From NCBI GenBank assembly GCA_947494195.1, contig CANLUC010000002.1, forward strand, positions 496,001 to 560,000: DNA of 64,000 nucleotides, in the 5' to 3' direction. The notes under the pieces were generated by a model. That model did not search any database. It saw only the letters and a program-made list of their open reading frames with translations, and was not told where the DNA came from. A program made the position numbers and the translations under genes. Shown here piece by piece: positions 1 to 64,000 of the stretch; position 1 is the first letter of the stretch, and every line of letters starts with the position of its first letter. This stretch comes from an uncultured Nesterenkonia sp. GTDB taxonomy: Bacteria > Actinomycetota > Actinomycetes > Actinomycetales > Micrococcaceae.

Positions 1-43
1 GTCCTCCATGTCCCGAGCGGTGGTCCCCGGGATACTGGAGGAC
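1..43 (+). promoter_or_regulatory. Hairpin that could mask the ribosome binding site of the first gene
   Basis: Bases 1-8 pair with 36-43 and bases 11-15 pair with 28-32 around a small internal loop. The distal arm contains the GGAG at 37-40 that would serve the ATG at 44, so folding would hide the ribosome binding site. Whether the transcript includes base 1 cannot be seen because the window starts here. Confidence 0.4.
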
Positions 44-1987
44 ATGTCTGTTTCGAAGCTCCCCCGGTCCATCTCCGTCGGTGCCCTGGGAGCCGCGACA
101 GTTCTGATGCTTGCAGGCTGCGGCGCTGAGCCCTCCGAGACGGTCGACGACGCCGCAGAGTCGCTGGCCACCGCCGTGAGCACAGGAGACTTCTCCGAGC
201 TGGGCTTCGCCTCCGGCGACGCGGCATCCCTGGCAGCCGCCGTGGAGAACCTGCATGAGCCGCTCGGAGAGATCGACCCCACGGTCACCACAGGTGAGAT
301 CACTCTGGATGAGCCGGGGGACGATTCCCCACGACCGGTCACCGCCACCGTCGAACTGCAGCACACCTGGGAGCTCGAGGACCTGGGCATCGACGGGGAG
401 ACCTGGAGCTACGACACCACGGCCGAACTGGTCTATGACCAGGAGACCGAGACCTGGTCCGTGGAGGGCACGCCCGAGATCATCTTCCCTGACTACACCG
501 GAGACCAGACGCTGGACCTGGTGACCACCTCGGCCGACCGCGGCCGCATCATGGACGATGACGGACGTGCGATGGTCTACAACCGCGACGTGGTGCGGCT
601 CGGCATCGACAAGGCCCAGCTTGCGCAGGACGGGGAGCCGGCCGACGAGGAGAGGCTGCGCTCTTCCGCCGAGGAGCTTGCCGAGCTGGTCGGCCGGGAC
701 CCGGGTGACTACGCAGACATCGTCGTGGCCGGAGGCGAGATGGCCTTCGTCGAGGCGATCACGCTGCGCCGCGAGGAGAGTGAGGTCACCGCCACCGAGG
801 TCGAACAGATCCCCGGCGCCGCCTCCATCTATGACCAGATGCCGCTTGCCGATTCGCGTGATTTCGCCCCGCTGCTGTTGGGCCGGGTGGGGCCGGTCAC
901 CGCAGAGATCCTCGAGTCCGATCCGAGCCTCTCGGTGGGAGACACGGTGGGCCTCACCGGGATCCAGGCCGCCTACGAGGACACGCTCCGCGGAACCCCG
1001 GGCATGGAGATCCAGTTCAACGGCGAGACACAGTTCGCCGTGGAGCCCGAAGCCGGTGAGGACCTCGACACCACGATGGTGCCGCGGCTGCAGAACCTTG
1101 CCCAGGACATCGCCGACGACCAGGACACCACCGCCGGGATCGTCGCCATCCGCCCCTCCGACGGCGGCATCCTTGCAGCCGCCAGCCACGACCCCGAAGG
1201 CGGGTACGTCCCGGTCGCCACCCAGTCCACCTACGCTCCGGGGTCCACCTTCAAGGTGGTCTCCTCCCTGGCGTTGCTCCGCAGCGGTCTCACGCCGGAA
1301 TCCTCGGTGGAATGCACCGAGGGCACCACTGTGAACGGGCAGCAGTTCGGCAACTACTCCGGCTTCCCTCCGGCGTACCTGGGCACCATCGAGTTCCGTG
1401 ATGCGGTGGCAGTCTCCTGCAACACCGTCTTCGCCGACGCCTATGACGATGTGACCTCCGAAGAGGTCCACCAGGCCGCAGTGGATCTGGGGCTGCGCGA
1501 GGATCCCAGCATCGGCGTCCCGGCCCGCATGGGTTCGATCCCCTCGGACTCCGAGGAGAACCTCCACGCCTCCAACCTCTTCGGTCAGGGCAATGTGGAG
1601 GCCTCCCCCCTGGGGATGGCCACGGTCACCGCCTCCATCGCGGCGGGGGAGACCATTCAGCCTCACCTCGTGGTGCCCGAGGAGGCGCCGGATGCTCCTG
1701 AGGGCGGCGTCACCGAGCAGGAGGCTGAAGACCTGCGCACGCTGATGACCGACACGGTGAACTTCGGCTCCCTGGAGTCCATGGGGGACGTGCCGGGCGA
1801 GCCGATCTATGCGAAGACCGGCACGGCGGAGCGGGGCGAGGGCGACGACGCATACTCCCACACCTGGGCCATCGCCATGCAGGGGGACCTCGCCGTCGCG
1901 ATCTTCCTGGAGGAGGGTGAGTTCGGCGGATCTACCAACGGCCCGCTGCTCCAGGAGTTCCTCGAGGGCGCCTCCGCTATCCTGTAG
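44..1987 (+). CDS. Penicillin-binding lipoprotein (class B-type transpeptidase)
   Basis: A 647-residue secreted peptidoglycan transpeptidase. The N-terminus is a lipoprotein signal with lipobox LMLAGC. It is followed by an acidic MecA_N/NTF2-like region, a dimerisation-type region and a C-terminal transpeptidase domain. All three active-site motifs are present: STFK near residue 401 (catalytic Ser), SCN near 458 and KTGT near 591. The ATG at 44 is preferred over the in-frame ATG at 8 because it has GGAG just upstream and opens directly into the signal peptide. Family knowledge says these enzymes cross-link peptidoglycan outside the membrane and bind beta-lactams. The intact motifs suggest activity. 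trmB starts 2 bp after the stop, so the two are probably co-transcribed. Confidence 0.9.
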   Translation: MSVSKLPRSISVGALGAATVLMLAGCGAEPSETVDDAAESLATAVSTGDFSELGFASGDAASLAAAVENLHEPLGEIDPTVTTGEITLDEPGDDSPRPVTATVELQHTWELEDLGIDGETWSYDTTAELVYDQETETWSVEGTPEIIFPDYTGDQTLDLVTTSADRGRIMDDDGRAMVYNRDVVRLGIDKAQLAQDGEPADEERLRSSAEELAELVGRDPGDYADIVVAGGEMAFVEAITLRREESEVTATEVEQIPGAASIYDQMPLADSRDFAPLLLGRVGPVTAEILESDPSLSVGDTVGLTGIQAAYEDTLRGTPGMEIQFNGETQFAVEPEAGEDLDTTMVPRLQNLAQDIADDQDTTAGIVAIRPSDGGILAAASHDPEGGYVPVATQSTYAPGSTFKVVSSLALLRSGLTPESSVECTEGTTVNGQQFGNYSGFPPAYLGTIEFRDAVAVSCNTVFADAYDDVTSEEVHQAAVDLGLREDPSIGVPARMGSIPSDSEENLHASNLFGQGNVEASPLGMATVTASIAAGETIQPHLVVPEEAPDAPEGGVTEQEAEDLRTLMTDTVNFGSLESMGDVPGEPIYAKTGTAERGEGDDAYSHTWAIAMQGDLAVAIFLEEGEFGGSTNGPLLQEFLEGASAIL

Positions 1988-1989
1988 CG

Positions 1990-2877
1990 GTGACTTTCCA
2001 GCCCGACGCCCCTTCGTCCGACACCTCCCAGCCAGCCTCCGACCTCCCGATGCGCCGACCGCTGTCCTTCGTGCGCCGCAGCAACCGGCTCAAGCCCAGC
2101 TACCAGCGGACATGGGACGCGGCGCTGGGCCATGAGCTGCTGGACATCCCCCACGGGGAGCGCGACACCTCTGTGGCGGAGGGATTCACGATCGACTGGG
2201 CCGCCGAGTTCGGCCGCACCGCGCCGCTCATCGTGGAGATCGGCTCCGGCTCCGGCGAGGCAGTGGCGCACGCCGCCGCGGCGAACCCGGAGACCGACTT
2301 CCTGGCCATCGAGGTCTATAAGCCCGGCGCCGCGCAGCTGGTGAGTCGACTCCGCCGCGAAGGCCTGTGCAATGTGAGGGTCGCCGTGGCGAACGCGCCT
2401 GAGGTCCTTGACCAGCTCTTCAACCCCGGGGAGGTCTCAGAGGTCTGGATCTTCTTCCCCGACCCGTGGCACAAGAAGAAGCACAACAAGCGCCGACTGA
2501 TCGACGCCGGATTCCTCGAGAAGGTGGCCCGGGTGCTTCCCGAGGGCGGTGTCTTTCGGCTCGCCACAGACTGGTCCGGCTACGCCGTGCAGATGCGCGA
2601 GGTTCTCGGTGCCTCGCCCCAGTTCATCAATCCGCATGCGGGGGAGCGTGCCGGTGAGGACTCTGCGCTGACGCAGGTGCGCCTGTACGATCTTGACGCA
2701 CAGTCCATGGGCAAGGAGGCGCAGCCGCTCGACCTTCAGGAGGCTCGCGACGACGAGGGCGGCTGGGCGCCCAGGTTCTCGGGTCGCGCACAGACCGACT
2801 TCGAGACCAAGGCGCTGACCGTCGGACGGAAGATCTTCGACCTCACCTTCATCAGGAGGTCGGCGGAGAACCCCTGA
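1990..2877 (+). CDS. trmB: tRNA (guanine-N7-)-methyltransferase
   Basis: A 295-residue SAM-dependent methyltransferase that places m7G at position 46 of tRNAs. The SAM-binding loop VEIGSGSGE and the family hallmark FFPDPWHKKKHNKRR are both clear. The last 60 residues contain the usual TrmB tail. The GTG at 1990 gives an N-terminal extension of about 20 residues before MRRPLSFVRR; the ATG at 2050 is an alternative start. The gene follows the penicillin-binding protein by 2 bp. Confidence 0.92.
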   Translation: MTFQPDAPSSDTSQPASDLPMRRPLSFVRRSNRLKPSYQRTWDAALGHELLDIPHGERDTSVAEGFTIDWAAEFGRTAPLIVEIGSGSGEAVAHAAAANPETDFLAIEVYKPGAAQLVSRLRREGLCNVRVAVANAPEVLDQLFNPGEVSEVWIFFPDPWHKKKHNKRRLIDAGFLEKVARVLPEGGVFRLATDWSGYAVQMREVLGASPQFINPHAGERAGEDSALTQVRLYDLDAQSMGKEAQPLDLQEARDDEGGWAPRFSGRAQTDFETKALTVGRKIFDLTFIRRSAENP

Positions 2878-2902
2878 GGCTTCGACGGCGCTGGTGCCGC
2901 CT

Positions 2903-2919
2903 CCGTCCCTGGTGGACGG
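2903..2919 (+). other. Short stem-loop after trmB
   Basis: CCGTCC pairs perfectly with GGACGG around a 5-base loop, 25 bases after the trmB stop. No T-run follows, so it is at best a weak terminator. The remaining spacer up to 3049 shows nothing else recognisable. Confidence 0.35.
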
Positions 2920-3049
2920 GAGTCGTAGCCAGGCCCGGACGAACCGAGAACACTCACACACAAGCGGTGAGCCAGATGCAGACTCGCACCTGTATCGAAC
3001 TGCCGGATCCACAAGGCCGGCAGAACAACGAGATTGAGGTACAACACTC

Positions 3050-5080
3050 ATGTCTGAAGAGCAGCCACCCCGACGGAGTCAGCGACTGGGGGAGGAGACC
3101 CGACGCGTGTCGCGGCAGGCCGGACAGGCGCTGGGCCAGCTGAACCCCATCTCCCGGGCCCGCTACCCGCATGACACCCACCCGGCGCTCGTGCCTGGGA
3201 TCGGCATCGACGAGCAGCGCCGCCGCTACAGCATCGACTGGTTCATCTTCGCGATCACCGGTGCGCTGACCGTGGCCTTCGTGATCTGGGGCGTCACGAA
3301 CCCGGCAAGCGTCGGTGAGGTGGCGGGAGTGGCCTACGACTGGACCATGGTCCACGCCGGCTGGCTCTTCAACGCGCTCGCCATCGTCGTGCTGGTCTTC
3401 CTGCTCATCCTGGCGGCCACCCGCTACGGCAGGATTCCGCTGGGCAAGGACGGCGAACAGCCTGAATACTCCACCTTTGCCTGGATCGCGATGCTCTTCG
3501 CCGCAGGCATCGGCATCGGCGTTCTCTTCTGGGGCCCTGCCGAACCGCTTGCCTATTTCTACAATGTGCCCGCACCGCTGGAGTACGAGCCCGAGTCCAA
3601 TCAGGCTCTGCACAGCGCCATGGCGCAGACCTACTTCCACTGGGGCCTGCATGCCTGGGGCATCTACGCCCTGGTGGGCGGCGCGGTGGCCTACGCCGCC
3701 TACCGCCGCGGCCGCGTGCCGCTGATGTCTGCCATCTTCGAGAAGCTCTTCGGCAAGAAGCACTCGGAAGGCTTCGCCGGAAAGATGATCGACATGTTCG
3801 CGATCATCGCCACGCTCTTCGGCACCGCCGCGGCGCTGGGCATCGCCGTGATGCAGATCGGCGAGGGTGTGGTGATCGTGGCCGGCGCCTCGGAGCTCAC
3901 CAACATGATGATGATCGGCATCATCGCCGTGCTCAGCGCATGCTTCGTCGTCTCCGCGGTCTCCGGCATCTCCCGAGGCATCCGTTACCTCTCGAGCATC
4001 AACATCGTGCTCACGATCGGTGTCATCGCGGTGTTCTTCTTCGCCGGCCCGACGCTGTTCCTGCTGAACCTGCTGCCTTCGGCATTCATGGAGTACCTCG
4101 GAACCATGTTCCAGATGATGGGCCGCTCGGCCTCCTGGGGCCAGGAGACTCTGGACTTCCAGTCGGCATGGACCGTCTACTACTGGGCATGGTGGATCTC
4201 CTGGTCCCCCTTCGTCGGCATCTTCATCGCCCGGGTCTCCCGCGGCCGGACCATCCGCCAGTTCATCCTCGGCGTCATCCTGGTCCCCTCCTCGCTGCTC
4301 TTCGTGGCCTACGGGGTCATGGGCGGCGTGTCCATGTGGCTGGCTCGTGAGGGACAGGGCAATGTCAGCCCGGAACTCAGCGCTCCAGAGGTGCTCTTCT
4401 CTGTGATCGACGCCCTCCCGTACCTGCAGTGGCTGCCGATCGTCGTCGTCGTCATCCTCGCGATCTTCTTCATCACCTCGGCCGATTCCGCCTCGGTGGT
4501 GATGGGAATCCTGACCACCCGCGGTGACCAGGACCCGAACAAGCTGGTCGTGGTCTTCTGGGGCCTCGTGATGGCAGGCGTGGCCACAGTGATGCTGCTG
4601 CTCGGCGAGGGCACCGCCCTGCAGGGTCTGCAATCCCTCGTGATCGTCACCGCGCTGCCCTTCGCTCTGGTGCTGATCCTAATCATGATCGCCTGGTCCC
4701 GTGAGCTCGCCACCGATCCGCATGCGCTGCGCGAGAAGTACGCCGATCTGGCGGTGAGCAACGCCGTGCTCGACGGCGTGGAGCGCTACGGCGATGACTT
4801 CGCGCTGGAGGTCGTCCCCACCCACCCGGGCGAGGGTGCCGGCGCCGAGGTCGACTCCGAACACGGGGACTACACCGAGTGGTACCAGCGCACCGATGAG
4901 GACGGGGCTCCGGTCGGCTACGACTTCGCCACCGGCGAGTGGGCCGACGGCTGGGACCCGGAGACCGGGGAGATCGGCACCGTGGTGACCGATGACTCCA
5001 AGCCCGCAGCAGCGGATGATCAGCTTGGGCAGGATCCGCAGCTTGGGCAGGATCCGCAGGGTCAGACGACCAAGCGGTAG
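3050..5080 (+). CDS. BCCT family osmolyte (betaine/choline-type) transporter
   Basis: A 676-residue transporter with about 12 membrane helices, a 60-residue charged N-terminal tail and a long acidic C-terminal tail of roughly 120 residues. BCCT signatures are clear: the glycine stretch GIGIGVLFWG near residue 153, HWGLHAWG, and the aromatic signature WAWWISWSPFVGIF followed by RVSRGRTIRQF. In BetP the fifth position of the glycine motif is Gly, linked to sodium-coupled betaine uptake, whereas choline/proton carriers have Asp. Here it is Gly, so sodium/betaine-type coupling is inferred. Such carriers import compatible solutes under osmotic stress, often gated by their tails. The tail ends in a perfect 6-residue duplication (QLGQDP twice). 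The 3' end overlaps the convergent downstream gene by 19 bp. Confidence 0.92.
   Translation: MSEEQPPRRSQRLGEETRRVSRQAGQALGQLNPISRARYPHDTHPALVPGIGIDEQRRRYSIDWFIFAITGALTVAFVIWGVTNPASVGEVAGVAYDWTMVHAGWLFNALAIVVLVFLLILAATRYGRIPLGKDGEQPEYSTFAWIAMLFAAGIGIGVLFWGPAEPLAYFYNVPAPLEYEPESNQALHSAMAQTYFHWGLHAWGIYALVGGAVAYAAYRRGRVPLMSAIFEKLFGKKHSEGFAGKMIDMFAIIATLFGTAAALGIAVMQIGEGVVIVAGASELTNMMMIGIIAVLSACFVVSAVSGISRGIRYLSSINIVLTIGVIAVFFFAGPTLFLLNLLPSAFMEYLGTMFQMMGRSASWGQETLDFQSAWTVYYWAWWISWSPFVGIFIARVSRGRTIRQFILGVILVPSSLLFVAYGVMGGVSMWLAREGQGNVSPELSAPEVLFSVIDALPYLQWLPIVVVVILAIFFITSADSASVVMGILTTRGDQDPNKLVVVFWGLVMAGVATVMLLLGEGTALQGLQSLVIVTALPFALVLILIMIAWSRELATDPHALREKYADLAVSNAVLDGVERYGDDFALEVVPTHPGEGAGAEVDSEHGDYTEWYQRTDEDGAPVGYDFATGEWADGWDPETGEIGTVVTDDSKPAAADDQLGQDPQLGQDPQGQTTKR
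5021..5056 (+). repeat. Perfect 18-bp tandem duplication at the end of the BCCT gene
   Basis: Two identical 18-bp units (5021-5038 and 5039-5056) encode QLGQDP twice, in frame, eight codons before the stop codon. Confidence 0.95.
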
Positions 5081-5391
5081 CCGCGCTTCACCACTGTCTT
5101 GACCATCGAGGGGTCAGGCAGTGACTGGCGCAGCCGTGACACCCACATCTCTAGGGCGTGCTCTGAGCCGCAGTGCGGAAGCACCGCCAACAGATGCTCC
5201 CTGGAGAGCACGGCCCCCTGCGCCTTCATGAGTGCCCGCATCAGCGCCAGCGGGCCGGGCGCCAGCTGCACCGCAGCGGCGCTCGGCCCGGGCAGGTGCA
5301 CGGTGTCTCCGGAGACCCGGATCACCCCGCGGCGGGTCTGCAGCCGCAGGACCTGGTCCTCATCGGCATGCTGGTGCGCTGGGATCGCCAT
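5062..5391 (-). CDS. Stand-alone winged-helix (OmpR-type) DNA-binding protein
   Basis: A 109-residue protein. Residues from about 40 onward resemble the OmpR/PhoB trans_reg_C fold: a helix with LAPGPLALMRALMKAQG, then VLSREHLLAVLP, the recognition-helix region ALEMWVSRLRQSL and the wing VKTVVKRGYRLVV. There is no receiver domain. The same winged helix is found fused to uroporphyrinogen-III synthase in many actinobacteria, and a detached version of that domain is one reading. ATG 5391 is preferred over GTG 5394 because GAGGAG lies at a good distance upstream. It is convergent with and overlaps the BCCT gene. The target is unknown. Confidence 0.75.
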   Translation of the reverse strand: MAIPAHQHADEDQVLRLQTRRGVIRVSGDTVHLPGPSAAAVQLAPGPLALMRALMKAQGAVLSREHLLAVLPHCGSEHALEMWVSRLRQSLPDPSMVKTVVKRGYRLVV

Positions 5392-5509
5392 CACCGCTCC
5401 TCACCATGCCGGGTGTCGTCAGGCATGTCATGGGCTGCCTGATCTCAGGCTATGGCGCGGTGGTTTCTCGGTGTTGTCGGGAGTGTAAAGCGGATGTATC
5501 TTGAGGCTC

Positions 5510-6511
5510 TCAGCTGGAGCGAGCCGGTGCGTAGGCGCGGCGGGCGAAGATCAGCAGCCCGAGCAGCAGCAGCCCGGGAAGGATCCAGCCCGTGACGCCC
5601 TGCAGCGTGGCCACGCGGAAGTCGGTGGGTGCACCCGCTTCGGCGAACCAGAAATGCAGGATCGCGGCGGCCGAGATCATCGACTGGGCGAAGGCAGCCG
5701 GCCAGATGGAGCCCGAACGCATGCGCAGCCAGGCGAGCACACCGCCGATGATGATCGAGAAGCCGACCATCAGGCCCAGCGCCAGGAACACCGGGGTCTG
5801 GCCGTAGAAGAAGCCCACCGCCAGCAGCGGCGCGTACCAGAGTCCCGAGACGATGCCGGTGAGCACGACGGCGGCGCGAGCCCCCCAGCGCACCTGCAGG
5901 CGGGGGAAGAGGTAGCCGCGCCACCCCATCTCCATGCCCGCGTGGATCACCACGCCGAGCACCGCACCGGAGAAGATGTACCCCACCTCGACCAGCAGGC
6001 CGGTGGCGATGAACTCGGTGGCCTCGCGTCCCAGCCGGGAACTCAGATCCTGGACGAAGATCGGCATGGAGAGGTCGAGGGGGTAGGCGCCCAGCGCGGC
6101 GCCGATCGGCAGCGCCGCCAGGCTGAACGCGAAGAAGAGCAGCAGCGCGAGCACGCTCCATGCAAGCAGCCTCCCCACCGGTCGGAGCGGGGTGATGCCC
6201 AGCGCATCGGTGATGGTCTGTGACTTGAGCTGCGCGCCTGCCTGCTCGCGCTCGGCGGCCGTGTGCCCGTAGAGCACCCCGGGAGGCTGGCGCCGTTCCA
6301 TGAGGTAGGCGACGACTGCGGCGATCGCCGGAGTGAGCATGAAGAGGTTCAGGTACACGTCGTCCGGAGCGGCGCTGCGCTCCTCAGGGCTCATCAGGAC
6401 CAGCGGCAGCCCGACGATCCAGCCGAGTCCCAGGGACACCAGCACAAAGACGCTGAGTATGACCAGGGGAGTGCGCGGCGTCGCCGTCAGGGTGTTGGTG
6501 GGAAGACTCAC
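5510..6511 (-). CDS. CPBP (CAAX/Abi) family membrane protein, catalytic residues missing
   Basis: A 333-residue multi-helix membrane protein with the layout of CPBP intramembrane proteases. Motif 1, normally EExxxR, reads MEMGWRGYLFPRL (residues 193-205): the first Glu is Met. Motif 2, normally ending in a His after GLW, is GLWY (Tyr 226). In motif 3, normally HxxxN, the residues are Gln 276 and Ser 280. The fold and several structural residues are kept, but every expected catalytic side chain except the second Glu and the Arg is replaced. It is therefore likely a non-proteolytic family member. It runs with the Tam-like gene upstream on the same strand (41-bp gap). Confidence 0.8.
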   Translation of the reverse strand: MSLPTNTLTATPRTPLVILSVFVLVSLGLGWIVGLPLVLMSPEERSAAPDDVYLNLFMLTPAIAAVVAYLMERRQPPGVLYGHTAAEREQAGAQLKSQTITDALGITPLRPVGRLLAWSVLALLLFFAFSLAALPIGAALGAYPLDLSMPIFVQDLSSRLGREATEFIATGLLVEVGYIFSGAVLGVVIHAGMEMGWRGYLFPRLQVRWGARAAVVLTGIVSGLWYAPLLAVGFFYGQTPVFLALGLMVGFSIIIGGVLAWLRMRSGSIWPAAFAQSMISAAAILHFWFAEAGAPTDFRVATLQGVTGWILPGLLLLGLLIFARRAYAPARSS

Positions 6512-6552
6512 GCGACGACCCTACCGGCTCCGGCTGGACGATCCAGCCTCGC

Positions 6553-7338
6553 TCAGGCTCGCTGACGTCGGGCGATGAAGAACAGCCGCCGGAACGGCAG
6601 GATCGTGCCGATGCGGGTCGCCGGATACGCCTCGCGCAGCGCGGCCTTGTACTCGGCGCTGAACTGCTCCCGGACCCCACCGGGGAGCGCCTGGAGCACC
6701 GGACGGGCCGCCGCGGCGGAGATCCAGTCGAAGACCGGGTCCTCGCCCTGGAGAACGTGGTGGTACCGAGTCTCCCAGGCCTCGACCTCCCAGCCGGGCT
6801 GGGCGACGTCGAGCATGTAATCGGTCAGCTCCGCCGTGGGCTTGAGCAGCGCTGCGGGATCGATGTGCTGCGCATAGGGCTGGGCAGCGGCGAACTCGGC
6901 GAGCAGCTGGTGGCTGGGCGCGTTGAAGTTGCCGGGCACCTGGACCGCCAGCATGCCGCCGGGAGCGACGTTGTCCATGATGGAGGGCAACAGCTCGCGG
7001 TGCTCGGGGATCCACTGCAGCGCCGCGTTGGAGACGATCAGGTCGGCAGGCTCCTGCAGCTGAAGGTCGCGGATGTCCGCCCGGGTGTAGGAGATGCGGT
7101 CGTCATCGGTGGCCTCGCGGGCCCGCTGGAGCATCTCCTCCGAGGAGTCGATCCCGGTGATCTGCGCCGTGGGCCACATTCCGCGCAGCACCGGCATGCC
7201 GTTGCCAGGTCCACACCCGAGGTCGACGATCCGGGCGGCCTTCGGGGCTCGCACGCGCTGAAGGAGGTCGATGAAGGGCTGGGTTCGTTCGGAGGCGTAA
7301 GTCAGATACGCCCCCGGATTCCACTGGGTGCTGGGCAT
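6553..7338 (-). CDS. tam: Trans-aconitate 2-methyltransferase-like SAM methyltransferase
   Basis: A 261-residue class I methyltransferase. The SAM motif VDLGCGPGNGMPVL, the GIDSSEEML acidic strand and SNAALQWIPEH match Tam, which methylates trans-aconitate, a spontaneous by-product inhibiting aconitase. The N-terminal MPSTQWNPGAYLTYASERTQ also fits the Tam pattern W(D/N)PxxYLxFxxxR. It is divergent from the zinc-chaperone gene. Exact substrate specificity is an inference from family resemblance. Confidence 0.8.
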   Translation of the reverse strand: MPSTQWNPGAYLTYASERTQPFIDLLQRVRAPKAARIVDLGCGPGNGMPVLRGMWPTAQITGIDSSEEMLQRAREATDDDRISYTRADIRDLQLQEPADLIVSNAALQWIPEHRELLPSIMDNVAPGGMLAVQVPGNFNAPSHQLLAEFAAAQPYAQHIDPAALLKPTAELTDYMLDVAQPGWEVEAWETRYHHVLQGEDPVFDWISAAAARPVLQALPGGVREQFSAEYKAALREAYPATRIGTILPFRRLFFIARRQRA

Positions 7339-7419
7339 GGATCGAGTCTAAGTGTGGGTCAGGGGCCACCGCCGGGGTTCTGACACATTCCGACACTCGC
7401 GTGCTCTGGTGTCGATTAA

Positions 7420-7434
7420 TGCGAATGACTTGCA
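7420..7434 (+). promoter_or_regulatory. Candidate Zur box 1
   Basis: TGCGAATGACTTGCA matches the general actinobacterial Zur consensus TGAAAATCATTTTCA, as I recall it, at 10 of 15 positions. It lies 33 bases upstream of a second similar site. Assignment to Zur rests on this resemblance and on the downstream zinc-chaperone gene. Confidence 0.5.
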
Positions 7435-7452
7435 ATTAGTGCGTGGCTTAGA

Positions 7453-7467
7453 TGAGAATGGTTCGCA
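7453..7467 (+). promoter_or_regulatory. Candidate Zur box 2, overlapping the start region
   Basis: TGAGAATGGTTCGCA also matches 10 of 15 consensus positions. Its core is an imperfect palindrome (ATGAGAA-TGG-TTCGCAT). It covers the possible start codons at 7452 and 7458 and touches the ATG at 7467. The 33-base centre-to-centre distance from box 1 is about three helical turns. Confidence 0.55.
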
Positions 7468-8963
7468 TGAACACGAAATCACTCACACTGTCATCCCGGT
7501 CTCTGCCCTCTCTCGCCCTGCCTTCTCTGCTCCTGGTCTCCACGCTGGCGCTGACCTCCTGTGCCGACCGCTCCAACAGCGCCGATCCTGAGTCCATGGA
7601 GGGCGCTGCGGCCGAGTCTTCGGCCGACCCCGAAGCGGCCTCGACCGAGGATGCCGAGTCCGCCGTCGAGCCCTCGGATCGCGAGACTCATGAAGCGGGA
7701 GGCCCCAGCCCGCGTGTAGCGGTCACCTACGACGGCGGCGTCGCCGTGCTCGACGGCGCCACCCTCGAGGTGCTCAGCGAGGACGAGGCTGAGGGTTTCG
7801 TCCGGGTGAACCCTGCTGGGGATGGTCGGCACTTCTTCCTCACCGAGGGTGAGAGCTTCCGGCTGCTTGACGGCGGCACCTGGGCAGAGCCCCACGGTGA
7901 CCACGACCACTTCTACACCACAGATCCGCTTCTCAGCGATGTCACGGTGGGCGGTCCGGCCCCGGGCCGCGTGGTCTCTCACGATGGAATCGGAACATTG
8001 TTCTTCGACGGCAATGGCGAGATTCACAGCTATGAGCTGACTGATCTCGCTGATCTCGACCTCGGTTCCGAGTCCGAGTTGGAGACTGAGGTGGCCGCGA
8101 CCGAGGAGGCGCATCATGGCGTTGCGGCGGTCTTCCCCGACGGTGGCCGCTTCGAGACTCTCGACAACGAGGATGCGCGGACCGGCGCGCGCGTGCTCGA
8201 CGCAGACGGGGAAGAGCTGGCCCGCAACGAGGACTGCCCCGGCGTCCATGGTGAGGCGGCCGGCCCAGAGGGGATGATTGCGGTCGGCTGCGAGGACGGC
8301 GTGCTGATCTGGGACGGCGAGGAATTCTCGAAGATCGATGCCGGTGAGGACTTCGCCAGGACCGGCAACCTCTTCCCCGCGGAGGACTCCAGGGTGTTTC
8401 TCGGTGACTACAGCCTCGACGCTGACGGTGAGGAGCCGATGACGCAGGTCGCCCTGGTGGATGCCGCCAGCGAAGAGATCTCGACCGTGGAGATCGGCGC
8501 GGCGTACAACTTCCGCTCGCTGGCCCGCGGGCCGGAGGGTGAGGCCCTCGTGTTGGCTGAAGACGGGGTGCTGCATGTGATCGATCCCGAGACCGGTGAG
8601 CACACCGACGAACTGGAGATCATGGACGAGTGGACCGAGCCGGAGGAGTGGCAGGAGGCCCGCCCGGCCATCCGCGTGCTGGATGACATCGCCTACATCA
8701 CCGAGCCTGATGCGCAGAGCGTGCACATGGTGGACCTGACCACGATGGAGATCATCAACTCTGCTGAATTCGAGTTCACCCCGAACGAGATTGCGGCCGT
8801 CGACGGGCGCGCCGTCGAGGGCGCCGAGGAATCGGGCCATGACCATGCGGAATCAGACAGCGATCACGCTGAAGAGGGTCATGAGGATGCAGAAGAAGGC
8901 CACGACCACGCTGAAGAGGGCGACGAGCACTCAGCCGATGAGCACGAGGATCACGATCACTGA
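7467..8963 (+). CDS. AztD-like periplasmic zinc metallochaperone (lipoprotein)
   Basis: A 498-residue exported protein. It has a signal peptide with lipobox ALTSC, an acidic linker, then a beta-propeller-like body of repeated strands (for example VAVTYDGGVAVLDGATLEVL). A His-rich loop HGDHDHFY resembles the zinc-binding segment of AztD. The last 45 residues are packed with His, Asp and Glu (GHDHAESDSDH and similar), a plausible metal-binding tail. AztD proteins hand zinc to the AztC binding protein of an ABC importer, but no aztABC gene is in the window. I use ATG 7467 because it begins a normal signal peptide; ATG 7452 and 7458 are possible. The two upstream Zur-like boxes suggest induction by zinc shortage. 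Confidence 0.78.
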   Translation: MNTKSLTLSSRSLPSLALPSLLLVSTLALTSCADRSNSADPESMEGAAAESSADPEAASTEDAESAVEPSDRETHEAGGPSPRVAVTYDGGVAVLDGATLEVLSEDEAEGFVRVNPAGDGRHFFLTEGESFRLLDGGTWAEPHGDHDHFYTTDPLLSDVTVGGPAPGRVVSHDGIGTLFFDGNGEIHSYELTDLADLDLGSESELETEVAATEEAHHGVAAVFPDGGRFETLDNEDARTGARVLDADGEELARNEDCPGVHGEAAGPEGMIAVGCEDGVLIWDGEEFSKIDAGEDFARTGNLFPAEDSRVFLGDYSLDADGEEPMTQVALVDAASEEISTVEIGAAYNFRSLARGPEGEALVLAEDGVLHVIDPETGEHTDELEIMDEWTEPEEWQEARPAIRVLDDIAYITEPDAQSVHMVDLTTMEIINSAEFEFTPNEIAAVDGRAVEGAEESGHDHAESDSDHAEEGHEDAEEGHDHAEEGDEHSADEHEDHDH

Positions 8964-8981
8964 TCCCGCCCACCCGCGGGT

Positions 8982-9000
8982 GAGGGCAACTGAGTCCCTC
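8982..9000. terminator. Possible weak terminator between convergent genes
   Basis: GAGGG and CCCTC pair around a 9-base loop in the 39-bp gap between two convergent genes. A perfect 12-base palindrome (CACCCGCGGGTG, 8971-8982) lies immediately before it. There is no T-run. Confidence 0.3.
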
Positions 9001-9002
9001 TG

Positions 9003-9968
9003 CTAGGAGCGCCGTCGGCTTCCCGCGGGGTCGCTGACGGGAAGGGTCGGAGGCACCACGCCTCCGGCCCTTCGGCGTGCGGCCGCAGCGGTCCACCACG
9101 CGCCGCCGATGATCATGGCGCAGCCCAGCAGCTGCCAGGTGGTGGGGATCTCGGCGAAGAGCACCGCCGCCAGCGCGACGGCGAAGACCGCGGAGAGCAG
9201 CATGAGGGTGCTCGATGCGGTCTCGGAGATGCTGGTCATGGCGATGTTGAAGCACAGGTAGGTCAAGACCTGGCCCACGAAGGCAAGTGCGAGCATCGCT
9301 CCCCAGCCTCCTGTGCCCTCTGGTACCTCAAGCCTGCCCAGCCCGGCCGCGGTCAGCAGGGTGGTCGCGCCTGCGGAGAAGCAGACGAGGCTCAGCACGG
9401 TGAAGGGCGCGGATCCCCTCGGGTGTGCGGCCTTCGGGCTGCTGCGTCGGATGATCCCGAGATAGAGGGCGTACCCGGTTCCGGCGGCGAGGCCCGCCAG
9501 CACGCCGGCCAGCTGAAGGTTCTGCAGATCCAGGGCTCCCGCCGTGAGCGCGACGCCGGCCAGCATGAGCGGAATGATGAGCGCGAGCTGGCGCATCGGC
9601 CGGGTTCCCTCAAGCGCCCAGGCGATCAGCGGGAGGATCACGATCTGCACGTTGATCAGCACGGTCGCGATGCCTGGTCCGATCATGGCGATCGAGGTGT
9701 TGTAGAAGCCGTAGTCCGCACCCAGTGCGACGCCTGCGATCAGCGCGCCGAACAGGGTGCGGCGAGTGGGTCGTGCCCGGCGGCGCAGCAGCTCCCAGGC
9801 GGCGATCGGAAGCAGCATCGGTACCGCGAGCAGGCAGCGCCAGGCGGCCACGCTCAGCGGTTCGCCGTCGATCACGGCGATCATCGCCGCTGACGAGGCA
9901 AGAGCCATGGTGCCCAGCACCATCAGGACGACCCCGCGAGCCGGGGTCATATGCTGCGCCGCAGCCAT
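9003..9968 (-). CDS. DMT superfamily (EamA) transporter
   Basis: A 321-residue protein with about ten hydrophobic helices in two EamA-type halves. Typical features are AAWRCLLAVPML in the first half and LTYLCFNIAMTSISETASSTLMLL in the second. The substrate cannot be read from sequence; family members export amino acids, metabolites or drugs. I place the start at ATG 9968, since longer versions would run into the upstream csoR gene. The 8-bp gap to csoR implies co-transcription with the copper regulator. No good ribosome binding site is visible, consistent with translational coupling. Confidence 0.8.
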   Translation of the reverse strand: MAAAQHMTPARGVVLMVLGTMALASSAAMIAVIDGEPLSVAAWRCLLAVPMLLPIAAWELLRRRARPTRRTLFGALIAGVALGADYGFYNTSIAMIGPGIATVLINVQIVILPLIAWALEGTRPMRQLALIIPLMLAGVALTAGALDLQNLQLAGVLAGLAAGTGYALYLGIIRRSSPKAAHPRGSAPFTVLSLVCFSAGATTLLTAAGLGRLEVPEGTGGWGAMLALAFVGQVLTYLCFNIAMTSISETASSTLMLLSAVFAVALAAVLFAEIPTTWQLLGCAMIIGGAWWTAAAARRRAGGVVPPTLPVSDPAGSRRRS

Positions 9969-9976
9969 TGCCGAGA

Positions 9977-10267
9977 TTAGGACTTCACGAGTCGACGAAT
10001 GGCGGCGGTGGCTTCCTGGATCTTCTCCTCGGCCTCCTCGCCGCCCGCGTTCACAGCGTCGGCCACGCAATGCCGCAGATGATCCTCCAGCAGCGCCATT
10101 GCCACGTTCTCGAGCGCGGCTGTTGTGGCGCTGATCTGGGTCAGGATGTCGATGCAGTAGGTGTCCTCGTCCACCATGCGGTGCAGCCCCCGGGCCTGCC
10201 CCTCGATCCGGCGCAGTCTGCTGAGATACTTGTCCTTCTCCGTCATGTACCCGTGCTGGGGATCCAT
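9977..10267 (-). CDS. csoR: CsoR-family copper-sensing repressor
   Basis: A 96-residue all-helical DUF156 protein. The Cu(I)-binding triad is complete: Cys38 (in TYCIDIL), His63 and Cys67 (in DHLRHCV). The spacing is the same as Cys36-His61-Cys65 of mycobacterial CsoR. Apo-CsoR represses copper export genes and releases DNA when it binds Cu(I). It is divergent from copZ-copA, with a CsoR-type operator in the gap, so it most likely controls both directions. Confidence 0.92.
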   Translation of the reverse strand: MDPQHGYMTEKDKYLSRLRRIEGQARGLHRMVDEDTYCIDILTQISATTAALENVAMALLEDHLRHCVADAVNAGGEEAEEKIQEATAAIRRLVKS

Positions 10268-10319
10268 GAGTCCTCCTCCGATGGCCAGGCCACCACTATA
10301 TGGTCCGTTGTGCAGAAAT

Positions 10320-10336
10320 ATACCCTAAGGGGGTAT
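10320..10336. promoter_or_regulatory. CsoR operator in the csoR/copZ divergent region
   Basis: ATACCCTAAGGGGGTAT has ATACCC and GGGTAT half-sites around a 5-base centre, the G/C-run pseudo-palindrome typical of CsoR operators. It lies between the divergent starts of csoR (10267) and copZ (10382). Confidence 0.8.
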
Positions 10337-10381
10337 GTTTGAGGTGTTGTCGAATGATCCCACACCCTCAAGGAGCGCATC

Positions 10382-10600
10382 ATGACCGAGGTTCGCCGCT
10401 ATTCCGTCACCGGCATGTCCTGCAGTCATTGTGAGAACGCCATCCGCGAGGAGGTCGGGCAGCTTCCGGGTGTCACGAGCCTGCAGGTGGACTCCTCCAC
10501 GGGGCGGCTCGAGGTCACCCTCGCCGAGCCTGCGCCCGCGGACGAGCAGGTGCTCGCCGCGGTGGACGAGGCGGGATACGACGCGACGCGGCAGTCGTGA
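10382..10600 (+). CDS. copZ: Copper chaperone, heavy-metal-associated domain
   Basis: A 72-residue single HMA domain with the metal-binding motif GMSCSHC (Cys14 and Cys17) and the normal beta-alpha-beta-beta-alpha-beta length. It would carry Cu(I) in the cytoplasm to the adjacent CopA. AAGGAG at 10370 lies at a good distance before the ATG. Its stop overlaps the copA GTG start by 4 bp, so translation is coupled. Confidence 0.93.
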
Positions 10601-13056
10601 CCCGGCCAGACGCGGCCCGCGGCGCCCCCGCCGCAGCGGTGCAGGCTGATCCCGCGCCGGTTGCCGCTGAGCGCATCGAGCTGGAGATCGGTGGGATGAC
10701 CTGCGCCGCCTGCGCCCAGCGCATCGAACGCCGGTTGAACAAGCTCGAGGGTGTGACGGCCAGCGTCAACTACGCCACCGAAAAGGCGGCAGTCCATCGA
10801 ACCACGGCGGACACCACCGGAACCACCGATGCCGCCGACTCTGCCGCCACCGCCGACTCCACCCCCAACAACGCCAACAACGCCACCACCGCCCGCGCTG
10901 CCGGCGCTGCTGACCGCGCCGCGCTCATCGCAGAGCTCATCGCCGCGGTGGAGAAGACCGGATACAGCGCCCAGGTGCCGGCACCGCCGCATGAGCAGGC
11001 CAGCACTGCCAGCCTGGCTGAGCGCGATCTCACCGGGCTGCGCCGTCGTCTGCTGGTCGCGGCGGGGTTCACGCTGCCCGTCGTCGCGCTGGCGATGATT
11101 CCGGCGCTGCAGTTCACCGGGTGGAACTGGGTCTCTCTCGCGCTGAGCCTGCCTGTGGTGCTCTGGGCCGGCTGGCCATTCCACCGCGCCGCCGCGCTGA
11201 ATGCCCGGTCCGGGGCGGCCACGATGGACACGCTCATCTCGCTGGGGACCCTCGCCGCTCTGCTCTGGTCCGGCTACGCCATGGTCTTCGGTCAGGCCGG
11301 AGACCCCCAGCTGCGCCATGAGTTCGTGTTCTTCGCCGAGCCACCCTGGCTCTCCGAGACCGCGCATGCTGCGGGCGCGGGAAACATCTACTTCGAGGTC
11401 GCCACTGCGGTGACCGTCTTCCTGCTGCTCGGCAGGTATTTCGAGAAGCGCTCCAAGTCCCGCGCTGGTCAGGCGCTGCGCTCGCTGCTGAATCTGGGAG
11501 CCAAGCAGGTCGCGGTCCTGCGCGACGGCGACGAGGTCCTCATCCCGGTGCGCGAGCTGGCTGTGGGGGATGAGTTCCTGGTCCGGCCGGGGGAGAAGAT
11601 CGCCACCGACGGCACGGTCCTCTCCGGAGCGTCCGCGGTCGACATGTCGATGCTCACCGGCGAGTCCGTGCCGGTGGAGGTCGCCGCCGGAGACCGGGTC
11701 ACCGGAGCGACGATGAACACCTCGGGTCGGCTGCGCATCCGCGCCACCCGCATCGGGGCGGATACGCAGCTCGCTCAGATGGCCCGCCTGGTCGAGCAGG
11801 CCCAGTCGGGCAAGGCCGAGGTTCAGCGGCTCGCCGAGCGGATCTCCGGAATCTTCGTGCCCGTCGTGCTGGCCATCGCACTGCTCACCCTGCTGACCTG
11901 GCTGTTGATCGGGCCCTCGGCCGAGTTCGCGTTCACCGCAGCGGTGGCGGTGCTCATCATCGCCTGCCCCTGCGCGCTGGGTCTCGCCACCCCCACCGCG
12001 CTGCTGGTGGGCACCGGGCGCGGCGCCCAGCTCGGCATCCTGATCCGCGGCCCGGAGGTGCTCGAGGCCTCGCGCGGCGTGGACACGGTGATCCTGGACA
12101 AGACGGGGACCGTCACCACCGGGGCGATGCAGCTCGCCGCGATGCACTCCGCTCGATCCTGGGACGAATCCGACGACGACGACGCCGAGCTGCTCCGGCT
12201 CGCCGGGGCGCTGGAAGCGGCCTCCGCCCACCCGATCGCGCGCGCAGTGACCAATGCAGCCCGTGAGTCGCTGGGCTCCACCTCAGGCACGCTTCCCGAG
12301 GTGATCGACTTCCAGAGCCACCAGGGCTATGGGGTCTCCGGCGCGGTCCTGGGGAGGGATGTCCTGGTGGGCCGGCGTGAACTGCTGCGTCAGCGGGGGA
12401 TGGCTATCCCCGCGGAGGTGGAGCCGATGCTCGCGGCATCCGAGTCGCAGGGTTCGACCCCGGTGCTTGTCGCGGTGGATGGACGATTCGCCGGGGTGCT
12501 GATCGTCTCCGACACGGTGAAGCAGACCTCCGCCGATGCGGTCGCGCGTCTCGCCGCGATGGGACTGCGCACGGTGCTGCTGACCGGCGACAACGCCGGT
12601 GCCGCGCGCCGGGTGGCCGCTGAGGTTGGGATCGACGAGGTGGTCGCCGAGGCGCTGCCGCAGGACAAGGTCGCCGCGGTCGCGAGGCTGCAGGAGCAGG
12701 GCCGAAGCGTGGTGATGGTGGGCGACGGCGTCAACGATGCCGCCGCGCTGGCCCAGGCGGACCTGGGCATCGCGATGGGCACCGGGACTGATGTGGCGAT
12801 CGACGCCGCCGGAATCACCCTCATGCGTGGGGACCTGCGCAGCGTGGTGGATGCGATCGCGCTCTCCCGCCGCACCCTGCGGGTCATCCGCTCCAACCTC
12901 TTCTGGGCCTTCGGCTACAACGTCGCGGCTATTCCGCTGGCTGCGCTGGGGCTGCTCAATCCGATGCTCGCCGGGGCCGCGATGGTGCTGTCCTCGCTCT
13001 CCGTGCTGGGCAACAGTCTGCGCCTGCGCGGGTTCAGCGGCTCGGGCAAGGTGTAG
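10597..13056 (+). CDS. copA: Copper-exporting P1B-type ATPase
   Basis: An 819-residue copper efflux pump. An N-terminal HMA domain carries MTCAAC (Cys36, Cys39). The P-type core has the actuator TGES motif (MLTGESVP), the membrane metal site CPC (Cys457, Cys459), the phosphorylation motif DKTGT (Asp501), the HP motif (SAHPIARA) and GDGVND. These are the marks of a Cu(I)-translocating P1B-1 pump. An unusual Thr/Ala/Asn-rich stretch of about 35 residues (roughly 69-106) interrupts the HMA domain before its last helix ([14 protein letters not shown]). The GTG start overlaps copZ by 4 bp, and the operator upstream of copZ should give copper induction through CsoR. Confidence 0.95.
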
Positions 13057-13103
13057 CGTGGGCTGGGGCGGGTGGAGGTCAGGACTCTGCCTAAGATAGG
13101 TCC

Positions 13104-13973
13104 ATGTTGAAGCCATTTCTCCAGGTCGACGTCTTCGGTGACGGGCCATTCACCGGCAACCCGGTCGCGGTCATCGCGGAGGCGCAGGACCTGAGCGATG
13201 AGCAGATGCGCGCCATCTCGCGCTGGACCAACCTCTCTGAGTGCGTCTTTCTGCTCCCTCCCACGACCGCCGAGGCGGACTACCGGGTGCGCATCTTCGC
13301 CCTGGACACCGAGCTCTCCTTTGCCGGGCATCCCACCCTGGGCGCCGCACGCGCCTGGCTGGACCTCGGGAACGAGCCGCGCTCGGCCGGCGTCGTCGTC
13401 CAGGAATGTGGCGTGGGGCTGGTCCCGGTGCATATCGGCGAGGACACGCTGTCCTTCGGCGCTCCGGGCCTCGTGCGTTCGGGGCCCGTCTCCCGAGCCG
13501 GGCGCAGGATGCTCACCGAGGCCCTGGGTGTGACCGAGGAGCAGGTGGTGGATGCGGCGTGGGTGGACAACGGCCCAGGCTGGGTCGCGGTGCTGCTCGA
13601 CAGTGCGGAGACGGTGCTGGCGGTGACCCCGGACGTCACCAAGATTCCGGAGGCTGAATACCGATTCCTTGGCGTCGTCGGCGTCCAGTCTCAAGGTTCG
13701 GAGACTGCGCTGGAGCTGCGCGCCTTCTTCCCCGACGACACCGGGGCGCTGCGCGAGGATCCCGTGACCGGCAGCCTGAACGCCTCGGTGGCGCAGTGGC
13801 TCGAGTACTCCGGGCGCATGTCACCGCCCTATGTGAGCAGCCAGGGCACGGTGCTGAAGCGCCGCGGCCGCGTTCATATCGAGGGTGAGGGTGAGGCGCT
13901 GTGGGTCGGCGGTCGCACCCACGTGGCCATCAGCGGAAGCGTCGACATTCCCGTCGAGGCCCCTGAGCAGTGA
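13104..13973 (+). CDS. PhzF family isomerase/epimerase-like protein
   Basis: A 289-residue protein with the duplicated PhzF fold and family motifs GNPVAVI, NLSECVF (conserved acid), FAGHPTLGAA and EDPVTGSLNAS. Well-studied members isomerise dihydro-3-hydroxyanthranilate, but most genomes carry homologues of unknown substrate. No phenazine genes are near, so the substrate is unknown. TAAGAT at 13092-13097 could be a -10 element placing the transcript start at or near the ATG. The downstream gene overlaps its stop by 4 bp (GTGA). Confidence 0.85.
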   Translation: MLKPFLQVDVFGDGPFTGNPVAVIAEAQDLSDEQMRAISRWTNLSECVFLLPPTTAEADYRVRIFALDTELSFAGHPTLGAARAWLDLGNEPRSAGVVVQECGVGLVPVHIGEDTLSFGAPGLVRSGPVSRAGRRMLTEALGVTEEQVVDAAWVDNGPGWVAVLLDSAETVLAVTPDVTKIPEAEYRFLGVVGVQSQGSETALELRAFFPDDTGALREDPVTGSLNASVAQWLEYSGRMSPPYVSSQGTVLKRRGRVHIEGEGEALWVGGRTHVAISGSVDIPVEAPEQ

Positions 13974-14555
13974 GTACCGCGCCCACCCGGCGAGTCCGGG
14001 TGGGGAGCTGTGTCTTCTGGGTCTCGGCGCTGATCTACGCGGCCGTGCTGGGGGGGGACTGCGCTGGTGGGGCCCGACTCCATGCCCGCCCACCTCGGCA
14101 TCAGCGGCGACGTCACTCGGTGGGAGTCGAAGGTCCGGGTGCTCGCCGTCGAGATCGTGTTCGGTCTGCTGCTGCTGGGGCTGGCATGGGGGTCTCGCCG
14201 GATGATTCCCCGGCTGAGGCCCGAGGTCCTTTCGCTCCCATCCGAGGCGGGGCGAAGATACTGGACGACGCCCGAGCGTCGCCCCGAGCTGAATGCGCGG
14301 TTGATCTCGGATCTCGAGCTGATGTTCGGCACGACTCTTCTGCTGATGAGCTGGTTGGCGGCTATCTTGCTGGGCGTCGCAGAGAGCGCTGGCGATAGTG
14401 CGGCGATTGTTGGTGGGAGTCCAGCTGGCGACGGCGCGGCTGGGTCCGCCGTCACCATAGGCGTCGTGGGCTACCTCGTGGTGCTGACGGTCCAGATTCT
14501 TCTCATGTTCGCTGGTGCTCGGTACCGGGCGCCGCGGAGTGACGACCCCTCCTGA
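13970..14555 (+). pseudogene. Small membrane protein (DUF1648-like), frameshifted at a poly-G run
   Basis: A GTG at 13970 overlaps the phzF stop in GTGA and opens a reading frame with a hydrophobic helix (VFWVSALIYAAVLG). At a run of eight G (14050-14057) the continuation shifts by +1: removing one G gives a smooth 194-residue protein. It then runs through VGPDSMPAHLGISGDVTRWESK, whose last part resembles the DUF1648 pattern (proline/histidine loop, then D..W.SK), followed by three further membrane helices. As sequenced, the first frame runs out of register after about 28 codons, although a separate GTG at 14067 could start the rest. It could be a pseudogene, a phase-variable tract or a base-calling error. 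Confidence 0.65.
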
Positions 14556-14617
14556 ACGCAGGCTGATGGGCGCTGCGAGAGTCACCAAATGAGATCAAAA
14601 CGGCATCTTCTAGACTC

Positions 14618-14652
14618 TTGCATTCCAATCGATTCGAATGTATATTCGAATC
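14618..14652 (+). promoter_or_regulatory. LexA-type SOS promoter
   Basis: A -35 element TTGCAT (14618-14623), a 17-base spacer and a -10 element TATATT (14641-14646) make a strong sigma-70-type promoter. Overlapping the -10 is TCGAATGTATATTCGA (14634-14649), matching the actinobacterial LexA box form TCGAA-N6-TTCGA. The full inverted repeat is 9 bp per arm (14631-14639 and 14644-14652). Transcription would begin at about 14653, which is the ATG itself, giving a leaderless mRNA repressed by LexA. Confidence 0.75.
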
Positions 14653-16131
14653 ATGAAGGCAGTACTCACTGACCCGATGACAGAGCCGCTGTGGGAGTCA
14701 CAGCGGAAGCTGAATCAGGCGCAGGCGGAGCAGCTGAGGATCCTCGTGAACTACGTGGAATCTTTCCTTCGTGAGACCGACCTCATCGAGCCGCATCTCA
14801 TGCGAACAGCTCAGGGGCGCGCCACCGTGGAGTCCGCGGCCATCATGAACGCGGCCGAGGCCCTGGCCGCCGGTGAGGGTCACGTGTTCAGCCAGTACCA
14901 GCAGGCGCGATTCGCACGCCAGCATCTGCCTGGGGTCTGGGACTGTACCCGCCGTGGGGACATCTCCGTGCGCTCGTTGCTCCGAGTGGTGGCGGCCGGT
15001 GAGAAGCTGCAGTCTCCGGTCAACCTGGAGCGGCTGGATCGAGATGCCTCCGCCTACGCCGTAAGTCATCGCCCGGCGCAGCTGAATGCCTGGCTCTCAC
15101 GCTTCGTCGCACGCGTGGAGCCGGAACACCAGGCTCGACGATGCCACCAGGGTCATGCCGAGCGCCGAGTCTGGTTGGAACACCTCGACGACGGACTCAG
15201 CATCCTGCATGCGATGCTCCCCACGCTGACGGCCGAGGCGATCAAGAACCGGCTGGTCGACGTGGCTCGGAGCCCCCGACAGGCGGTGCCCTACGACCCC
15301 TGCGTCGAACGCCCGCTCGTCCCGAAGCGAGATGCCGGTGCCGAGCGCGCTTGGGGTTCCGGGGGCGCGACCGACTGGCTCGGCCTGGGCCACGCGGACG
15401 TGGCTGATGAAACACGGGTCTCGGAGGAGGCCTGGTGGACATCGCTCCACGTGCAGGGGGAGAGCACCTTTTCGGGTGGCGGGGCCTCACCAGCAGCCGG
15501 CGACGAGAGCGACCACAGTGTCGAAGCTGGAACGACTCGAGCTGGCGGAGACCCTCGGACGCAGGCGCAGCGCGAGGCGGACCTTCTCTCCTGTTGGCTG
15601 CTCACCGGAGACACAGATTCTGACATCCCCATCAATGGGCACGTCGGCTTCTTGATCACCGCGGAGAGCCTCCTCGGAATTTCCGATGCGCCGGCGGTGA
15701 GCCGAAACCGCCGCCACGCATATCCCGCGGAGATGATTCGTCGAATCGTCGGCGCCCAGCATCACCAGCTGACATGGACCCCGGTGCCGGGGGCGTTCGA
15801 GGCCACTGGATTCCTGAATCCTCCGCGGGCAGATATTTCGGCCGAGGAGCCGCTCACTGAGGGCAATCGAGAGGACGTCATGGAGCGGGTGTACCAGAGT
15901 CGCTTCGTGCCCCGGGTGCTGCGCCGAATGGTCGAGTTCCGGGATGGAACGTGTCAGGCTCCCGGCTGCACAGTGGCTGCGGAGCATTGCGATATTGACC
16001 ATCGGATTCCCTGGCCGAGAGGACAGACGACGGCCGCCAATCTGTGGGCGTTGTGCCGCAAGCATCATCGCCTCAAGACCGCAGGTCTGCTGGAGGTGCC
16101 TGCGGTCCGGGAGCCTTTGCCCACGGCGTAA
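14653..16131 (+). CDS. DUF222/HNH endonuclease domain protein (13E12 family), SOS-regulated
   Basis: A 492-residue protein. An N-terminal helical DUF222 region of about 200 residues (ARFARQHLPGVWDCTRRG and following) is followed by a charged linker and a C-terminal HNH nuclease. The HNH part has the zinc cysteines in GTCQAPGC, then CDIDHRIPWPRG, ANLWALCRKHH. This is the 13E12 repeat family of mycobacteria and other actinobacteria; its biological role is poorly known. I place the start at ATG 14653, not 14638, because the promoter puts transcription initiation there and 14638 lies inside the LexA box. Several mycobacterial 13E12 genes were reported in the LexA regulon, which agrees with this promoter. 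Codon use looks like the neighbours. Confidence 0.88.
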   Translation: MKAVLTDPMTEPLWESQRKLNQAQAEQLRILVNYVESFLRETDLIEPHLMRTAQGRATVESAAIMNAAEALAAGEGHVFSQYQQARFARQHLPGVWDCTRRGDISVRSLLRVVAAGEKLQSPVNLERLDRDASAYAVSHRPAQLNAWLSRFVARVEPEHQARRCHQGHAERRVWLEHLDDGLSILHAMLPTLTAEAIKNRLVDVARSPRQAVPYDPCVERPLVPKRDAGAERAWGSGGATDWLGLGHADVADETRVSEEAWWTSLHVQGESTFSGGGASPAAGDESDHSVEAGTTRAGGDPRTQAQREADLLSCWLLTGDTDSDIPINGHVGFLITAESLLGISDAPAVSRNRRHAYPAEMIRRIVGAQHHQLTWTPVPGAFEATGFLNPPRADISAEEPLTEGNREDVMERVYQSRFVPRVLRRMVEFRDGTCQAPGCTVAAEHCDIDHRIPWPRGQTTAANLWALCRKHHRLKTAGLLEVPAVREPLPTA

Positions 16132-16168
16132 ACTTGGCGCAGCAGCGCGCCCCTTTGCAAAGGACCCG

Positions 16169-16960
16169 ATGACCGACGAATATCGCCTCTCCGCCGCAAG
16201 CCTGACCTCCGGCTACGAGGAGCGTCAGGTTCTGGAAGACCTCACCATCACCATCCCCGATGGGTCGTTCACCGTCATCATGGGCCCCAATGCCTGCGGA
16301 AAGTCCACCCTGCTGCGCAGCCTCGCTCGGCTGATCAAACCCACCGGCGGTCAGGTGCTCCTCGATGGGGAGTCCATCTTCAACATGCCCACAAAGGAGC
16401 TCGCCCGCACTGTGGGCCTGCTGCCGCAATCGGCCATCGCTCCCGACGGGATCACGGTGTTTGACCTGGTCTCCCGCGGCCGGCACCCGCATCAGCACAT
16501 GTTCAAGCGCTGGGGCAATCAGGATGAAGCAGCTGTGCGCACAGCGCTGGAGAACACCGCGATGACCCAGCTCGCCAGCCGTGAGGTCGACGCCCTCTCC
16601 GGTGGCCAGCGGCAGCGTGCGTGGATCGCCATGGCATTGGCCCAGGAGACTCCGCTGCTGCTGCTCGACGAGCCGACCACCTACCTGGACATCGCCCATC
16701 AGATCGAGATTCTCGAACTCTGCGCAAGGCTCCAGCACGAGGGGCGCACCCTCGTCGCCGTCCTTCACGACATCAATCAGGTGCTGCGCTATGCCTCACA
16801 TATCGTGGCGATGAAGGACGGTCGCATCGTGGCCGAGGGCACCGCCGAAGAGGTGGGCACCGAAGACACCATCCGAGAGGTCTTCGGCGTGGATTCGCGG
16901 GTCATCGAAGACCCGGAGACCGGCAAGCCGCTGATGATCCCCAAGGCGCCGGTCCGCTGA
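16169..16960 (+). CDS. ABC transporter ATPase, iron-siderophore (FecE/FepC) type
   Basis: A 263-residue ATPase with Walker A GPNACGKSTLL, signature LSGGQRQRAWIA and Walker B LLLLDEPTTYLD. It most resembles ATPases that power FecCD-type siderophore permeases (the stretch PTTYLDIAHQIEILEL is typical). ATG 16169 has AAAGGA upstream; longer in-frame starts would lie inside the HNH gene. No permease is adjacent. The only FecCD permeases in the window are 10 kb downstream and lack an ATPase gene, so this may be their motor; that is inference. Confidence 0.88.
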   Translation: MTDEYRLSAASLTSGYEERQVLEDLTITIPDGSFTVIMGPNACGKSTLLRSLARLIKPTGGQVLLDGESIFNMPTKELARTVGLLPQSAIAPDGITVFDLVSRGRHPHQHMFKRWGNQDEAAVRTALENTAMTQLASREVDALSGGQRQRAWIAMALAQETPLLLLDEPTTYLDIAHQIEILELCARLQHEGRTLVAVLHDINQVLRYASHIVAMKDGRIVAEGTAEEVGTEDTIREVFGVDSRVIEDPETGKPLMIPKAPVR

Positions 16961-16996
16961 GGAGGTGGCTGGTGCCCTGAGGAGGTGGCTGGCGCA
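16957..16996 (+). repeat. 20-bp tandem duplication across the ATPase stop codon
   Basis: Units 16957-16976 and 16977-16996 match except at two positions. The first unit contains the stop codon of the ATPase gene. Confidence 0.9.
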
Positions 16997-17068
16997 CCGA
17001 GCCTTCCACCCTGGGTCTGGACCGTGTGAGACTTCTGCGCATCGAGGAGGAACTCGCAGGAGGTCGCA

Positions 17069-17626
17069 GTGGGAAAGCTCATCTTCTTCATGCTGGTCTC
17101 GGCCGATGGCTACGTCACCGACACGGCTGGTGATTTCCAATGGGGGGAGCCTGATGAGGAAGTCATGGAGTCCATTAATGACCAGACCCGAGACATCGGC
17201 ACCTACCTCTACGGTCGCAAGATCTACGAGCTGATGAGTGTCTGGGAGACGGATCCCTCATTGGTCGAAGATTCTCCCGGGTCAGCAGACTTTGCCAGGA
17301 TCTGGACCGCCGCCGAGAAGATGGTCTATTCGACGACGTTCGCCGAACCCACGACCTCCCGCACCCGGATCGAGCGCGAGTTCAACCCCACCGAAGTCCA
17401 ACGGATCAAAGAGGAGAGCGCCCAGGCCCTGACCATCGAGGGTCCCACTCTTGCTGCCCACGCGCTGCATCACGGCCTCGTGGACGAGGTTCACCTGTTG
17501 GTCTGCCCGCTCATTCTCGGTGGTGGGCTCCGCATGCTGCCGGACCAGAGGATCGCACTCTCATTGTTGGATGAACACCGATTCAGCAATGGAATGGTCC
17601 AGCTGAGCTATGCCGTCAAAAGGTGA
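17069..17626 (+). CDS. Dihydrofolate reductase-like (RibD C-terminal domain) protein
   Basis: A 185-residue protein of the RibD_C/DHFR-like group: N-terminal MGKLIFFMLVSADGYV, then LYGRKIYELM and the C-terminal segment EVHLLVCPLILGGGLRM, which is typical. Such stand-alone proteins are reductases of unknown substrate, not the housekeeping DHFR. The GTG at 17069 has AGGAGG upstream. It converges on the GntR-type gene with a 14-bp gap. Confidence 0.85.
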   Translation: MGKLIFFMLVSADGYVTDTAGDFQWGEPDEEVMESINDQTRDIGTYLYGRKIYELMSVWETDPSLVEDSPGSADFARIWTAAEKMVYSTTFAEPTTSRTRIEREFNPTEVQRIKEESAQALTIEGPTLAAHALHHGLVDEVHLLVCPLILGGGLRMLPDQRIALSLLDEHRFSNGMVQLSYAVKR

Positions 17627-17640
17627 ATCCCGCAGTGCTC

Positions 17641-19164
17641 CTAGCGGCTCAGCCGCGACCAGAGCTCCGCATCGAAGGATTCGGGGGCGAGCGCCGACAT
17701 ATGCCTCACCGCATTGTCCAGTTTGAGCCTCCAGGCTCGGACCGCGCTCTCGGCATCTCCAGCCAGGATCGCCGAGAGGATCCGGCGGTCATCGCTCACG
17801 ATCCGCTCCACCGCTGGGCTGTAGTCCAGCTGCAGCACCGCAATGAACATCCGCACCCGCAGCGTGAGCGCGTGGAAGGCGCGTGCGGACTGACCCAATC
17901 CCGAGGCCTCGGCGAGCTCCTGCTGGAACTGCAGATCCGTGAGGCCGACATCTGACCGCGTGCCCTGGGATGCTGCAGCCTCCACGGCCCCGAGCGCGAG
18001 TCTCGCGGGCAGCAGTCTGTGCCGAGGCTGCACCGTGCACGCTCGCAGGAGCACCATCCCCACATGGAGTCGGGCGGCGTAGAGATCCACCACATCGGCG
18101 CCCGTCACGGCGGGGATGCGGAAGCTGCCCTGGTCGAGGTCAAGGAGGCCGTCATCGACCAGCCGAAGCATCGCGGTGCGCACCATGGCGAGGCGAAGCC
18201 CGAGACGGTCCGCAAGCGTTGCGGGAGACAGCCTGTCGCCGGCACGGAATCCCGAGTTTGTGATCTCTTTGCGCAGCGCGATGGCGATCTGCTCGGTCAC
18301 TGAGAGCTCGACCTGGGAGAACCATGTGTTTCGTGGAGAACGCTCGGGTTCCATCAGTGCTGGGTCACTCGGCTGTTCTGAGTCAGAATTCAGACGAATT
18401 TCTCCAGTTTCCGACGTCCGGCGCCACTGCGCGCCGTGCAGGCCACGCGCCGCACGGCGTGCGAGGAGATCGAGCAGGTCCCCGGGAACCGCGTCCGGGC
18501 CGGGTTCGCATCGAGAGAGCAGGGCGGCCACGTGGTCCAGAAACTGCTCCCAGCTCTGCTCGTGGCGGGGGTCCCACAGCGCCTCGGGTGCCTGAGTCGG
18601 GTCCTGAGAGGTTGGCGAGGATGGCAGGGGAGAGAAGGGCGGCGCGGTGAGGGAGGTGGCCCGCGCGATGGGGGAGGTCTGAACGCCTGGCGCAGTGGGC
18701 GAGGTCGGTGAATTTGACGCTCCCCCCGGGGGAAGTGCCTCCCGCGGCGCCTTGGCCTCCCGCACCACCCATGCTCCCGCCTCGGAGACGCGCAGCGCCG
18801 CCATCAGGGCGGTGGTTCTGCGCTCCGTGTCGGTCCTGCGGGTCGCCAACGGGTCTGGCTCGAGCGCCGGAGCCGCAGAGGCCGGTTCGAACCGCACCAG
18901 GATCTGGGGGAAGCGGACGCTCACCTCTGCCAGCACAACAGGTTCAGCACTGCCAGCCGCCTCCGGGTCGTGCGGGGCAGCGGCTCGGCGCAGTCGTCTG
19001 AACGAACGGCTGACCAGCGACTGACTCAGTCCGGTCAGCTCGGCCACCCGGCGCGTGGAGAAGTCCGGGGTGCTCACTCGAGCCCCGGCGGTGGCCAGCA
19101 CGCTCGCCACGATGTCGTCAGCCGTCTCCTGGACGCGGGGGCGTCCTCGGACGGGAGTGGTCAT
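17641..19164 (-). CDS. Two-HTH regulator: N-terminal HTH plus GntR/FCD (FadR-type) module
   Basis: A 507-residue predicted repressor. Residues 15-65 contain a helix-turn-helix (FSTRRVAELTGLSQSLVSRSF). A Pro/Ser/Thr-rich linker of more than 150 residues follows. From about residue 275 there is a GntR winged helix (VTEQIAIALRKEITNSGFR, DRLSPATLADRLGL) joined to a helical FCD ligand domain (VVDLYAARLHVGMVLL, RMFIAVLQLDYSPAVERI). FadR-type GntR proteins are normally 220-250 residues with one HTH, so this is about twice the usual size. The ATG at 19164 is chosen; a TTG at 19194 is possible. It is divergent from putA, so control of proline catabolism is a reasonable inference. Confidence 0.8.
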   Translation of the reverse strand: MTTPVRGRPRVQETADDIVASVLATAGARVSTPDFSTRRVAELTGLSQSLVSRSFRRLRRAAAPHDPEAAGSAEPVVLAEVSVRFPQILVRFEPASAAPALEPDPLATRRTDTERRTTALMAALRVSEAGAWVVREAKAPREALPPGGASNSPTSPTAPGVQTSPIARATSLTAPPFSPLPSSPTSQDPTQAPEALWDPRHEQSWEQFLDHVAALLSRCEPGPDAVPGDLLDLLARRAARGLHGAQWRRTSETGEIRLNSDSEQPSDPALMEPERSPRNTWFSQVELSVTEQIAIALRKEITNSGFRAGDRLSPATLADRLGLRLAMVRTAMLRLVDDGLLDLDQGSFRIPAVTGADVVDLYAARLHVGMVLLRACTVQPRHRLLPARLALGAVEAAASQGTRSDVGLTDLQFQQELAEASGLGQSARAFHALTLRVRMFIAVLQLDYSPAVERIVSDDRRILSAILAGDAESAVRAWRLKLDNAVRHMSALAPESFDAELWSRLSR

Positions 19165-19185
19165 GCCTATCATCATCGCCGATTT

Positions 19186-19259
19186 CTGACTCAAGTGGTA
19201 CCGAGAATCTCTTCTGAACCGTGCCAGCGCCTTGTGCCACAGCCCACACTTGAAGTCAG
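19186..19259. promoter_or_regulatory. Spaced inverted repeat in the regulator/putA divergent region
   Basis: CTGACTCAAGTG (19186-19197) and CACTTGAAGTCAG (19247-19259) are inverted copies differing by one inserted base. They lie about 61 bp apart centre to centre between the divergent starts. They are candidate operators for the adjacent two-HTH regulator. Confidence 0.4.
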
Positions 19260-19313
19260 CAGATTGAGCTACCCGAGAGCTGCAGTCGCAGCACCGCGTG
19301 AATTGAGGCCCCG

Positions 19314-22300
19314 ATGTCCACTGTGCACACCACCGAGCTCACCGAGATCGCCGAGGCGGCCATCAGCAAGGTGACCCGCTGGCTGCAGCCCAGCCCAGCC
19401 AAGGAAGCGGGCTCGACCAAGCCGAGCAAGAATCACGCCGCGGCTGACAAGTCTGCCCAACGACTCTCCGCCGTGCTGTCCCACCCCAACGGTCTGGACT
19501 TCACCGTCGGCTTCGTCGACCGGGTCATCCGCACAGAGGACACCAAGGCCGCCGCCTCGGCGCTGGCTGAACTCGGAGAACTGGCTCCCGATACGCTCTC
19601 GGCGCTGGACCGGGCGCAGATTCGCACCGGCAGCGCGCTGGCGAAGGTGCTTCCCGACGTCGTCGTGCCTGCGGCGCGGGCTCGCATGCGGTCGATGGTC
19701 GGACACATGGTCGTCGACGCGCGGGACAAGCCCTTCGGCAAGGCCGTCGCCACCATCAAGCAGGATGGTCACCGGCTGAACATCAATCTGCTCGGCGAGG
19801 CCGTGCTCGGGGAGGTCGAGGCGGACAAGCACCTGCAGGACACCGTGGAGCTGCTGCGCCGCGACGACGTCGACTACGTCTCGATCAAGGTCTCCTCCAT
19901 CGCCTCACAGATCTCGATGTGGGGCTTCCAGCAGACCGTCGACTATGTGGTCGAGCGGCTGATCCCGATGTACCAGGAGGCCGCGAAGGCCCCCGAGGGG
20001 TCCAAGTTCATCAACCTGGACATGGAGGAGTACCGCGATCTGAACCTGACCATCGCGGTCTTCAAGACCCTGCTCTCCCGTCCCGAGCTGCAGCACTACG
20101 AAGGCGGCATCGTGCTGCAGGCGTATCTGCCGGATGCGCTGGGAGCAGTCCAGGAGCTGGCCGAGTTCGCCAACGCCCGGGTCGCCTCCGGGGGAGCCGG
20201 GATCAAGATCCGGCTCGTCAAGGGCGCGAACCTCGCGGTGGAGAAGGTCCACGCCGAGATCGCCGGCTGGCCGCAGGTCACCTGTGACTCCAAGGAGGCC
20301 ACTGACGCGAACTACAAGCTCGTCCTGCACTGGCTGCTGACCAGCGAGAACATGTCCGGCGTGCGCATCGGCGTGGCCGGGCACAACCTCTTCGACATCG
20401 CCTTCGCCCACCTGCTCGGCGCCCAGCGCGGCGTCACCGGGCAGATGGAGTTCGAGATGCTCCAGGGCATGGCCACGGAACAGGCAGAGGCGGTGAGCGC
20501 CGACGTCGGCCAGCTCCTGCTCTACGTCCCGGCCGTGCGCCCGGCTGAGTTCGACGTCGCGATCTCCTACCTGGTCCGCCGGCTGGAGGAGAACGCCGCG
20601 AGCGAGAACTTCATGTCCGGCATCTTCGAGCTCGAGGTCGACGCCCAGGGCCGTGGCAGCGAGGTCTTCGAGCGCGAGGCCAAGCGCTTCAAGGAGTCCC
20701 TCCAGCTGCTCGAAGAGATCCTGGACACGAACGGGCATGCCGCACCGAGTCCTGCCCATACCCAGGACCGCACCGCCGAGACCCTGCCGACTCAGGGGCG
20801 GGAGCACGCCGCGCTGCCGGACTTCGTCAACGAGCCCGACACCGACCCTGCTCTGCCGGCGAACCAGCGCTGGGCCGCCGAGGCGCTCGCGCGGGCAGGG
20901 GAGACCGGATGGTTGGAGAAGCAGTCGTTGCCGGAGAAGATCAGCGGCGACCGCATCGACGAGCTCGTCGCCCAGGCCCGCACGGCCGGCGAGCAGTGGG
21001 CGGCACGCCCCGCCGTCGAACGTGCTCGCATCCTCTACCGGGCTGCCGACATCCTCGCTTCGCGCCGCGGTCACCTGGTCTCCATCGCCGCCGCCGAGGT
21101 CGGCAAATCGGTCGCCCAGACCGACCCAGAGATCTCCGAGGCCATCGACTTCGCCCGCTACTACGCGCACAGTGCGCTGGAGATCGAGAAGGTCGAACAT
21201 GCCACCTTCATCCCCGATCGGCTCGTGCTGATCACCCCGCCGTGGAACTTCCCGCTGGCCATCCCGGCCGGCGGCACCTTCGCGGCGCTCGCGGCCGGCG
21301 CCGCGGTGATCCACAAGCCCTCGAACCACACCCCGCACTGTTCCATGGCGATCCTCGAGGCGCTCTGGGAGGCCGGTGTGCCCCGCGAGGTGCTCCACGG
21401 CGTCTACCCCTTCGAGGGTGAGGACGGCAAGCGTCTGGTCTCCCACGACGGCGTGGATCGGGTGATCCTCACCGGCGCCTCCGAGACCGCCGCGATGTTC
21501 CGCTCCTGGAAGCCGCAGCTGCAGATCAACGCGGAGACCTCGGGGAAGAACTCCCTGGTCATCACCCCCTCCGCCGACCGCGATCTGGCGGTGGCCGATC
21601 TGGTGACCTCCGCCTTCGGGCACGCCGGACAGAAGTGCTCGGCCGCCTCGCTGGGCATCCTGGTCGGCAGCGTCTACGACTCCGAGCGGTTCCGCCGCCA
21701 GCTCGTGGACGCCGCCTCCTCGATGGTCGTGGACTGGCCCAGCAACCTCTCCGCCACGGTCGGACCGCTGACCGAGGACCCCAGCGAGAAGCTCCAGCGC
21801 GCGCTGACCTCGCTCGAGCCCGGTGAGTCCTGGCTGCTGGAGCCCAAGCAGCTCGATGACACCGGGCTGCTCTGGTCACCGGGCATCAAGGACGGCGTGA
21901 AGCCCGGGTCCTTCTTCCACCTGACCGAGGTCTTCGGACCCGTGCTGGGTCTGATGAACGCCACGGACCTCGATGAGGCCATCGCGCTGCAGAACCAGGT
22001 CGACTTCGGTCTCACCGGCGGCATCCACTCGCTGGAACCCGCTGAGGTGAGCGAATGGCTCAGCCGCGTGCAGGTCGGCAACGCCTATGTGAACCGCGGG
22101 ATCACCGGCGCCATCGTGCAGCGCCAGTCCTTCGGCGGCTGGAAGCAGTCCTCGGTGGGCCTCGGCTCCAAGGCCGGCGGCCCCAACTATGTGATGCTCT
22201 TCGGCCGCTGGGAGGACGACGACGCCGGGAGTGCCGGTTCGGCCAGCAGCGGTTCGTCAGGCGCAGCGCTGGCTCCCGAGGTGAGGTCCCTGCTGGACCT

Positions 22301-22907
22301 GGCGGTCAGCAGCGGGGTGGTCTCCGGGGCCGACCGGGCCTGGCTCGCCGCCGCCGCAGCCGATGACCAGCACTGGTGGACCGAGGAGTTCGGTCAGCCC
22401 AAGGACCACACCGGACTGGACAGCGAGGCGAACATCTTCCGTTACCTGGGTGAGGACGTGCTGCTGCGCGTGGGAGTCGACGCCTCGGCCGCGCAGGTGC
22501 TGCGCGTCCTGCTCGCCGCACAGCGGGCCGGTGCCTCCGTGGAGATCTCGGCGGAGCCGGGGCTTCCGGGCAAGACAGCCAAGGCCGTGGAGCTGGGTCG
22601 GCGCGTCATGGACCTGCGGGTCCAGGAGGAGTCTGCGCGCAGATTCTCCACCGAGCTTGCCGACGGTGCGCATGATCGGGGAGTCGGGGTACGAGTCCGC
22701 ATGGTCGGGACGCTGGACCTCAAGCTCCAGCAGCAGCTGGCGGAGCGTCCGGAGGTTGCGCTGCTCGCCGACGAGGTGACGGCATCCGGCCGGGTCGAGC
22801 TGCGCTACTGGGTCAAGGAGCAGGCAGTGTCGATGACGCTGCACCGCTTCGGCAACCCGGCACGTGACTTCCACCGGCTCGCGCAGGAGCTGGTGCAGGC
22901 GCGCTGA
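19314..22907 (+). CDS. putA: Bifunctional proline dehydrogenase / L-glutamate-gamma-semialdehyde dehydrogenase
   Basis: A 1197-residue fused enzyme that oxidises proline to glutamate. The FAD-binding proline dehydrogenase barrel covers roughly residues 90-470 (DDVDYVSIKVSSI, IKIRLVKGANLAVEK, VRIGVAGHNLFDIAF). The aldehyde dehydrogenase part covers about 540-980, with VLITPPWNFPLAIPAGG, ETSGKNSLV and the catalytic Cys775 in GHAGQKCSAASLG. A C-terminal region of about 200 residues follows. There is no N-terminal ribbon-helix-helix, so unlike E. coli PutA it does not repress itself. The divergent two-HTH gene is the likely regulator. Confidence 0.95.
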   Translation: MSTVHTTELTEIAEAAISKVTRWLQPSPAKEAGSTKPSKNHAAADKSAQRLSAVLSHPNGLDFTVGFVDRVIRTEDTKAAASALAELGELAPDTLSALDRAQIRTGSALAKVLPDVVVPAARARMRSMVGHMVVDARDKPFGKAVATIKQDGHRLNINLLGEAVLGEVEADKHLQDTVELLRRDDVDYVSIKVSSIASQISMWGFQQTVDYVVERLIPMYQEAAKAPEGSKFINLDMEEYRDLNLTIAVFKTLLSRPELQHYEGGIVLQAYLPDALGAVQELAEFANARVASGGAGIKIRLVKGANLAVEKVHAEIAGWPQVTCDSKEATDANYKLVLHWLLTSENMSGVRIGVAGHNLFDIAFAHLLGAQRGVTGQMEFEMLQGMATEQAEAVSADVGQLLLYVPAVRPAEFDVAISYLVRRLEENAASENFMSGIFELEVDAQGRGSEVFEREAKRFKESLQLLEEILDTNGHAAPSPAHTQDRTAETLPTQGREHAALPDFVNEPDTDPALPANQRWAAEALARAGETGWLEKQSLPEKISGDRIDELVAQARTAGEQWAARPAVERARILYRAADILASRRGHLVSIAAAEVGKSVAQTDPEISEAIDFARYYAHSALEIEKVEHATFIPDRLVLITPPWNFPLAIPAGGTFAALAAGAAVIHKPSNHTPHCSMAILEALWEAGVPREVLHGVYPFEGEDGKRLVSHDGVDRVILTGASETAAMFRSWKPQLQINAETSGKNSLVITPSADRDLAVADLVTSAFGHAGQKCSAASLGILVGSVYDSERFRRQLVDAASSMVVDWPSNLSATVGPLTEDPSEKLQRALTSLEPGESWLLEPKQLDDTGLLWSPGIKDGVKPGSFFHLTEVFGPVLGLMNATDLDEAIALQNQVDFGLTGGIHSLEPAEVSEWLSRVQVGNAYVNRGITGAIVQRQSFGGWKQSSVGLGSKAGGPNYVMLFGRWEDDDAGSAGSASSGSSGAALAPEVRSLLDLAVSSGVVSGADRAWLAAAAADDQHWWTEEFGQPKDHTGLDSEANIFRYLGEDVLLRVGVDASAAQVLRVLLAAQRAGASVEISAEPGLPGKTAKAVELGRRVMDLRVQEESARRFSTELADGAHDRGVGVRVRMVGTLDLKLQQQLAERPEVALLADEVTASGRVELRYWVKEQAVSMTLHRFGNPARDFHRLAQELVQAR

Positions 22908-22976
22908 TCAGGCGCGTGTCGGACCGCAGCGTGCTGGCCAGGCGCGGGTCAGGCCAGCGTCATGGCCGGTCAGGCC
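22908..22976. other. Short convergent spacer with degenerate repeats
   Basis: The gap between putA and the convergent carboxypeptidase contains several CAGGCGCG- and GTCAGGCC-like repeats, continuing one in the last codons of putA. No terminator with a T-run is seen. Confidence 0.4.
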
Positions 22977-24485
22977 TCAGCGGGCTGGTTGCTCACCGAC
23001 GCATCGAGGTTCTGGCGCCGACGCAGCGAGGTTCTGGCGCCGGCGCAGCGTATGCGCCGCCAGCGCCAGGACCGCGCCGTATTGCAGGCCGGCGGCATCC
23101 TTGATCGGAATGACCTGCAGCTCGGCTTCCTCGTTGCGCGCCTCCTCGAGCCAGCGCGCGTAGACCGGCTCAAGCTCGGTGACGAGGGGCGTGACAGACG
23201 CGGCTGAACCAGGCGCCATGCCCGGTGACGCGTCCGACTGTTCCTGCGCCGCGTCGCGGAGCGCACGGAGGAACATCCCGCCGAAGCGCAGCCGGAGCAT
23301 GTGCAAGATTCCCCGAACCCCGTGCACCTCGGCCACCGTGGCGAGGCGCTGTGACGCCTCCTCGCCGGCGCGGGCGCGCTGAGACCGAGCAGCCTGGGCG
23401 AGCAGCGGCAGGAAGGCGCGGCTGGCGCGCAGCAGCGGCGGCTCCGCGGACTCCCGCGGCCGCGGCAGCGCATCGAAGCGTCGCAGCAGGTCCATGAGGA
23501 GCTCTCCCGCGGCCGCGAGCTCCTGCGCCTGGTCCTGAAGCAGCCAGGCGTAGCTGCGCGGCGTGGGGGTGACGTCGTCGGCACCGGGATGCTTCCACAG
23601 CGGCATCTCGGCCACCATCGAGATCGTGCCGTAGGTCCTGGCGTATCCGGTGGAGGATTCACCGGCCGAACCCTCCGGGAAAGGATCGAGACCCAGGGCC
23701 TCCATCCAGTCATAGGCCTCCTCCAGCGTTCCCATGGCGAAGATGCCCGGCGCCAGCACCTCGAAATGCGCCCCCTCGGGCTCTCCTCGGTGCAGCGGGA
23801 CCCCGAGTGCCCGCGGAAGTTCGCCGAGCAGCTGGTGCAGCGGCTGCATCGCGTCCGAGAGGTAGTAGTACGCCCCACCCGCCTCGGCGTTGTGCAGCGG
23901 CATGTAGAAGTCGGGTCGGCTCAGATCGATGGCGCGCTGCAGTGCCTGGGTCTCCGGCAGCATCGCATCGAAATGCGCGCGCTTGTATCTGAAGGGAAAC
24001 GTCCACTCCACCTGTTCCGGTCCGGCTGGTCGATAGAAGTGCTGGAAGTACCGAGTCCGCTCACCCGGGCTGTGGAACCAGCCCTCGTTGAGTCGCATGG
24101 AATCGGGATCCGCGCAGGGCAGGAAGTGCCAGCTGGTGCCCAGTCGGGCGCGCAGGTCCGGATCGCCGAGCAGCTCGCGGACCAGGTGCAGCATCGTCCA
24201 GGAGCCGATCGGCTCATTCGGGTGCACACCCCCGGCGAGCAGTCCGCTCAGCTCCGCGGTCGGCCCGCCGTGCACGGTGTAGAGCAGGATCGGGTCGCCC
24301 GCGCGCGAATGACCGAGCTGTCGGACGCTCATCACCTCCGGATGCGCTGCCTCCAGCTCGGCGAAGGTCTGATTCAGCTCATCGACGCTCGGATAGTGGT
24401 GGGCCTCCGGCAGTCCCGCCGCCCGATCCAGGATCTCCTCGCGGCGCAGCGGTGCCGGGGCGGCGGTGATCCCGCGGGAGTGCAT
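22977..24485 (-). CDS. M14 family zinc carboxypeptidase
   Basis: A 502-residue peptidase. The zinc ligands HxxE are in GGVHPNEPIG (His88, Glu91) and the third ligand is in YMPLHNAEAGG. A Glu in VAEMPLW may be the catalytic base. No signal peptide is evident, so it is probably cytoplasmic. Residues beyond about 330 form a helical tail of unknown function. The last 20 residues are encoded across a 22-bp tandem duplication, which is not a multiple of three and changes the C-terminus. Substrate unknown. Confidence 0.82.
   Translation of the reverse strand: MHSRGITAAPAPLRREEILDRAAGLPEAHHYPSVDELNQTFAELEAAHPEVMSVRQLGHSRAGDPILLYTVHGGPTAELSGLLAGGVHPNEPIGSWTMLHLVRELLGDPDLRARLGTSWHFLPCADPDSMRLNEGWFHSPGERTRYFQHFYRPAGPEQVEWTFPFRYKRAHFDAMLPETQALQRAIDLSRPDFYMPLHNAEAGGAYYYLSDAMQPLHQLLGELPRALGVPLHRGEPEGAHFEVLAPGIFAMGTLEEAYDWMEALGLDPFPEGSAGESSTGYARTYGTISMVAEMPLWKHPGADDVTPTPRSYAWLLQDQAQELAAAGELLMDLLRRFDALPRPRESAEPPLLRASRAFLPLLAQAARSQRARAGEEASQRLATVAEVHGVRGILHMLRLRFGGMFLRALRDAAQEQSDASPGMAPGSAASVTPLVTELEPVYARWLEEARNEEAELQVIPIKDAAGLQYGAVLALAAHTLRRRQNLAASAPEPRCVGEQPAR
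23005..23048 (-). repeat. 22-bp tandem duplication at the carboxypeptidase 3' end
   Basis: Units 23005-23026 and 23027-23048 differ at one base. Both encode an RRRQNL-type start in one frame. Without the second unit the protein would end in the alternative frame (RRRQNLDASVSNQPAEA); with it, it ends RRRQNLAASAPEPRCVGEQ followed by three more residues. Confidence 0.9.
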
Positions 24486-24540
24486 CGTCGTGGATCCTTA
24501 GAAATTGGAGGCGGTCGAGGCAGCTCCCTATCCTAGTGGG

Positions 24541-25221
24541 ATGCGCCATAACCCTGATTACGCCCTCGAGGACCTTGCGGGCATCAAGGAGCTCATCAGG
24601 GCGCACCCGTGGTGCACCTTCGTGGCGAACACCCCGGCCGGGCTCATCGCCTCCCACTACCCGGTGATGCTCGAAGAGAACGACGACGATGAGCTCGTCC
24701 TGCTCAGCCACGTGGGCCGGCCGGACGAGGTCAAGCTCGGGCTGGGCGGCGACGGCGATTCGGGCGAGTCTGGCGAGCTGCTGGCCATCATCCAAGGGCC
24801 TCACGGCTACATCTCCTCGAGCTGGTACGGCTACCGGCCCAACGTGCCCACCTGGAACTTCGCCACGGCGCACCTCTATGGCGTGCCGGAGGTGCTCTCG
24901 GACGCGGAGAATCTCGCGGTGCTGCACCGGCTGGCGGAACATTTCGAGTCGCCGCTGCCTGACCCGCACCTGCTCGACGCCACCGAGGAGAACAGCGAAT
25001 ACGCTCAGCGGATCGTGCGCGGGACGGTCGGATTCCGCATGCGGATCACCCGCATCGAGGCCAAGGAGAAGATGAACCAGGACAAGCCCGCCGAGTCGGT
25101 GCTCACCATCATCGAGCAGCTGCGTGCACCGGGGCCGTACTCCAGCCCGGCGCTCGCCGACCGGATGGAACGTGTCAACGCCGAGAAGCTGAACACCGAC
25201 ACGCTCGAGGGCCCCGCATGA
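24541..25221 (+). CDS. PaiB-like FMN-binding negative regulator family protein
   Basis: A 226-residue flavin-binding split-barrel protein of the PaiB family (PF04299-type). Typical segments are WCTFVANTPAGLIASHYPV, IIQGPHGYISSSWY and VPTWNFATAHLYG, then RGTVGFRMRITRIEAKEKMNQ. PaiB of Bacillus was described as a negative regulator of protease production and sporulation, but most homologues are uncharacterised. ATG 24541 is preferred to 24505 because family members begin a few residues before the first helix. Its stop overlaps the next start by 4 bp. Confidence 0.85.
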   Translation: MRHNPDYALEDLAGIKELIRAHPWCTFVANTPAGLIASHYPVMLEENDDDELVLLSHVGRPDEVKLGLGGDGDSGESGELLAIIQGPHGYISSSWYGYRPNVPTWNFATAHLYGVPEVLSDAENLAVLHRLAEHFESPLPDPHLLDATEENSEYAQRIVRGTVGFRMRITRIEAKEKMNQDKPAESVLTIIEQLRAPGPYSSPALADRMERVNAEKLNTDTLEGPA

Positions 25222-26867
25222 GTGGACAGAACGTGCAGACAGCTCTGGACCCCCGGGCGGCGGGGGCTCCCCCCGTGACGCCGGATCCGCTCGTGCTGCG
25301 CAATGTGCGCCTGGCGGGCGGCGGTGCGCTCCTGGACGCCCATCTCGCGCAGGGCCGAGTGATCGCGCTGGTCCCGGCGGGCTCCCCCGTCTCTGGCTCC
25401 GCTGCCCCGGTCCCCGCCGTCCCTGACCCAGCGACCCCGACCCCCGCGACCCCGACCCCCGCGACCCCGACCCCCGCCACCCCGACCCCCACCACCAGCA
25501 TCGACGCGGCGGGCCGGTTCCTGATCCCCGGACTCTGGGACCACCACGTCCACTTCACCCAATGGGTCATCCAGCGCCAGCGTCTCGACCTCGCGGACAC
25601 CAGCAGCGCCGCAGACGTGCTCCAGCTGGTCCGCGGTGCGTTGGCCGATGATCAGCAGGCGGCGAGCTCCGGCGTCGTCGGCTATGGATTCCGCGACGGA
25701 CTCTGGCCCGATCAGCCCACGCTCGCCAGTCTCGATGAAGCCACAGGGTCGGTGCCGGTGGGTCTGATCAGCGGTGATCTGCACTGCATGTGGTTGAACT
25801 CCGCGCTGCAGACGAAGCTGGACGTGACCACGGATGCCAGTGGGCTGCTCCGAGAGGGGGAGTCCTTCGCCGTGATGGACCAGCTGCAGGACCCCTCGGC
25901 GCTGACGCATGAGATCTACGCCAAGACCGCGGCCGCTGCGGCCCGTCGCGGAGTGGTGGGGATCGTCGAGTTCGAGAACGCCGACAACATCGGGCAGTGG
26001 CCGCTGCGCACCGCCGCCGGGGTGGACTCGCTGCGCATTGAAGTCTCGGTATGGCCCGATTCGCTGGAGGCGGCGATCGCCGCCGGACTGAAGACCGGTG
26101 ATGTGCTCGACGAGCGCGGCCTGGTCACCATGGGCCCGCTGAAGGTCATCTCGGACGGCTCCCTGAACACGCGGACTGCCTGGTGCTGGGAGCCGTATCC
26201 CGATCTGGACCTGATGCACCCGCACAGCTGCGGGATGCAGACCGTCCCGCTGGAGGAGCTGCAGGAGGTGATGGGCAGGGCCCGGGACGCCCAGATCGCC
26301 GCGGCCATCCATGCGATCGGTGACCGCGCGAACACCGCCGTGCTCGACGCCTTCGAGGCGCTGCGGATGCCCGGGGTGATCGAGCACGCGCAGCTGCTGC
26401 GCTGGGAGGACATCCCGCGCTTCGCCCAGCTCGGCCTCACCGCCAGCGTGCAGCCCGAGCACGCCATGGACGACCGCGACGTCGCGGACGCATTCTGGGC
26501 CGGGCGCACCGATCGCGCCTTTCCGCTGGAGGCGATGCGCCGCGCGGGAGTGAAGCTGCGGCTGGGCTCCGACGCGCCGGTGGCGCCGCTGGACCCGTGG
26601 GTGGCGATGGCCGCCGCAGTGGGTCGCAGCCGAGACGGACGCGCAGCCTGGCACCCCGAGCAGCGGCTCGACCCGGCCACGGCACTGGGGGCGGCCACGC
26701 GCACCGCGTCGGTCCAGGTCCGCACCGGGGATGTGGCCGATCTGGTGCTCGTGGACAGCGATCCGCTGATCGACACGCTGGCGGATCCGGCGGCCTCAGG
26801 TCTGCGCGAAATGGGAGTCTCGGCCACGCTGCTCGGCGGCCGGCTGACCTACGACGGGCTCAGCTGA
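25218..26867 (+). CDS. Amidohydrolase family protein (YtcJ-like)
   Basis: A 549-residue metal-dependent hydrolase. The N-terminal small beta domain is followed by the HxH metal motif in LWDHHVHFTQW. Later ligands are probably in AAIHAIGDRAN and in LRLGSDAPVAPLDPW. A run of four PATPT units (residues about 71-90) interrupts the N-terminal domain. Family members hydrolyse amide or ester bonds; the substrate is unknown. The ATG overlaps the paiB stop (ATGA), so both are translated from one transcript. Confidence 0.87.
   Translation: MSGQNVQTALDPRAAGAPPVTPDPLVLRNVRLAGGGALLDAHLAQGRVIALVPAGSPVSGSAAPVPAVPDPATPTPATPTPATPTPATPTPTTSIDAAGRFLIPGLWDHHVHFTQWVIQRQRLDLADTSSAADVLQLVRGALADDQQAASSGVVGYGFRDGLWPDQPTLASLDEATGSVPVGLISGDLHCMWLNSALQTKLDVTTDASGLLREGESFAVMDQLQDPSALTHEIYAKTAAAAARRGVVGIVEFENADNIGQWPLRTAAGVDSLRIEVSVWPDSLEAAIAAGLKTGDVLDERGLVTMGPLKVISDGSLNTRTAWCWEPYPDLDLMHPHSCGMQTVPLEELQEVMGRARDAQIAAAIHAIGDRANTAVLDAFEALRMPGVIEHAQLLRWEDIPRFAQLGLTASVQPEHAMDDRDVADAFWAGRTDRAFPLEAMRRAGVKLRLGSDAPVAPLDPWVAMAAAVGRSRDGRAAWHPEQRLDPATALGAATRTASVQVRTGDVADLVLVDSDPLIDTLADPAASGLREMGVSATLLGGRLTYDGLS
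25428..25487 (+). repeat. Four 15-bp in-frame tandem repeats (PATPT)
   Basis: Four consecutive 15-bp units encode PATPT, followed by a decayed fifth copy. They expand a Pro/Thr-rich loop in the amidohydrolase. Confidence 0.95.
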
Positions 26868-26934
26868 GCGGCTGGCTGGTGCTGAGCTGCGGGCTGGTGC
26901 TGAGGCGCCGGCCGGGGCTGAGCTGCCGACAGTG
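26863..26934 (+). repeat. Four degenerate 18-bp repeats starting at the amidohydrolase stop
   Basis: Units begin GCTGAG at 26863, 26881, 26899 and 26917, each 18 bp long and increasingly diverged. The stop codon of the amidohydrolase is in the first unit. They fill the whole gap to the convergent permease gene. Confidence 0.75.
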
Positions 26935-26939
26935 CCGGC

Positions 26940-28037
26940 TCAGTCGCGGCGCGCCTGGTATGCCAGCAGCGCCGCCAGATAGCCGCCGCCCAGGATCACC
27001 GTCACCATGCCGACCGGAATCGGCTGCGCGAGCGCCTGCTGCGCGATCATGTCCGAGCCGAGCAGCACCAGCGCTCCCATGAGCGCTGAATGCACCAGTG
27101 GGATGCCGGGGGAGCGCGCCACCAGCCGGGCGATCTGCGGGGCCGCCAGCGCGACGAAGGCGATGGGGCCCGTGGCGGCGGTGACCAGCGCCGTGAGCAG
27201 CACCCCGACTCCCAGGATCACCAGGCGGGTGGGCTCCACCCGGACGCCGTGCGAGGCGGCGACGTCGTCGCCGAGTTCGAGCTGCCGCAGCGGTCGCACC
27301 GACATCAGCAGCAGCGGAAGCGCCGCGAGCACGATCCCGATCGCTGGAAGGACATCTGACCAGCTGGTCAGCCCCAGCGATCCGGCACCCCAGATGGTGG
27401 CGCTCATGGCGGTCTCGGTCTGGGCGCGCAGCAGGATCCAGGAGTTGACCGCATGCAGCGCGGCCGTCACCCCGATGCCCACCACGATCAGCCGGAATCC
27501 CTGCACGCCTTGCCGGTAGGCCAGGAAGTAGACCAGCAGCGCCGTGCCCAGACCCCCGATCAGTGCACCGAGGGCGGTGCCAATGAGACCGTTCGCCAGG
27601 GTCGCGCCGCCGATCCCGACGGTGGCGAGCAGCACGCCGGTGTACGCGCCGGTGGAGAAGCCGATGATGTCGGGAGAACCCAGCGGGTTCCGGGTCAGCG
27701 TCTGGAACAGCGCTCCGGAGACGGCGAGCGCGGCGCCGAAGACCAGCGCGGCGGTGATGCGGGGCAGCCGCCACTGCAGTACCACCGTGGAGTCGAAGTC
27801 TCCAGATCCGGCCAGCGCGGTCAGCACCTCCGACGGGTTCAGCGGGTAGTCCCCCATCCCCAGCGCGATGATGGTCAGGATGATCAGCGCCAGGCACAGG
27901 CCGGCCGCGACCAGCATCGAGCGGACCGGCCGGTGGGTCAGCCGGGGCGCGCGGTCGGCGTGCACTCGCCGTCCGGGGAGCCCGAAGCGAGCGGGTCGGG
28001 GTGACCTCGCGGCTCGCGGGTCCAGGTCCGCCGTCAC
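26940..28037 (-). CDS. FecCD-family iron-siderophore ABC permease (second subunit)
   Basis: A 365-residue membrane protein with the FecCD signatures RLPRITAALVFGAALAVSGALFQTLTRNPLGSPDIIGFSTGA and, near the C-terminus, GPIAFVALAAPQIARLV; these match FepG/FecD-type subunits. A 45-residue Arg/Pro-rich cytoplasmic N-terminus precedes the first helix. Its ATG overlaps the stop of the upstream permease by 4 bp, so the pair is a two-gene operon reading leftward. No ATPase gene is in this operon. Confidence 0.92.
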   Translation of the reverse strand: MTADLDPRAARSPRPARFGLPGRRVHADRAPRLTHRPVRSMLVAAGLCLALIILTIIALGMGDYPLNPSEVLTALAGSGDFDSTVVLQWRLPRITAALVFGAALAVSGALFQTLTRNPLGSPDIIGFSTGAYTGVLLATVGIGGATLANGLIGTALGALIGGLGTALLVYFLAYRQGVQGFRLIVVGIGVTAALHAVNSWILLRAQTETAMSATIWGAGSLGLTSWSDVLPAIGIVLAALPLLLMSVRPLRQLELGDDVAASHGVRVEPTRLVILGVGVLLTALVTAATGPIAFVALAAPQIARLVARSPGIPLVHSALMGALVLLGSDMIAQQALAQPIPVGMVTVILGGGYLAALLAYQARRD

Positions 28038-29104
28038 AGCTTCAGCGCCTTCCGCCGCCGGATCAGCAGCACCAGCACCGGCGCGCCGAGCAGCGCGCTG
28101 ACCAGCCCGACCGGCATCTCTCCGGGCCAGACGATGAGCCGGGCGATGATGTCGGCGGTGAGCATGAGGATCGGACCGAAGACCATCGAGAGCAGCAGGA
28201 CCCAGCGCTGATCGGCCCCGGCGAAGAAGCGGGCGGCATGCGGCACCATGAGGCCGATGAAGGCGATGGGCCCAGCGATGGCGGCCGCCCCGCCGGCCAG
28301 CACGGTGATCGCCAGGATGCTCATCACGCGGGTCTTCCAGAGCGAGACCCCCAGGGCCGCCGCCAGCTCATCGCCGAGCGCCAGCGTGTTCAGTCCCTTG
28401 CCCAGTGGCAGCGCCACCAGCAGGGCGGCGAGGACCAGCGGCGCCACGGTGAGCGTGACATCGAGGCCACGGCCGGCCAGGATCCCGGCCTCCCAGACCT
28501 GCAGCGCGTTGAAGGTGCGCGGATCCGAGACGCGGAGCGCCCCGATGACCCCGGAGAGCACAGCAGACAGTGCGACGCCGGCCAGCACCAGTCGCATCGG
28601 ATCCACTCGTCCCGAGGACATCCCGCCGATCAGCGCCACCGTCACGGTGGCGAAGAACGCGCCCGCCAGGGCGAACCAGATATATCCCAGCGGGGCGGTG
28701 ATGCCGAAGCCCACGATGGCGATCGCCACGGCGAAGGCCGAGCCGGCGGAGACCCCGAGAAGCCCGGGCTCGGCCAGCGGATTGCGGGTGAGCGACTGCA
28801 TCAGCGCCCCCGACACGGCCAGGGACGCCCCGACGACGACGGCGGCGAAGGTGCGCGGCACCCGCAGGCCGAGGATCGCGTGGTCATCGGCGGCGCTGAC
28901 ATCTCCGCCGGCCAGCGCGGCCCACACCGTGTCCAGCCCTATGCCGCGACTGCCGATGCTGATGCTCGCCAGGCACAGCAGAAGCAGCACGAGCAGGCCC
29001 GCCACCAGCGCGAAGCGGGTCCTGGGCGTGGCGCTGCGTCCCAGGGCATGCGGATGCATGCCGGGGCGTCCGGGGCGTCTCAGGGTGCGTGATTCTGCCG
29101 TCAT
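28034..29104 (-). CDS. FecCD-family iron-siderophore ABC permease (first subunit)
   Basis: A 356-residue permease with about ten helices. Marker segments are RVPRTFAAVVVGASLAVSGA, SLTRNPLAEPGLLGVSAGSA and, near the C-terminus, GPIAFIGLMVPHAARFFAG, as in FepD/FecC. It would form the heterodimeric channel with the overlapping downstream permease. It is divergent from the binding-protein gene, with a DtxR-like box between them, which points to iron repression. Confidence 0.93.
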   Translation of the reverse strand: MTAESRTLRRPGRPGMHPHALGRSATPRTRFALVAGLLVLLLLCLASISIGSRGIGLDTVWAALAGGDVSAADDHAILGLRVPRTFAAVVVGASLAVSGALMQSLTRNPLAEPGLLGVSAGSAFAVAIAIVGFGITAPLGYIWFALAGAFFATVTVALIGGMSSGRVDPMRLVLAGVALSAVLSGVIGALRVSDPRTFNALQVWEAGILAGRGLDVTLTVAPLVLAALLVALPLGKGLNTLALGDELAAALGVSLWKTRVMSILAITVLAGGAAAIAGPIAFIGLMVPHAARFFAGADQRWVLLLSMVFGPILMLTADIIARLIVWPGEMPVGLVSALLGAPVLVLLIRRRKALKL

Positions 29105-29111
29105 GCCGGGA

Positions 29112-29130
29112 TTAGTCTAGCCTTAGTAGA
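29112..29130. promoter_or_regulatory. Candidate DtxR/IdeR iron box
   Basis: TTAGTCTAGCCTTAGTAGA matches 11 of 19 positions of the DtxR/IdeR consensus TTAGGTTAGGCTAACCTAA. It sits 8 bases upstream of the first permease ATG, between the divergent iron-uptake operons. Confidence 0.55.
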
Positions 29131-29222
29131 AAATAGGTACTGTCTCGTTCTCTAATTTGTTCTATTCTGGTGGGGCGGTCAATCGGCCCCCCCGACATCC
29201 TTTCACCACTAGGAGGATCCTC

Positions 29223-30263
29223 TTGCGCGGATCACGCCCCGTCTCACTCTCACTCACCCGCACGCCTGCGGCCGGGATCGCCGTCGCCGCGGCGGCCTTG
29301 CTGGCGCTGACCAGCTGCTCATCCTCGGCCGAGGAGGATCCCGGGGCAGAGGAGGGTGAGTCCACGGAGAGCGCGGAGTCGGCGGGAGCGTTTCCCGCCA
29401 CCGTGGAGACCGAGTTCGGCGAGGTCACCGTGGAGGAGGAGCCGCAGCGCGTCGTCGCCCTGGGCTGGGGCGACGCGGAAGTCGCCCTGGACCTGGGTGT
29501 GGAGCCGGTGGGCGCCTCCGACTGGATCGGCTTCGAGGACTCCAACGGGATCGGACCCTGGGTGGAGAACACCTACAGCGAGGATCCCGAGATCCTGGGC
29601 ACGCTGGAGCTTTCCTATGAGGCGGTCGCGGCCCTCGAGCCTGATCTGATCCTCGATGTGCGCAGCTCCGGGGACCAGGAGCGCTATGACCGGCTGAGCT
29701 CGATCGCCCCCACCGTGGGTGTGGCGCCGGACGGTGCGAACTATCTGACCGACTCCGAGGAGCAGGTGCAGATGATCGCCACCGCGCTGGGCCAGTCCGA
29801 GGCGGGCGAGGAGATGCTCGCCGAGCAGGAGGAGGCGTTCGCCGCCGCGACCGAGGAGCACCCCGACTGGGCGGGCCAGACCGTCACCGTGGCCACTCGC
29901 ACCGCAGAGGGCTGGGGGGCCTACACCGAGGCGGACGGCCGGGTGGAGTTCATGCAGGACCTCGGCTTCGCGCAGAACGCAGAGGTCGCCGAGCTCGGTG
30001 GCGAGGGTGAGTTCAGCGTCAACATCTCCGATGAGCAGCTGAACCTCCTCGACGCCGACCTGCTCATCGGCTTCCCGATCTTCATCGAAGCCAGCGAGAT
30101 CACCGAGGACGAGGGGTGGAACAGCATCCCCGCCGTGGAGGACGGACGTTCCATGGTGATCACCGATGACCTTGCGAACGCATTCTCGCTGGGCACGCCC
30201 GAGGCACAGATGTTCGCGCTCGAGGAGCTCACCGGGGAGATCGAGGGAGCGCTGGGTCAGTGA
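29223..30263 (+). CDS. Iron-siderophore ABC transporter substrate-binding lipoprotein
   Basis: A 346-residue binding protein of the FepB/FhuD type. A signal peptide ends in the lipobox ALTSC. The body has the class III binding-protein pattern: PQRVVALGWGDAEVALDLGV, YEAVAALEPDLIL and a long linking helix around the middle. The start is the TTG at 29223, which has a perfect AGGAGG 6 bases upstream; upstream in-frame ATG 29157 would add a non-signal stretch. It is anchored outside the membrane and delivers ferric siderophore to the divergently encoded permeases. The next gene overlaps its stop (TGATG). Confidence 0.9.
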   Translation: MRGSRPVSLSLTRTPAAGIAVAAAALLALTSCSSSAEEDPGAEEGESTESAESAGAFPATVETEFGEVTVEEEPQRVVALGWGDAEVALDLGVEPVGASDWIGFEDSNGIGPWVENTYSEDPEILGTLELSYEAVAALEPDLILDVRSSGDQERYDRLSSIAPTVGVAPDGANYLTDSEEQVQMIATALGQSEAGEEMLAEQEEAFAAATEEHPDWAGQTVTVATRTAEGWGAYTEADGRVEFMQDLGFAQNAEVAELGGEGEFSVNISDEQLNLLDADLLIGFPIFIEASEITEDEGWNSIPAVEDGRSMVITDDLANAFSLGTPEAQMFALEELTGEIEGALGQ

Positions 30264-31273
30264 TGCTGCGCTCCAGCCTGGCTGAAGCGGCCCCCCGCAG
30301 CGCCACCGCGGGGGTGGCTGCCGAACCCACCCCTCAGCGCGCCTACCGCACCATGGTGGCCCGGGTGCAGCGACTGAGCCCGAACTTCCTGCGGTTCACC
30401 CTGCAGGACGAGGCATTGCGGCACTTCTACACCGGCGGGCTCGATCAGCGGATCAAGCTGCTGCTTCCCCGCCCCGATGGCACGCTGCCCGAGCTGGGGC
30501 TCTTCGAGGAGCCGCAGCCGGAGGCGATGGCCTGGTACACCGCCTGGAGGCAGCTGCCCGACGCCGAGCGCAATCCGATCCGGACCTACACTGCGCGAAG
30601 CATCAGGCCCCGTCAGGATCAGATCGACGTCGACTTCGTGGTCCACGGCACGGAGGGCCCGGCATCGGCCTGGGCGGTCCAGGCCGAGGTCGGAGACGTG
30701 CTGGTCATCATCGGCCCCGATGGTCGGTCCTCCAAGGCCGGCGGCGGCATCGAGTTCAACCCCGGCACGGCGCGCGACATCCTGCTCGCCGGTGACGAGA
30801 CGGCGGTGCCCGCCATCTGCGCCATTCTGGAGGCGCTTCCCGAGCGCATCCACGGCGAGGCTTATCTGGAGATCCCTACCCGTGCCGACGCGCTCGACAT
30901 GGTGAATCGCTCCGGCGTGGAGATCTATTGGCTTCCCCGCGAGGGTACCGACCGCGGTGAGCCGCTGACCCGGGCCGTGCAGAACTGGGGCCGGCGACGG
31001 GCGGAGATCTTCGCCCAGCGCCGCTCCTCCTGGCAGCCCTCCCGCGGTGAGCCGGTGGGTGCGCCCTCAGGTGCCGAAGAGCTCGGTGAGATCGCCGAAG
31101 GGGACCTGCTCTGGGAGGTCGCCGACGCCGACGGCTTCCGTGAATACGCCTGGCTCGCCGGGGAGGCAGGGGTCATCACCGGGCTGCGCCGGCATCTGGT
31201 CAAGGACATCGGGCTCAGCCGCAAGCAGGTCTCGTTCATGGGCTACTGGAAGCACGGCCGCGCAGGGGCCTGA
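30263..31273 (+). CDS. Siderophore-interacting protein (FAD ferric-siderophore reductase)
   Basis: A 336-residue flavoprotein of the SIP family. The FAD-binding barrel ([26 protein letters not shown]) is followed by the SIP NAD(P)H-binding domain ([17 protein letters not shown], and the C-terminal [17 protein letters not shown] and FMGYWKHGR). Such proteins release iron by reducing the imported ferric siderophore. ATG 30263 shares its A with the TGA of the binding protein gene, so they are translationally coupled. It is somewhat longer than usual because of a charged insert around residues 245-275. Confidence 0.92.
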
Positions 31274-31340
31274 GGGTCGCCGTCGCGCAGGTTCGCAACG
31301 GGCATACCGGTTCCCCGGTGCCCGTGGGACAATCAAAAGG

Positions 31341-32759
31341 ATGTCTCCTTCGAAGAACTCGCGCCCAGAACCTTCCAGCTCCGCACCCAAGCAGGGGTCG
31401 GCCCGCCGCGCCGCAGGTCAGCCGCCTGCCGCCGGGAGTGGCTCCAAGGCCCCGGCGGGCGGGTCGAATGCTGATGCCTCGCGCCCGCAGATCCGGCCCA
31501 AAGCCGAGGGCTGGCAGCAGCCGATGGACGCCGAGGGTCGGCCCAAGCTGCAGTTCGCCCAGCCGAAGGTCAAGCAGCCTCCGAAGCACCTGGCGGACAT
31601 GACCCTGGATGAGCGCACCGCCCGCGCCCAGGAGCTGGGGATCTCCGGATTCCGCGCCAAGCAGCTCTCGGTGCACTATTTCCGGCACTACACGTCCGAC
31701 CCGGGGCAGATGACCGATCTTCCCGCGGAGACCCGCGAGCAACTGGTGGAGGAGTTCCTTCCCCCGCTGCTCACCGAGGTCCGTCGGCTGAAGACCGACG
31801 ACGGCGCCACCATCAAGTTCCTCTGGCGACTCTTCGACGGCGCCCTGGTGGAGTCCGTGCTGATGCGCTATCGCAGCCGGATCACGCTGTGCATCTCTTC
31901 GCAGTGTGGCTGCGGGATGAACTGTCCCTTCTGCGCCACCGGCCAGAACGGGCTGACCCGCAACATGTCCTCCGCAGAGATCGTGGATCAGATCGTCCAG
32001 GCTAACCGGGCGATCGCTGCGGGAGAGCTGGATGCCCCGAACGCCGCCGAGATCGCCGAGGAGCAGGATCACGCGGCGCTGGGCGAGGAGACCGACTTCG
32101 CCGAGTCCGAGGCCTCGGCAGCGGCGGGCAAGGGTGCGTCGTCGTCGGGGGTCGGTCCGCAGCGCGTCTCGAACATCGTCTTCATGGGGATGGGCGAGCC
32201 GCTGGCGAACTATAAGCGCGTGATGAACGCCGTGCGCCGCATGGTCGACCCCGCTCCGGAGGGTCTGGGAATGAGTGCCCGCGGCATCACCATCTCCACC
32301 GTGGGCCTGGTCCCGGCCATCCGCAAGCTCGCTGATGAGAACCTGCCGATCACCTTCGCGCTGAGCCTGCACGCCCCTGACGACGAGCTGCGCGATGAGC
32401 TGATCCCGGTGAACTCCCGCTGGAAGGCCGATGAGGCCATCGACGCCGCGTACCACTACTACGAGACCACCGGCCGGCGAGTCTCCATCGAGTATGCGCT
32501 GATCAAGGACATGAACGACCACCTGTGGCGCGCCGAGCTGCTGGCTGAGAAGCTCAATGCCCGCGGCCGCGGCTGGGTGCATGTGAACCCGATCCCGCTG
32601 AACCCCACGCCAGGGTCCATCTGGACCTCTTCGGAGCCCGAGGTCATGCGCGCCTTCGTGAACCGGCTCGAATCGCTCGGCGTGCCCACCACGCTGCGCG
32701 ACACCCGAGGCAAAGAGATCGACGGCGCCTGCGGCCAGCTGGCGGCGGCCGAGGACTGA
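31341..32759 (+). CDS. rlmN: 23S rRNA (adenine-2503-C2)-methyltransferase
   Basis: A 472-residue radical-SAM enzyme that methylates A2503 of 23S rRNA (and A37 of some tRNAs). The CxxxCxxC cluster motif is in [15 protein letters not shown]. Other signatures are [22 protein letters not shown] and [16 protein letters not shown], with the catalytic C-terminal Cys in IDGACGQL. Two additions are notable: about 80 Pro/Ala/Ser-rich residues at the N-terminus and an acidic insert of about 40 residues between the cluster helix and MGMGEP. ATG 31341 is chosen since upstream codons overlap the SIP gene. Confidence 0.95.
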
Positions 32760-32793
32760 CGCACCCCGAGAACCGAGGCAGAGGACCCACCCC

Positions 32794-35181
32794 GTGAGCG
32801 AAGAGCGCAGTCACCATGACGTCATCCGCGTGGTCGGGGCGCGGGAGAACAATCTCAAGGGATTCAGTCTTGAGATCCCCAAACGGGCGCTGACAGTCTT
32901 CACCGGGGTCTCCGGCTCGGGGAAGTCCTCGCTGGTCTTCGGCACGATCGCCGCCGAATCCCAGCGGATGATCAATGAGACCTACAGCGCGTTCCTGCAG
33001 GGATTTATGCCCAGCCTGAACCGTCCGGATGTCGACGAGCTCCAGGGGCTGACCGCTGCGATCGTGGTGGACCAGGAACGCCTCGGTGCCAATGTGCGCT
33101 CCACCGTCGGCACCGTCACCGATGTCTACACGCTGCTGCGGATCCTCTTCAGCCGCGTCGGGGAACCGCATATCGGCTCACCTCAGGCCTTCTCCTTCAA
33201 CGTGGCGAGCATGAGCGGAGCCGGTGCCGTGACCTTCGAGCGCGGCGGGGAGAAGACCAGGGAACGCCGGGAGTTCAGCATCACCGGGGGCATGTGCTCC
33301 CGCTGTGAGGGGCGCGGTCAGATCAATGACATCGATGTCTCCCAGCTGGTCGACGAGTCGCTCTCGCTCAACGCCGGCGCGATCACCGTGCCCGGCTATA
33401 AGGCCGGCGGTTGGTCGGTGAAGTTCTACGCCGAATCAGGATTCTTCGATCCTGACAAGCCGGTGCGGGACTACACCGCGCAGGAGCGCCATGATCTGCT
33501 CCATCGGGAGGCGGAGAAGGTCAAGATGAGCGGGGTCAACATGACCTATCAGGGCCTCGTGCCGCAGGTGCGCAAGTCAATGCTCTCCAAGGACCGTGAA
33601 GCCATGCAGTCCCACATCAAGGCCTTCGTGGACCGGGCAGTGACCTTCGTGACCTGCCCCGAATGCAACGGAACGCGGTTGAGCGAGCTCACCCGCTCGG
33701 TCACAGTTCAGGGAATGAACATCGCCGAGGTCTGCGCCATGGAGCTGAGCGATCTCGCCGACTGGCTGCGCACCCTGGATGAACCGGGAGTGGCCCCGCT
33801 GCGCAACTCTTTGTTGGAGACGGTGGAGCACTTCGTCGAGATCGGCCTGGGGTATCTGAGCCTGGACCGGCCTGCCGGGACGCTCTCCGGTGGTGAGGCG
33901 CAGCGGGTGAAGATGATCCGCCACCTCGGCTCGGCACTGACCGACATCACCTATGTCTTCGACGAGCCCACCATCGGGCTGCACCCGCATGACATCGCGC
34001 GGATGAACCAGATGCTGCTCCGCCTGCGGGACAAGGGCAACACCGTCCTGGTGGTGGAGCACAAGCCCGAGACCATCGAGATCGCCGATCATGTGGTGGA
34101 CCTGGGGCCTCGCGCCGGGGAGGACGGCGGCGAGCTGTGCTTCGAAGGCGCCGTGGCGGACCTTCGCCGGGCCGATACGCTGACCGGCCGGCACCTGGAC
34201 TATCGCGCGCAGGTCAAAGACCGAGTGCGCAAGCCTGACGGGGTGATCGAGGTCCGCGGGGCGCAGGCCAACAATTTGCAGCACGTGGATGTGGACATCC
34301 CCACCGGCGTGCTCACCGTGGTCACCGGTGTCGCCGGCTCCGGCAAGTCCACGCTGATCGAGGGCAGCCTGGCAGGGCGCGAGGGTGTCGCCTTCATTGA
34401 TCAGACCGGGATCAAGGGATCCTCCCGCTCGAACCCGGCAACCTACACGGGACTGCTCGAACCCATCCGCAAGGCCTTCGCCAAGGCCAACGGCGTCAAG
34501 CCTGCGCTGTTCAGCGCAAACTCCGAAGGCGCCTGCCCCAGCTGCGGCGGAGCTGGAGTCATCTACACCGAACTGGGCGTGATGGAGACCGTGGCGAGCC
34601 CCTGCGAAGAGTGCGAAGGCCGGCGCTTCCGCAATGAGGTGCTCGAGTACACCCTGGGCGATGCGCAGAGCGGGGCACACGGCGAAGGAACGGCGCTGAA
34701 CATCAGTGAGGTGCTCAACCTCTCAGTGGACCAGGCGCTCGAGTTCTTCGCCCTCGGCGCTGCTCGGCTGCCCGCCGCCACGAAGATCCTGACCCGGCTG
34801 AGCGACGTCGGGCTGGGCTACCTGCGGCTGGGGCAGCGGCTTAACACGCTCTCCGGCGGTGAGCGCCAGCGCATCAAGCTCGCCACCAAGATGTCAGACC
34901 CCGGCGGGGTCTATGTGCTCGACGAACCCACCACCGGGCTGCACCTGGCGGATGTGGAGAACCTGCTCGCCCTGCTCGACCGGCTGGTCGACTCCGGGAC
35001 CTCGGTGGTGGTGATCGAGCATCATCAGGCGGTGATGGCCCATGCCGACTGGATCATCGACCTGGGACCCGGAGCAGGCACCGACGGCGGCCGCGTGGTC
35101 TTCACCGGCACGCCGGGCGATCTCATCTCCGCGGCCTCCACTCTCACCGGAGAGCATCTGGCGCGCTACGTGGCCGGGTGA
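32794..35181 (+). CDS. Short UvrA-like ABC ATPase (UvrA2/DrrC type)
   Basis: A 795-residue twin-ABC protein. Walker A motifs are [13 protein letters not shown] near residue 38 and [11 protein letters not shown] near 515. Signatures are [11 protein letters not shown] and [11 protein letters not shown], with Walker [14 protein letters not shown] and [13 protein letters not shown]. Zinc-finger cysteines are present in [24 protein letters not shown] and CEECEGRR. Housekeeping UvrA is about 950 residues; the missing part corresponds mainly to the UvrB-binding and insertion domains. Related short proteins (DrrC, UvrA2) give drug or DNA-damage tolerance. A role in repair or self-protection is inferred. 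Start GTG 32794. The 3' end overlaps modB by 38 bp, convergently. Confidence 0.88.
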
Positions 35182-35941
35182 TCCCGATGACCACCACCGC
35201 CACCAGGATGAGCAGCACAGACAGCGCGACGGCGGCGTCGGGGTCGGTCTCACGCTGCAGGTAGATCTCCAGCGGAAGCGTCCGGGTGACGCCCTGCAGG
35301 CTGCCGGCGAAGGCGATGGTCGCGCCGAACTCCCCCAGTGATCGAGCGAAGGCGAGCACGACCCCCGAGGCCAGCCCCGGGATGATCAGCGGCAGCACGA
35401 TGCTGCGCAGCAGCTGGGTCGGACCGGCACCGTCGACGACGGCGGCCTCCACCACCTCCTTCTGCACCCCGCGGATCGCGGCCTCCACGGCGATGACCAT
35501 GAAGGGCAGCGAGACGAAGGTCTGCGCGAGCACCACCGCGGCCGTGGAGAACGCGACCTGCACACCGAGGATCTCCAGGCTCTGCCCCAACAGTCCCTGC
35601 CGCCCGAAGGTGGTCAGCAGCGCGATGCCGCCGATGACCGGGGGCAGCACCAGCGGCAGCAGGATCAGCGTGCGCAGCGCCCCACTGCCTGGAAACCTGA
35701 ACTGGGCGAGCATCAATGCCAGCGGGACCCCGAGGATCACACACAGCACCGTGGAGAGCAGCGCGGTGCGCAGGCTCAGCCAGAGCGCAGCCAGCGCGCT
35801 GGGGGAGCTCAGCAGCGAGGGAAGCTGCTCAAGATCGACTCGGGTCAGCAGTGCGACGATGGGAAGCAGGATGAACAGGGCCCCGAGCGCGGCGGGGAGC
35901 AGGACCCAGCGCGGCATGATCACTGTGGGTCCCCGGCTCAT
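35144..35941 (-). CDS. modB: Molybdate ABC transporter permease
   Basis: A 265-residue inner-membrane permease. The EAA loop ([20 protein letters not shown]) and the ending [15 protein letters not shown] followed by TLPLEIYL are typical of ModB. It follows modA with a 4-bp ATGA overlap. No modC ATPase follows: the 3' end runs into the convergent UvrA-like gene. The ATPase must be elsewhere or shared. Confidence 0.9.
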
Positions 35942-36741
35942 TCAGGGTCTCCCGGGGAGAATCCGGCCTCACGCAGCGTCCGCTGTCCGGCCTCGCTGAG
36001 CAGAAAATCGATGAATTCCCGGGCGGCGGCTGGCTGCGCGGAGTCCTGCAGCACGGCCGCGGGGTAACGGTTGGGATGGGCCTCGGCCCCCTCGATCTCC
36101 ACGGAGTCCACCTGATCTCCTGCGCGGAGAACGTCCGTGGAGTAGACCAGCCCGGCGTCGGCCTCTGCGCTGCTGACCTTGCCTAGCACATCGGTGACCG
36201 CCAGCTCCTCGCTGACCGGGGACAGCGTGACCCCAGCGGCGTCGGCGGCCTGCACGGCCGCCGCGCCACAGGGCACCTGCTCGGCGCAGACCACCAGGGC
36301 GGGGGAAGAGCCGGAATCACCTCCGGGGGAGGTGTCGAGATCCTGCAGCGATCGGATCTGTGCCGGGTTGCCGTCCGGGACCGCGATCACCAAGGTGTTC
36401 GTCGCGATGCGCCGGGCAGGCGGTGAGATCAGCTCGGCCGATGCGGCGCGTTCCATGGTCTGCTCATCAGCGGGGATGAACACATCGGCCGGCGCCCCCT
36501 GCTGAAGCTGGGCCAGCAGCCCCGCCGAGCCTGCTGAGCTGATCTCCACGTCCACTCCGGATGCGGCCTCGTAGTCATCGGCCACTGCGGTCACCACCTC
36601 ATCCAGGGAGGCGGCGGCGAAGACCGTGACCTGGGCTGCTGAGGCTTCCTCCTCGGTCCCTTGGCCGTCGGCGCTCGGAGCTGAGGCACAGCCTGGGAGA
36701 ATCAACAGCGCCGCTGCAAGGAGTCCGGCTGAGCTGCGCAT
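35938..36741 (-). CDS. modA: Molybdate ABC transporter substrate-binding lipoprotein
   Basis: A 267-residue binding lipoprotein with lipobox ILPGC. The mature part shows the ModA pattern [42 protein letters not shown] broken by usual loops, AEQVPCGAA (ModA family motif) and [10 protein letters not shown]. It binds molybdate outside the membrane. ATG 36741 is chosen because it starts the signal peptide. It is divergent from the aminotransferase and lies next to a molybdopterin oxidoreductase gene. Confidence 0.9.
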
Positions 36742-36767
36742 AGGGGTTGAGTCTATAGGCTGGATGG

Positions 36768-37964
36768 ATGTTGCCTTCGAAGAGATCACAGGTGCCCGGT
36801 TTCGAAGTGATGAGCATTCTGGGCAGGATCGACGCCATGCGCGCCGAGGGCCGAGACGTGATCTCGCTGACCGCGGGGGAGCCCGGCTCCGGAGCTCCCG
36901 CGGGGGTGAACCAGGCTGCGGCGAAGATCCACGCGCAGAACACCGTGTTGAACTACACCGCCGCGATGGGGATCATGCCGCTGCGGGAGGCGATCGCTGA
37001 GCACTACCAGCGCTGGTACGGGATCAGCGTGCCGGTGCAGCGCATCGCCGTGACCACAGGCTCCTCGGGCGCCTTCATGCTCAGCTTTCTGGCGGCCTTC
37101 GACCCGGGGGACCGCGTGGCTCTCGCACGACCCGGCTACCCGGCCTACCGCAACATCCTCACCGCCCTGGGCATCGAGGTGGTGGACCTCGACTGTGGTC
37201 CGGCGGAGCGCTTCCAGCCCACGGTGGCGCAGCTTGAGGCCGAGCGCCGTGAGGGCGGGCTCGCCGGGGTCATCCTCGCCTCGCCGGGGAACCCCACCGG
37301 CACCATGATCGACCGCGAGAAGCTGACCGCGCTCTCCGGCTGGTGCGCAGAGCATGAGGTGCAGCTCGTCAGCGATGAGATCTACCACGGCATCAGCTTC
37401 GGCGCCGAAAACGTCAGTGCCCGTGAGGTCGACGCACGTGCGGTGGTCATCTCCTCGTTCTCCAAGTACTGGGGGATGCCCGGCTGGCGCCTGGGCTGGA
37501 TGGTGCTGCCTGAGCATCTGGTGGACCCGGTCTCCAGACTCGCCGGCAATATCGCCCTGTGCCCTCCGCATGCCACGCAGCTGGCCGCAGTGGAGGCATT
37601 CACCCCTGCCTCGCTGAGCTTCGCCGCCGGTCAGGTCCAGGGCTACGCGGCGGCGCGCGAAGTGGTGCTCAGCCAGCTCGACGAGCTGGGGTGGGGCGAG
37701 GTCGCCCCGGCCGACGGCGCGTTCTATGTGTACGCGCATCTCGGGACACAGCTCGACCGGTTCGGGGATTCGGCGGACTATTGCAGGGCGCTCCTGGAGG
37801 AGGTCGGTGTGGCCATCGTGCCCGGCACAGATTTCGATCCGGTGGCAGGCGGCCAATGGGTCAGACTGAGCCTGGCGCCCGGAGCGCCCGCGGTGGCGGA
37901 GGGCATCCGAAGGATTCTGCGGTTCCAAGCGGGCCACCGTGCCCAGCCTGACCGGATCAGCTGA
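36768..37964 (+). CDS. PLP-dependent aminotransferase (class I/II, aspartate aminotransferase-like)
   Basis: A 398-residue fold-type I aminotransferase. The substrate-binding N-terminus contains DVISLTAGEP. Later come ILASPGNPTGTMIDREKL, DEIYHGISFG and the PLP lysine in SSFSKYWGMPGWRLGW, then the C-terminal Arg in WVRLSLAPG. It resembles the general aspartate/aromatic aminotransferase subgroup; the amino donor cannot be fixed. It is divergent from modA by 26 bp and overlaps the convergent oxidoreductase by 8 bp. Confidence 0.88.
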   Translation: MLPSKRSQVPGFEVMSILGRIDAMRAEGRDVISLTAGEPGSGAPAGVNQAAAKIHAQNTVLNYTAAMGIMPLREAIAEHYQRWYGISVPVQRIAVTTGSSGAFMLSFLAAFDPGDRVALARPGYPAYRNILTALGIEVVDLDCGPAERFQPTVAQLEAERREGGLAGVILASPGNPTGTMIDREKLTALSGWCAEHEVQLVSDEIYHGISFGAENVSAREVDARAVVISSFSKYWGMPGWRLGWMVLPEHLVDPVSRLAGNIALCPPHATQLAAVEAFTPASLSFAAGQVQGYAAAREVVLSQLDELGWGEVAPADGAFYVYAHLGTQLDRFGDSADYCRALLEEVGVAIVPGTDFDPVAGGQWVRLSLAPGAPAVAEGIRRILRFQAGHRAQPDRIS

Positions 37965-39594
37965 CGCTGAATTCGATCCGATGATGTCCCGTGGCGGAAC
38001 CCGGAATCGAGTCCCGGCGCTCGCCCGACTGGACTTCACCCTCGGCGTTCGTCGCGCGCACCGTGACGGAATGGCGTCCCGAGTCGACATCCGCGAAGGT
38101 GTGCTTCCACTGCCTCCAGGTGTCATCGGTGACCTGTTCAGCCAGTTCAGCCGACTCCCAGTCGCCGTCGTCGAGGCGGACCTCGACGGTCTCGACGCCG
38201 ACGTGCTGGGCCCAGGCGCTGCCCGCCACGACGAGCTCCTCGCCCGGCACCTCGGCCAGCGGCCGCGGAACATCGATGCGCGAGGCGACCAGGACCGGTC
38301 CGCGTTCATTCCAGCCGCGGTCGGTCCAGTAAGCGGTCTGTTCATCGAAGCGGGTGAGCTCCAGCTCGGTGACCCATTTCGTGGCGGAGACGAAGCCGTA
38401 GAGGCCGGGAACCACCAGTCGGGCGGGGTAGCCATGCTGAGCGGGAAGGGGCTCGCCGTTCATGCCGACCGCGACCAGGGACTCGCGGTCCTCGTCGGTG
38501 AGCACCTCCAGCGGGGTCGACGCCGTCCAGCCGTCCACGGAGCGGGAGAGCACCATGTCGGCGTCGCCCGTGGGACGGGCTCGGGCGAGCAGCTCGCGGA
38601 TGGGGTAGCCGAGCCAGGTGGCGTTGCCGACGAGGTCGCCGCCGACCGGGTTCGAGACACAGGTCAGGGTCACGTGGTGCTCGACCAGCGGGAGTTCGAG
38701 GAGCTCTTCCATCGTGATGGTGACCTCTTCCTCGACCATGCCGTGGATGCGCAGCGACCAGTCCTCCGGGCTCAGCTCGGGGACCGCGAGCGCGGTGTCG
38801 ATCCGATAGAAGTTGTCATTGGGTGTGATGAACGGCGGCATGCCCTCGACACCGATGCTGGCCGCATCGGGGATGGCGGCGGCCTGTACGGCGGGGGAGG
38901 GGAGCATCGTCTTCGCTGCGGCCTGCCCCACGTCCTGTCCGAACGCGTTGACCGAACGGCCGAAGGCGATGGAGCCTGCAGCAATGGCGGTTCCAGCCGC
39001 AGCGAGGCCGATGAATCGGCGTCGTGAATGGGCAGACTCTTCCGCGCGGGAGCGAGATGAGCGGGTCTCCACAACCTCTGCGTGAGATCCCTCGTCCCGT
39101 GGGCGCAGCCAGCCGGTGGCGGCGCCGCTGAGCAGCAGCAGAGCGAGCAGTCCCAGCACCGCACCGATGAGCGTGGGCAGGGCGTCTACCGCCGAATTCT
39201 CCGGGCGGACCAACACCGCTGCCAGCAGGATGAGAGCGACGAGGCTGAAGGCACCCAGTGCGAGCTTCATGCGTGAGCGTGCAAGCACCCCGATCATTGC
39301 GGCGACGACGGCGCCGACCACGCCCATGCTGATGTAGAGCACCAGTTTGTCGTTGTTGCCGAAGGCCGAGATGGCGAACTCCTGCAACCAGCTCGGAGAG
39401 AGCCTGATGACCGCGGAACCGAGCGCCACGAGCGTGGAGGAGGTCGGCCCGAAGAGGCGGGACACAAGGTCTGCCACCCCGAGGAAGATGGCTGCTGCGA
39501 GAACGCCGGCCAATGCGTGGGGGACCAGACGCAGCAGTCGCTGGCCCGCGCCGTAGTGGGCCTGATCTGGGTGCTTGCGTACGGTCTGTGTCAT
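37957..39594 (-). CDS. Membrane-anchored molybdopterin-dependent oxidoreductase (sulfite oxidase family)
   Basis: A 545-residue protein. The first 160 residues hold about five membrane helices. A Ser/Arg-rich linker with RRRFIGLAAAG follows, then an external catalytic domain. The Mo-ligand Cys is in TLTCVSNPVGGDLVGN, followed by WLGYPIRELL and GYPARLVVPGLYG, as in the sulfite-oxidase fold. The C-terminal dimerisation domain (residues about 450-545) is Ig-like. Substrate unknown. A SigK-type promoter ends just before the ATG, so the mRNA is probably leaderless. Nearby modAB would supply molybdate. Confidence 0.9.
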   Translation of the reverse strand: MTQTVRKHPDQAHYGAGQRLLRLVPHALAGVLAAAIFLGVADLVSRLFGPTSSTLVALGSAVIRLSPSWLQEFAISAFGNNDKLVLYISMGVVGAVVAAMIGVLARSRMKLALGAFSLVALILLAAVLVRPENSAVDALPTLIGAVLGLLALLLLSGAATGWLRPRDEGSHAEVVETRSSRSRAEESAHSRRRFIGLAAAGTAIAAGSIAFGRSVNAFGQDVGQAAAKTMLPSPAVQAAAIPDAASIGVEGMPPFITPNDNFYRIDTALAVPELSPEDWSLRIHGMVEEEVTITMEELLELPLVEHHVTLTCVSNPVGGDLVGNATWLGYPIRELLARARPTGDADMVLSRSVDGWTASTPLEVLTDEDRESLVAVGMNGEPLPAQHGYPARLVVPGLYGFVSATKWVTELELTRFDEQTAYWTDRGWNERGPVLVASRIDVPRPLAEVPGEELVVAGSAWAQHVGVETVEVRLDDGDWESAELAEQVTDDTWRQWKHTFADVDSGRHSVTVRATNAEGEVQSGERRDSIPGSATGHHRIEFSVS

Positions 39595-39601
39595 GTCTGC
39601 T

Positions 39602-39629
39602 ATTCGGAGCGGAGGGGGATGCTGGATGG
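39602..39629 (-). promoter_or_regulatory. SigK-type promoter for the molybdopterin oxidoreductase
   Basis: On the minus strand, CCATCC (39629-39624), a 16-base spacer and CCGAAT (39607-39602) match the mycobacterial SigK consensus as I recall it. A start about 7 bases downstream falls at the ATG (39594), implying a leaderless mRNA. Confidence 0.7.
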
Positions 39630-39648
39630 GGGATCCAGCGAAAGATTT

Positions 39649-40500
39649 TCAGAGTTCGGCGAGGAGCACCGGCTCGGTGGTGGGCGCGTCGGAGCCTCCG
39701 GCCGGCTCGACCGTCACGCCGAAGGTCATGCCCTCGTCCATGGGTGCGCCGGTGATCATCTCCGCACGGGTGCCGCTCATCAGCCCTGCGCTGCGTGGAC
39801 CGGCCTCGTCGATCAGCCAGAGCTGCATGGTCTGGTCCTCAGGCAGCTCAGGCATGTCATGCGGGGTCAGGTGCAGCATCTGCTCGGAGACCGAGTAGGC
39901 CAGCGTCACCCGCCCGCCCACGGTCGCCTCGGCCTCGGTGAAGGAGAGGTCAGAGGCGGCGAGAAGTCGCTCGGCGCGCTCAGCCTCGGCCTGCGCCACG
40001 GTCAACGACTCCTCCATCTCTGTGGTGTCCTGCTGCTGGTTGACCAGCACGCCCGCCAGCGCCGCCGAGAGCAGGAGCAGCGTGGAGGCGGCAAGCGCGA
40101 AGAGCGTGGTCACCGGCTTGCGGCGCCGAGTCCGTCGTCCCGATTCAGGCGCGGCGGCGGACTCGCCGCTGGTCGCCGGCACTGGGCCGCCGGTCTGCCC
40201 GTCAGAGCGCGACGCGCTGTGACGCTCGGGTGCAGAGTGCGCTTGCGAATCCTGGTGTCGCTGCGATGTCGGTCGCTGCTGTTCCAGCCGAGGGATCGCC
40301 AGAATGCTGGCTTCAACCTCGGCGCTGGGCGCGATGGCGTCATCGGATTCGGCCAGCAGACCCATCGTCTCGCGGAAGGACTGCACCTCTTCGGCGAACT
40401 CCGGGTCCGTGGCTTCGAGGGCGCGAGCCTCGAGCAGCTCGGCCTCGGCGAGGGTCCCCAGCGCGCAGCCGGCTGCCAGGTATTCACGATCGGCGTTCAT
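39649..40500 (-). CDS. rskA: Anti-sigma-K factor, RskA family
   Basis: A 283-residue single-pass membrane protein. Residues 1-75 form the cytoplasmic anti-sigma domain (YLAAGCALGTLAEAELLEARAL). A charged linker leads to the one membrane helix (LFALAASTLLLLSAALAGVLV, positions about 147-167). The outside part is the RskA domain (MQLWLIDEAGPRSAGLM, FGVTVEPAGGS). RskA holds SigK inactive until cleaved by regulated proteolysis. It overlaps sigK by 4 bp (ATGA). Confidence 0.92.
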   Translation of the reverse strand: MNADREYLAAGCALGTLAEAELLEARALEATDPEFAEEVQSFRETMGLLAESDDAIAPSAEVEASILAIPRLEQQRPTSQRHQDSQAHSAPERHSASRSDGQTGGPVPATSGESAAAPESGRRTRRRKPVTTLFALAASTLLLLSAALAGVLVNQQQDTTEMEESLTVAQAEAERAERLLAASDLSFTEAEATVGGRVTLAYSVSEQMLHLTPHDMPELPEDQTMQLWLIDEAGPRSAGLMSGTRAEMITGAPMDEGMTFGVTVEPAGGSDAPTTEPVLLAEL

Positions 40501-41093
40501 CCGGCACCCCCTAGCTGGGCTCTGAGTCTCTGCATTCCGTCTCGGATTCGAGACTTCACGGTTCCCAGCGGCACTTCGAGCCGTCGGGATATCTCGGAAT
40601 GAGACAATTCCTGATAGTAAGCCATCGCAATTGCGGTGGCCTGGTCCTCTGGAAGGGCACGAAGCGCTGTCTGTGCGCGGTCGGCCTCCACCTGGGTCAG
40701 GACCGAGTCCTGGACGTCCGGTTCATACGCGTGTGCCTCCTTCACCCCCTGGGTGAAGTCTCTGTTTTGCTGAGCCTGCACGGCGCGGACCCGGTCGATG
40801 GCCCGTCGACGACATATCGTGGTCAGCCAGGCCCTGCCGCTTCCAGCCTGGGGCCGGTAGCTGTGGCAGTTGACCCAGACCTCGGTGAAGATCTCCTGAA
40901 GAACTTCCTCGGCGAGGGATCTATTCCGCAGCACGCGCAGCGCCGTCGCCAGGAGGATGGAACTCTGCTCCCGGTACAGCTGCTCGAAGGCCTGTTCATC
41001 GCCGCGCTGGATCCTCAGCAGGAGCTCTCGGCAAGAATCCGAGGAACCATGCACAGGCTCTCCGCCGTCAGCGGCTGAACCGGTGGTGCCCAT
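40497..41093 (-). CDS. sigK: ECF RNA polymerase sigma factor SigK
   Basis: An ECF sigma factor of about 198 residues. Region 2 contains AEEVLQEIFTEVWVNCHSY and region 4 the HTH ATAIAMAYYQELSHSEISRRLEVPLGTVKSRI. The linked RskA gene identifies it as SigK-like. Start choice is uncertain: ATG 41093 has GGGGA upstream; ATG 41102, ATG 41108 and GTG 41159 are in frame. It should recognise CCATCC/CCGAAT promoters, two of which lie in this locus. No such site is visible before sigK itself. Confidence 0.9.
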   Translation of the reverse strand: MGTTGSAADGGEPVHGSSDSCRELLLRIQRGDEQAFEQLYREQSSILLATALRVLRNRSLAEEVLQEIFTEVWVNCHSYRPQAGSGRAWLTTICRRRAIDRVRAVQAQQNRDFTQGVKEAHAYEPDVQDSVLTQVEADRAQTALRALPEDQATAIAMAYYQELSHSEISRRLEVPLGTVKSRIRDGMQRLRAQLGGAG

Positions 41094-41116
41094 GTCATGC
41101 ATCCCCATAGGATGCC

Positions 41117-41132
41117 ACACCCCGGGGGGTGT
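41117..41132. promoter_or_regulatory. Inverted repeat upstream of sigK
   Basis: ACACCCC and GGGGTGT face each other across 2 bases just upstream of the likely sigK start. A second small inverted repeat (TTCACC/GGTGAA) is at 41162-41177. Either could be an operator; nothing more can be said. Confidence 0.35.
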
Positions 41133-41183
41133 CTTCTGCATCCACACCGCACCGTCCACACTTCACCTCGGGGTGAAAGAGCA

Positions 41184-41232
41184 ATGGCGGCACCGGCACC
41201 CTGTCCCGCAGGTGGGTGCCGGACGCCGCCAT
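41184..41232 (-). terminator. Strong stem-loop terminator after the fasciclin gene
   Basis: A perfect 9-bp inner stem (41193-41201 with 41214-41222) is extended, after a small bulge, by a perfect 8-bp outer stem (41184-41191 with 41225-41232). On the minus strand it lies 66 bases after the fasciclin stop and is followed by a T-rich TGCTCTTTC. It separates that gene from sigK. Confidence 0.75.
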
Positions 41233-41298
41233 CGCTCATCACAGTGCGTTGATCACAACGCGTCAGGAACGGTCAGCAGCGACCGCGCCCGGTGCGGA

Positions 41299-42039
41299 TC
41301 ACTCTTCTGCTGCCGCAGGCATCATGACGGCGTCCACCATGTAGACAGTGGCGTTGGCGGTCTGGACGCCGCCGCAGACGAGGCCTGCGTCGTCGAACAT
41401 CAGGTCTTCGCCTTCGCCCTCGATGGTCACGGTCGCGCCGTTGACGGTCTCGTGCTCACCGGCGATCTCATCGGGGGACATCTGGCCCTCGATCACGTGG
41501 TAGGTCAGCACGTCGGTCAGCATGTCGGCATCCTCGACCACTGCGTTGAGGTCTTCCTCAGGGATGGCTGCGAACGCATCATCGGTGGGGGCGATCACGG
41601 TGAACTCGCCGCCGTTGAGGGTGTCGACGAGATCAACATCGGGGTTCAGCTCGCCGGAGACTGCCGAGGTCAGCGTGGTCAGCATCGGGTTGTTCGAGGC
41701 TGCGGTGGCCACTGGATCTTCGGCCATGCCGCCGACTGAACCGGCGCCGTCGGGAACTTCCTCGGCGTAGGCCTCACAGGAAGCGCCGACCAGGCTGGCC
41801 GCGGGATCGGACTCGTCCATGGACTCTTCATCCATCGGCTCTTCCGACTCCATGGACTCCTCGTCCATGGGCTCGGACTCCTCGTCCATCGGAGCCTCTG
41901 ACTCCATGGTCTCTTCGTCTGACATCTCCGCGCCGGTGTCCTCGGCGGGCTCCTCGGAGTCGCCGCAGGCGGTCAGGCCCAGCAGGGCGACCATTCCGAT
42001 TCCCAGCAGGGAAGTTGTCTTGCGCATCTCGGTCTTCAT
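41299..42039 (-). CDS. Fasciclin (FAS1) domain lipoprotein, MPT70/83-like
   Basis: A 246-residue surface lipoprotein with lipobox GLTAC. The mature N-terminus is an acidic low-complexity stretch with repeated MDEES and MESE units (about residues 35-75). The FAS1 domain covers about 100-245 (LTTLTSAVSGELNPDVDLVDTL split by loops, FTVIAPTDDAFAAIP, VLTYHVIEGQM, VYMVDAVMMPA). In mycobacteria the FAS1 proteins MPT70 and MPT83 are SigK targets, and here too a SigK-type promoter is upstream. ATG 42039 is chosen because AGGAGA lies 9 bases upstream. Confidence 0.92.
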   Translation of the reverse strand: MKTEMRKTTSLLGIGMVALLGLTACGDSEEPAEDTGAEMSDEETMESEAPMDEESEPMDEESMESEEPMDEESMDESDPAASLVGASCEAYAEEVPDGAGSVGGMAEDPVATAASNNPMLTTLTSAVSGELNPDVDLVDTLNGGEFTVIAPTDDAFAAIPEEDLNAVVEDADMLTDVLTYHVIEGQMSPDEIAGEHETVNGATVTIEGEGEDLMFDDAGLVCGGVQTANATVYMVDAVMMPAAAEE

Positions 42040-42117
42040 GGCTGAATCTCCTGTTGATCGCACTTTGGTCTAGGGCATGACATCTGATCGTTGTCTCAAC
42101 CAGGTCATGTGCTTAGA

Positions 42118-42144
42118 GTTCGGAGCAACCTCAGGATCGGATGG
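42118..42144 (-). promoter_or_regulatory. SigK-type promoter for the fasciclin gene
   Basis: Minus-strand CCATCC (42144-42139), 15-base spacer, CCGAAC (42123-42118). It closely matches the promoter before the molybdopterin oxidoreductase. A transcript from about 42111 would have a 70-base leader. Confidence 0.65.
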
Positions 42145-42195
42145 GAAGAATCTCAGATTCTTTTCCCGCCCGGCCGAATCGGGTGAGCGCGTGGT

Positions 42196-43683
42196 TCAGT
42201 CCTTGGTCTCGTTCTGGGGGCCGGCGTTCTCGGCGTCGGCCAGGATGCGCGCCGCCATCTTCTTGAAGATGATCGCGTGGAAAGGTGTCACGCCGAGCCA
42301 GTAGGCGCGACCGGCCAGTCCCCTGGGGAAGAAGATCGCCCGCTGCCGGTAGCGGGAACCGCTTCCTTCGGGCTCCACGCTGAACTCCAGCCAAGCCTGA
42401 CCCGGGACCTTCATCTCAGCGCGCAGCCGCAGCAGCCGGCCGCGCTGAAGCTCCTCCACCCGCCACCAGTCGAGGGTGTCCCCGAGCGCAAGCTCTCCGC
42501 GGCTGCGCCGTCCGCGGCCCAGCCCGACCCCGCCGACGAGCTTGTCGGCGAGTCCACGCAGCGCCCAGGCACGAGAGAGCGAGAAGTAGCCGGTCTCGCC
42601 GCCGATTCCCTCGATGACGGCGAAGACCGCGTCAGGGGACGCGCTGGAGAGCCGCTCACGCTCATCCACCAGCACCGAGCGGCCGGTCCAGTCGGGGTCC
42701 GAGGGAAGCGATTCCGAAGGCACGTCCAGCGGGTGGGCGGCGGCCCAGGTGGTCTCCACCCGGTCGGCGGAGATCTTCTCCAGTGCCAGACGCACGGAGG
42801 TCTCATAGTCGGTGAGGCCCTCCTCGGGAGGGGAGATGAGTTCGTCGATGACCTTGTCCTTGACCACGCAGTCATGCTGCAGCGACTCCACAAGCGGGAT
42901 GGCAAGGGTGCGCGGGATCGGCGTGACCAGGTTGACCCACTGCGCGGCCAGCCACGGGGTCAGCACCGGGAGTGGAATCACACGGGGCTCGTTGAGCTCG
43001 GCGGTGCGGGCATAGATCTTCATCAGCTGGGCGTAGCTGTGCACATCGGGTCCACCGATGTCGGCGCGGACGCTCGAGGCCAGCTCGATCTCCATGGCGC
43101 GGGTCAGGTAGTGCAGCGCATCCCGCACGGCGATGGGCTGGATCTGGTTCATCACCCATTTGGGGGCGGGCATCACCGGAAGCACATCGGTGAGGTGGCG
43201 GATCATCTCGAAGCTTGCCGAGCCCGAGCCGATCACCAGCCCGGCCTGCAGGGTCAGGGTGGGCACGCCGCTGGACTCCAGCACCTCGCCCACGTGGACG
43301 CGGGAGCGCAGGTGGGCACTGAGCTGACCTTCTCGAGCGTCGGGGTGCAGCCCGGCGAGATAGACGAGGTGGCCGACGCCGGCCTCGCTCGCCGCGGTGC
43401 CCAGAACGCGGGCACACCGCTCATCGAGCTCCTCGAAGCTGCGGTCCGAGGTCATCGAATGGACCAGGTAGTAGGCGGTGTCCGCGCCCTCGCAGAGCTC
43501 CCTCGCGGCTTCTGGATCGGTGAGGTCGCCCTCGACCACAGTGACCTCATCGCGCCAGGGAACGTCACGCAGGGCCTCGGCCCGGCGGGTCAGCACACGG
43601 ACCGTGTGCCCTGCGCGGAGCAGCTGGGGCACCAGCCGTCCTCCGATATATCCGGTCGCTCCGGTCACCGCTGCTGTTCCCAT
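42196..43683 (-). CDS. NAD(P)-binding SDR family protein with DUF2867 domain
   Basis: A 495-residue protein. The N-terminal atypical short-chain dehydrogenase domain has the nucleotide-binding GATGYIGGRLVPQLL and YYLVHSM. A C-terminal DUF2867 region (about 320-495) contains WWRVEELQRGRLLRLRAEMKVPGQAWLEF split by normal loops, and YWLGVTPFHAIIFKKM at the end. Such proteins are common in actinobacteria with unknown substrate. ATG 43683 begins the Rossmann fold; longer forms add a poor sequence. It is divergent from the carotenoid operon. Confidence 0.85.
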   Translation of the reverse strand: MGTAAVTGATGYIGGRLVPQLLRAGHTVRVLTRRAEALRDVPWRDEVTVVEGDLTDPEAARELCEGADTAYYLVHSMTSDRSFEELDERCARVLGTAASEAGVGHLVYLAGLHPDAREGQLSAHLRSRVHVGEVLESSGVPTLTLQAGLVIGSGSASFEMIRHLTDVLPVMPAPKWVMNQIQPIAVRDALHYLTRAMEIELASSVRADIGGPDVHSYAQLMKIYARTAELNEPRVIPLPVLTPWLAAQWVNLVTPIPRTLAIPLVESLQHDCVVKDKVIDELISPPEEGLTDYETSVRLALEKISADRVETTWAAAHPLDVPSESLPSDPDWTGRSVLVDERERLSSASPDAVFAVIEGIGGETGYFSLSRAWALRGLADKLVGGVGLGRGRRSRGELALGDTLDWWRVEELQRGRLLRLRAEMKVPGQAWLEFSVEPEGSGSRYRQRAIFFPRGLAGRAYWLGVTPFHAIIFKKMAARILADAENAGPQNETKD

Positions 43684-43827
43684 CAGGCACACATCCTCGC
43701 TCGGAAGTCTCCGCGGCGGGCAGTCCTGCGTGAGACGCGCCGCGGCACGTCTTGGCCAATCTAACACCGATGCGCCGCATGGATTCGAGGGTGTCAACCC
43801 GCGCGACGCATACAGCAGGGAGGCCCC

Positions 43828-44403
43828 GTGACTGGCTATGCTCGACGCATGACCTCAGGCTCGCCCTCGACAGAGGAACACGTTGTTCTCCTTTCGGAGA
43901 CCGGAGCGGCCATCGGCGTCGCGCCCAAGCGCACGGTGCACACCCAGGACACCCCGCTTCACCTGGGCTTCTCCTGCTATCTCTTCGATGCGTCGGGTCG
44001 GCTGCTGCTCAGCCGCCGGGCGCTGAGCAAGGCCACCTGGCCGGGAGTCTGGACCAACAGCTTCTGCGGGCACCCAGCCCGTGACGAAGACCTGGCGCTC
44101 GCGGTTCGACGCCGTGCGCTGCAGGAGCTCGGTGCTGAGGTCGACTCCGTCCAGGAAGTCCTGCCGGACTTTCGTTACCGCGCAGTCGACGCCAGCGGCG
44201 TCGTCGAGAATGAGATCTGCCCGGTGTTCACCGCGGTCCTCGTGGGCGAGCTCGACCCCGCGGCCGAGGAGGTCAGCCAGTGGCAGTGGGTGGACCCTGA
44301 GGCCGTGCAGCGAGCAGCGTCTGAGACCCCCTTCGCGTTCAGCCCGTGGATGGTGGAGCAGCTGCCGGCGCTGAAGGCAGCAGGCTGGGGCGTCCCCGCG
44401 TGA
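43828..44403 (+). CDS. idi: Isopentenyl-diphosphate delta-isomerase, type I
   Basis: A 191-residue Nudix-fold enzyme that interconverts IPP and DMAPP. It has TPLHLGFSCYLF, the active-site Cys in TNSFCGHPARDED, a Nudix helix RRRALQELGAE and the second catalytic Glu in VVENEICPVF. GTG 43828 has GGGAGG upstream; the alternative is ATG 43849. It is the first gene of the carotenoid operon, with a 4-bp overlap (GTGA) with crtB, and would raise the precursor supply. Confidence 0.93.
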   Translation: MTGYARRMTSGSPSTEEHVVLLSETGAAIGVAPKRTVHTQDTPLHLGFSCYLFDASGRLLLSRRALSKATWPGVWTNSFCGHPARDEDLALAVRRRALQELGAEVDSVQEVLPDFRYRAVDASGVVENEICPVFTAVLVGELDPAAEEVSQWQWVDPEAVQRAASETPFAFSPWMVEQLPALKAAGWGVPA

Positions 44404-45275
44404 GCGCAGCGACGGATCCCGCCGACCACTTCACCGCCACGGCGCGCGCCGCGGCGGACCGGGTGATCTCCTCCTACTCGACCTCCTTTGGACTCGCCAC
44501 CCGGCTGCTGGGTGCGCGTCATCGCAGCCATATTCGCAGCATCTATGCGCTGGTCCGGGTCGCCGACGAGGTCGTGGATGGAGCGGCGACGGCGGCCGGT
44601 CTGGATGCGGAGGCCAAGGAGCAGGCGCTGGAACGATATGCCGAGGAGACGATGGCGGCGCTGCACCGTGGGTACAGCACCGATCTGGTGGTTCACGCCT
44701 TCGCCCGCACCGCGCTCGAGGCGCAGATCGGTCCCGAGCTGATCGATCCGTTCTTCGATTCGATGCGCGCTGACCTTTCGCCTGCGAGCTACAACGCCTC
44801 CGAGCACTCCCGCTACGTCTACGGCTCGGCCGAAGTGATCGGTCTGATGTGCCTGCAGGTGTTCCTCCGCGAGGAGCAGCGCAGCCCCGCGCAGCGGGCG
44901 ATCCTCGTCACCGGTGCTCGCCAGCTCGGCGCCGCCTTCCAGAACATCAACTTCCTGCGCGATCTCGCCGAGGACACCTCCGAGCTGGGCCGGGACTACC
45001 TCGGCGGGGGCGCCGGGCTGACGGAGGCCCAGCGGGATGAGTGGGTGGAGACCGTCCAGGACCAGCTCGAGGACGCCCGCGCGGCGATGCCGCTCCTGCC
45101 CCGAGATGCCCGCACTGCCGTGCGCAGCGCCTGCTCGCTCTTCGAGGCCCTGCTGGAGAAGGTCGCCGCCACAGAGGTGCGCGAGCTCTACGAGACCCGA
45201 GTCAGGGTGTCCAATGTCCGCAAAGCGGGTCTGGCACTCCGCTCGGCCCTGACCACACGACTGGAGTCCTACTGA
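44400..45275 (+). CDS. crtB: Phytoene synthase
   Basis: A 291-residue squalene/phytoene synthase that condenses two GGPP to phytoene. The first Asp-rich motif is in YALVRVADEVVDG and the second in QNINFLRDLAEDTSELGRDY. The GTG start overlaps the idi stop by 4 bp, and its TGA overlaps the crtI ATG. No GGPP synthase (crtE) is in the cluster as seen here. Confidence 0.94.
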   Translation: MSAATDPADHFTATARAAADRVISSYSTSFGLATRLLGARHRSHIRSIYALVRVADEVVDGAATAAGLDAEAKEQALERYAEETMAALHRGYSTDLVVHAFARTALEAQIGPELIDPFFDSMRADLSPASYNASEHSRYVYGSAEVIGLMCLQVFLREEQRSPAQRAILVTGARQLGAAFQNINFLRDLAEDTSELGRDYLGGGAGLTEAQRDEWVETVQDQLEDARAAMPLLPRDARTAVRSACSLFEALLEKVAATEVRELYETRVRVSNVRKAGLALRSALTTRLESY

Positions 45276-46891
45276 TGCCTCGCACCCTTGTGATCGGCGC
45301 CGGCGTCGCCGGACTGGCGACCGCCGCCCTGCTGGCTCGAGAGGGCCATGAGGTCACGGTGCTGGAGAAGGGCGCCCGGACCGGAGGGCGTGCCGGCGTG
45401 CTCGAGCGCGACGGCTTCCAGTTCGACACCGGACCCTCCTGGTATCTGATGCCTTCGGTCTTCGAGCACTTCTACAACCTGCTGGGCACGACGACGCAGG
45501 AGCAGCTCACCCTGGTGGACCTGGACCCCGCGTATCGCGTGTACTCGGAACCCGAACCGGGCAGCGCGGCCCCGGAGCCGGTGGACCTTCCGCGCGGTGC
45601 TGACCGAGTCCGGCAGCTCTTCGAGGAGCTGGAACCCGGCAGCGGCCCCGCCCTGGACCGATATATCGACTCGGCCAAACGGACCACCGACATCGCCGAG
45701 CGGCGCTTCCTCTACAACCCCTTCAAGCGGCTGAACAACCTGGCGGTGCCGGAGGTGCTCGCGGCGGGCCCGGAGCTGGCCCGGTTGCTGCTGACCTCGC
45801 TGGAACGCTACGTGCAGCGCCGCTTCAGCCATCCTGTGCTGCGCCAGATCCTCGGCTACCCCGCGGTCTTCCTGGGCACCCGGCCGCAGGACGCTCCAGC
45901 GATGTACCACCTGATGAGCGCCCTGGACCTCGACGACGGGGTGCGATACCCGCTGGGCGGCTTCTGGGAGGTCCTCGCCAGCTTCCGCCGGCTCGCCGAG
46001 GAGGCCGGAGCGCAGATCATCACCGGCGCAGAGGTCACCGAGATCGTCACGGCGCCCGCGCGACGTCGTCGTCTGGGGCGGGGGCCTCGGCGGGTGGCCA
46101 CCGGACTGCGCTGGCGCGACGAGCACGGGGCGATCCATGCCGAGCAGGCGGACCATGTGGTCTCCGCCGCAGATCTGCACCACACCGAGACCGCGCTGCT
46201 CGGGGAAGCGGACCAAAGCTATCCGGAGTCCTGGTGGGAGAAGGTCACCAGTGGACCTGGGGCGGTGCTGGTGATGCTCGGAGTGCGCGGGAAGCTTCCC
46301 GAGCTGGCGCACCATTCGCTCTTCTTCACCCGAGACTGGACCGCGAACTTCGAGTCCATCTTCGGCGCGCATCCGAGCGTGCCCACCCCTGCCTCCTCCT
46401 ATGTCTGCCGGGCAAGCGCGAGCGAACCAGGACTGGCCCCGGAGGATCACGAGAACCTCTTCGTGCTGGTGCCGGTCCCGGCGGACGTCTCACTGGGACA
46501 CGGTGGAGCGGAGGGACAGGGTGACCCCGCCGTGGAGCAGGTGGCTCAGGCCGCCATCGAGCAGATCGGCCAGTGGGCCGGGATCGAGGACTTCGAAGAG
46601 CGGATCGTGCTGCGCGAGACCATCGGCCCCGCCGACTTCGCGAACGACTACAACTCCTGGCGGGGATCGGTGCTGGGCCAGGCGCACACGCTGCGGCAGT
46701 CAGCCATGTTCCGTCCACAGAATGCCTCCGCCAGAGTGCGCGGTCTCTACTACGCCGGCGGCACCGTGGCGCCGGGCATCGGCGTGCCGATGTGCCTGAT
46801 CAGCGCTGAGCTGGTGCTCAAGCACATGCGCCGGGACTACAGCGCCGGCCCGCTGTCCACCGGCTCCACCGCCCGCGGCGCGGGGGACTGA
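45275..46891 (+). CDS. crtI: Phytoene desaturase
   Basis: A 538-residue FAD-dependent desaturase converting phytoene to lycopene in four steps. The N-terminal dinucleotide-binding motif is VIGAGVAGLATAALLAREG; the C-terminal signature is LYYAGGTVAPGIGVPMCLIS. An Arg-rich stretch near residue 265 (APARRRRLGRGPRR) is longer than in most CrtI proteins. The ATG shares a base with the crtB stop (TGATG). Confidence 0.95.
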   Translation: MPRTLVIGAGVAGLATAALLAREGHEVTVLEKGARTGGRAGVLERDGFQFDTGPSWYLMPSVFEHFYNLLGTTTQEQLTLVDLDPAYRVYSEPEPGSAAPEPVDLPRGADRVRQLFEELEPGSGPALDRYIDSAKRTTDIAERRFLYNPFKRLNNLAVPEVLAAGPELARLLLTSLERYVQRRFSHPVLRQILGYPAVFLGTRPQDAPAMYHLMSALDLDDGVRYPLGGFWEVLASFRRLAEEAGAQIITGAEVTEIVTAPARRRRLGRGPRRVATGLRWRDEHGAIHAEQADHVVSAADLHHTETALLGEADQSYPESWWEKVTSGPGAVLVMLGVRGKLPELAHHSLFFTRDWTANFESIFGAHPSVPTPASSYVCRASASEPGLAPEDHENLFVLVPVPADVSLGHGGAEGQGDPAVEQVAQAAIEQIGQWAGIEDFEERIVLRETIGPADFANDYNSWRGSVLGQAHTLRQSAMFRPQNASARVRGLYYAGGTVAPGIGVPMCLISAELVLKHMRRDYSAGPLSTGSTARGAGD

Positions 46892-46893
46892 GC

Positions 46894-47259
46894 GTGTCCA
46901 ATCTTTACCTGGGAGGACTGCTGCTCTCGGCCGCCTGCATGCTGCTGATCGATCGCCGTTTTCGGCTGTTCTTCTTCCGAGACCCACGCGTGGCGGCAGC
47001 GGTGACCGTGATCGGCGTCGTGTTCTTCCTGCTCTGGGACTTCGCCGGAATCGGACTCGGAATCTTTCTCGTGGGGCACAGCGACTACATGACCGGCATC
47101 ATGCTTGCCCCGGAGATGCCGCTGGAGGAGCCTGTGTTCCTCGCGTTCCTGAGCCTGTGCACGATGGTCCTCTACACCGGTGCGGCCAAGCTTCTGGACT
47201 CCCGCACTGGGCGGACTGCCCGTTCGGCTGCGCCGGCCAAGGGACGGGGGAACGCCTGA
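46894..47259 (+). CDS. crtYe: C50 carotenoid cyclase subunit
   Basis: A 121-residue membrane protein of the lycopene-cyclase domain type, with three hydrophobic segments and the motif PLEEPVFLAFL. With CrtYf it forms the heterodimeric C50 cyclase known from Corynebacterium and Micrococcus. GTG 46894 lies 2 bp after crtI; its stop overlaps crtYf (TGATG). I assign Ye rather than Yf by order. Confidence 0.87.
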   Translation: MSNLYLGGLLLSAACMLLIDRRFRLFFFRDPRVAAAVTVIGVVFFLLWDFAGIGLGIFLVGHSDYMTGIMLAPEMPLEEPVFLAFLSLCTMVLYTGAAKLLDSRTGRTARSAAPAKGRGNA

Positions 47260-47570
47260 TGGCCTACTTCTGGCTGAGCCTGGCGTTCATGGTGCCCGCC
47301 GTGATCGCAGCCGTGGTGCTGCGACATCGGATCCACTGGGCCGCGGTGGGAGCCACGACGCTCGTGCTGGTGATCCTCACGGCGGTCTTCGACAATGTGA
47401 TCATCGGTCTGGACATCGTGCGCTACGGCCATGAGCACCTGCTCGGGGTGTATCTGTGGCTCGCCCCGATCGAGGACTTCAGCTACTCGCTGGCCGGGGT
47501 GCTGCTGCTGCCGGCGCTCTGGCATGTGCTGCGCCGGAACACCGAGCGGGCCTCCCAGGTGGGCCGATGA
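47259..47570 (+). CDS. crtYf: C50 carotenoid cyclase subunit
   Basis: A 103-residue membrane protein with three helices and the motif GVYLWLAPIEDFSYSLAG, typical of the second cyclase subunit. It acts with CrtYe. Start and stop overlap its neighbours by 1 and 4 bp. The ring type formed (epsilon, beta or gamma) cannot be read directly. Confidence 0.87.
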   Translation: MAYFWLSLAFMVPAVIAAVVLRHRIHWAAVGATTLVLVILTAVFDNVIIGLDIVRYGHEHLLGVYLWLAPIEDFSYSLAGVLLLPALWHVLRRNTERASQVGR

Positions 47571-48433
47571 GCCTGATCCGCCAGCTGGTGCTGTCCTCGC
47601 GACCCTTCAGCTGGATCAACACCGCCTTTCCGTTCGCCGCGGCGTATCTCTACGCCGCACGCGAGATCGACTGGGTGCTGATCCTGGGTGCGCTGTTCTT
47701 CCTGGTTCCGTACAACGTGGCGATGTACGGGATCAACGATGTGTTCGACTATGAGTCGGACCTTCGCAACCCGCGCAAGGGCGGGATCGAGGGGGCCCTG
47801 CTGGATCCAGCGCTGCACGCCCCGGTGCTGTGGATCTCGGCGCTGAGCACCCTGCCGCCCGCATTGGCGCTGATGCTCGGCGGCGGACCCGTCACCTGGG
47901 TTGCGATGCTGGTCAGCCTCTTCGCCGTCGCCGCATATTCGGTCAAGGGCCTGCGCTTCAAGGAGCGCCCGTTCCTGGACTCGCTGACCTCCAGCACTCA
48001 CTTCGTCAGCCCCGCAGTGGTCGGGTTCGCCCTCGCGCATGACCGCGTCGGCTACGCTCCGGGCGCGACGGTGATGCTCATCCTGGCGGCCTTCTTCCTC
48101 TGGGGCATGGCCGCCCACGCCTTCGGGGCCGTGCAGGACGTGGTGCCAGACCGTGAAGGCGGGATCGCCTCGGTGGCCACTGCGCTCGGGGCGCGCTTCA
48201 CCGTGCGCATGGCGGTGCTGCTCTGGGCGGCGGCGGGGGTGCTGCTGCTGTTCGGGCAGTGGCCGACCCCGCTGGCGGCGGTGCTGGTCGTGCCCTATAT
48301 GGCCATCTCGCTGCCCTGGTTCAACGTCACCGATGAGACCTCGGCCGCGGTGAACTCTGCCTGGCGCAGATTCATCTGGCTGAACTACGCCTGCGGATTC
48401 CTCGCGACGATGATGCTGATCTGGATCTGGTGA
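47567..48433 (+). CDS. crtEb: Lycopene elongase (UbiA-type prenyltransferase)
   Basis: A 288-residue membrane prenyltransferase. The first Asp-rich motif is in YGINDVFDYESDLRNPRKGG and the second in DVVPDREGGIAS. With CrtYe/Yf it gives C50 pigments such as decaprenoxanthin or sarcinaxanthin; which one is inference. It closes the operon, overlapping crtYf by 4 bp. Confidence 0.93.
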   Translation: MSLIRQLVLSSRPFSWINTAFPFAAAYLYAAREIDWVLILGALFFLVPYNVAMYGINDVFDYESDLRNPRKGGIEGALLDPALHAPVLWISALSTLPPALALMLGGGPVTWVAMLVSLFAVAAYSVKGLRFKERPFLDSLTSSTHFVSPAVVGFALAHDRVGYAPGATVMLILAAFFLWGMAAHAFGAVQDVVPDREGGIASVATALGARFTVRMAVLLWAAAGVLLLFGQWPTPLAAVLVVPYMAISLPWFNVTDETSAAVNSAWRRFIWLNYACGFLATMMLIWIW

Positions 48434-48454
48434 GGCGCGATCTGATCATGCTGT

Positions 48455-48865
48455 TCAGCGCGCGGCGTTGACCATCCAGGGCACCCCGAACTTGTCGGTG
48501 AGCATGCCAAAGGTGTCGCCCCACGGCGACTTCGCCAGCTGCTCGGTGATCTCGGCGCCCTCGGAGAGCTTCTCCCACCACTGCTCAAGGGTCGAGTGCT
48601 CGGTGTCGTCGGCGGCGCTGTTGCTCAACGACACCGTGCCCAGCACGGCGGGCACCCCCGCCGGAGCGTCGGAAGCCATGAGGTGGATGCCCCGGTCCAC
48701 GAACAGAGAGCCATGCATGAGCAGATCCTTGTTCTCATCATCGGCGCCCATGCCTTCGGCATAGGTCATCATGCCGAGCTCACCGCCGAAGATCGAGTGG
48801 TAGAACTCCAGGGCGCTGCGCGCGGTGCCGGAGAACTGCAGATAGGGGGTCAGGCCGATGGTCAT
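48455..48865 (-). CDS. VOC superfamily (PhnB/glyoxalase-like) protein
   Basis: A 136-residue vicinal-oxygen-chelate fold protein: TPYLQFSGTARSALEFYHSIFGG split by loops, FVDRGIHLMASD, WWEKLSEGAE and the ending WGDTFGMLTDKFGVPWMVN. This subgroup (PhnB-like) has no assigned reaction. It converges on crtEb with a 21-bp gap. Confidence 0.87.
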   Translation of the reverse strand: MTIGLTPYLQFSGTARSALEFYHSIFGGELGMMTYAEGMGADDENKDLLMHGSLFVDRGIHLMASDAPAGVPAVLGTVSLSNSAADDTEHSTLEQWWEKLSEGAEITEQLAKSPWGDTFGMLTDKFGVPWMVNAAR

Positions 48866-49025
48866 GGAGAGCCTCTCTTCACCGGGGCGCCGATGCGCCC
48901 GGACTGTGGGACGCGGTCATTCTCACCTGTCCCTGCGCAGCGTGGGAAGTGCTGCGGCCCGGCTGATTTCTGGTCAGTGACTCCTTAGCCCGACATCGCG
49001 GCATCGGCGCAATGCCTCGGGCGGT

Positions 49026-49613
49026 TCAGCCCTCCAGCTGGCGGATCACCCGCGCGGGGTTGCCCACGGCCACAGAGTTCGCGGGGATGTCGCGGGTCAC
49101 CACGGAGCCTGCTCCGATCACGCTGTTGCGACCGATGGTGACTCCGGGGCAGACGATGACGCCGCCGCCGAGCCACACGTTCTCCTCCAAGGTGATCGGC
49201 TCCGCGGTCTCCCACTTCTGCTGCCGCGGCCCCGGCTTCAAGGGGTGGATGGGGGTCAGCAGCTGCACATTGGGCCCCAGCAGGCAGTCGGCCCCGATCC
49301 GGATGGGGGCGACGTCCAGCGCCACCAGGCCGGTGTTGATGAAGACGCGGTCGCCGATGGACATGTGGGCGCCATAGTCCACGGAGAGCGGTGGACGGAT
49401 CGCCACGTCCTCGCCGAGCTCACCGATCAGCTGCGGCAGCAGCGCGGCGGCGGCGTCGTCGTCGCCCCGGGCCGCCGCCTGGCTGTACCGGTGAGAGAGC
49501 TGATGAGCCGCGAAGGCCCGCTCGAGGATCTCCTCGTCGGCCCGGTACCAGTGCCCGTCCCGCAGGCGCTGGTACTGGGTCCGGTGGTCATCGGCAAAGG
49601 CTCCGTGGTCCAT
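49026..49613 (-). CDS. Sugar O-acetyltransferase (hexapeptide repeat, LacA/Maa type)
   Basis: A 195-residue acetyltransferase: N-terminal Mac domain (YQRLRDGHWYRADEEILE), then left-handed beta-helix repeats with VFINTGLVALDVAPI and the CoA-binding tail VWLGGGVIVCPGVTIG and SVVTRDIPANSVAVGNPARV. It lies 9 bp downstream of purB on the same strand, so they are co-transcribed. The true acceptor sugar is unknown. The 160-bp gap before it (48866-49025) holds nothing recognisable. Confidence 0.9.
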   Translation of the reverse strand: MDHGAFADDHRTQYQRLRDGHWYRADEEILERAFAAHQLSHRYSQAAARGDDDAAAALLPQLIGELGEDVAIRPPLSVDYGAHMSIGDRVFINTGLVALDVAPIRIGADCLLGPNVQLLTPIHPLKPGPRQQKWETAEPITLEENVWLGGGVIVCPGVTIGRNSVIGAGSVVTRDIPANSVAVGNPARVIRQLEG

Positions 49614-49622
49614 GCGCGCCGA

Positions 49623-51071
49623 TCAGCCGAACTGTGTGGCCAGCTTCGACGCCAGGCCGGTGTAGTCGGCCGGGGTGAGCTGCTTCAGCCGAGCCTCGGC
49701 GGCCTCGGACAGGCCCAGCCCGCCCACGAACTCCTTGAGCTTCTCGGCGTCCACCCGGCGGCCGCGCGTGAGCTCCTTCAGTCGCTCATACGGGTTCTCC
49801 ATGCCTGCGACGCCGGCCACTGCCTCGGCACGCATCACGGTCTGGATCGCCTCGCCGAGCACCTCCCAGTTCGCGTCGAGGTCTGCGGCGATGACCTCCT
49901 CGGCCACGGCAAGCTGCTTCAGACCCTTGCTCACATTGCTCAGCGCGAGGACCGAATGCCCGATTCCGGTGCCGATGTTGCGCTGTCCCGAGGAATCGGT
50001 GAGGTCTCGCTGCCAGCGTGATTCCACCAGGGTGGAGCCCAGTGCGTCGAGCAGGGCATTGGAGATCTCCAGGTTCGCCTCGGCGTTCTCGAAGCGGATC
50101 GGGTTGACCTTGTGCGGCATGGTCGAGGAGCCGGTGGCGCCGGCCACAGGGATCTGGCGGAAGAAGCCGATCGAGATGTAGCTCCAGAGATCCACGCACA
50201 ATCCATGCAGGATCCGGTTGAATCGGGCCATATCGGCGTAGAGCTCGGCCTGGAAGTCATGGGATTCGATCTGCGTGGTCAGCGGGTTGAAGGTCAGTCC
50301 CAGCTTCTCCACGAACCGCTGCGACAGCGCAGGCCAGTCTGCCTCGGGGGCCGCCGCGAGGTGGGCGGCATAGGTTCCGGTGGCGCCGTTGAGCTTGCCC
50401 AGGAACTCCTGGGATTCGATGCGGCGCAGCTGCCGTCGGAGTCGATGGACGAAGACGGCGATCTCCTTGCCCAGTGTCGTCGGAGTGGCGGGCTGCCCGT
50501 GCGTGCGGGCCAGCATCGCCACCTCGGCGGAGTCCTGGGCGAGCGTGGCCAGGGAATCCAGCGCGGTGCGGGCGGCCGGGAGCCAGACCTGGTGGACGGC
50601 GTCGCGGATGCCCACGGCGTAGGAGAGGTTGTTGATGTCTTCGCTGGTGCACGCGAAGTGCACGAGCGGGGTCAGCTCGGACAGTCCCAGCGCCGGGAGT
50701 CGGCGGGCGATGAAGTACTCCACGGCCTTCACGTCGTGCAGGGTCTTGGCTTCGATGGCCCCCAGCTCGGCGAGCTCCTCGGTCCCGAATCCGGTGACGA
50801 TGCCACGCAGACCGCGCAGCTGCTCCTCACTGAGTCTCGGCAGCCCCTCGAGCACACCCTCGCCGCACAGGTGGATGAACCACTCGATCTCCACGTGCGC
50901 CCGGTTGCGGTTCAGCGCGGCCTCGGAGAGATGGTCCACCAGCGGCGCGACGGCGCTGCGGTACCGCCCGTCCAGCGCGCCGAGCGCGATCTGCGGCACG
51001 GCGTCGGCCAGCGGGACGCGGCTCGCGGTGTTCTCGATGGAGGCGGCAGGGGTGGTGGAGGAGGTGACCAT
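49623..51071 (-). CDS. purB: Adenylosuccinate lyase
   Basis: A 482-residue fumarase-superfamily enzyme acting twice in purine synthesis (SAICAR and adenylosuccinate cleavage). The signature GSSTMPHKVNPIRFENAEAN and the helices MLARTHGQPATPTTLGKE are clear, and FACTSEDINNLSYA matches the substrate loop. The C-terminal part is of the E. coli type (longer form). ATG 51071. Confidence 0.95.
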   Translation of the reverse strand: MVTSSTTPAASIENTASRVPLADAVPQIALGALDGRYRSAVAPLVDHLSEAALNRNRAHVEIEWFIHLCGEGVLEGLPRLSEEQLRGLRGIVTGFGTEELAELGAIEAKTLHDVKAVEYFIARRLPALGLSELTPLVHFACTSEDINNLSYAVGIRDAVHQVWLPAARTALDSLATLAQDSAEVAMLARTHGQPATPTTLGKEIAVFVHRLRRQLRRIESQEFLGKLNGATGTYAAHLAAAPEADWPALSQRFVEKLGLTFNPLTTQIESHDFQAELYADMARFNRILHGLCVDLWSYISIGFFRQIPVAGATGSSTMPHKVNPIRFENAEANLEISNALLDALGSTLVESRWQRDLTDSSGQRNIGTGIGHSVLALSNVSKGLKQLAVAEEVIAADLDANWEVLGEAIQTVMRAEAVAGVAGMENPYERLKELTRGRRVDAEKLKEFVGGLGLSEAAEARLKQLTPADYTGLASKLATQFG

Positions 51072-51233
51072 GGGCTGATTCTTTCACGAGTTTTCCCCAG
51101 CACCGGTGACGACGACGCCGCCCGGCCCGGTCTCCACGGGCCGCCCCGACATGCTCTGTCCGCCCCGCCATCGGCCTAGATTCGCAGCACATGGACCAGC
51201 ACAACAGCCATTGGGCGGAGGGAGGGACGGCTG
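51072..51233. other. Divergent gap purB / WXG-like gene
   Basis: A 162-bp gap between divergent genes. GGAGGGAGGG just before 51234 is a good ribosome binding site for the plus-strand gene. No clear -35/-10 pair was found. Confidence 0.4.
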
Positions 51234-51716
51234 ATGATCGGGTTCTCCCCGGCCGCGCAGCAGCTGCAGGAGTCCGCACTCGCCTATGAGCGAGCCGCCT
51301 CGGCACTGGAGGCGGTGGCGGCGCGCAGTGAGGACTGCATCGCAGCGATCCTCGCCTCGGCGCAGAGCGTGCGCTGGGACTCGCCGGCGGGACAGGCCTT
51401 CGGCGCGCTGACCTTTCATCACGTGACCTCGGCCCGTGAGCGGCAGGTATCGATCACCGAGCTGGCGGCGCGCGCCCGGCTCATCTCCGCTGACCTGGAC
51501 GAGTATGCCCACCTGGCTCGTGTGCTCGCTGGAGCAGTGGACGCGTTGACCGCGACGGCGACCGGGGCTGGAATCGGCGCCGAGCTGGGTGCCGGCTCCC
51601 TGCTCGGGAGCGCCCACAGCGCCGGAGACAGCGCAGCCGATTTCCTGGAGTTCCTGGAGCGGCACGGAGGTCTGCCGCTGAGGCTTCTGGCCGGGGCCGG
51701 CGGAGCCGGAAGCTGA
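51234..51716 (+). CDS. WXG100-like helical protein
   Basis: A 160-residue mostly helical protein. The first 100 residues look like a helical hairpin with the turn SVRWDSPAGQAFGAL (Trp48 to Gly53). This is the W-x-S-x-A-G form of the WXG turn found in actinobacterial WXG100 relatives. The rest is Gly/Ala-rich and ends in a short helix (ADFLEFLERHGG). No signal peptide or membrane helix is seen. Such proteins are often secreted by type VII systems as partners of a larger protein; the gene 11 bp downstream is the candidate. Function inferred, not shown. Confidence 0.7.
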   Translation: MIGFSPAAQQLQESALAYERAASALEAVAARSEDCIAAILASAQSVRWDSPAGQAFGALTFHHVTSARERQVSITELAARARLISADLDEYAHLARVLAGAVDALTATATGAGIGAELGAGSLLGSAHSAGDSAADFLEFLERHGGLPLRLLAGAGGAGS

Positions 51717-51726
51717 GGACCCCGCC

Positions 51727-53229
51727 GTGTACATCCTCAGAGTCGATCAGTTCGGCGAGCCACGTGACCGTGAATTCGCCGTCCAGGCCTATGGCGGGCC
51801 CACTCAGGCGAATCTGGTCCTGGAGACGCTCCAGCTGGGGAGCCAGCAGCTGCGGCAGGCCGCGCGCATCGCCGAGGAACAGCGGCAGGACCTCGCCAGC
51901 ATCGCCGACGAGATCTTCGGCTCCCTCGCCGGCTTCGCCCCGCACTGGCGGATCCCACTCTTCGGCGCGCAGCTCGGCATCAGCACCGCGCAGTCAGCGA
52001 TCGGCAGCTCGGCCATGGAGCGGACCTCCGACGCCGTGGAGCGAGCGCACGAGAGCTATCGGGAGACTGAATCCCTGGTGGTGCGCTGGCTCGGGGCGGC
52101 CCAGCAGATCACGCAGTACCCCGAGATGTACCCCCACATCGTCCATCCGCAGGGGGACCGGGCGCTGGCGGCGGCCTGGGCTCGGACGGCGCTGGTGAAC
52201 CTCGGGCATGCCGGGGTCCTGCTCTTCGCACGAGCGACGAGGAAACAGCCGGCGATACGCGCCTCGGGCGAGGCCGGCGGACTCGTGGCGCAGACTCTGC
52301 TGGAAGAGGTGCGCCGCGCCTCCAAGGCCAGCACGCAGACGCTGAATGTGGACTCCCAGCAGCTCCCACGCATGGAGTCACACGGGCTCACCGACTATCT
52401 CGAGGCGCAGGCCGGGGTCGCCGCCGCCGGGGACTTCAGCATCTCCTCCTCAACGACCCAGACAGGCCAGCGGCACATCGTGCATATCCCGGGGCTGGAG
52501 CTTCCCGAGGACCTCGAAGACATGGACCTGGACGCGCTCGCCGCCGGTGAGCTGGACCTGAGTGCCGGACGCGGGGTGAACAGCCTCGCGGACGCCGTCA
52601 CCAACGACTCGGCGAACCTGCAGGAGGTCATCGGGGAGGCTCTGCAGCGCTCGGGTGCGGAGACCGGAGATGAGCTGCTCATCTCCGGGTACTCCCAGGG
52701 GGCGCTGCACGCACTGAACATCGCGGCAGGCGGCCGACTCGCTCGCAGGTACCGCATCTCGCAGGTGGTCACGGTCGCGGGACCGGGACGGGAGGGACCG
52801 ATCGCTCCCGGCGTGCGCACCACGAGCTTTCAGGACGTCAACGACCCGGTGCCGCGGCTGATGAACGAGCAGAGTCAGCTCTCCTCAGCACGGGTGGAGA
52901 TCCATTACGAGCACCAGGCGCCCGAGGGGCGGGTGGGCGGAATCTTCGGTCAGAGCCACAGCTACACGCACAACCTTGAAGCGATCAGAATCCTGGAAGG
53001 CGACGCGAACACGCATCTGGACGCGGGTCAGCGAGAACACCTGCGCGAGCTTGCCGAAGAGCTCTCCGGCGAACATCAGGCCACGGTGTACTCCACGGAG
53101 TGGGACGCGGCCGGCACAGAACGGGTGCAGCAGACGATCACTGAATGGGCCGGCAGGCTGCAGTCAGGCACGGAGGAGGTGCGTTCGGGCACGGAGCAGG
53201 TGCTCTCGGGCGTGGACCGGGTCCGCTAG
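51727..53229 (+). CDS. Helical N-terminal plus alpha/beta-hydrolase C-terminal protein
   Basis: A 500-residue protein. Residues 1-210 are long amphipathic helices with no signal peptide. Residues 245-425 resemble an alpha/beta-hydrolase: HIVHIPGLELP strand, nucleophile Ser323 in LISGYSQGALHAL, possible acid Asp373 in QDVNDPVPRL, and possible His411 or His415 in GQSHSYTHNL. A helical tail ends with repeated SG-T/V-E/D-x-V units. The layout recalls PE-PPE hydrolase proteins and LXG/WXG-type effectors. It is translated 11 bp after the WXG-like gene (GTG start with GAGGA). The substrate and export are unknown. Confidence 0.75.
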   Translation: MYILRVDQFGEPRDREFAVQAYGGPTQANLVLETLQLGSQQLRQAARIAEEQRQDLASIADEIFGSLAGFAPHWRIPLFGAQLGISTAQSAIGSSAMERTSDAVERAHESYRETESLVVRWLGAAQQITQYPEMYPHIVHPQGDRALAAAWARTALVNLGHAGVLLFARATRKQPAIRASGEAGGLVAQTLLEEVRRASKASTQTLNVDSQQLPRMESHGLTDYLEAQAGVAAAGDFSISSSTTQTGQRHIVHIPGLELPEDLEDMDLDALAAGELDLSAGRGVNSLADAVTNDSANLQEVIGEALQRSGAETGDELLISGYSQGALHALNIAAGGRLARRYRISQVVTVAGPGREGPIAPGVRTTSFQDVNDPVPRLMNEQSQLSSARVEIHYEHQAPEGRVGGIFGQSHSYTHNLEAIRILEGDANTHLDAGQREHLRELAEELSGEHQATVYSTEWDAAGTERVQQTITEWAGRLQSGTEEVRSGTEQVLSGVDRVR

Positions 53230-53615
53230 TTCTCCAGCGGACGCAGGATGAATCGGTTCAGCAGCGCCGAGACCAGCGAGACCACGATGGAGCCCAGGAT
53301 GGCGCTGAAGAAGAAGTCCTCCACCACGAAGTTCACCGGGACCCAGGAGGTGAGCCACGCGGTGAGCATCAGCATGCCGGCGTTGATGACCACAGCGAAC
53401 AGGCCCAGCGTCAGGCAGGTGATGGGCAGCGAGAGCAGCGCGATGATGGGCTTGATGACCACGTTGACGAGTCCGAAGACGGCTCCCACGAACAGGAAGG
53501 CGAGGATCGTCGCGCCGGTGCCCGTCTCGTCGCCGTCCACATAGATGCCGGGGATGAGGAAAGCCGCCGCGGCGAGTGCCAGGGCGTTCAAGATGATTGC
53601 CAGTAGGATTCTCAC
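53226..53615 (-). CDS. PF04020-type membrane protein ('phage holin family')
   Basis: A 129-residue protein with four membrane helices and the family segments FVGAVFGLVNVVIKPIIALLSLPIT and LGLFAVVINAGMLMLTAW, broken by short turns. The database name mentions phage holins but this family is a bacterial membrane protein of unknown role. GTG 53615 is chosen because the domain starts there. The start is 1 base away from a possible GTG of the divergent hisC, so the promoters overlap the opposite genes. The 3' end overlaps the hydrolase gene by 4 bp. Confidence 0.8.
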   Translation of the reverse strand: MRILLAIILNALALAAAAFLIPGIYVDGDETGTGATILAFLFVGAVFGLVNVVIKPIIALLSLPITCLTLGLFAVVINAGMLMLTAWLTSWVPVNFVVEDFFFSAILGSIVVSLVSALLNRFILRPLEN

Positions 53616-53622
53616 GGTGACT

Positions 53623-54723
53623 ATGTTCTCACGCGCCGGGTCGATCACCCCACGGGAAAGTGTCAGCCTTCTGCCAGCGTATGCGGCAGGCAAGCCGCCG
53701 CAGCCGGCCGACGGGCTCACCCCTTATAAGCTCTCCTCCAACGAGAACCCGTTGGGCCCCGTGCCCGCTGTGACGCAGGCACTCGCCGAGATCGACACCC
53801 TGCACCGCTACCCCAACCCGACCGCCGAGGGACTGCGCGCCGGACTGGCCAGCGCCCTCGAGGTGCCGGTGGAGGACATCGTGGCAGGCACGGGCAGCCT
53901 GGGCGCGCTGACTCAGATCATCAACGCCTTCGCAGGCTCCAACAGCGACGGAAGCCAGGATGAGGTCATCTACGCCTGGCGCTCCTTCGAGGCCTACCCG
54001 ATCGTGGTGCGCACCGCGGGAGCCAAGGACGTCACCGTTCCGGTCGCCTCCGACGGACGCCATGATCTCGAGGCCATGCTCGCCGCGATCACTGCGCAGA
54101 CCAAGGTGATCCTGCTGTGCACCCCGAACAACCCCACTGGCCCTGCGCTGAGCCACAGCGAGGTCGAAGGCTTCCTCACGAAGGCTCCCAGCGACGTCGT
54201 CGTCGTCCTCGATGAGGCCTACCAGGAATTCGTGCGCAGCGAGGACCCGCTCGATGCGCTCTCGCTCTACCGCCGCCACCCCAACGTGGTGGTGCTGCGC
54301 ACCTTCTCCAAGGCGCACGGCCTGGCCGCGCTGCGCGTGGGCTACTCCATCGCCTCGCAGGAGATCACCGCGCACCTGCGCGTGGTCGCACCGCCCTTCG
54401 GCGTCTCCACGCTGGCCGAGGCCGCGGCGCTGGCCTCGCTGCAGAACATGGATCAGGTCACGGCGCGGGTCGATTCCCTGGTGGCCGAGCGGGAGCGCGT
54501 GTTCACGGCGCTGACCGAGGCCGGCTGGACCATCCCCGAGCCGCAGGGCAACTTCGTCTGGCTCCCGCTGGGCGAGAGGTCCCAGGACTTCGCCCAGCGG
54601 GCCGGAGTGCAGGCGCTGGCAGTGCGCGCCTTCGCCGGCGAGGGTGTGCGGGTCACGATTGGTGAGGTCGAGGCCAATGATCGATTCATCGAGTTGTGTC
54701 GGACCTACAGATTCCACGACTGA
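53623..54723 (+). CDS. hisC: Histidinol-phosphate aminotransferase
   Basis: A 366-residue class II-type aminotransferase: YKLSSNENPLGPVPAV, VEDIVAGTGSLGALTQ, LCTPNNPTGPAL, VLDEAYQEFV and PLP-Lys in LRTFSKAHGLAALRVGY. It makes L-histidinol phosphate from imidazole acetol phosphate; such enzymes also act on aromatic amino acids (no other his genes are here). ATG 53623 is used; a GTG at 53617, preceded by TAGGAT as a possible -10, would give a leaderless start. Confidence 0.88.
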   Translation: MFSRAGSITPRESVSLLPAYAAGKPPQPADGLTPYKLSSNENPLGPVPAVTQALAEIDTLHRYPNPTAEGLRAGLASALEVPVEDIVAGTGSLGALTQIINAFAGSNSDGSQDEVIYAWRSFEAYPIVVRTAGAKDVTVPVASDGRHDLEAMLAAITAQTKVILLCTPNNPTGPALSHSEVEGFLTKAPSDVVVVLDEAYQEFVRSEDPLDALSLYRRHPNVVVLRTFSKAHGLAALRVGYSIASQEITAHLRVVAPPFGVSTLAEAAALASLQNMDQVTARVDSLVAERERVFTALTEAGWTIPEPQGNFVWLPLGERSQDFAQRAGVQALAVRAFAGEGVRVTIGEVEANDRFIELCRTYRFHD

Positions 54724-54801
54724 GTCGAGCTGACAGAATGAACGGTGGCCCTCCTCACCTGCAGGGTGGTCATCAGCGGTGCCACCGGAGAGGATCACAC
54801 A

Positions 54802-55941
54802 GTGCAGCCACAAGAGGTGCAGCCCATACAGCTGCTCGCCCCGGACGGGAAGCTCGCTGAGAACGACGTCTACGGTCCCTATATCGCAGCGCTGAGCGGC
54901 GAGGAGCTGCGCGAGCTCTACCGCTATATGGTCATGGAGCGTCGGCTCGACGCCGAAGCCACTTCGCTGCAGCGGCAGGGACAGCTCGCACTCTGGGCTC
55001 CTGCACTGGGCCAGGAAGCTGCTCAGGTGGGCACCATCGCCGCGCTGAAGTCCTCCGACATGGTGTTCCCGACCTACCGCGAACATGCCATGGCGCTGTA
55101 CCGGGGGATCGCCCCGGAAGAGCTGCTCACCATGTTCCGCGCCACCCGTCACACCGGCTGGGACCCGCGGCAGCACAACTTCCAGGTCTACACCCTGGTG
55201 CTCGCGGCGCAGACCCTGCATGCCGCTGGCTGGGCCATGGGGATCAACCAGGATCAGCGCACCGGCAGCATCCCGCGCGACCGGGCCGAGGATGAGATCG
55301 TCGTCGCCTGCATCGGCGACGGTGCGACCAGCCAGGGCGACGTGCATGAATCCATGGTCTTCGCCAGCTCCTACGAGCTGCCGATGCTCTACTTCATCCA
55401 GAACAATCACTGGGCGATCTCCGTGCCCACCCGCACCCAGTCCCGCGGACCGTTGGTGAACCGCGCACAGGGATACGGTTTCGAGGGCGTTCGCGTGGAC
55501 GGCAACGACGTGCTCGCCAGCTATGCGGTGGCCACCAAGCTCTCCGCTGAGATCCGGGCCGGCAAGGGCCCCAAGCTCATCGAATCGGTCACCTACCGCA
55601 TGGGCGCGCACACCACCGCCGATGATCCGACCAAGTACCGGAGCAACCAGGAGCTCGAGCTCTGGGAGGGCCGCGACCCGATCCGGCGCTATCGGTCCTG
55701 GCTGGACTCCACAGGCGAGGCCGATCAGGCCTATTTCGAGCAGGTCGACGCCGAGTCCAAGGATCTCGCCTCGGACATGCGCAAGTCGGTGCTGGCGCTG
55801 GAGCCGATCGACATCGAGCGGGTCTTCGACACCGTCTATTCGGAGCCGCACCGGCAGGTGGAGGCCGAGAAGGCCTGGCTGAAGGACTACGAGGCCGGCT
55901 TCGCCGAAGAGACGACCACGGAAGCGGGCGGCACACGATGA
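54802..55941 (+). CDS. Branched-chain 2-oxoacid (or pyruvate) dehydrogenase E1, alpha subunit
   Basis: A 379-residue thiamine-diphosphate subunit. The ThDP motif is IGDGATSQGDVHESMVFAS followed by FIQNNHWAISVP, and the phosphorylation-loop region is YRMGAHTTADDPTKYR. GTG 54802 is preferred (GAGGA 9 bases upstream). Length and motifs agree with BkdA1/PdhA; the branched-chain assignment is favoured because actinobacterial pyruvate dehydrogenase uses AceE. It overlaps the next gene by 4 bp. Confidence 0.92.
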   Translation: MQPQEVQPIQLLAPDGKLAENDVYGPYIAALSGEELRELYRYMVMERRLDAEATSLQRQGQLALWAPALGQEAAQVGTIAALKSSDMVFPTYREHAMALYRGIAPEELLTMFRATRHTGWDPRQHNFQVYTLVLAAQTLHAAGWAMGINQDQRTGSIPRDRAEDEIVVACIGDGATSQGDVHESMVFASSYELPMLYFIQNNHWAISVPTRTQSRGPLVNRAQGYGFEGVRVDGNDVLASYAVATKLSAEIRAGKGPKLIESVTYRMGAHTTADDPTKYRSNQELELWEGRDPIRRYRSWLDSTGEADQAYFEQVDAESKDLASDMRKSVLALEPIDIERVFDTVYSEPHRQVEAEKAWLKDYEAGFAEETTTEAGGTR

Positions 55942-56933
55942 GCGCGATCAAAGAGATGCCGATGGCCAAGGCGATCACGGCAGCGCTGCGCGACGAGCTG
56001 GCGGCCGATCAGCGCACGCTGCTGATCGGTGAGGACATCGGTGCCCTCGGCGGGGTCTTCCGGGTCACCGATGGGCTCCAGGCGGAGTTCGGCACGCACC
56101 GGGTGATCGACTCCCCGCTGGCGGAATCAGGCATCATCGGCACCAGCATCGGCATGGCCATGCGCGGGTACCGGCCCGTGGCGGAGATCCAGTTCGACGG
56201 CTTCGTCTTTCCGGCCTTCAACCAAATCACCAGCCAGCTGGCGAAGATGCACAGCCGCACCGACGGGAAGGTCAAGGTGCCGGTGACCATCCGGCTGCCC
56301 TATGGCGGTCACATCGGATCCGTGGAGCACCACTCGGAGTCCCCGGAGGCGCTCTTCGCGCACACCGCCGGACTGCGGATCGTGGCCCCCTCCAGCCCGC
56401 AGGACGCCTACTGGATGACCCGGCAGGCGATCGTCAGCGATGACCCGGTGATCATCCTCGAGCCCAAGCGCCGCTACTGGCTCAAGGGCAAGGTGGACAC
56501 CGAGAATCCGGCGCCCGACGCCTTCCGAGCGCAGGTGCTGCGCGAGGGCACCGATGCCACCATCGCCACGTACGGTCCGCTGGTTCCGGTGGCGCTCGCC
56601 GCCGCCGAGGCGGCGCGGGCGGATCAGCGCAGCATCGAGGTGGTGGACATCCGATCGATCAGCCCGCTCGATGACGAGACCATCGCACGCTCGGCCGCGA
56701 AGACCCAGCGGCTCGTGGTCGCCCACGAGGCGCCCACCTTCGGCGGCATGGGCGGAGAGATCGCCGCCCGCGTCGCCGAGCGCGCGCACCACCGTCTTCT
56801 GGCGCCGGTGCTGCGGGTGGGAGGATTCCACATGCCCTATCCGCCGGCCTCGCAGGAGCACCGGTACCTGCCCGATATTGACCGCATGCTGGAAGCCGTG
56901 GAACGCAGCTTCAGCTACCAGAGGGGTGTCTGA
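55938..56933 (+). CDS. Branched-chain 2-oxoacid (or pyruvate) dehydrogenase E1, beta subunit
   Basis: A 331-residue transketolase-like subunit: LLIGEDIGALGGVFRVT, DSPLAESGIIGTSIGMA, VTIRLPYGGHIGSVEHHSES split by a turn, and the C-terminal VVDIRSISPLDDETI. It forms the alpha2beta2 E1 with the upstream subunit. The E2 gene starts 2 bp after its stop. Confidence 0.93.
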   Translation: MSAIKEMPMAKAITAALRDELAADQRTLLIGEDIGALGGVFRVTDGLQAEFGTHRVIDSPLAESGIIGTSIGMAMRGYRPVAEIQFDGFVFPAFNQITSQLAKMHSRTDGKVKVPVTIRLPYGGHIGSVEHHSESPEALFAHTAGLRIVAPSSPQDAYWMTRQAIVSDDPVIILEPKRRYWLKGKVDTENPAPDAFRAQVLREGTDATIATYGPLVPVALAAAEAARADQRSIEVVDIRSISPLDDETIARSAAKTQRLVVAHEAPTFGGMGGEIAARVAERAHHRLLAPVLRVGGFHMPYPPASQEHRYLPDIDRMLEAVERSFSYQRGV

Positions 56934-56935
56934 GC

Positions 56936-58426
56936 ATGGCCGAGACCTTCAACCTTCCCGATGTCGGCGAGGGACTCACCGAGGCGGAGATCGTCAGCTG
57001 GCGCATCTCCGTGGGGGACACCGTCGAGGTCAACGACATCGTCGTCGAGATCGAGACGGCCAAGTCCCTGGTGGAGCTGCCAGTGCCCTTCGCCGGGACT
57101 GTCACCGAGCTTGTGGCGAGCGAGGGGGAGACCCTCGAGGTGGGCTCCCCACTGATCAGGATCGCCGCCGCGGGAGAAGACGTCCCCGCACCCGATGCGG
57201 ACGCCCCAGGGGCTGCGCCGGAGGAGCCCGTCGCTCCCGCCGAGAAGAGCAGCAGGTCCCGCTCCGGGCGCGGACGCAAAGCCGCTGAGAAGGCTGAAGC
57301 CGCTGAGCAGGCAGCCGCCTCCGAGCGGGCTGCGAAGGCGGAGAGCGACGGCGAGAACCAGGCGCTGGTGGGCTCGGGCCCCAAGGCCGACTCCGCCACC
57401 CGCCGTCGCCGGACACGTCCCACGACACCGGACCTGGTTGACGTGGAGGGGCTTGAGATCTCCGCCCCTGCGGCACCTGCAGGTGCCGTGACGGACATCG
57501 CCGACATCGTGGCGCGCGCGAGTCCGCCGGTGCGTGCGCTGGCGAAGCGGCTCGGAGTCGCCGTCTGGGAGCTCGTCGGCTCCGGACGCAACGGCCAGAT
57601 CACTCGGGATGACGTGGAGCGCCAGGCGCGGCAGAAGCGTGAACAGCGCGCCTCCGGCCAGGTCCCCGCCACGGGTGCACCGTCGCCGGGACGCCGCAAG
57701 ACGACGCCGGCCGAGGAGGGACTGCTCTACGAGGGCCCGCGTGAGGACAACGTGCAGGTGCGTGGGGTGCGCAAGGCGACCGCCCGCAACGTCACCGCCT
57801 CCGCGACCACGGTTCCGCATGTCTCGGTGTTCAAAGAGGTGGACGTCACCCGCACCATGGAGCTGCGCTCCGCGCTGAAGCAGGACCCTTCCTACGCCGG
57901 ACTGAGCGTCTCGCCCATGCTCTTCGCGGCCAAGGCCATCGTCTGGGCCGCGCGCCGCAATCCCCAGGTCAACGCGACCTGGCATGACACGTACTACACC
58001 TTGAAGAACTATCTGAACCTGGGGATCGCCGCGGCCACCCCGCGCGGTCTGGTGGTTCCGGTGATTCACGAAGCCCATGCCTTCAACACCCGAGGCCTGG
58101 CGGCAGCGATCACCCAGCTGACCATCGACGCCCGCGAGGGCAGGACGACCCCCGGTGAGATGCAGGGCGGGACGGTCTCGATCACCAACATCGGCACACT
58201 GGGTCTGGACAGCGGAACCCCGATCCTTCCCACGGGGCAGGCCGCGATCGTCGCCCTCGGCGCCGTGCGCAAGAAGCCCTGGGTCGTGGACGGCCAGATC
58301 GTTCCGCGCGACATCATGGTGATCGGGGGCTCCTTCGATCACCGGCTGATCGACGGGGACCTGGCGGGCCGGTTCATCTCCGACGTGGCCGCGGTCATGG
58401 AGCAGCCGGGTCTGCTGATCGACTGA
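56936..58426 (+). CDS. Dihydrolipoamide acyltransferase (E2)
   Basis: A 496-residue E2. An N-terminal lipoyl domain with Lys43 (EIETAKSLVELPVP), a long charged Ala/Glu-rich linker with Arg/Lys stretches, the E1/E3-binding domain (ASPPVRALAKRLGVAVWEL, NGQITRDDVE) and a C-terminal catalytic domain with the active site FDHRLIDGDLAGRF. One lipoyl domain only. No E3 (lpd) gene follows, so E3 must be shared from elsewhere. Confidence 0.94.
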   Translation: MAETFNLPDVGEGLTEAEIVSWRISVGDTVEVNDIVVEIETAKSLVELPVPFAGTVTELVASEGETLEVGSPLIRIAAAGEDVPAPDADAPGAAPEEPVAPAEKSSRSRSGRGRKAAEKAEAAEQAAASERAAKAESDGENQALVGSGPKADSATRRRRTRPTTPDLVDVEGLEISAPAAPAGAVTDIADIVARASPPVRALAKRLGVAVWELVGSGRNGQITRDDVERQARQKREQRASGQVPATGAPSPGRRKTTPAEEGLLYEGPREDNVQVRGVRKATARNVTASATTVPHVSVFKEVDVTRTMELRSALKQDPSYAGLSVSPMLFAAKAIVWAARRNPQVNATWHDTYYTLKNYLNLGIAAATPRGLVVPVIHEAHAFNTRGLAAAITQLTIDAREGRTTPGEMQGGTVSITNIGTLGLDSGTPILPTGQAAIVALGAVRKKPWVVDGQIVPRDIMVIGGSFDHRLIDGDLAGRFISDVAAVMEQPGLLID

Positions 58427-58454
58427 GGTCCAGCCGGTTGGGCTGAATGACTGG

Positions 58455-59165
58455 TCAGTCGGTGATCTCGCGGATCTCCACCGGGCCCTGCGTCGGACCG
58501 AGGCCAAGGACCTCTGCCAGTGGCTGGTCGTCGAGAAGGACTTCGCTGTCGGTGGCGCCGGTGGCCGCTCGGGCGGTGGTCTCGATCTGCGTGAGGATCT
58601 GCCATGACTCGCATTCGCTCCTGGACACCGGCTCGCCGCTGAGCTGTACGGTCACGGTGTCCCCGTCGACCTCCACGGAGTCCACGCTGAGGTCGTCCGA
58701 GGCGGAGAGCGGGTTGCCGAAGGCCGGAGAGCCGTGTGAATACAGCTCGTCGCTGATCAGGTATTCCAAGGCGGCCACGGCGGGGTCCTCGGTCACCATG
58801 GGGACCGTCTGGATCACCGAGAGCGTGTCCCCGCAGCCGAAGGTCTCGGTGCGCGCGATCTCGGTCTCGTGTGCCTCCTGGCCGTCCGACTCCTCCACCG
58901 GGCTTCCCGGTGCCCCGGTGCCTTCCAGGCTGCCATCCTCCTCGAGCGGTGCGTCCTGGCTCTGCGCAGCGGGGCTGATCATCGCCAGCGGCAGCCGTAC
59001 GGAGTCGTCGGCGTCGTACTCGGGCTGAGGAATGGAGCTGCCGGTCTCCTCGGTCTGCTCCTGCTCGGTCTCGGGGGAGTCGCCGCAGCCGGAGATCAAT
59101 ACGGTGAGTCCCAGGCTGGCCGCGACCAAGCGGTTCCGGGTTCGAGAAGACCGTGTGGCTGTCAT
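58455..59165 (-). CDS. GerMN-domain-like lipoprotein
   Basis: A 236-residue lipoprotein: lipobox VLISGC, an acidic linker, then about residues 125-230 resembling GerMN (VPMVTEDPAVAALEYLIS, LSVDSVEVDGDTVTVQLSG, then ILTQIETTARAATGATDSEVLLDD broken into usual elements). In other actinobacteria such domains occur in LpqB-like lipoproteins. Role unknown. ATG 59165; it converges on the E2 gene with a 28-bp gap. Confidence 0.75.
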   Translation of the reverse strand: MTATRSSRTRNRLVAASLGLTVLISGCGDSPETEQEQTEETGSSIPQPEYDADDSVRLPLAMISPAAQSQDAPLEEDGSLEGTGAPGSPVEESDGQEAHETEIARTETFGCGDTLSVIQTVPMVTEDPAVAALEYLISDELYSHGSPAFGNPLSASDDLSVDSVEVDGDTVTVQLSGEPVSRSECESWQILTQIETTARAATGATDSEVLLDDQPLAEVLGLGPTQGPVEIREITD

Positions 59166-59248
59166 GGCACCAGAATAGAAGCTGCAGCGGCCCGCACCGA
59201 ATCCACCGCCCGGTGATGTCTGCTCAGCGTCTCCCGTGCCCATGCCCT

Positions 59249-59290
59249 CGCGGGTGGAAGGCCATTACGGGGGGCAGCCTTCCACCCGCG
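59249..59290. other. Long perfect stem-loop
   Basis: Bases 59249-59262 pair perfectly with 59277-59290 (14 bp) around a 14-base loop. There is no adjacent T-run on either strand. It may be a structured RNA element or a terminator of another type. Confidence 0.6.
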
Positions 59291-59561
59291 GGACAGATGA
59301 GGGGCCGGTGCAGACGGGGGCGGATTGTCATGCACGCGGCCAGTGGAGCCTCATCCCTCGGGCGGCGCCGGTCAGGAGAGAACGGGGGACTCCTGACCCT
59401 GCGTCTGGGGCGACGCGTCAAGCGATCTATTTCAAACTTGAACGTCTGCCGAGATTAATCTTGAGCGCCGCGCACCGGAATGTCAACAGTCCTGCGCGGG
59501 GGTCCGGCAAGCGTCGTGACCGGCTCTATCCGGGACTGCCTTCTCCGGTACGCTGGAGCTC
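59291..59561. other. Non-coding stretch before the CitE-like gene
   Basis: No gene is supported between 59166 and 59561 (about 400 bases). Besides the 14-bp stem-loop there is a second perfect 9-bp stem (59370-59378 with 59390-59398, loop 11). The end holds GGAG just before the ATG at 59562. I do not recognise a riboswitch. Confidence 0.5.
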
Positions 59562-60407
59562 ATGCCCATCCGGAACCGGCGCGCCGCTGCGCTTCCCGCA
59601 AAACTCTCCCGCTCCTGGCTGCTGATCAACGCCGCCAAAGAGGAGGATTTCGCCCCCGGACTGGCCAGTGAGGCCGACTCAGTGATCTTCGACCTCGAAG
59701 CCTCGGTCCCCGACGACGGCAAGGTGGCCGCGCGCGAGGCCGTGCTGCGGGCGCTCAACGGCGGCATGACGGCCTGGGTTCGCATCAGCCCCACGACGTC
59801 CGAACACTGGGAAGATGATCTGAGTGCACTCTCTCGGGCCGACGGTCTCCGCGGCGTCATGCTCGCCGAGACCGAGCGCCCCGAACAGGTCACCTACACG
59901 GCGATGCGACTGCGCGCCGGCACCCCCGTCATCGCCCTGGTGGAATCCGCCCTCGGGGTCGAGAACGCCACGTTGATCGCCTCCGCACCGGGCACGTTCC
60001 GGCTGGCCTTCGGCACCAATGACTTCCGCAAGGACGTCGGCGTCTCGGCCGATCCGATGGCGCTGGCGTACGCGCGGTCCCGCCTGGTGATCGCCTCCCG
60101 CGTGGGAGGCCTGCCCGGAGCGATCGACGGCCCCACTGCCCCCGACGCCGACCCGGATCAGACTGCCGAGGCATGTCTGGTCACGGCGAACATGGGCATG
60201 ACGGGTAAGCTCTCGCTGAATCGCGCGCAGGTCGAGCACATCAACACTGGTCTGGCGCCCTCTGCGGATGAGCTGAGCTGGGCCCGGGAGCTGATCGAAG
60301 CCCATGAGGCCGGTGGTTCCATCGGCGACGGCTCCTATCTGCCGCGGCTCGCCCGAGCACAGAAGATCGCCTCGCTGGCAGACTCCTACGGACTCTGGAA
60401 CGCCTGA
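59562..60407 (+). CDS. HpcH/HpaI aldolase / CitE-like CoA ester lyase
   Basis: A 281-residue CitE-like protein: SVIFDLEASVPDDGKVAAREAV split by turns, LRGVMLAETERPEQV, ALVESALGVENA and FGTNDFRKDVGV with metal-binding acids, as in citrate lyase beta and malyl/citramalyl-CoA lyases. No citrate lyase alpha or gamma genes are near, so it is a stand-alone CoA-ester lyase of unknown substrate. It shares strand and context with the enoyl-CoA hydratase-like gene 90 bp downstream. Confidence 0.85.
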   Translation: MPIRNRRAAALPAKLSRSWLLINAAKEEDFAPGLASEADSVIFDLEASVPDDGKVAAREAVLRALNGGMTAWVRISPTTSEHWEDDLSALSRADGLRGVMLAETERPEQVTYTAMRLRAGTPVIALVESALGVENATLIASAPGTFRLAFGTNDFRKDVGVSADPMALAYARSRLVIASRVGGLPGAIDGPTAPDADPDQTAEACLVTANMGMTGKLSLNRAQVEHINTGLAPSADELSWARELIEAHEAGGSIGDGSYLPRLARAQKIASLADSYGLWNA

Positions 60408-60497
60408 CCCGCGCATGCGGGCCCCGACTCTACGGACGCAGGCCCCGCTCAGGTCCCATCTTTCGGCCCAGCGAAGCCGCAGGGTAATCTCTGTCAC

Positions 60498-61613
60498 ATG
60501 GGCAGGGAGACGTATACCGGTGATGTGGCCTTCGAGCTGCGCGGCCACCTGGGGATCATCACGCTGAACAGGCCACGCTCGGTCAACGCGCTGACTCAGC
60601 TGATGTGCGAGTGTCTGCTGGTCCAGCTCCAGGACTGGGCCGTCGACGACGCCGTCACCCAGGTCCTGATCCGCGGTGCCGGCGACAGGGGGCTCTGCGC
60701 CGGCGGGGACGTCTCGAGCCTCTATGCCGAGATGGTCGCGCTGCAGGACCATAACGGCGGCGGGATCCTTCCGGCCGGCGAACCCGGATATGCCGCTGAC
60801 TTCACCAGCGAGACGTTCCTGGCGAACGAATACGCGCTCAATCGCACCATCGCTCAGTACCCCAAACCCTTCATCGCCCTGATGGACGGTCTGGTGCTCG
60901 GTGGCGGGATCGGCGTCTCCGCCCATGGCTCGCACCGGGTCGTCACCGAGCGCACCCGGGCCGGCATGCCGGAGACGACCATCGGGTTCTCCCCGGATGT
61001 CGGGGGGACCTGGCTGCTGGGGCAGGCACCCGGGGAGCTCGGCCTGCATGCAGGACTCACCGGGGCTCACCTCGACGCGGCCGAGACCATCGCCTCGGGA
61101 CTGGCCGACGTCGAAGTTCCCGCGGCCGCGCTGGGGGAGCTGACCCAGGCGCTGAGCACCTCCCCGGTGGCGGAGGTGCTGCCGGGGTTCACCGTGGCGC
61201 CGCGGATCCCGGCCGCGGCTGATCGTCGGGGGTGGATCGACTATGCGTATTCGGCCCCGTCCGTGGAGCAGGTGCTCGAGCGCCTCGACGAGCTGGCTGC
61301 TGAACAGGATGAGGCGGCCGCCGCCGCGCGAGCGCTGCGCGGGAAGTCGCCGATCGCGCTGCGCGTCGCGCACCGAGCGATTCGGGCGGCGAAGCAGCTC
61401 ACGCTGGAGGCGGCGCTGGACCAGGAGTTCACCATCGCTGTGCACATGCTGCGTTCACACGATTTCCGCGAAGGCATCCGGGCTCAGATCATCGACAAGG
61501 ACCGGACGCCGCAGTGGAGTCCTGCCCGGCTCGAGGAGGTCGATGACTCGCTGGTGGAGACGTATTTCACCCCCGTGCCGGGGCACCGGCTCCGCGAGCT
61601 CCAGACGCTCTGA
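60498..61613 (+). CDS. Enoyl-CoA hydratase/isomerase family, 3-hydroxyisobutyryl-CoA hydrolase-like
   Basis: A 371-residue crotonase-fold protein: GIITLNRPRSVNALTQLM, the oxyanion region GLCAGGDVSSLY, YPKPFIALMDGLVLGGGIGVS and PETTIGFSPDVGGTW. The length and C-terminal HDFREGIRAQIIDKDRTPQW are typical of HIBCH-type hydrolases in valine breakdown. This fits the branched-chain dehydrogenase genes 2 kb upstream. Its stop is inside a small repeat. Confidence 0.88.
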   Translation: MGRETYTGDVAFELRGHLGIITLNRPRSVNALTQLMCECLLVQLQDWAVDDAVTQVLIRGAGDRGLCAGGDVSSLYAEMVALQDHNGGGILPAGEPGYAADFTSETFLANEYALNRTIAQYPKPFIALMDGLVLGGGIGVSAHGSHRVVTERTRAGMPETTIGFSPDVGGTWLLGQAPGELGLHAGLTGAHLDAAETIASGLADVEVPAAALGELTQALSTSPVAEVLPGFTVAPRIPAAADRRGWIDYAYSAPSVEQVLERLDELAAEQDEAAAAARALRGKSPIALRVAHRAIRAAKQLTLEAALDQEFTIAVHMLRSHDFREGIRAQIIDKDRTPQWSPARLEEVDDSLVETYFTPVPGHRLRELQTL

Positions 61614-61654
61614 GGTCCAGATGCTCTGAGGCCCAGAGGTCCAGACGCTCTGAG
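61601..61654 (+). repeat. Three copies of a 14-bp repeat at the hydrolase stop
   Basis: CCAGAYGCTCTGAG occurs at 61601-61614, 61617-61630 and 61641-61654. The first copy carries the stop codon. They fill the gap to the convergent ald gene. Confidence 0.9.
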
Positions 61655-61657
61655 CGA

Positions 61658-62770
61658 TCAGGCGAGCACGCTCGAGGTTGCGCGGTACTGCGCACCGAGC
61701 GCCTCCGCGACCGGGGCGTTGGTGATGGCTCCTGCGTGCACGTTGAGCCCATTGGCCAGGTGCGGGTCCTCGCGCAGAGCCTGTTTCCAGCCCTTGTCCG
61801 CCAGTGCGAACACGAAGCGCAGCGTGGAGTTCGTCAGCGCTGCCGTGGAGGTGTGCGGCACCGCACCGGGCATGTTCGCCACGCAGTAGTAGATCTGCTC
61901 ACCCAGCGTGAAGGTCGGCTCCGCGTGGGTGGTGGGCCGTGACCCCTCGAAGCAGCCACCCTGATCGATGGCGATGTCCACCAGCACCGAACCGGGCCGC
62001 ATGGCGGAGGCCATCTCGCGGGTCACCAGCTTCGGCGCGGTGGCCCCCGGGACGAGCACGGAGCCGATGACGAGGTCCGCGTCCGCGACCTCCTGGCTCA
62101 GCGTCAGGGTGTTCGAGGCCAACGTGGTCAGTCCCCGCCCGGACAGCGCCGAGAGCTCCCGCAGGCGATCGATGTTGAGATCCAGCACCGTGACATCGGC
62201 ACCCATTCCCAGCGCCGTCAGGGCCGCCTGTTCTCCAGCCTTGCCGCCACCGATCACGACCACTTTGGCCGGGCGCGAGCCGGGCACGCCGCCGATCAGG
62301 ATGCCGGGGCCACCCTGAGAGTGCATCAGATGATAGGCGCCCACCTGAGGGGCGAGCCGACCAGCCACCTCACTCATGGGCGCAAGCAGGGGCAGCCCAT
62401 GGGGACCGGTCACCGTCTCATAGGCGATGGCGGTGACGCCGCGCTCCTGCAGCGCGCGGGCGCACTCGGGCTCGGCGGCCAGGTGGAGGTAGGTGAAGAG
62501 CAGCTGGCCCTCGCGCATCCGGGGAAACTCCTCGGCCTGAGGCTCCTTGACCTTGAGGATGAGCTCGGCCTGAGCCCAGACCTCCTCCGCGCCGTCGCGG
62601 ATATCGGCCCCTGCGGTCACATACTCCGCGTCAGCGAATCCGGAGCCCTTCCCCGCACCGCTCTGCACCAGCACCTGGTGGCCGCGGCCGATCAGATCAA
62701 GAGTTCCAGCGGGGGTCAGTGCCACACGGTATTCGTTGTTCTTGACTTCGGCGGGGACTCCGATGATCAT
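61658..62770 (-). CDS. ald: Alanine dehydrogenase
   Basis: A 370-residue NAD-dependent enzyme that interconverts alanine and pyruvate plus ammonia: MIIGVPAEVKNNEYRVALTP, LFTYLHLAAEPECARAL, then ILIGGVPGSRPAKVVVIGGGKAGEQA broken into its usual strand and glycine motif, and VDIAIDQGGCFEGSRPTTH. ATG 62770 has GAGGAG just upstream and starts the domain; a longer form would add a poor sequence. It is divergent from the response-regulator gene (270-bp gap). Confidence 0.94.
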   Translation of the reverse strand: MIIGVPAEVKNNEYRVALTPAGTLDLIGRGHQVLVQSGAGKGSGFADAEYVTAGADIRDGAEEVWAQAELILKVKEPQAEEFPRMREGQLLFTYLHLAAEPECARALQERGVTAIAYETVTGPHGLPLLAPMSEVAGRLAPQVGAYHLMHSQGGPGILIGGVPGSRPAKVVVIGGGKAGEQAALTALGMGADVTVLDLNIDRLRELSALSGRGLTTLASNTLTLSQEVADADLVIGSVLVPGATAPKLVTREMASAMRPGSVLVDIAIDQGGCFEGSRPTTHAEPTFTLGEQIYYCVANMPGAVPHTSTAALTNSTLRFVFALADKGWKQALREDPHLANGLNVHAGAITNAPVAEALGAQYRATSSVLA

Positions 62771-63040
62771 CTGTTCTCCTCTTCGCAAGCCGAGTGGGCG
62801 GTTCAGCGGCGGAACCGAGTGCCGACGTGGGGTGATGTCGGTCACTGTGGTCAGTCTGTCACGGATGCCGCTCGCTGTCGGGGATCGTCTCTGAGGTCTT
62901 CGCCACACACGAGAGGGGTCAAGCTGTTGTTGAGCCTGTGACTTCACCCCGGGCGAAGATCTTGACAGTCTGTAGGAGACTCAGGACACCTGCTGCGCCC
63001 TGATAGGCATGACTGTGAGAACGATCTGGAGACTCATTCG
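62771..63040. promoter_or_regulatory. Divergent gap ald / response regulator
   Basis: This 270-bp region contains TTGACA at 62962-62967 on the plus strand as a possible -35 element, but no convincing -10 follows at 16-18 bases. GGAG (63028-63031) is the probable ribosome binding site for the regulator. Nothing else stands out. Confidence 0.35.
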
Positions 63041-63856
63041 ATGGAGCACGAGGACGATGCTGGGCGCCAGCGCGGGGAGGCCCTGCCGTCGTCGTCCGCT
63101 GTCAGTGCCGGTCGAAGTCTCTCCATCTCCTCGCCCGTGCTGATCCTCGGCGGGCCATCTCCGGCGGCCTCTGAGCTGAGCCAACGCCTGCGCGGGCTCG
63201 ACGTCAAGGTGCTCCAGGCCTCCAGCGGCGAGGCTGCGCGAGCGAGCCTGCGTGCGGATGTGCCGGAGATCTTCGTGGTGGACGTCCGCTCCAGCCGCAG
63301 GGTCGCCGATCTCGACGCGATTCTCCTGGAGCTTCGGGCCAGCGGGGAACACACGGCGGCGCTGCTGTGGTTCGACGCCGAGGTGGAGCGTGCGGAGGTC
63401 CTGGAGGTGGTCCAACCGCTGGACGACCACATGACCGGGGTGATCACGGTGGAGGAGTCCCTGCGCAGGCTGCACCTGATGACCGCTCGACTTCCCGCCC
63501 GGGCCGAGGGTGAGCGACTCGTGGTCGGAGACCTGGAGCTGGACACCACGGCTCGGACGGTGCGCCGGGGAGAGCGAGACATCGACCTCTCCGACACCGA
63601 GTTCCGGCTGCTGCGGCTGCTCATGCGCCACGCCAGGACCGTGCTCCCCAAGGCCGAGATACTGCAACAGGTCTGGGCCTACGAGTTTGCTGGGCAGGCC
63701 AACATCGTCGAGCTCTACATCTCCTACGTGCGCAAGAAGATCGAGGCGGGGATGCCGCGCATGATCCACACGGTGCGCGGTGCCGGCTACGTGCTGCGCC
63801 CGGCCGAGACCGAGGCTGCCGCGGAGCAGTCGGTAACCAGCTCCTCCCCGCGCTGA
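63041..63856 (+). CDS. OmpR-type response regulator with degenerate receiver
   Basis: A 271-residue regulator. Residues 30-150 align with a receiver fold (VLILGG, EIFVVDVRSS with Asp81), but the acidic pocket is Gly37-Gly38 instead of Asp-Asp. A Trp occurs where Thr/Ser is usual, and the conserved Lys is not evident. The C-terminal winged helix is normal (VGDLELDTTARTVRRGERD, LSDTEFRLLRLLMRHARTVL, AEILQQVWAY, NIVELYISYVRKKI, IHTVRGAGYVLRP). It may not be phosphorylated in the usual way. No kinase gene is in the window. Confidence 0.85.
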   Translation: MEHEDDAGRQRGEALPSSSAVSAGRSLSISSPVLILGGPSPAASELSQRLRGLDVKVLQASSGEAARASLRADVPEIFVVDVRSSRRVADLDAILLELRASGEHTAALLWFDAEVERAEVLEVVQPLDDHMTGVITVEESLRRLHLMTARLPARAEGERLVVGDLELDTTARTVRRGERDIDLSDTEFRLLRLLMRHARTVLPKAEILQQVWAYEFAGQANIVELYISYVRKKIEAGMPRMIHTVRGAGYVLRPAETEAAAEQSVTSSSPR

Positions 63857-63915
63857 GGCGGCGACCCTCGTGGGGCGGCTTATTACTCGACGGTAGCTTG
63901 TGGCACACTGAGCCC

Positions 63916-64000
63916 ATGCATGTGATCTTTCGCACCCTCTTGATTCTGCTGCGTGCCCGGCGTCGGCCCTCGATCACCCCATGGGAGTCTTCGGTGCTCG
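63916..64000 (+). CDS. Start of a thioesterase-like gene (cut by window end)
   Basis: ATG 63916 opens 28 codons (MHVIFRTLLILLRARRRPS and on) that run off the window. This beginning resembles actinobacterial acyl-CoA thioesterase-like (4HBT) proteins. Too short to be certain. Confidence 0.5.
   Translation, partial: MHVIFRTLLILLRARRRPSITPWESSVL

Follow-up and report, generated by a model that had tools for sequence, protein, structure and literature searches.

A possible protective or repair role against cell-surface oxidation in Nesterenkonia for a SigK-linked fasciclin lipoprotein and membrane molybdoenzyme kept together in many relatives

Why does an anti-sigma and sigma factor pair share a locus with the genes of a fasciclin (FAS) lipoprotein and a membrane molybdoenzyme (SUOX)? 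All four genes lie on the minus strand at one locus of the window, the whole stretch of 64,000 nt of an uncultured Nesterenkonia sp. that we analyzed (Table 1). The evolution of the SigK regulon is reportedly treated in Veyrier 2008, cited in PMC7509140. No description of a fasciclin protein and a molybdoenzyme together under SigK was found among the literature matches listed, and a prior mention is possible. The conserved molybdoenzyme partner and the methionine-studded tethers suggest a role, either as a renewable oxidant sink or in surface sulfur redox, and a soil or salt-loving bacterium of this kind is a possible model for the role of SigK-controlled fasciclin proteins.

Table 1. Features of the fasciclin-sigK-rskA-molybdoenzyme locus (positions in the window)
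Feature	Position	Strand	Remarks
SigK-type promoter of fasciclin gene, CCATCC-N15-CCGAAC	42118..42144	-	78 nt between -10 and ATG
Fasciclin (FAS1) lipoprotein gene	41299..42039	-	PF02469 E 2.9e-24; lipobox LTAC
Met/Glu-rich linker, lipobox Cys to FAS1 part	41809..41964	-	7 Met/52 residues (translation)
Fasciclin-sigK gap, very stable hairpin without T-run	41160..41298	-	-85.2 kcal/mol, z -6.7
sigK, ECF sigma factor	40497..41159	-	Sigma70 r2 and r4; exact start uncertain
rskA, anti-sigma-K factor	39649..40500	-	PF10099 RskA_C E 1e-22
SigK-type promoter of molybdoenzyme, CCATCC-N16-CCGAAT	39602..39629	-	7 nt before ATG
Membrane molybdopterin oxidoreductase (SUOX-type)	37957..39594	-	PF00174 E 8e-45; Foldseek SorA E 1.3e-23

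The sigma factor is most like SigK, with SigK NF007228 as its best NCBIfam model (182.9 bits, under the cut-off of 226) and 4nqw (SigK) as its best PDB match. Two features of the SigK/RskA group (ECF19) are present: the adjoining anti-sigma gene carries PF10099 RskA_C, and SigK-type promoters precede the sigma factor's own cluster and a FAS1 gene. The locus thus shares with mycobacterial SigK-RskA (mpt70/mpt83; ECF19) the regulatory pair, a FAS1 lipoprotein target and a conserved promoter, and its fasciclin gene resembles that of MPT83 in having a lipobox and a FAS1 domain behind such a promoter. It differs in that the FAS1 gene adjoins sigK and that the partner target is a molybdoenzyme. The sigma factor differs as well: its sequence, compared with 4nqw, has no Cys in region 4, so the mycobacterial thiol switch (Cys133-Cys183) cannot apply here. 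This redox disulfide, described for M. tuberculosis SigK in an excerpt of PMC7509140, is a property of that protein and not one shown to define the SigK/RskA group. The same excerpt reports strong conservation of SigK sites across Actinobacteria and recognition of the mpt70 promoter by SigK orthologues.

Both promoters that the initial annotation had placed around rskA-sigK are present and rare. As a control, we counted matches to CCATCC-N15/16-CCGAAY, the pattern given in the initial annotation and taken here as the SigK consensus, in 100 dinucleotide shuffles of the window; the mean was 0.02 matches, and two matches occurred in none of the 100. A scan of the whole 2.78-Mb genome gave three matches, two of them at the locus, and none for the reversed control pattern. 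The sites are also conserved: at 18 Nesterenkonia loci, the SUOX promoter was exact in 17 and the FAS promoter in 15, with CAATCC in the remaining three. At loci of other Micrococcaceae genera, the pattern C[AC]ATCC-N15/16-CCGAAN was found upstream of FAS in 29/35 and upstream of adjacent SUOX in 14/27, and was absent from 6/35 and 13/27, respectively; its background was 6 in 1020 random 560-nt windows. From established knowledge of SigK systems, we infer that SigK controls both genes.

The molybdoenzyme ATG at 39594 lies immediately downstream of its promoter, and the distance from the -10 hexamer is 7–8 nt in 18/18 Nesterenkonia loci. Because this register holds in all 18 and the site is exact in nearly all of them, the predicted leaderless mRNA, already proposed in the initial annotation, is well supported. 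The fasciclin gene likely starts at ATG 42039, which is preceded by AGGAG (longest reading 41299-42063(-)). We considered and rejected RNA structure in the FAS leader, because RNAalifold predicted no base pairs across 17 selected leaders. The four genes point in the same direction, so transcripts from the fasciclin promoter could continue into sigK-rskA. The hairpin in the intervening gap was not called by terminator prediction; it is possibly a partial terminator or an attenuator.

The cluster recurs in other Micrococcaceae genera and, with its genes in a different order, in further families of the class. Among 30 Nesterenkonia genomes, 18 have SigK, FAS and SUOX, nine have none of them and three have one only. 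Class-wide, FAS adjoins SUOX at 16 of 40 SUOX loci, 11 of which also have SigK and RskA, and a slightly relaxed form of the motif lies upstream of SUOX in 9/16 FAS-linked loci versus 1/24 of the others (10/40 overall). Conserved promoters, conserved clustering and joint presence or absence across the genus therefore uphold the early suggestion of a fasciclin-molybdoenzyme link, and we consider it probable that the two proteins act in one process. The pairing is common, yet not obligatory. Some relatives have a SigK-fasciclin unit without a SigK-driven molybdoenzyme, and at eight loci SUOX is missing beside FAS; all eight genomes carry SUOX elsewhere, without the exact SigK motif. The prediction that unlinked SUOX genes have SigK promoters failed: among 11 such loci (two from Nesterenkonia genomes, one from a genome whose sigK has no FAS beside it), none had the exact motif and one (L257) had a one-mismatch motif.

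A second property of the locus is the composition of the lipoprotein linker. FAS linkers contain ∼9% Met, are otherwise polar and have almost no Leu, Ile, Val or Phe. Mean Met content was 7.8% in the linkers of 25 FAS proteins compared to 1.4% in those of 40 other lipoproteins, and 9.4% in a set of 51 FAS linkers, all values being uncorrected for relatedness. The same kind of linker occurs in an unrelated SigK-linked lipoprotein family, which had no PDB match at E ≤ 0.001 and no Pfam family above cut-off. That both SigK-linked lipoprotein families have Met-rich linkers is a new observation. Some FAS linkers outside the family Micrococcaceae hold a single Met (L232, L235, L240, L254). The rule that a Met-rich linker goes with an adjacent SUOX was rejected, as the linkers of the eight loci without one still contain 6.0–6.8% Met.

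We propose that the locus encodes a SigK/RskA envelope-stress module with a methionine sink, a full explanation to which we assign a probability of about 0.42. RskA would release SigK, and SigK-RNA polymerase would transcribe the fasciclin lipoprotein gene, with read-through into sigK-rskA providing positive feedback that is perhaps damped by the hairpin downstream of the fasciclin gene. SigK would also drive the leaderless mRNA of the molybdoenzyme and, at another genomic site, the gene of a CHRD-like protein anchored by sortase. On the outer membrane face, the lipoprotein would expose well-spaced, easily oxidized Met residues on a flexible linker, and the molybdoenzyme, brought into the membrane by both Sec and Tat so that its active site faces outward, would act beside it on oxidized sulfur. 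Its most likely activity in this scheme would be the reduction of methionine sulfoxide in the linker and in neighboring proteins, yielding a renewable oxidant sink, although taken by itself this methionine-sulfoxide cycle is doubtful. The partnership, kept in many relatives, may thus guard the cell surface against oxidation or repair it; if so, these Gram-positive bacteria would possess their own route for repairing methionine outside the cytoplasm. The genes, the promoters and their conservation, the linkage, and the composition and Met spacing of the linkers are read directly from sequence; the methionine sink is a hypothesis.

Proteobacterial ECF16 systems work alike in outline: according to an excerpt of PMC8315932, BcrS drives a Met-rich peptide together with homologues of MsrP/MsrQ, which help to confer resistance to HOCl. 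Like SigF/BcrS with MrpX/BcrX and MsrP/MsrQ, the locus combines an ECF/anti-sigma pair, a Met-rich envelope protein and a molybdoenzyme of the sulfite-oxidase superfamily. Unlike in those systems, the sigma factor belongs to another ECF group, the Met-rich linker sits on a lipoprotein rather than a small peptide, and the enzyme is membrane-anchored and nearer to sulfite oxidase, in a genome where no MsrQ-type protein was found; the locus is not counted among them. Actinobacterial SigK regulons could be an independent counterpart of the proteobacterial MrpX/MsrP system: SigK-driven surface lipoproteins, including relatives of the well-known FAS1 antigens MPT70/MPT83, would have evolved Met-studded tethers that serve as a renewable sink for oxidants, and a new heme-less, Sec/Tat-inserted branch of the sulfite-oxidase family would recycle them by reducing extracellular methionine sulfoxide. 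We regard this wider reading as rather unlikely.

The structural model of the molybdoenzyme (pLDDT 78.8) has N-terminal helices, a sulfite-oxidase fold and a C-terminal part that appears Ig-like by eye. An invariant twin-arginine, R191-R192, lies directly before the last TM helix, in a predicted helix downstream of the earlier ones. Sec/Tat dual-inserted proteins of the Sco3746 type share this arrangement and have their Mo-cofactor domain outside (PMC5449189, excerpt), and we infer the same topology for the enzyme. In contrast to the Sco3746 type, its family lacks the conserved His residues that ligate two b hemes in the TM part: upstream of residue 230, no His is invariant or nearly so. A profile search for PF01794, presumably the family that holds MsrQ, found no such protein in the genome; the same search gave a hit in E. 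coli. This result lowered our estimate for the full explanation from 0.45 to its present value, and slightly reduced those for the methionine-sulfoxide cycle and the MrpX/MsrP counterpart.

It also slightly raised that of the strongest alternative, which is itself tentative: the enzyme would be a membrane sulfite dehydrogenase, or oxidize another sulfur oxyanion, SigK would govern a sulfite or sulfur-stress regulon, and the fasciclin would be a surface or adhesion protein sharing the regulator. Among solved structures, SorA, sulfite oxidases and a Thermus sulfite dehydrogenase are nearest, and in both sequence and fold the enzyme resembles SorA and sulfite oxidase more than MsrP (equivalog model 67.5 bits, cut-off 207), partly through the shared C-terminal part. 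With SorA/SorT it shares the fold, the Cys ligand (Cys312), the active-site Tyr and one Arg (Tyr422 and Arg264, at SorA Tyr236 and Arg55), and all three residues are invariant in 30 aligned homologues. An MsrP-like loss of the active-site Tyr was rejected, as the Y236F entry 2c9x places SorA Tyr236 at the invariant Tyr422 and not in LAYSMNG. However, the second Arg, that of SorA CSGNSR, has no counterpart in the enzyme's CVSNPVGG, the N-terminal membrane domain is foreign to SorA/SorT, and the scores of the specific NCBIfam models for sulfite dehydrogenases fall far short of their cut-offs (SorA 109.8/600, SoxC 101.9/420, SorT 74.4/570 bits). Furthermore, no cytochrome was found among the eight neighborhood proteins scanned, and the Met-rich linkers would be left unexplained. 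Redox repair, as initially suggested, is plausible yet unproven, the active-site residues being nearer to those of sulfite oxidases than of MsrP.

Alternatively, the two could be co-regulated only, as envelope proteins that the same stress calls for but that do not cooperate directly, and the linker Met could be a by-product of expanding low-complexity repeats. Nesterenkonia linkers indeed contain near-repeats such as PMDEESM, and the SigK-FAS clusters lacking SUOX fit this explanation. We nevertheless find it unlikely, as Met is likewise enriched in other genera, where the linkers are Ser/Ala-rich, and in the unrelated lipoprotein family, and FAS and SUOX occur together in two gene orders.

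Met-rich segments occur in periplasmic copper proteins, and the linkers might therefore bind copper(I) or another metal, making SigK the regulator of a metal-stress regulon. The copper motifs MxM and MxxM correspond to Met gaps of 1–3, which the linkers avoid: compared with shuffles, 0 were seen versus 19.5 expected in Nesterenkonia, and 5 versus 18.6 in other genera. The FAS linkers also contain no His. Copper chelation was rejected on these grounds, and the metal-stress explanation as a whole is very improbable.

The description of the regulon as compact and limited to this locus had to be revised. The third genomic site precedes the gene of the CHRD-like sortase-anchored protein, and the genus has further recurring targets: in relatives, additional SigK-type sites lie upstream of a small membrane protein gene and of the unrelated lipoprotein gene. 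Of 23 sites retrieved, 20 counted as extra SigK-type targets. A chance origin of the promoter matches, unrelated to SigK, is negligible given their rarity in shuffles and genome, their conservation in relatives and these recurring targets, and we are confident of a SigK regulon with fasciclin, molybdoenzyme and CHRD-like members. In Nesterenkonia sp. Act20, UV lowered RskA abundance (PMC8965627, excerpt).

Both SigK promoters proposed in the initial annotation, one before the fasciclin (FAS) lipoprotein gene and one before the membrane molybdoenzyme gene (SUOX), are exact in the window. Scanning the 2.78-Mb source genome, which comparison including named relatives places in Nesterenkonia, for CCATCC-N15/16-CCGAAY returned three matches versus none for the reversed control; allowing CAATCC added no match. 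PF02469 and PF00174 are each represented by one gene in the whole genome, both at this locus, and no sigma-70-type promoter was found between window positions 37700 and 42300. The gap between FAS and sigK holds a very stable hairpin without a T-run (z −6.7), which may give a high ratio of fasciclin to SigK.

Features of the SigK locus and of related loci
Feature	Location	Strand
Fasciclin lipoprotein gene, sigK, rskA (anti-sigma-K factor), sulfite-oxidase-type molybdoenzyme gene, in order of transcription		-
SigK-type site before SUOX	window 39602..39629	-
SigK-type site before FAS	window 42118..42144	-
Hairpin, FAS-sigK gap	window 41160-41298	
ABC transporter genes (modA- and modB-like)	window 35144-36789	
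Met/Glu-rich lipoprotein gene	L201:16988-17275 = G000:C1:316988-317275	-
Fur-like regulator gene (named by eye)	L201:16401-16886	
Sigma-factor-like ORF	L004:6020-6493	-

SigK, FAS and SUOX occur together in 18 of 30 Nesterenkonia genomes (SigK scored at E ≤ 1.4e-64). Nine have none of the three and three have one each: SigK in G027, FAS in G028 (82% complete) and a divergent SUOX in G008 (65% complete). Within the full sets, SUOX is broken in G015, and a stop codon lies within the sigK match in both G015 and G022. Of 149 Micrococcaceae genomes, 45 had a match, six of them Nesterenkonia; the other 39 loci show the order FAS-SigK-RskA-SUOX (23, plus one with RskA undetected), SUOX-FAS-SigK-RskA (three), FAS-SigK-RskA without SUOX (seven, plus one with FAS reversed) or SigK-RskA alone (four). 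SUOX homologues are common in Actinomycetes (162 of 296 genomes at E ≤ 1e-70). Among 40 class-wide SUOX loci, hand-picked and mostly high-scoring, from 39 genomes, 11 carry FAS, SigK and RskA after SUOX on the same strand, five FAS alone and one SigK/RskA on the opposite strand; a looser motif (N14-17, first base free) lies upstream of SUOX in 9 of the 16 loci with FAS versus 1 of the 24 without.

Across 18 Nesterenkonia loci with SUOX (window included, named duplicates L096-L103 excluded), the SUOX site is exact in 17, L044 deviating at one position, and the FAS site is exact in 15 and reads CAATCC in three. An ATG lies 7–8 nt downstream of the SUOX −10 element in all 18, that of L052 preceding a broken reading frame. 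Ribosome-site-like stretches (GGAG, AGGA or GAGG) occur within 20 nt of the ATG in 2 of 16 SUOX genes (L044 and L052 unscored; in L043 the ATG used lies 5 nt early) versus 31 of 47 FAS genes, the latter a lower bound because the script sometimes used the second ATG. This spacing and the rarity of such stretches support the earlier suggestion of a leaderless SUOX mRNA, as a likely genus-wide trait. Elsewhere in the family (39 loci), the motif takes the form C[AC]ATCC-N15/16-CCGAAN, present before FAS in 29/35 and before the adjacent SUOX in 14/27; such sites were found in 6 of 1020 random 560-nt windows, taken from loci of which some contain real sites. None of these 14 SUOX genes has an ATG 7–8 nt after the −10, some having a GTG close by, which confines the leaderless claim to Nesterenkonia. 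Many non-Nesterenkonia FAS leaders (L062-L094) share a conserved TGACAGCCC box ∼6–7 nt after the −10; no conserved fold was found in 17 selected FAS leaders.

On sequence evidence the SigK regulon is real, and it is larger than the compact one first proposed, with a third genome site and recurring further targets. The 30 Nesterenkonia genomes hold 128 exact sites versus 5 for the reversed control (summed; many of the 128 may be chance). Outside the main locus, 23 sites were picked by eye for a spacer ending as in the known sites, with GCT, GTT or ACT before CCGAAY. Just downstream of 20 of them starts a gene of one of four recurring families: CHRD-like (10), a ∼460-residue lipoprotein (five), a small membrane protein (four, grouped by eye) and FAS (one); the remaining three (L179, L268, L269) have no such gene. 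Adding L004, the window genome's third site, and L055 brings the first two counts to 11 and six. The CHRD-like protein (our label; Pfam assigns no family) bears a GVDTG sorting signal and adjoins a gene resembling class F sortases (161.5 bits, cut-off 166; Pfam Sortase above cut-off). In L055 and L056, the ∼460-residue lipoprotein (the second SigK-linked lipoprotein family) directly precedes a sigK paralogue, the position of FAS in the window. Four genomes (L180, L185, L189 and L196) have, downstream of SigK-type sites, a tiny, probably single-TM protein (81–101 residues) whose conserved tail ends in IGQFQ; the one scanned (L189) matched nothing in Pfam or NCBIfam. Sigma-factor-like ORFs matching region 2 only lie near CHRD-like SigK targets in L004 and G023 (contig C32), G023 having two such matches.

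The window FAS protein has seven Met in the 52 residues between lipobox Cys and FAS1 part. Under one automatic rule (45 residues after Cys), strict enough to retain 25 FAS proteins rather than the 53 analyzed otherwise, mean Met was 7.8% in FAS and 9.8% in five second-family lipoproteins, versus 1.4% (median 0) in 40 further lipoproteins encoded on this DNA, some of which are probably spurious ORFs and the highest-Met one of which (L201) is itself a Met-rich lipoprotein (Mann–Whitney p 1.7e-9 and 8.6e-5, relatedness uncorrected; p 2.1e-6 versus 18 others with low-complexity linkers). In 51 of the 53 FAS linkers Met reaches 9.4%, with Leu, Ile, Val and Phe almost absent. Met–Met gaps of 1–3 are depleted in 16 Nesterenkonia linkers (0 observed, 19.5 expected) and 32 unique linkers from other genera (5 versus 18.6), counts as low arising in 0/2000 shuffles of each set; gaps of 5–6 are in excess (equalled by 0/2000 and 6/2000). 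Outside Micrococcaceae, FAS linkers contain 1–8 Met (the L255 value is a script misreading). The second lipoprotein carries the same kind of linker on a domain unrelated to FAS1, with two predicted helical repeats and a Met/Asp/Glu-rich linker in L178, L055, L056, L184 and L194; the three scanned had no Pfam family above cut-off, and no PDB fold matched. L201 encodes a 95-residue lipoprotein consisting, after the lipobox, solely of a Met/Glu-rich tail with MDEESM units as in the fasciclin linker; its gene and that of a Fur-like regulator stand tail to tail, and no SigK motif was seen before the lipoprotein gene.

Among 30 aligned SUOX homologues, Cys312, Arg264, Tyr422 and Arg191-Arg192 are invariant, and the membrane part has no invariant His. 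The AlphaFold model (mean pLDDT 78.8, pTM 0.62; under 50 at residues 313-319, adjoining the Cys) combines N-terminal helices with a sulfite-oxidase fold, its nearest solved folds being those of SorA and of sulfite oxidases, at E about 1e-23; the MsrP/YedY structures 1xdq and 1xdy aligned over fewer columns, at E 1e-9 to 1e-10. A search of the window genome for PF01794 gave no protein. Any substrate named for the enzyme is a candidate. As in Sco3746, whose assembly needs Tat, a twin-arginine precedes the last membrane helix (PMC5449189). The transporter genes near the cluster resemble, by eye, molybdate modA and modB (binding protein, permease); ModA also lies nearby in L037, L038, L039, L041, L043 and L048.

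A link between SigK and fasciclin proteins was known before, in mycobacteria; a molybdoenzyme as partner, the conservation of that partner, and tethers studded with methionine look new. SigK, once freed from RskA, would probably transcribe lipoprotein and molybdoenzyme. That SUOX renews the linker as an oxidant sink, by reducing its methionine sulfoxide, is a hypothesis with clear weaknesses: a sulfite-oxidase-like active site and no assigned electron donor. The closest precedent in logic is in Brucella, where an ECF16 sigma factor drives a Met-rich peptide plus homologues of MsrP and MsrQ that aid hypochlorous acid resistance (PMC8315932). With the thiol switch of mycobacterial SigK unavailable to the window SigK, signal sensing presumably goes through RskA. 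The window RskA is 82% identical to that of Nesterenkonia sp. Act20 (best tblastn segment). A proteome study of Act20 reports less RskA (as named there) under UV and its restoration on recovery, and its authors propose SigK as coordinator of the UV response; 'fasciclin' and 'molybd' are absent from its main text (PMC8965627).
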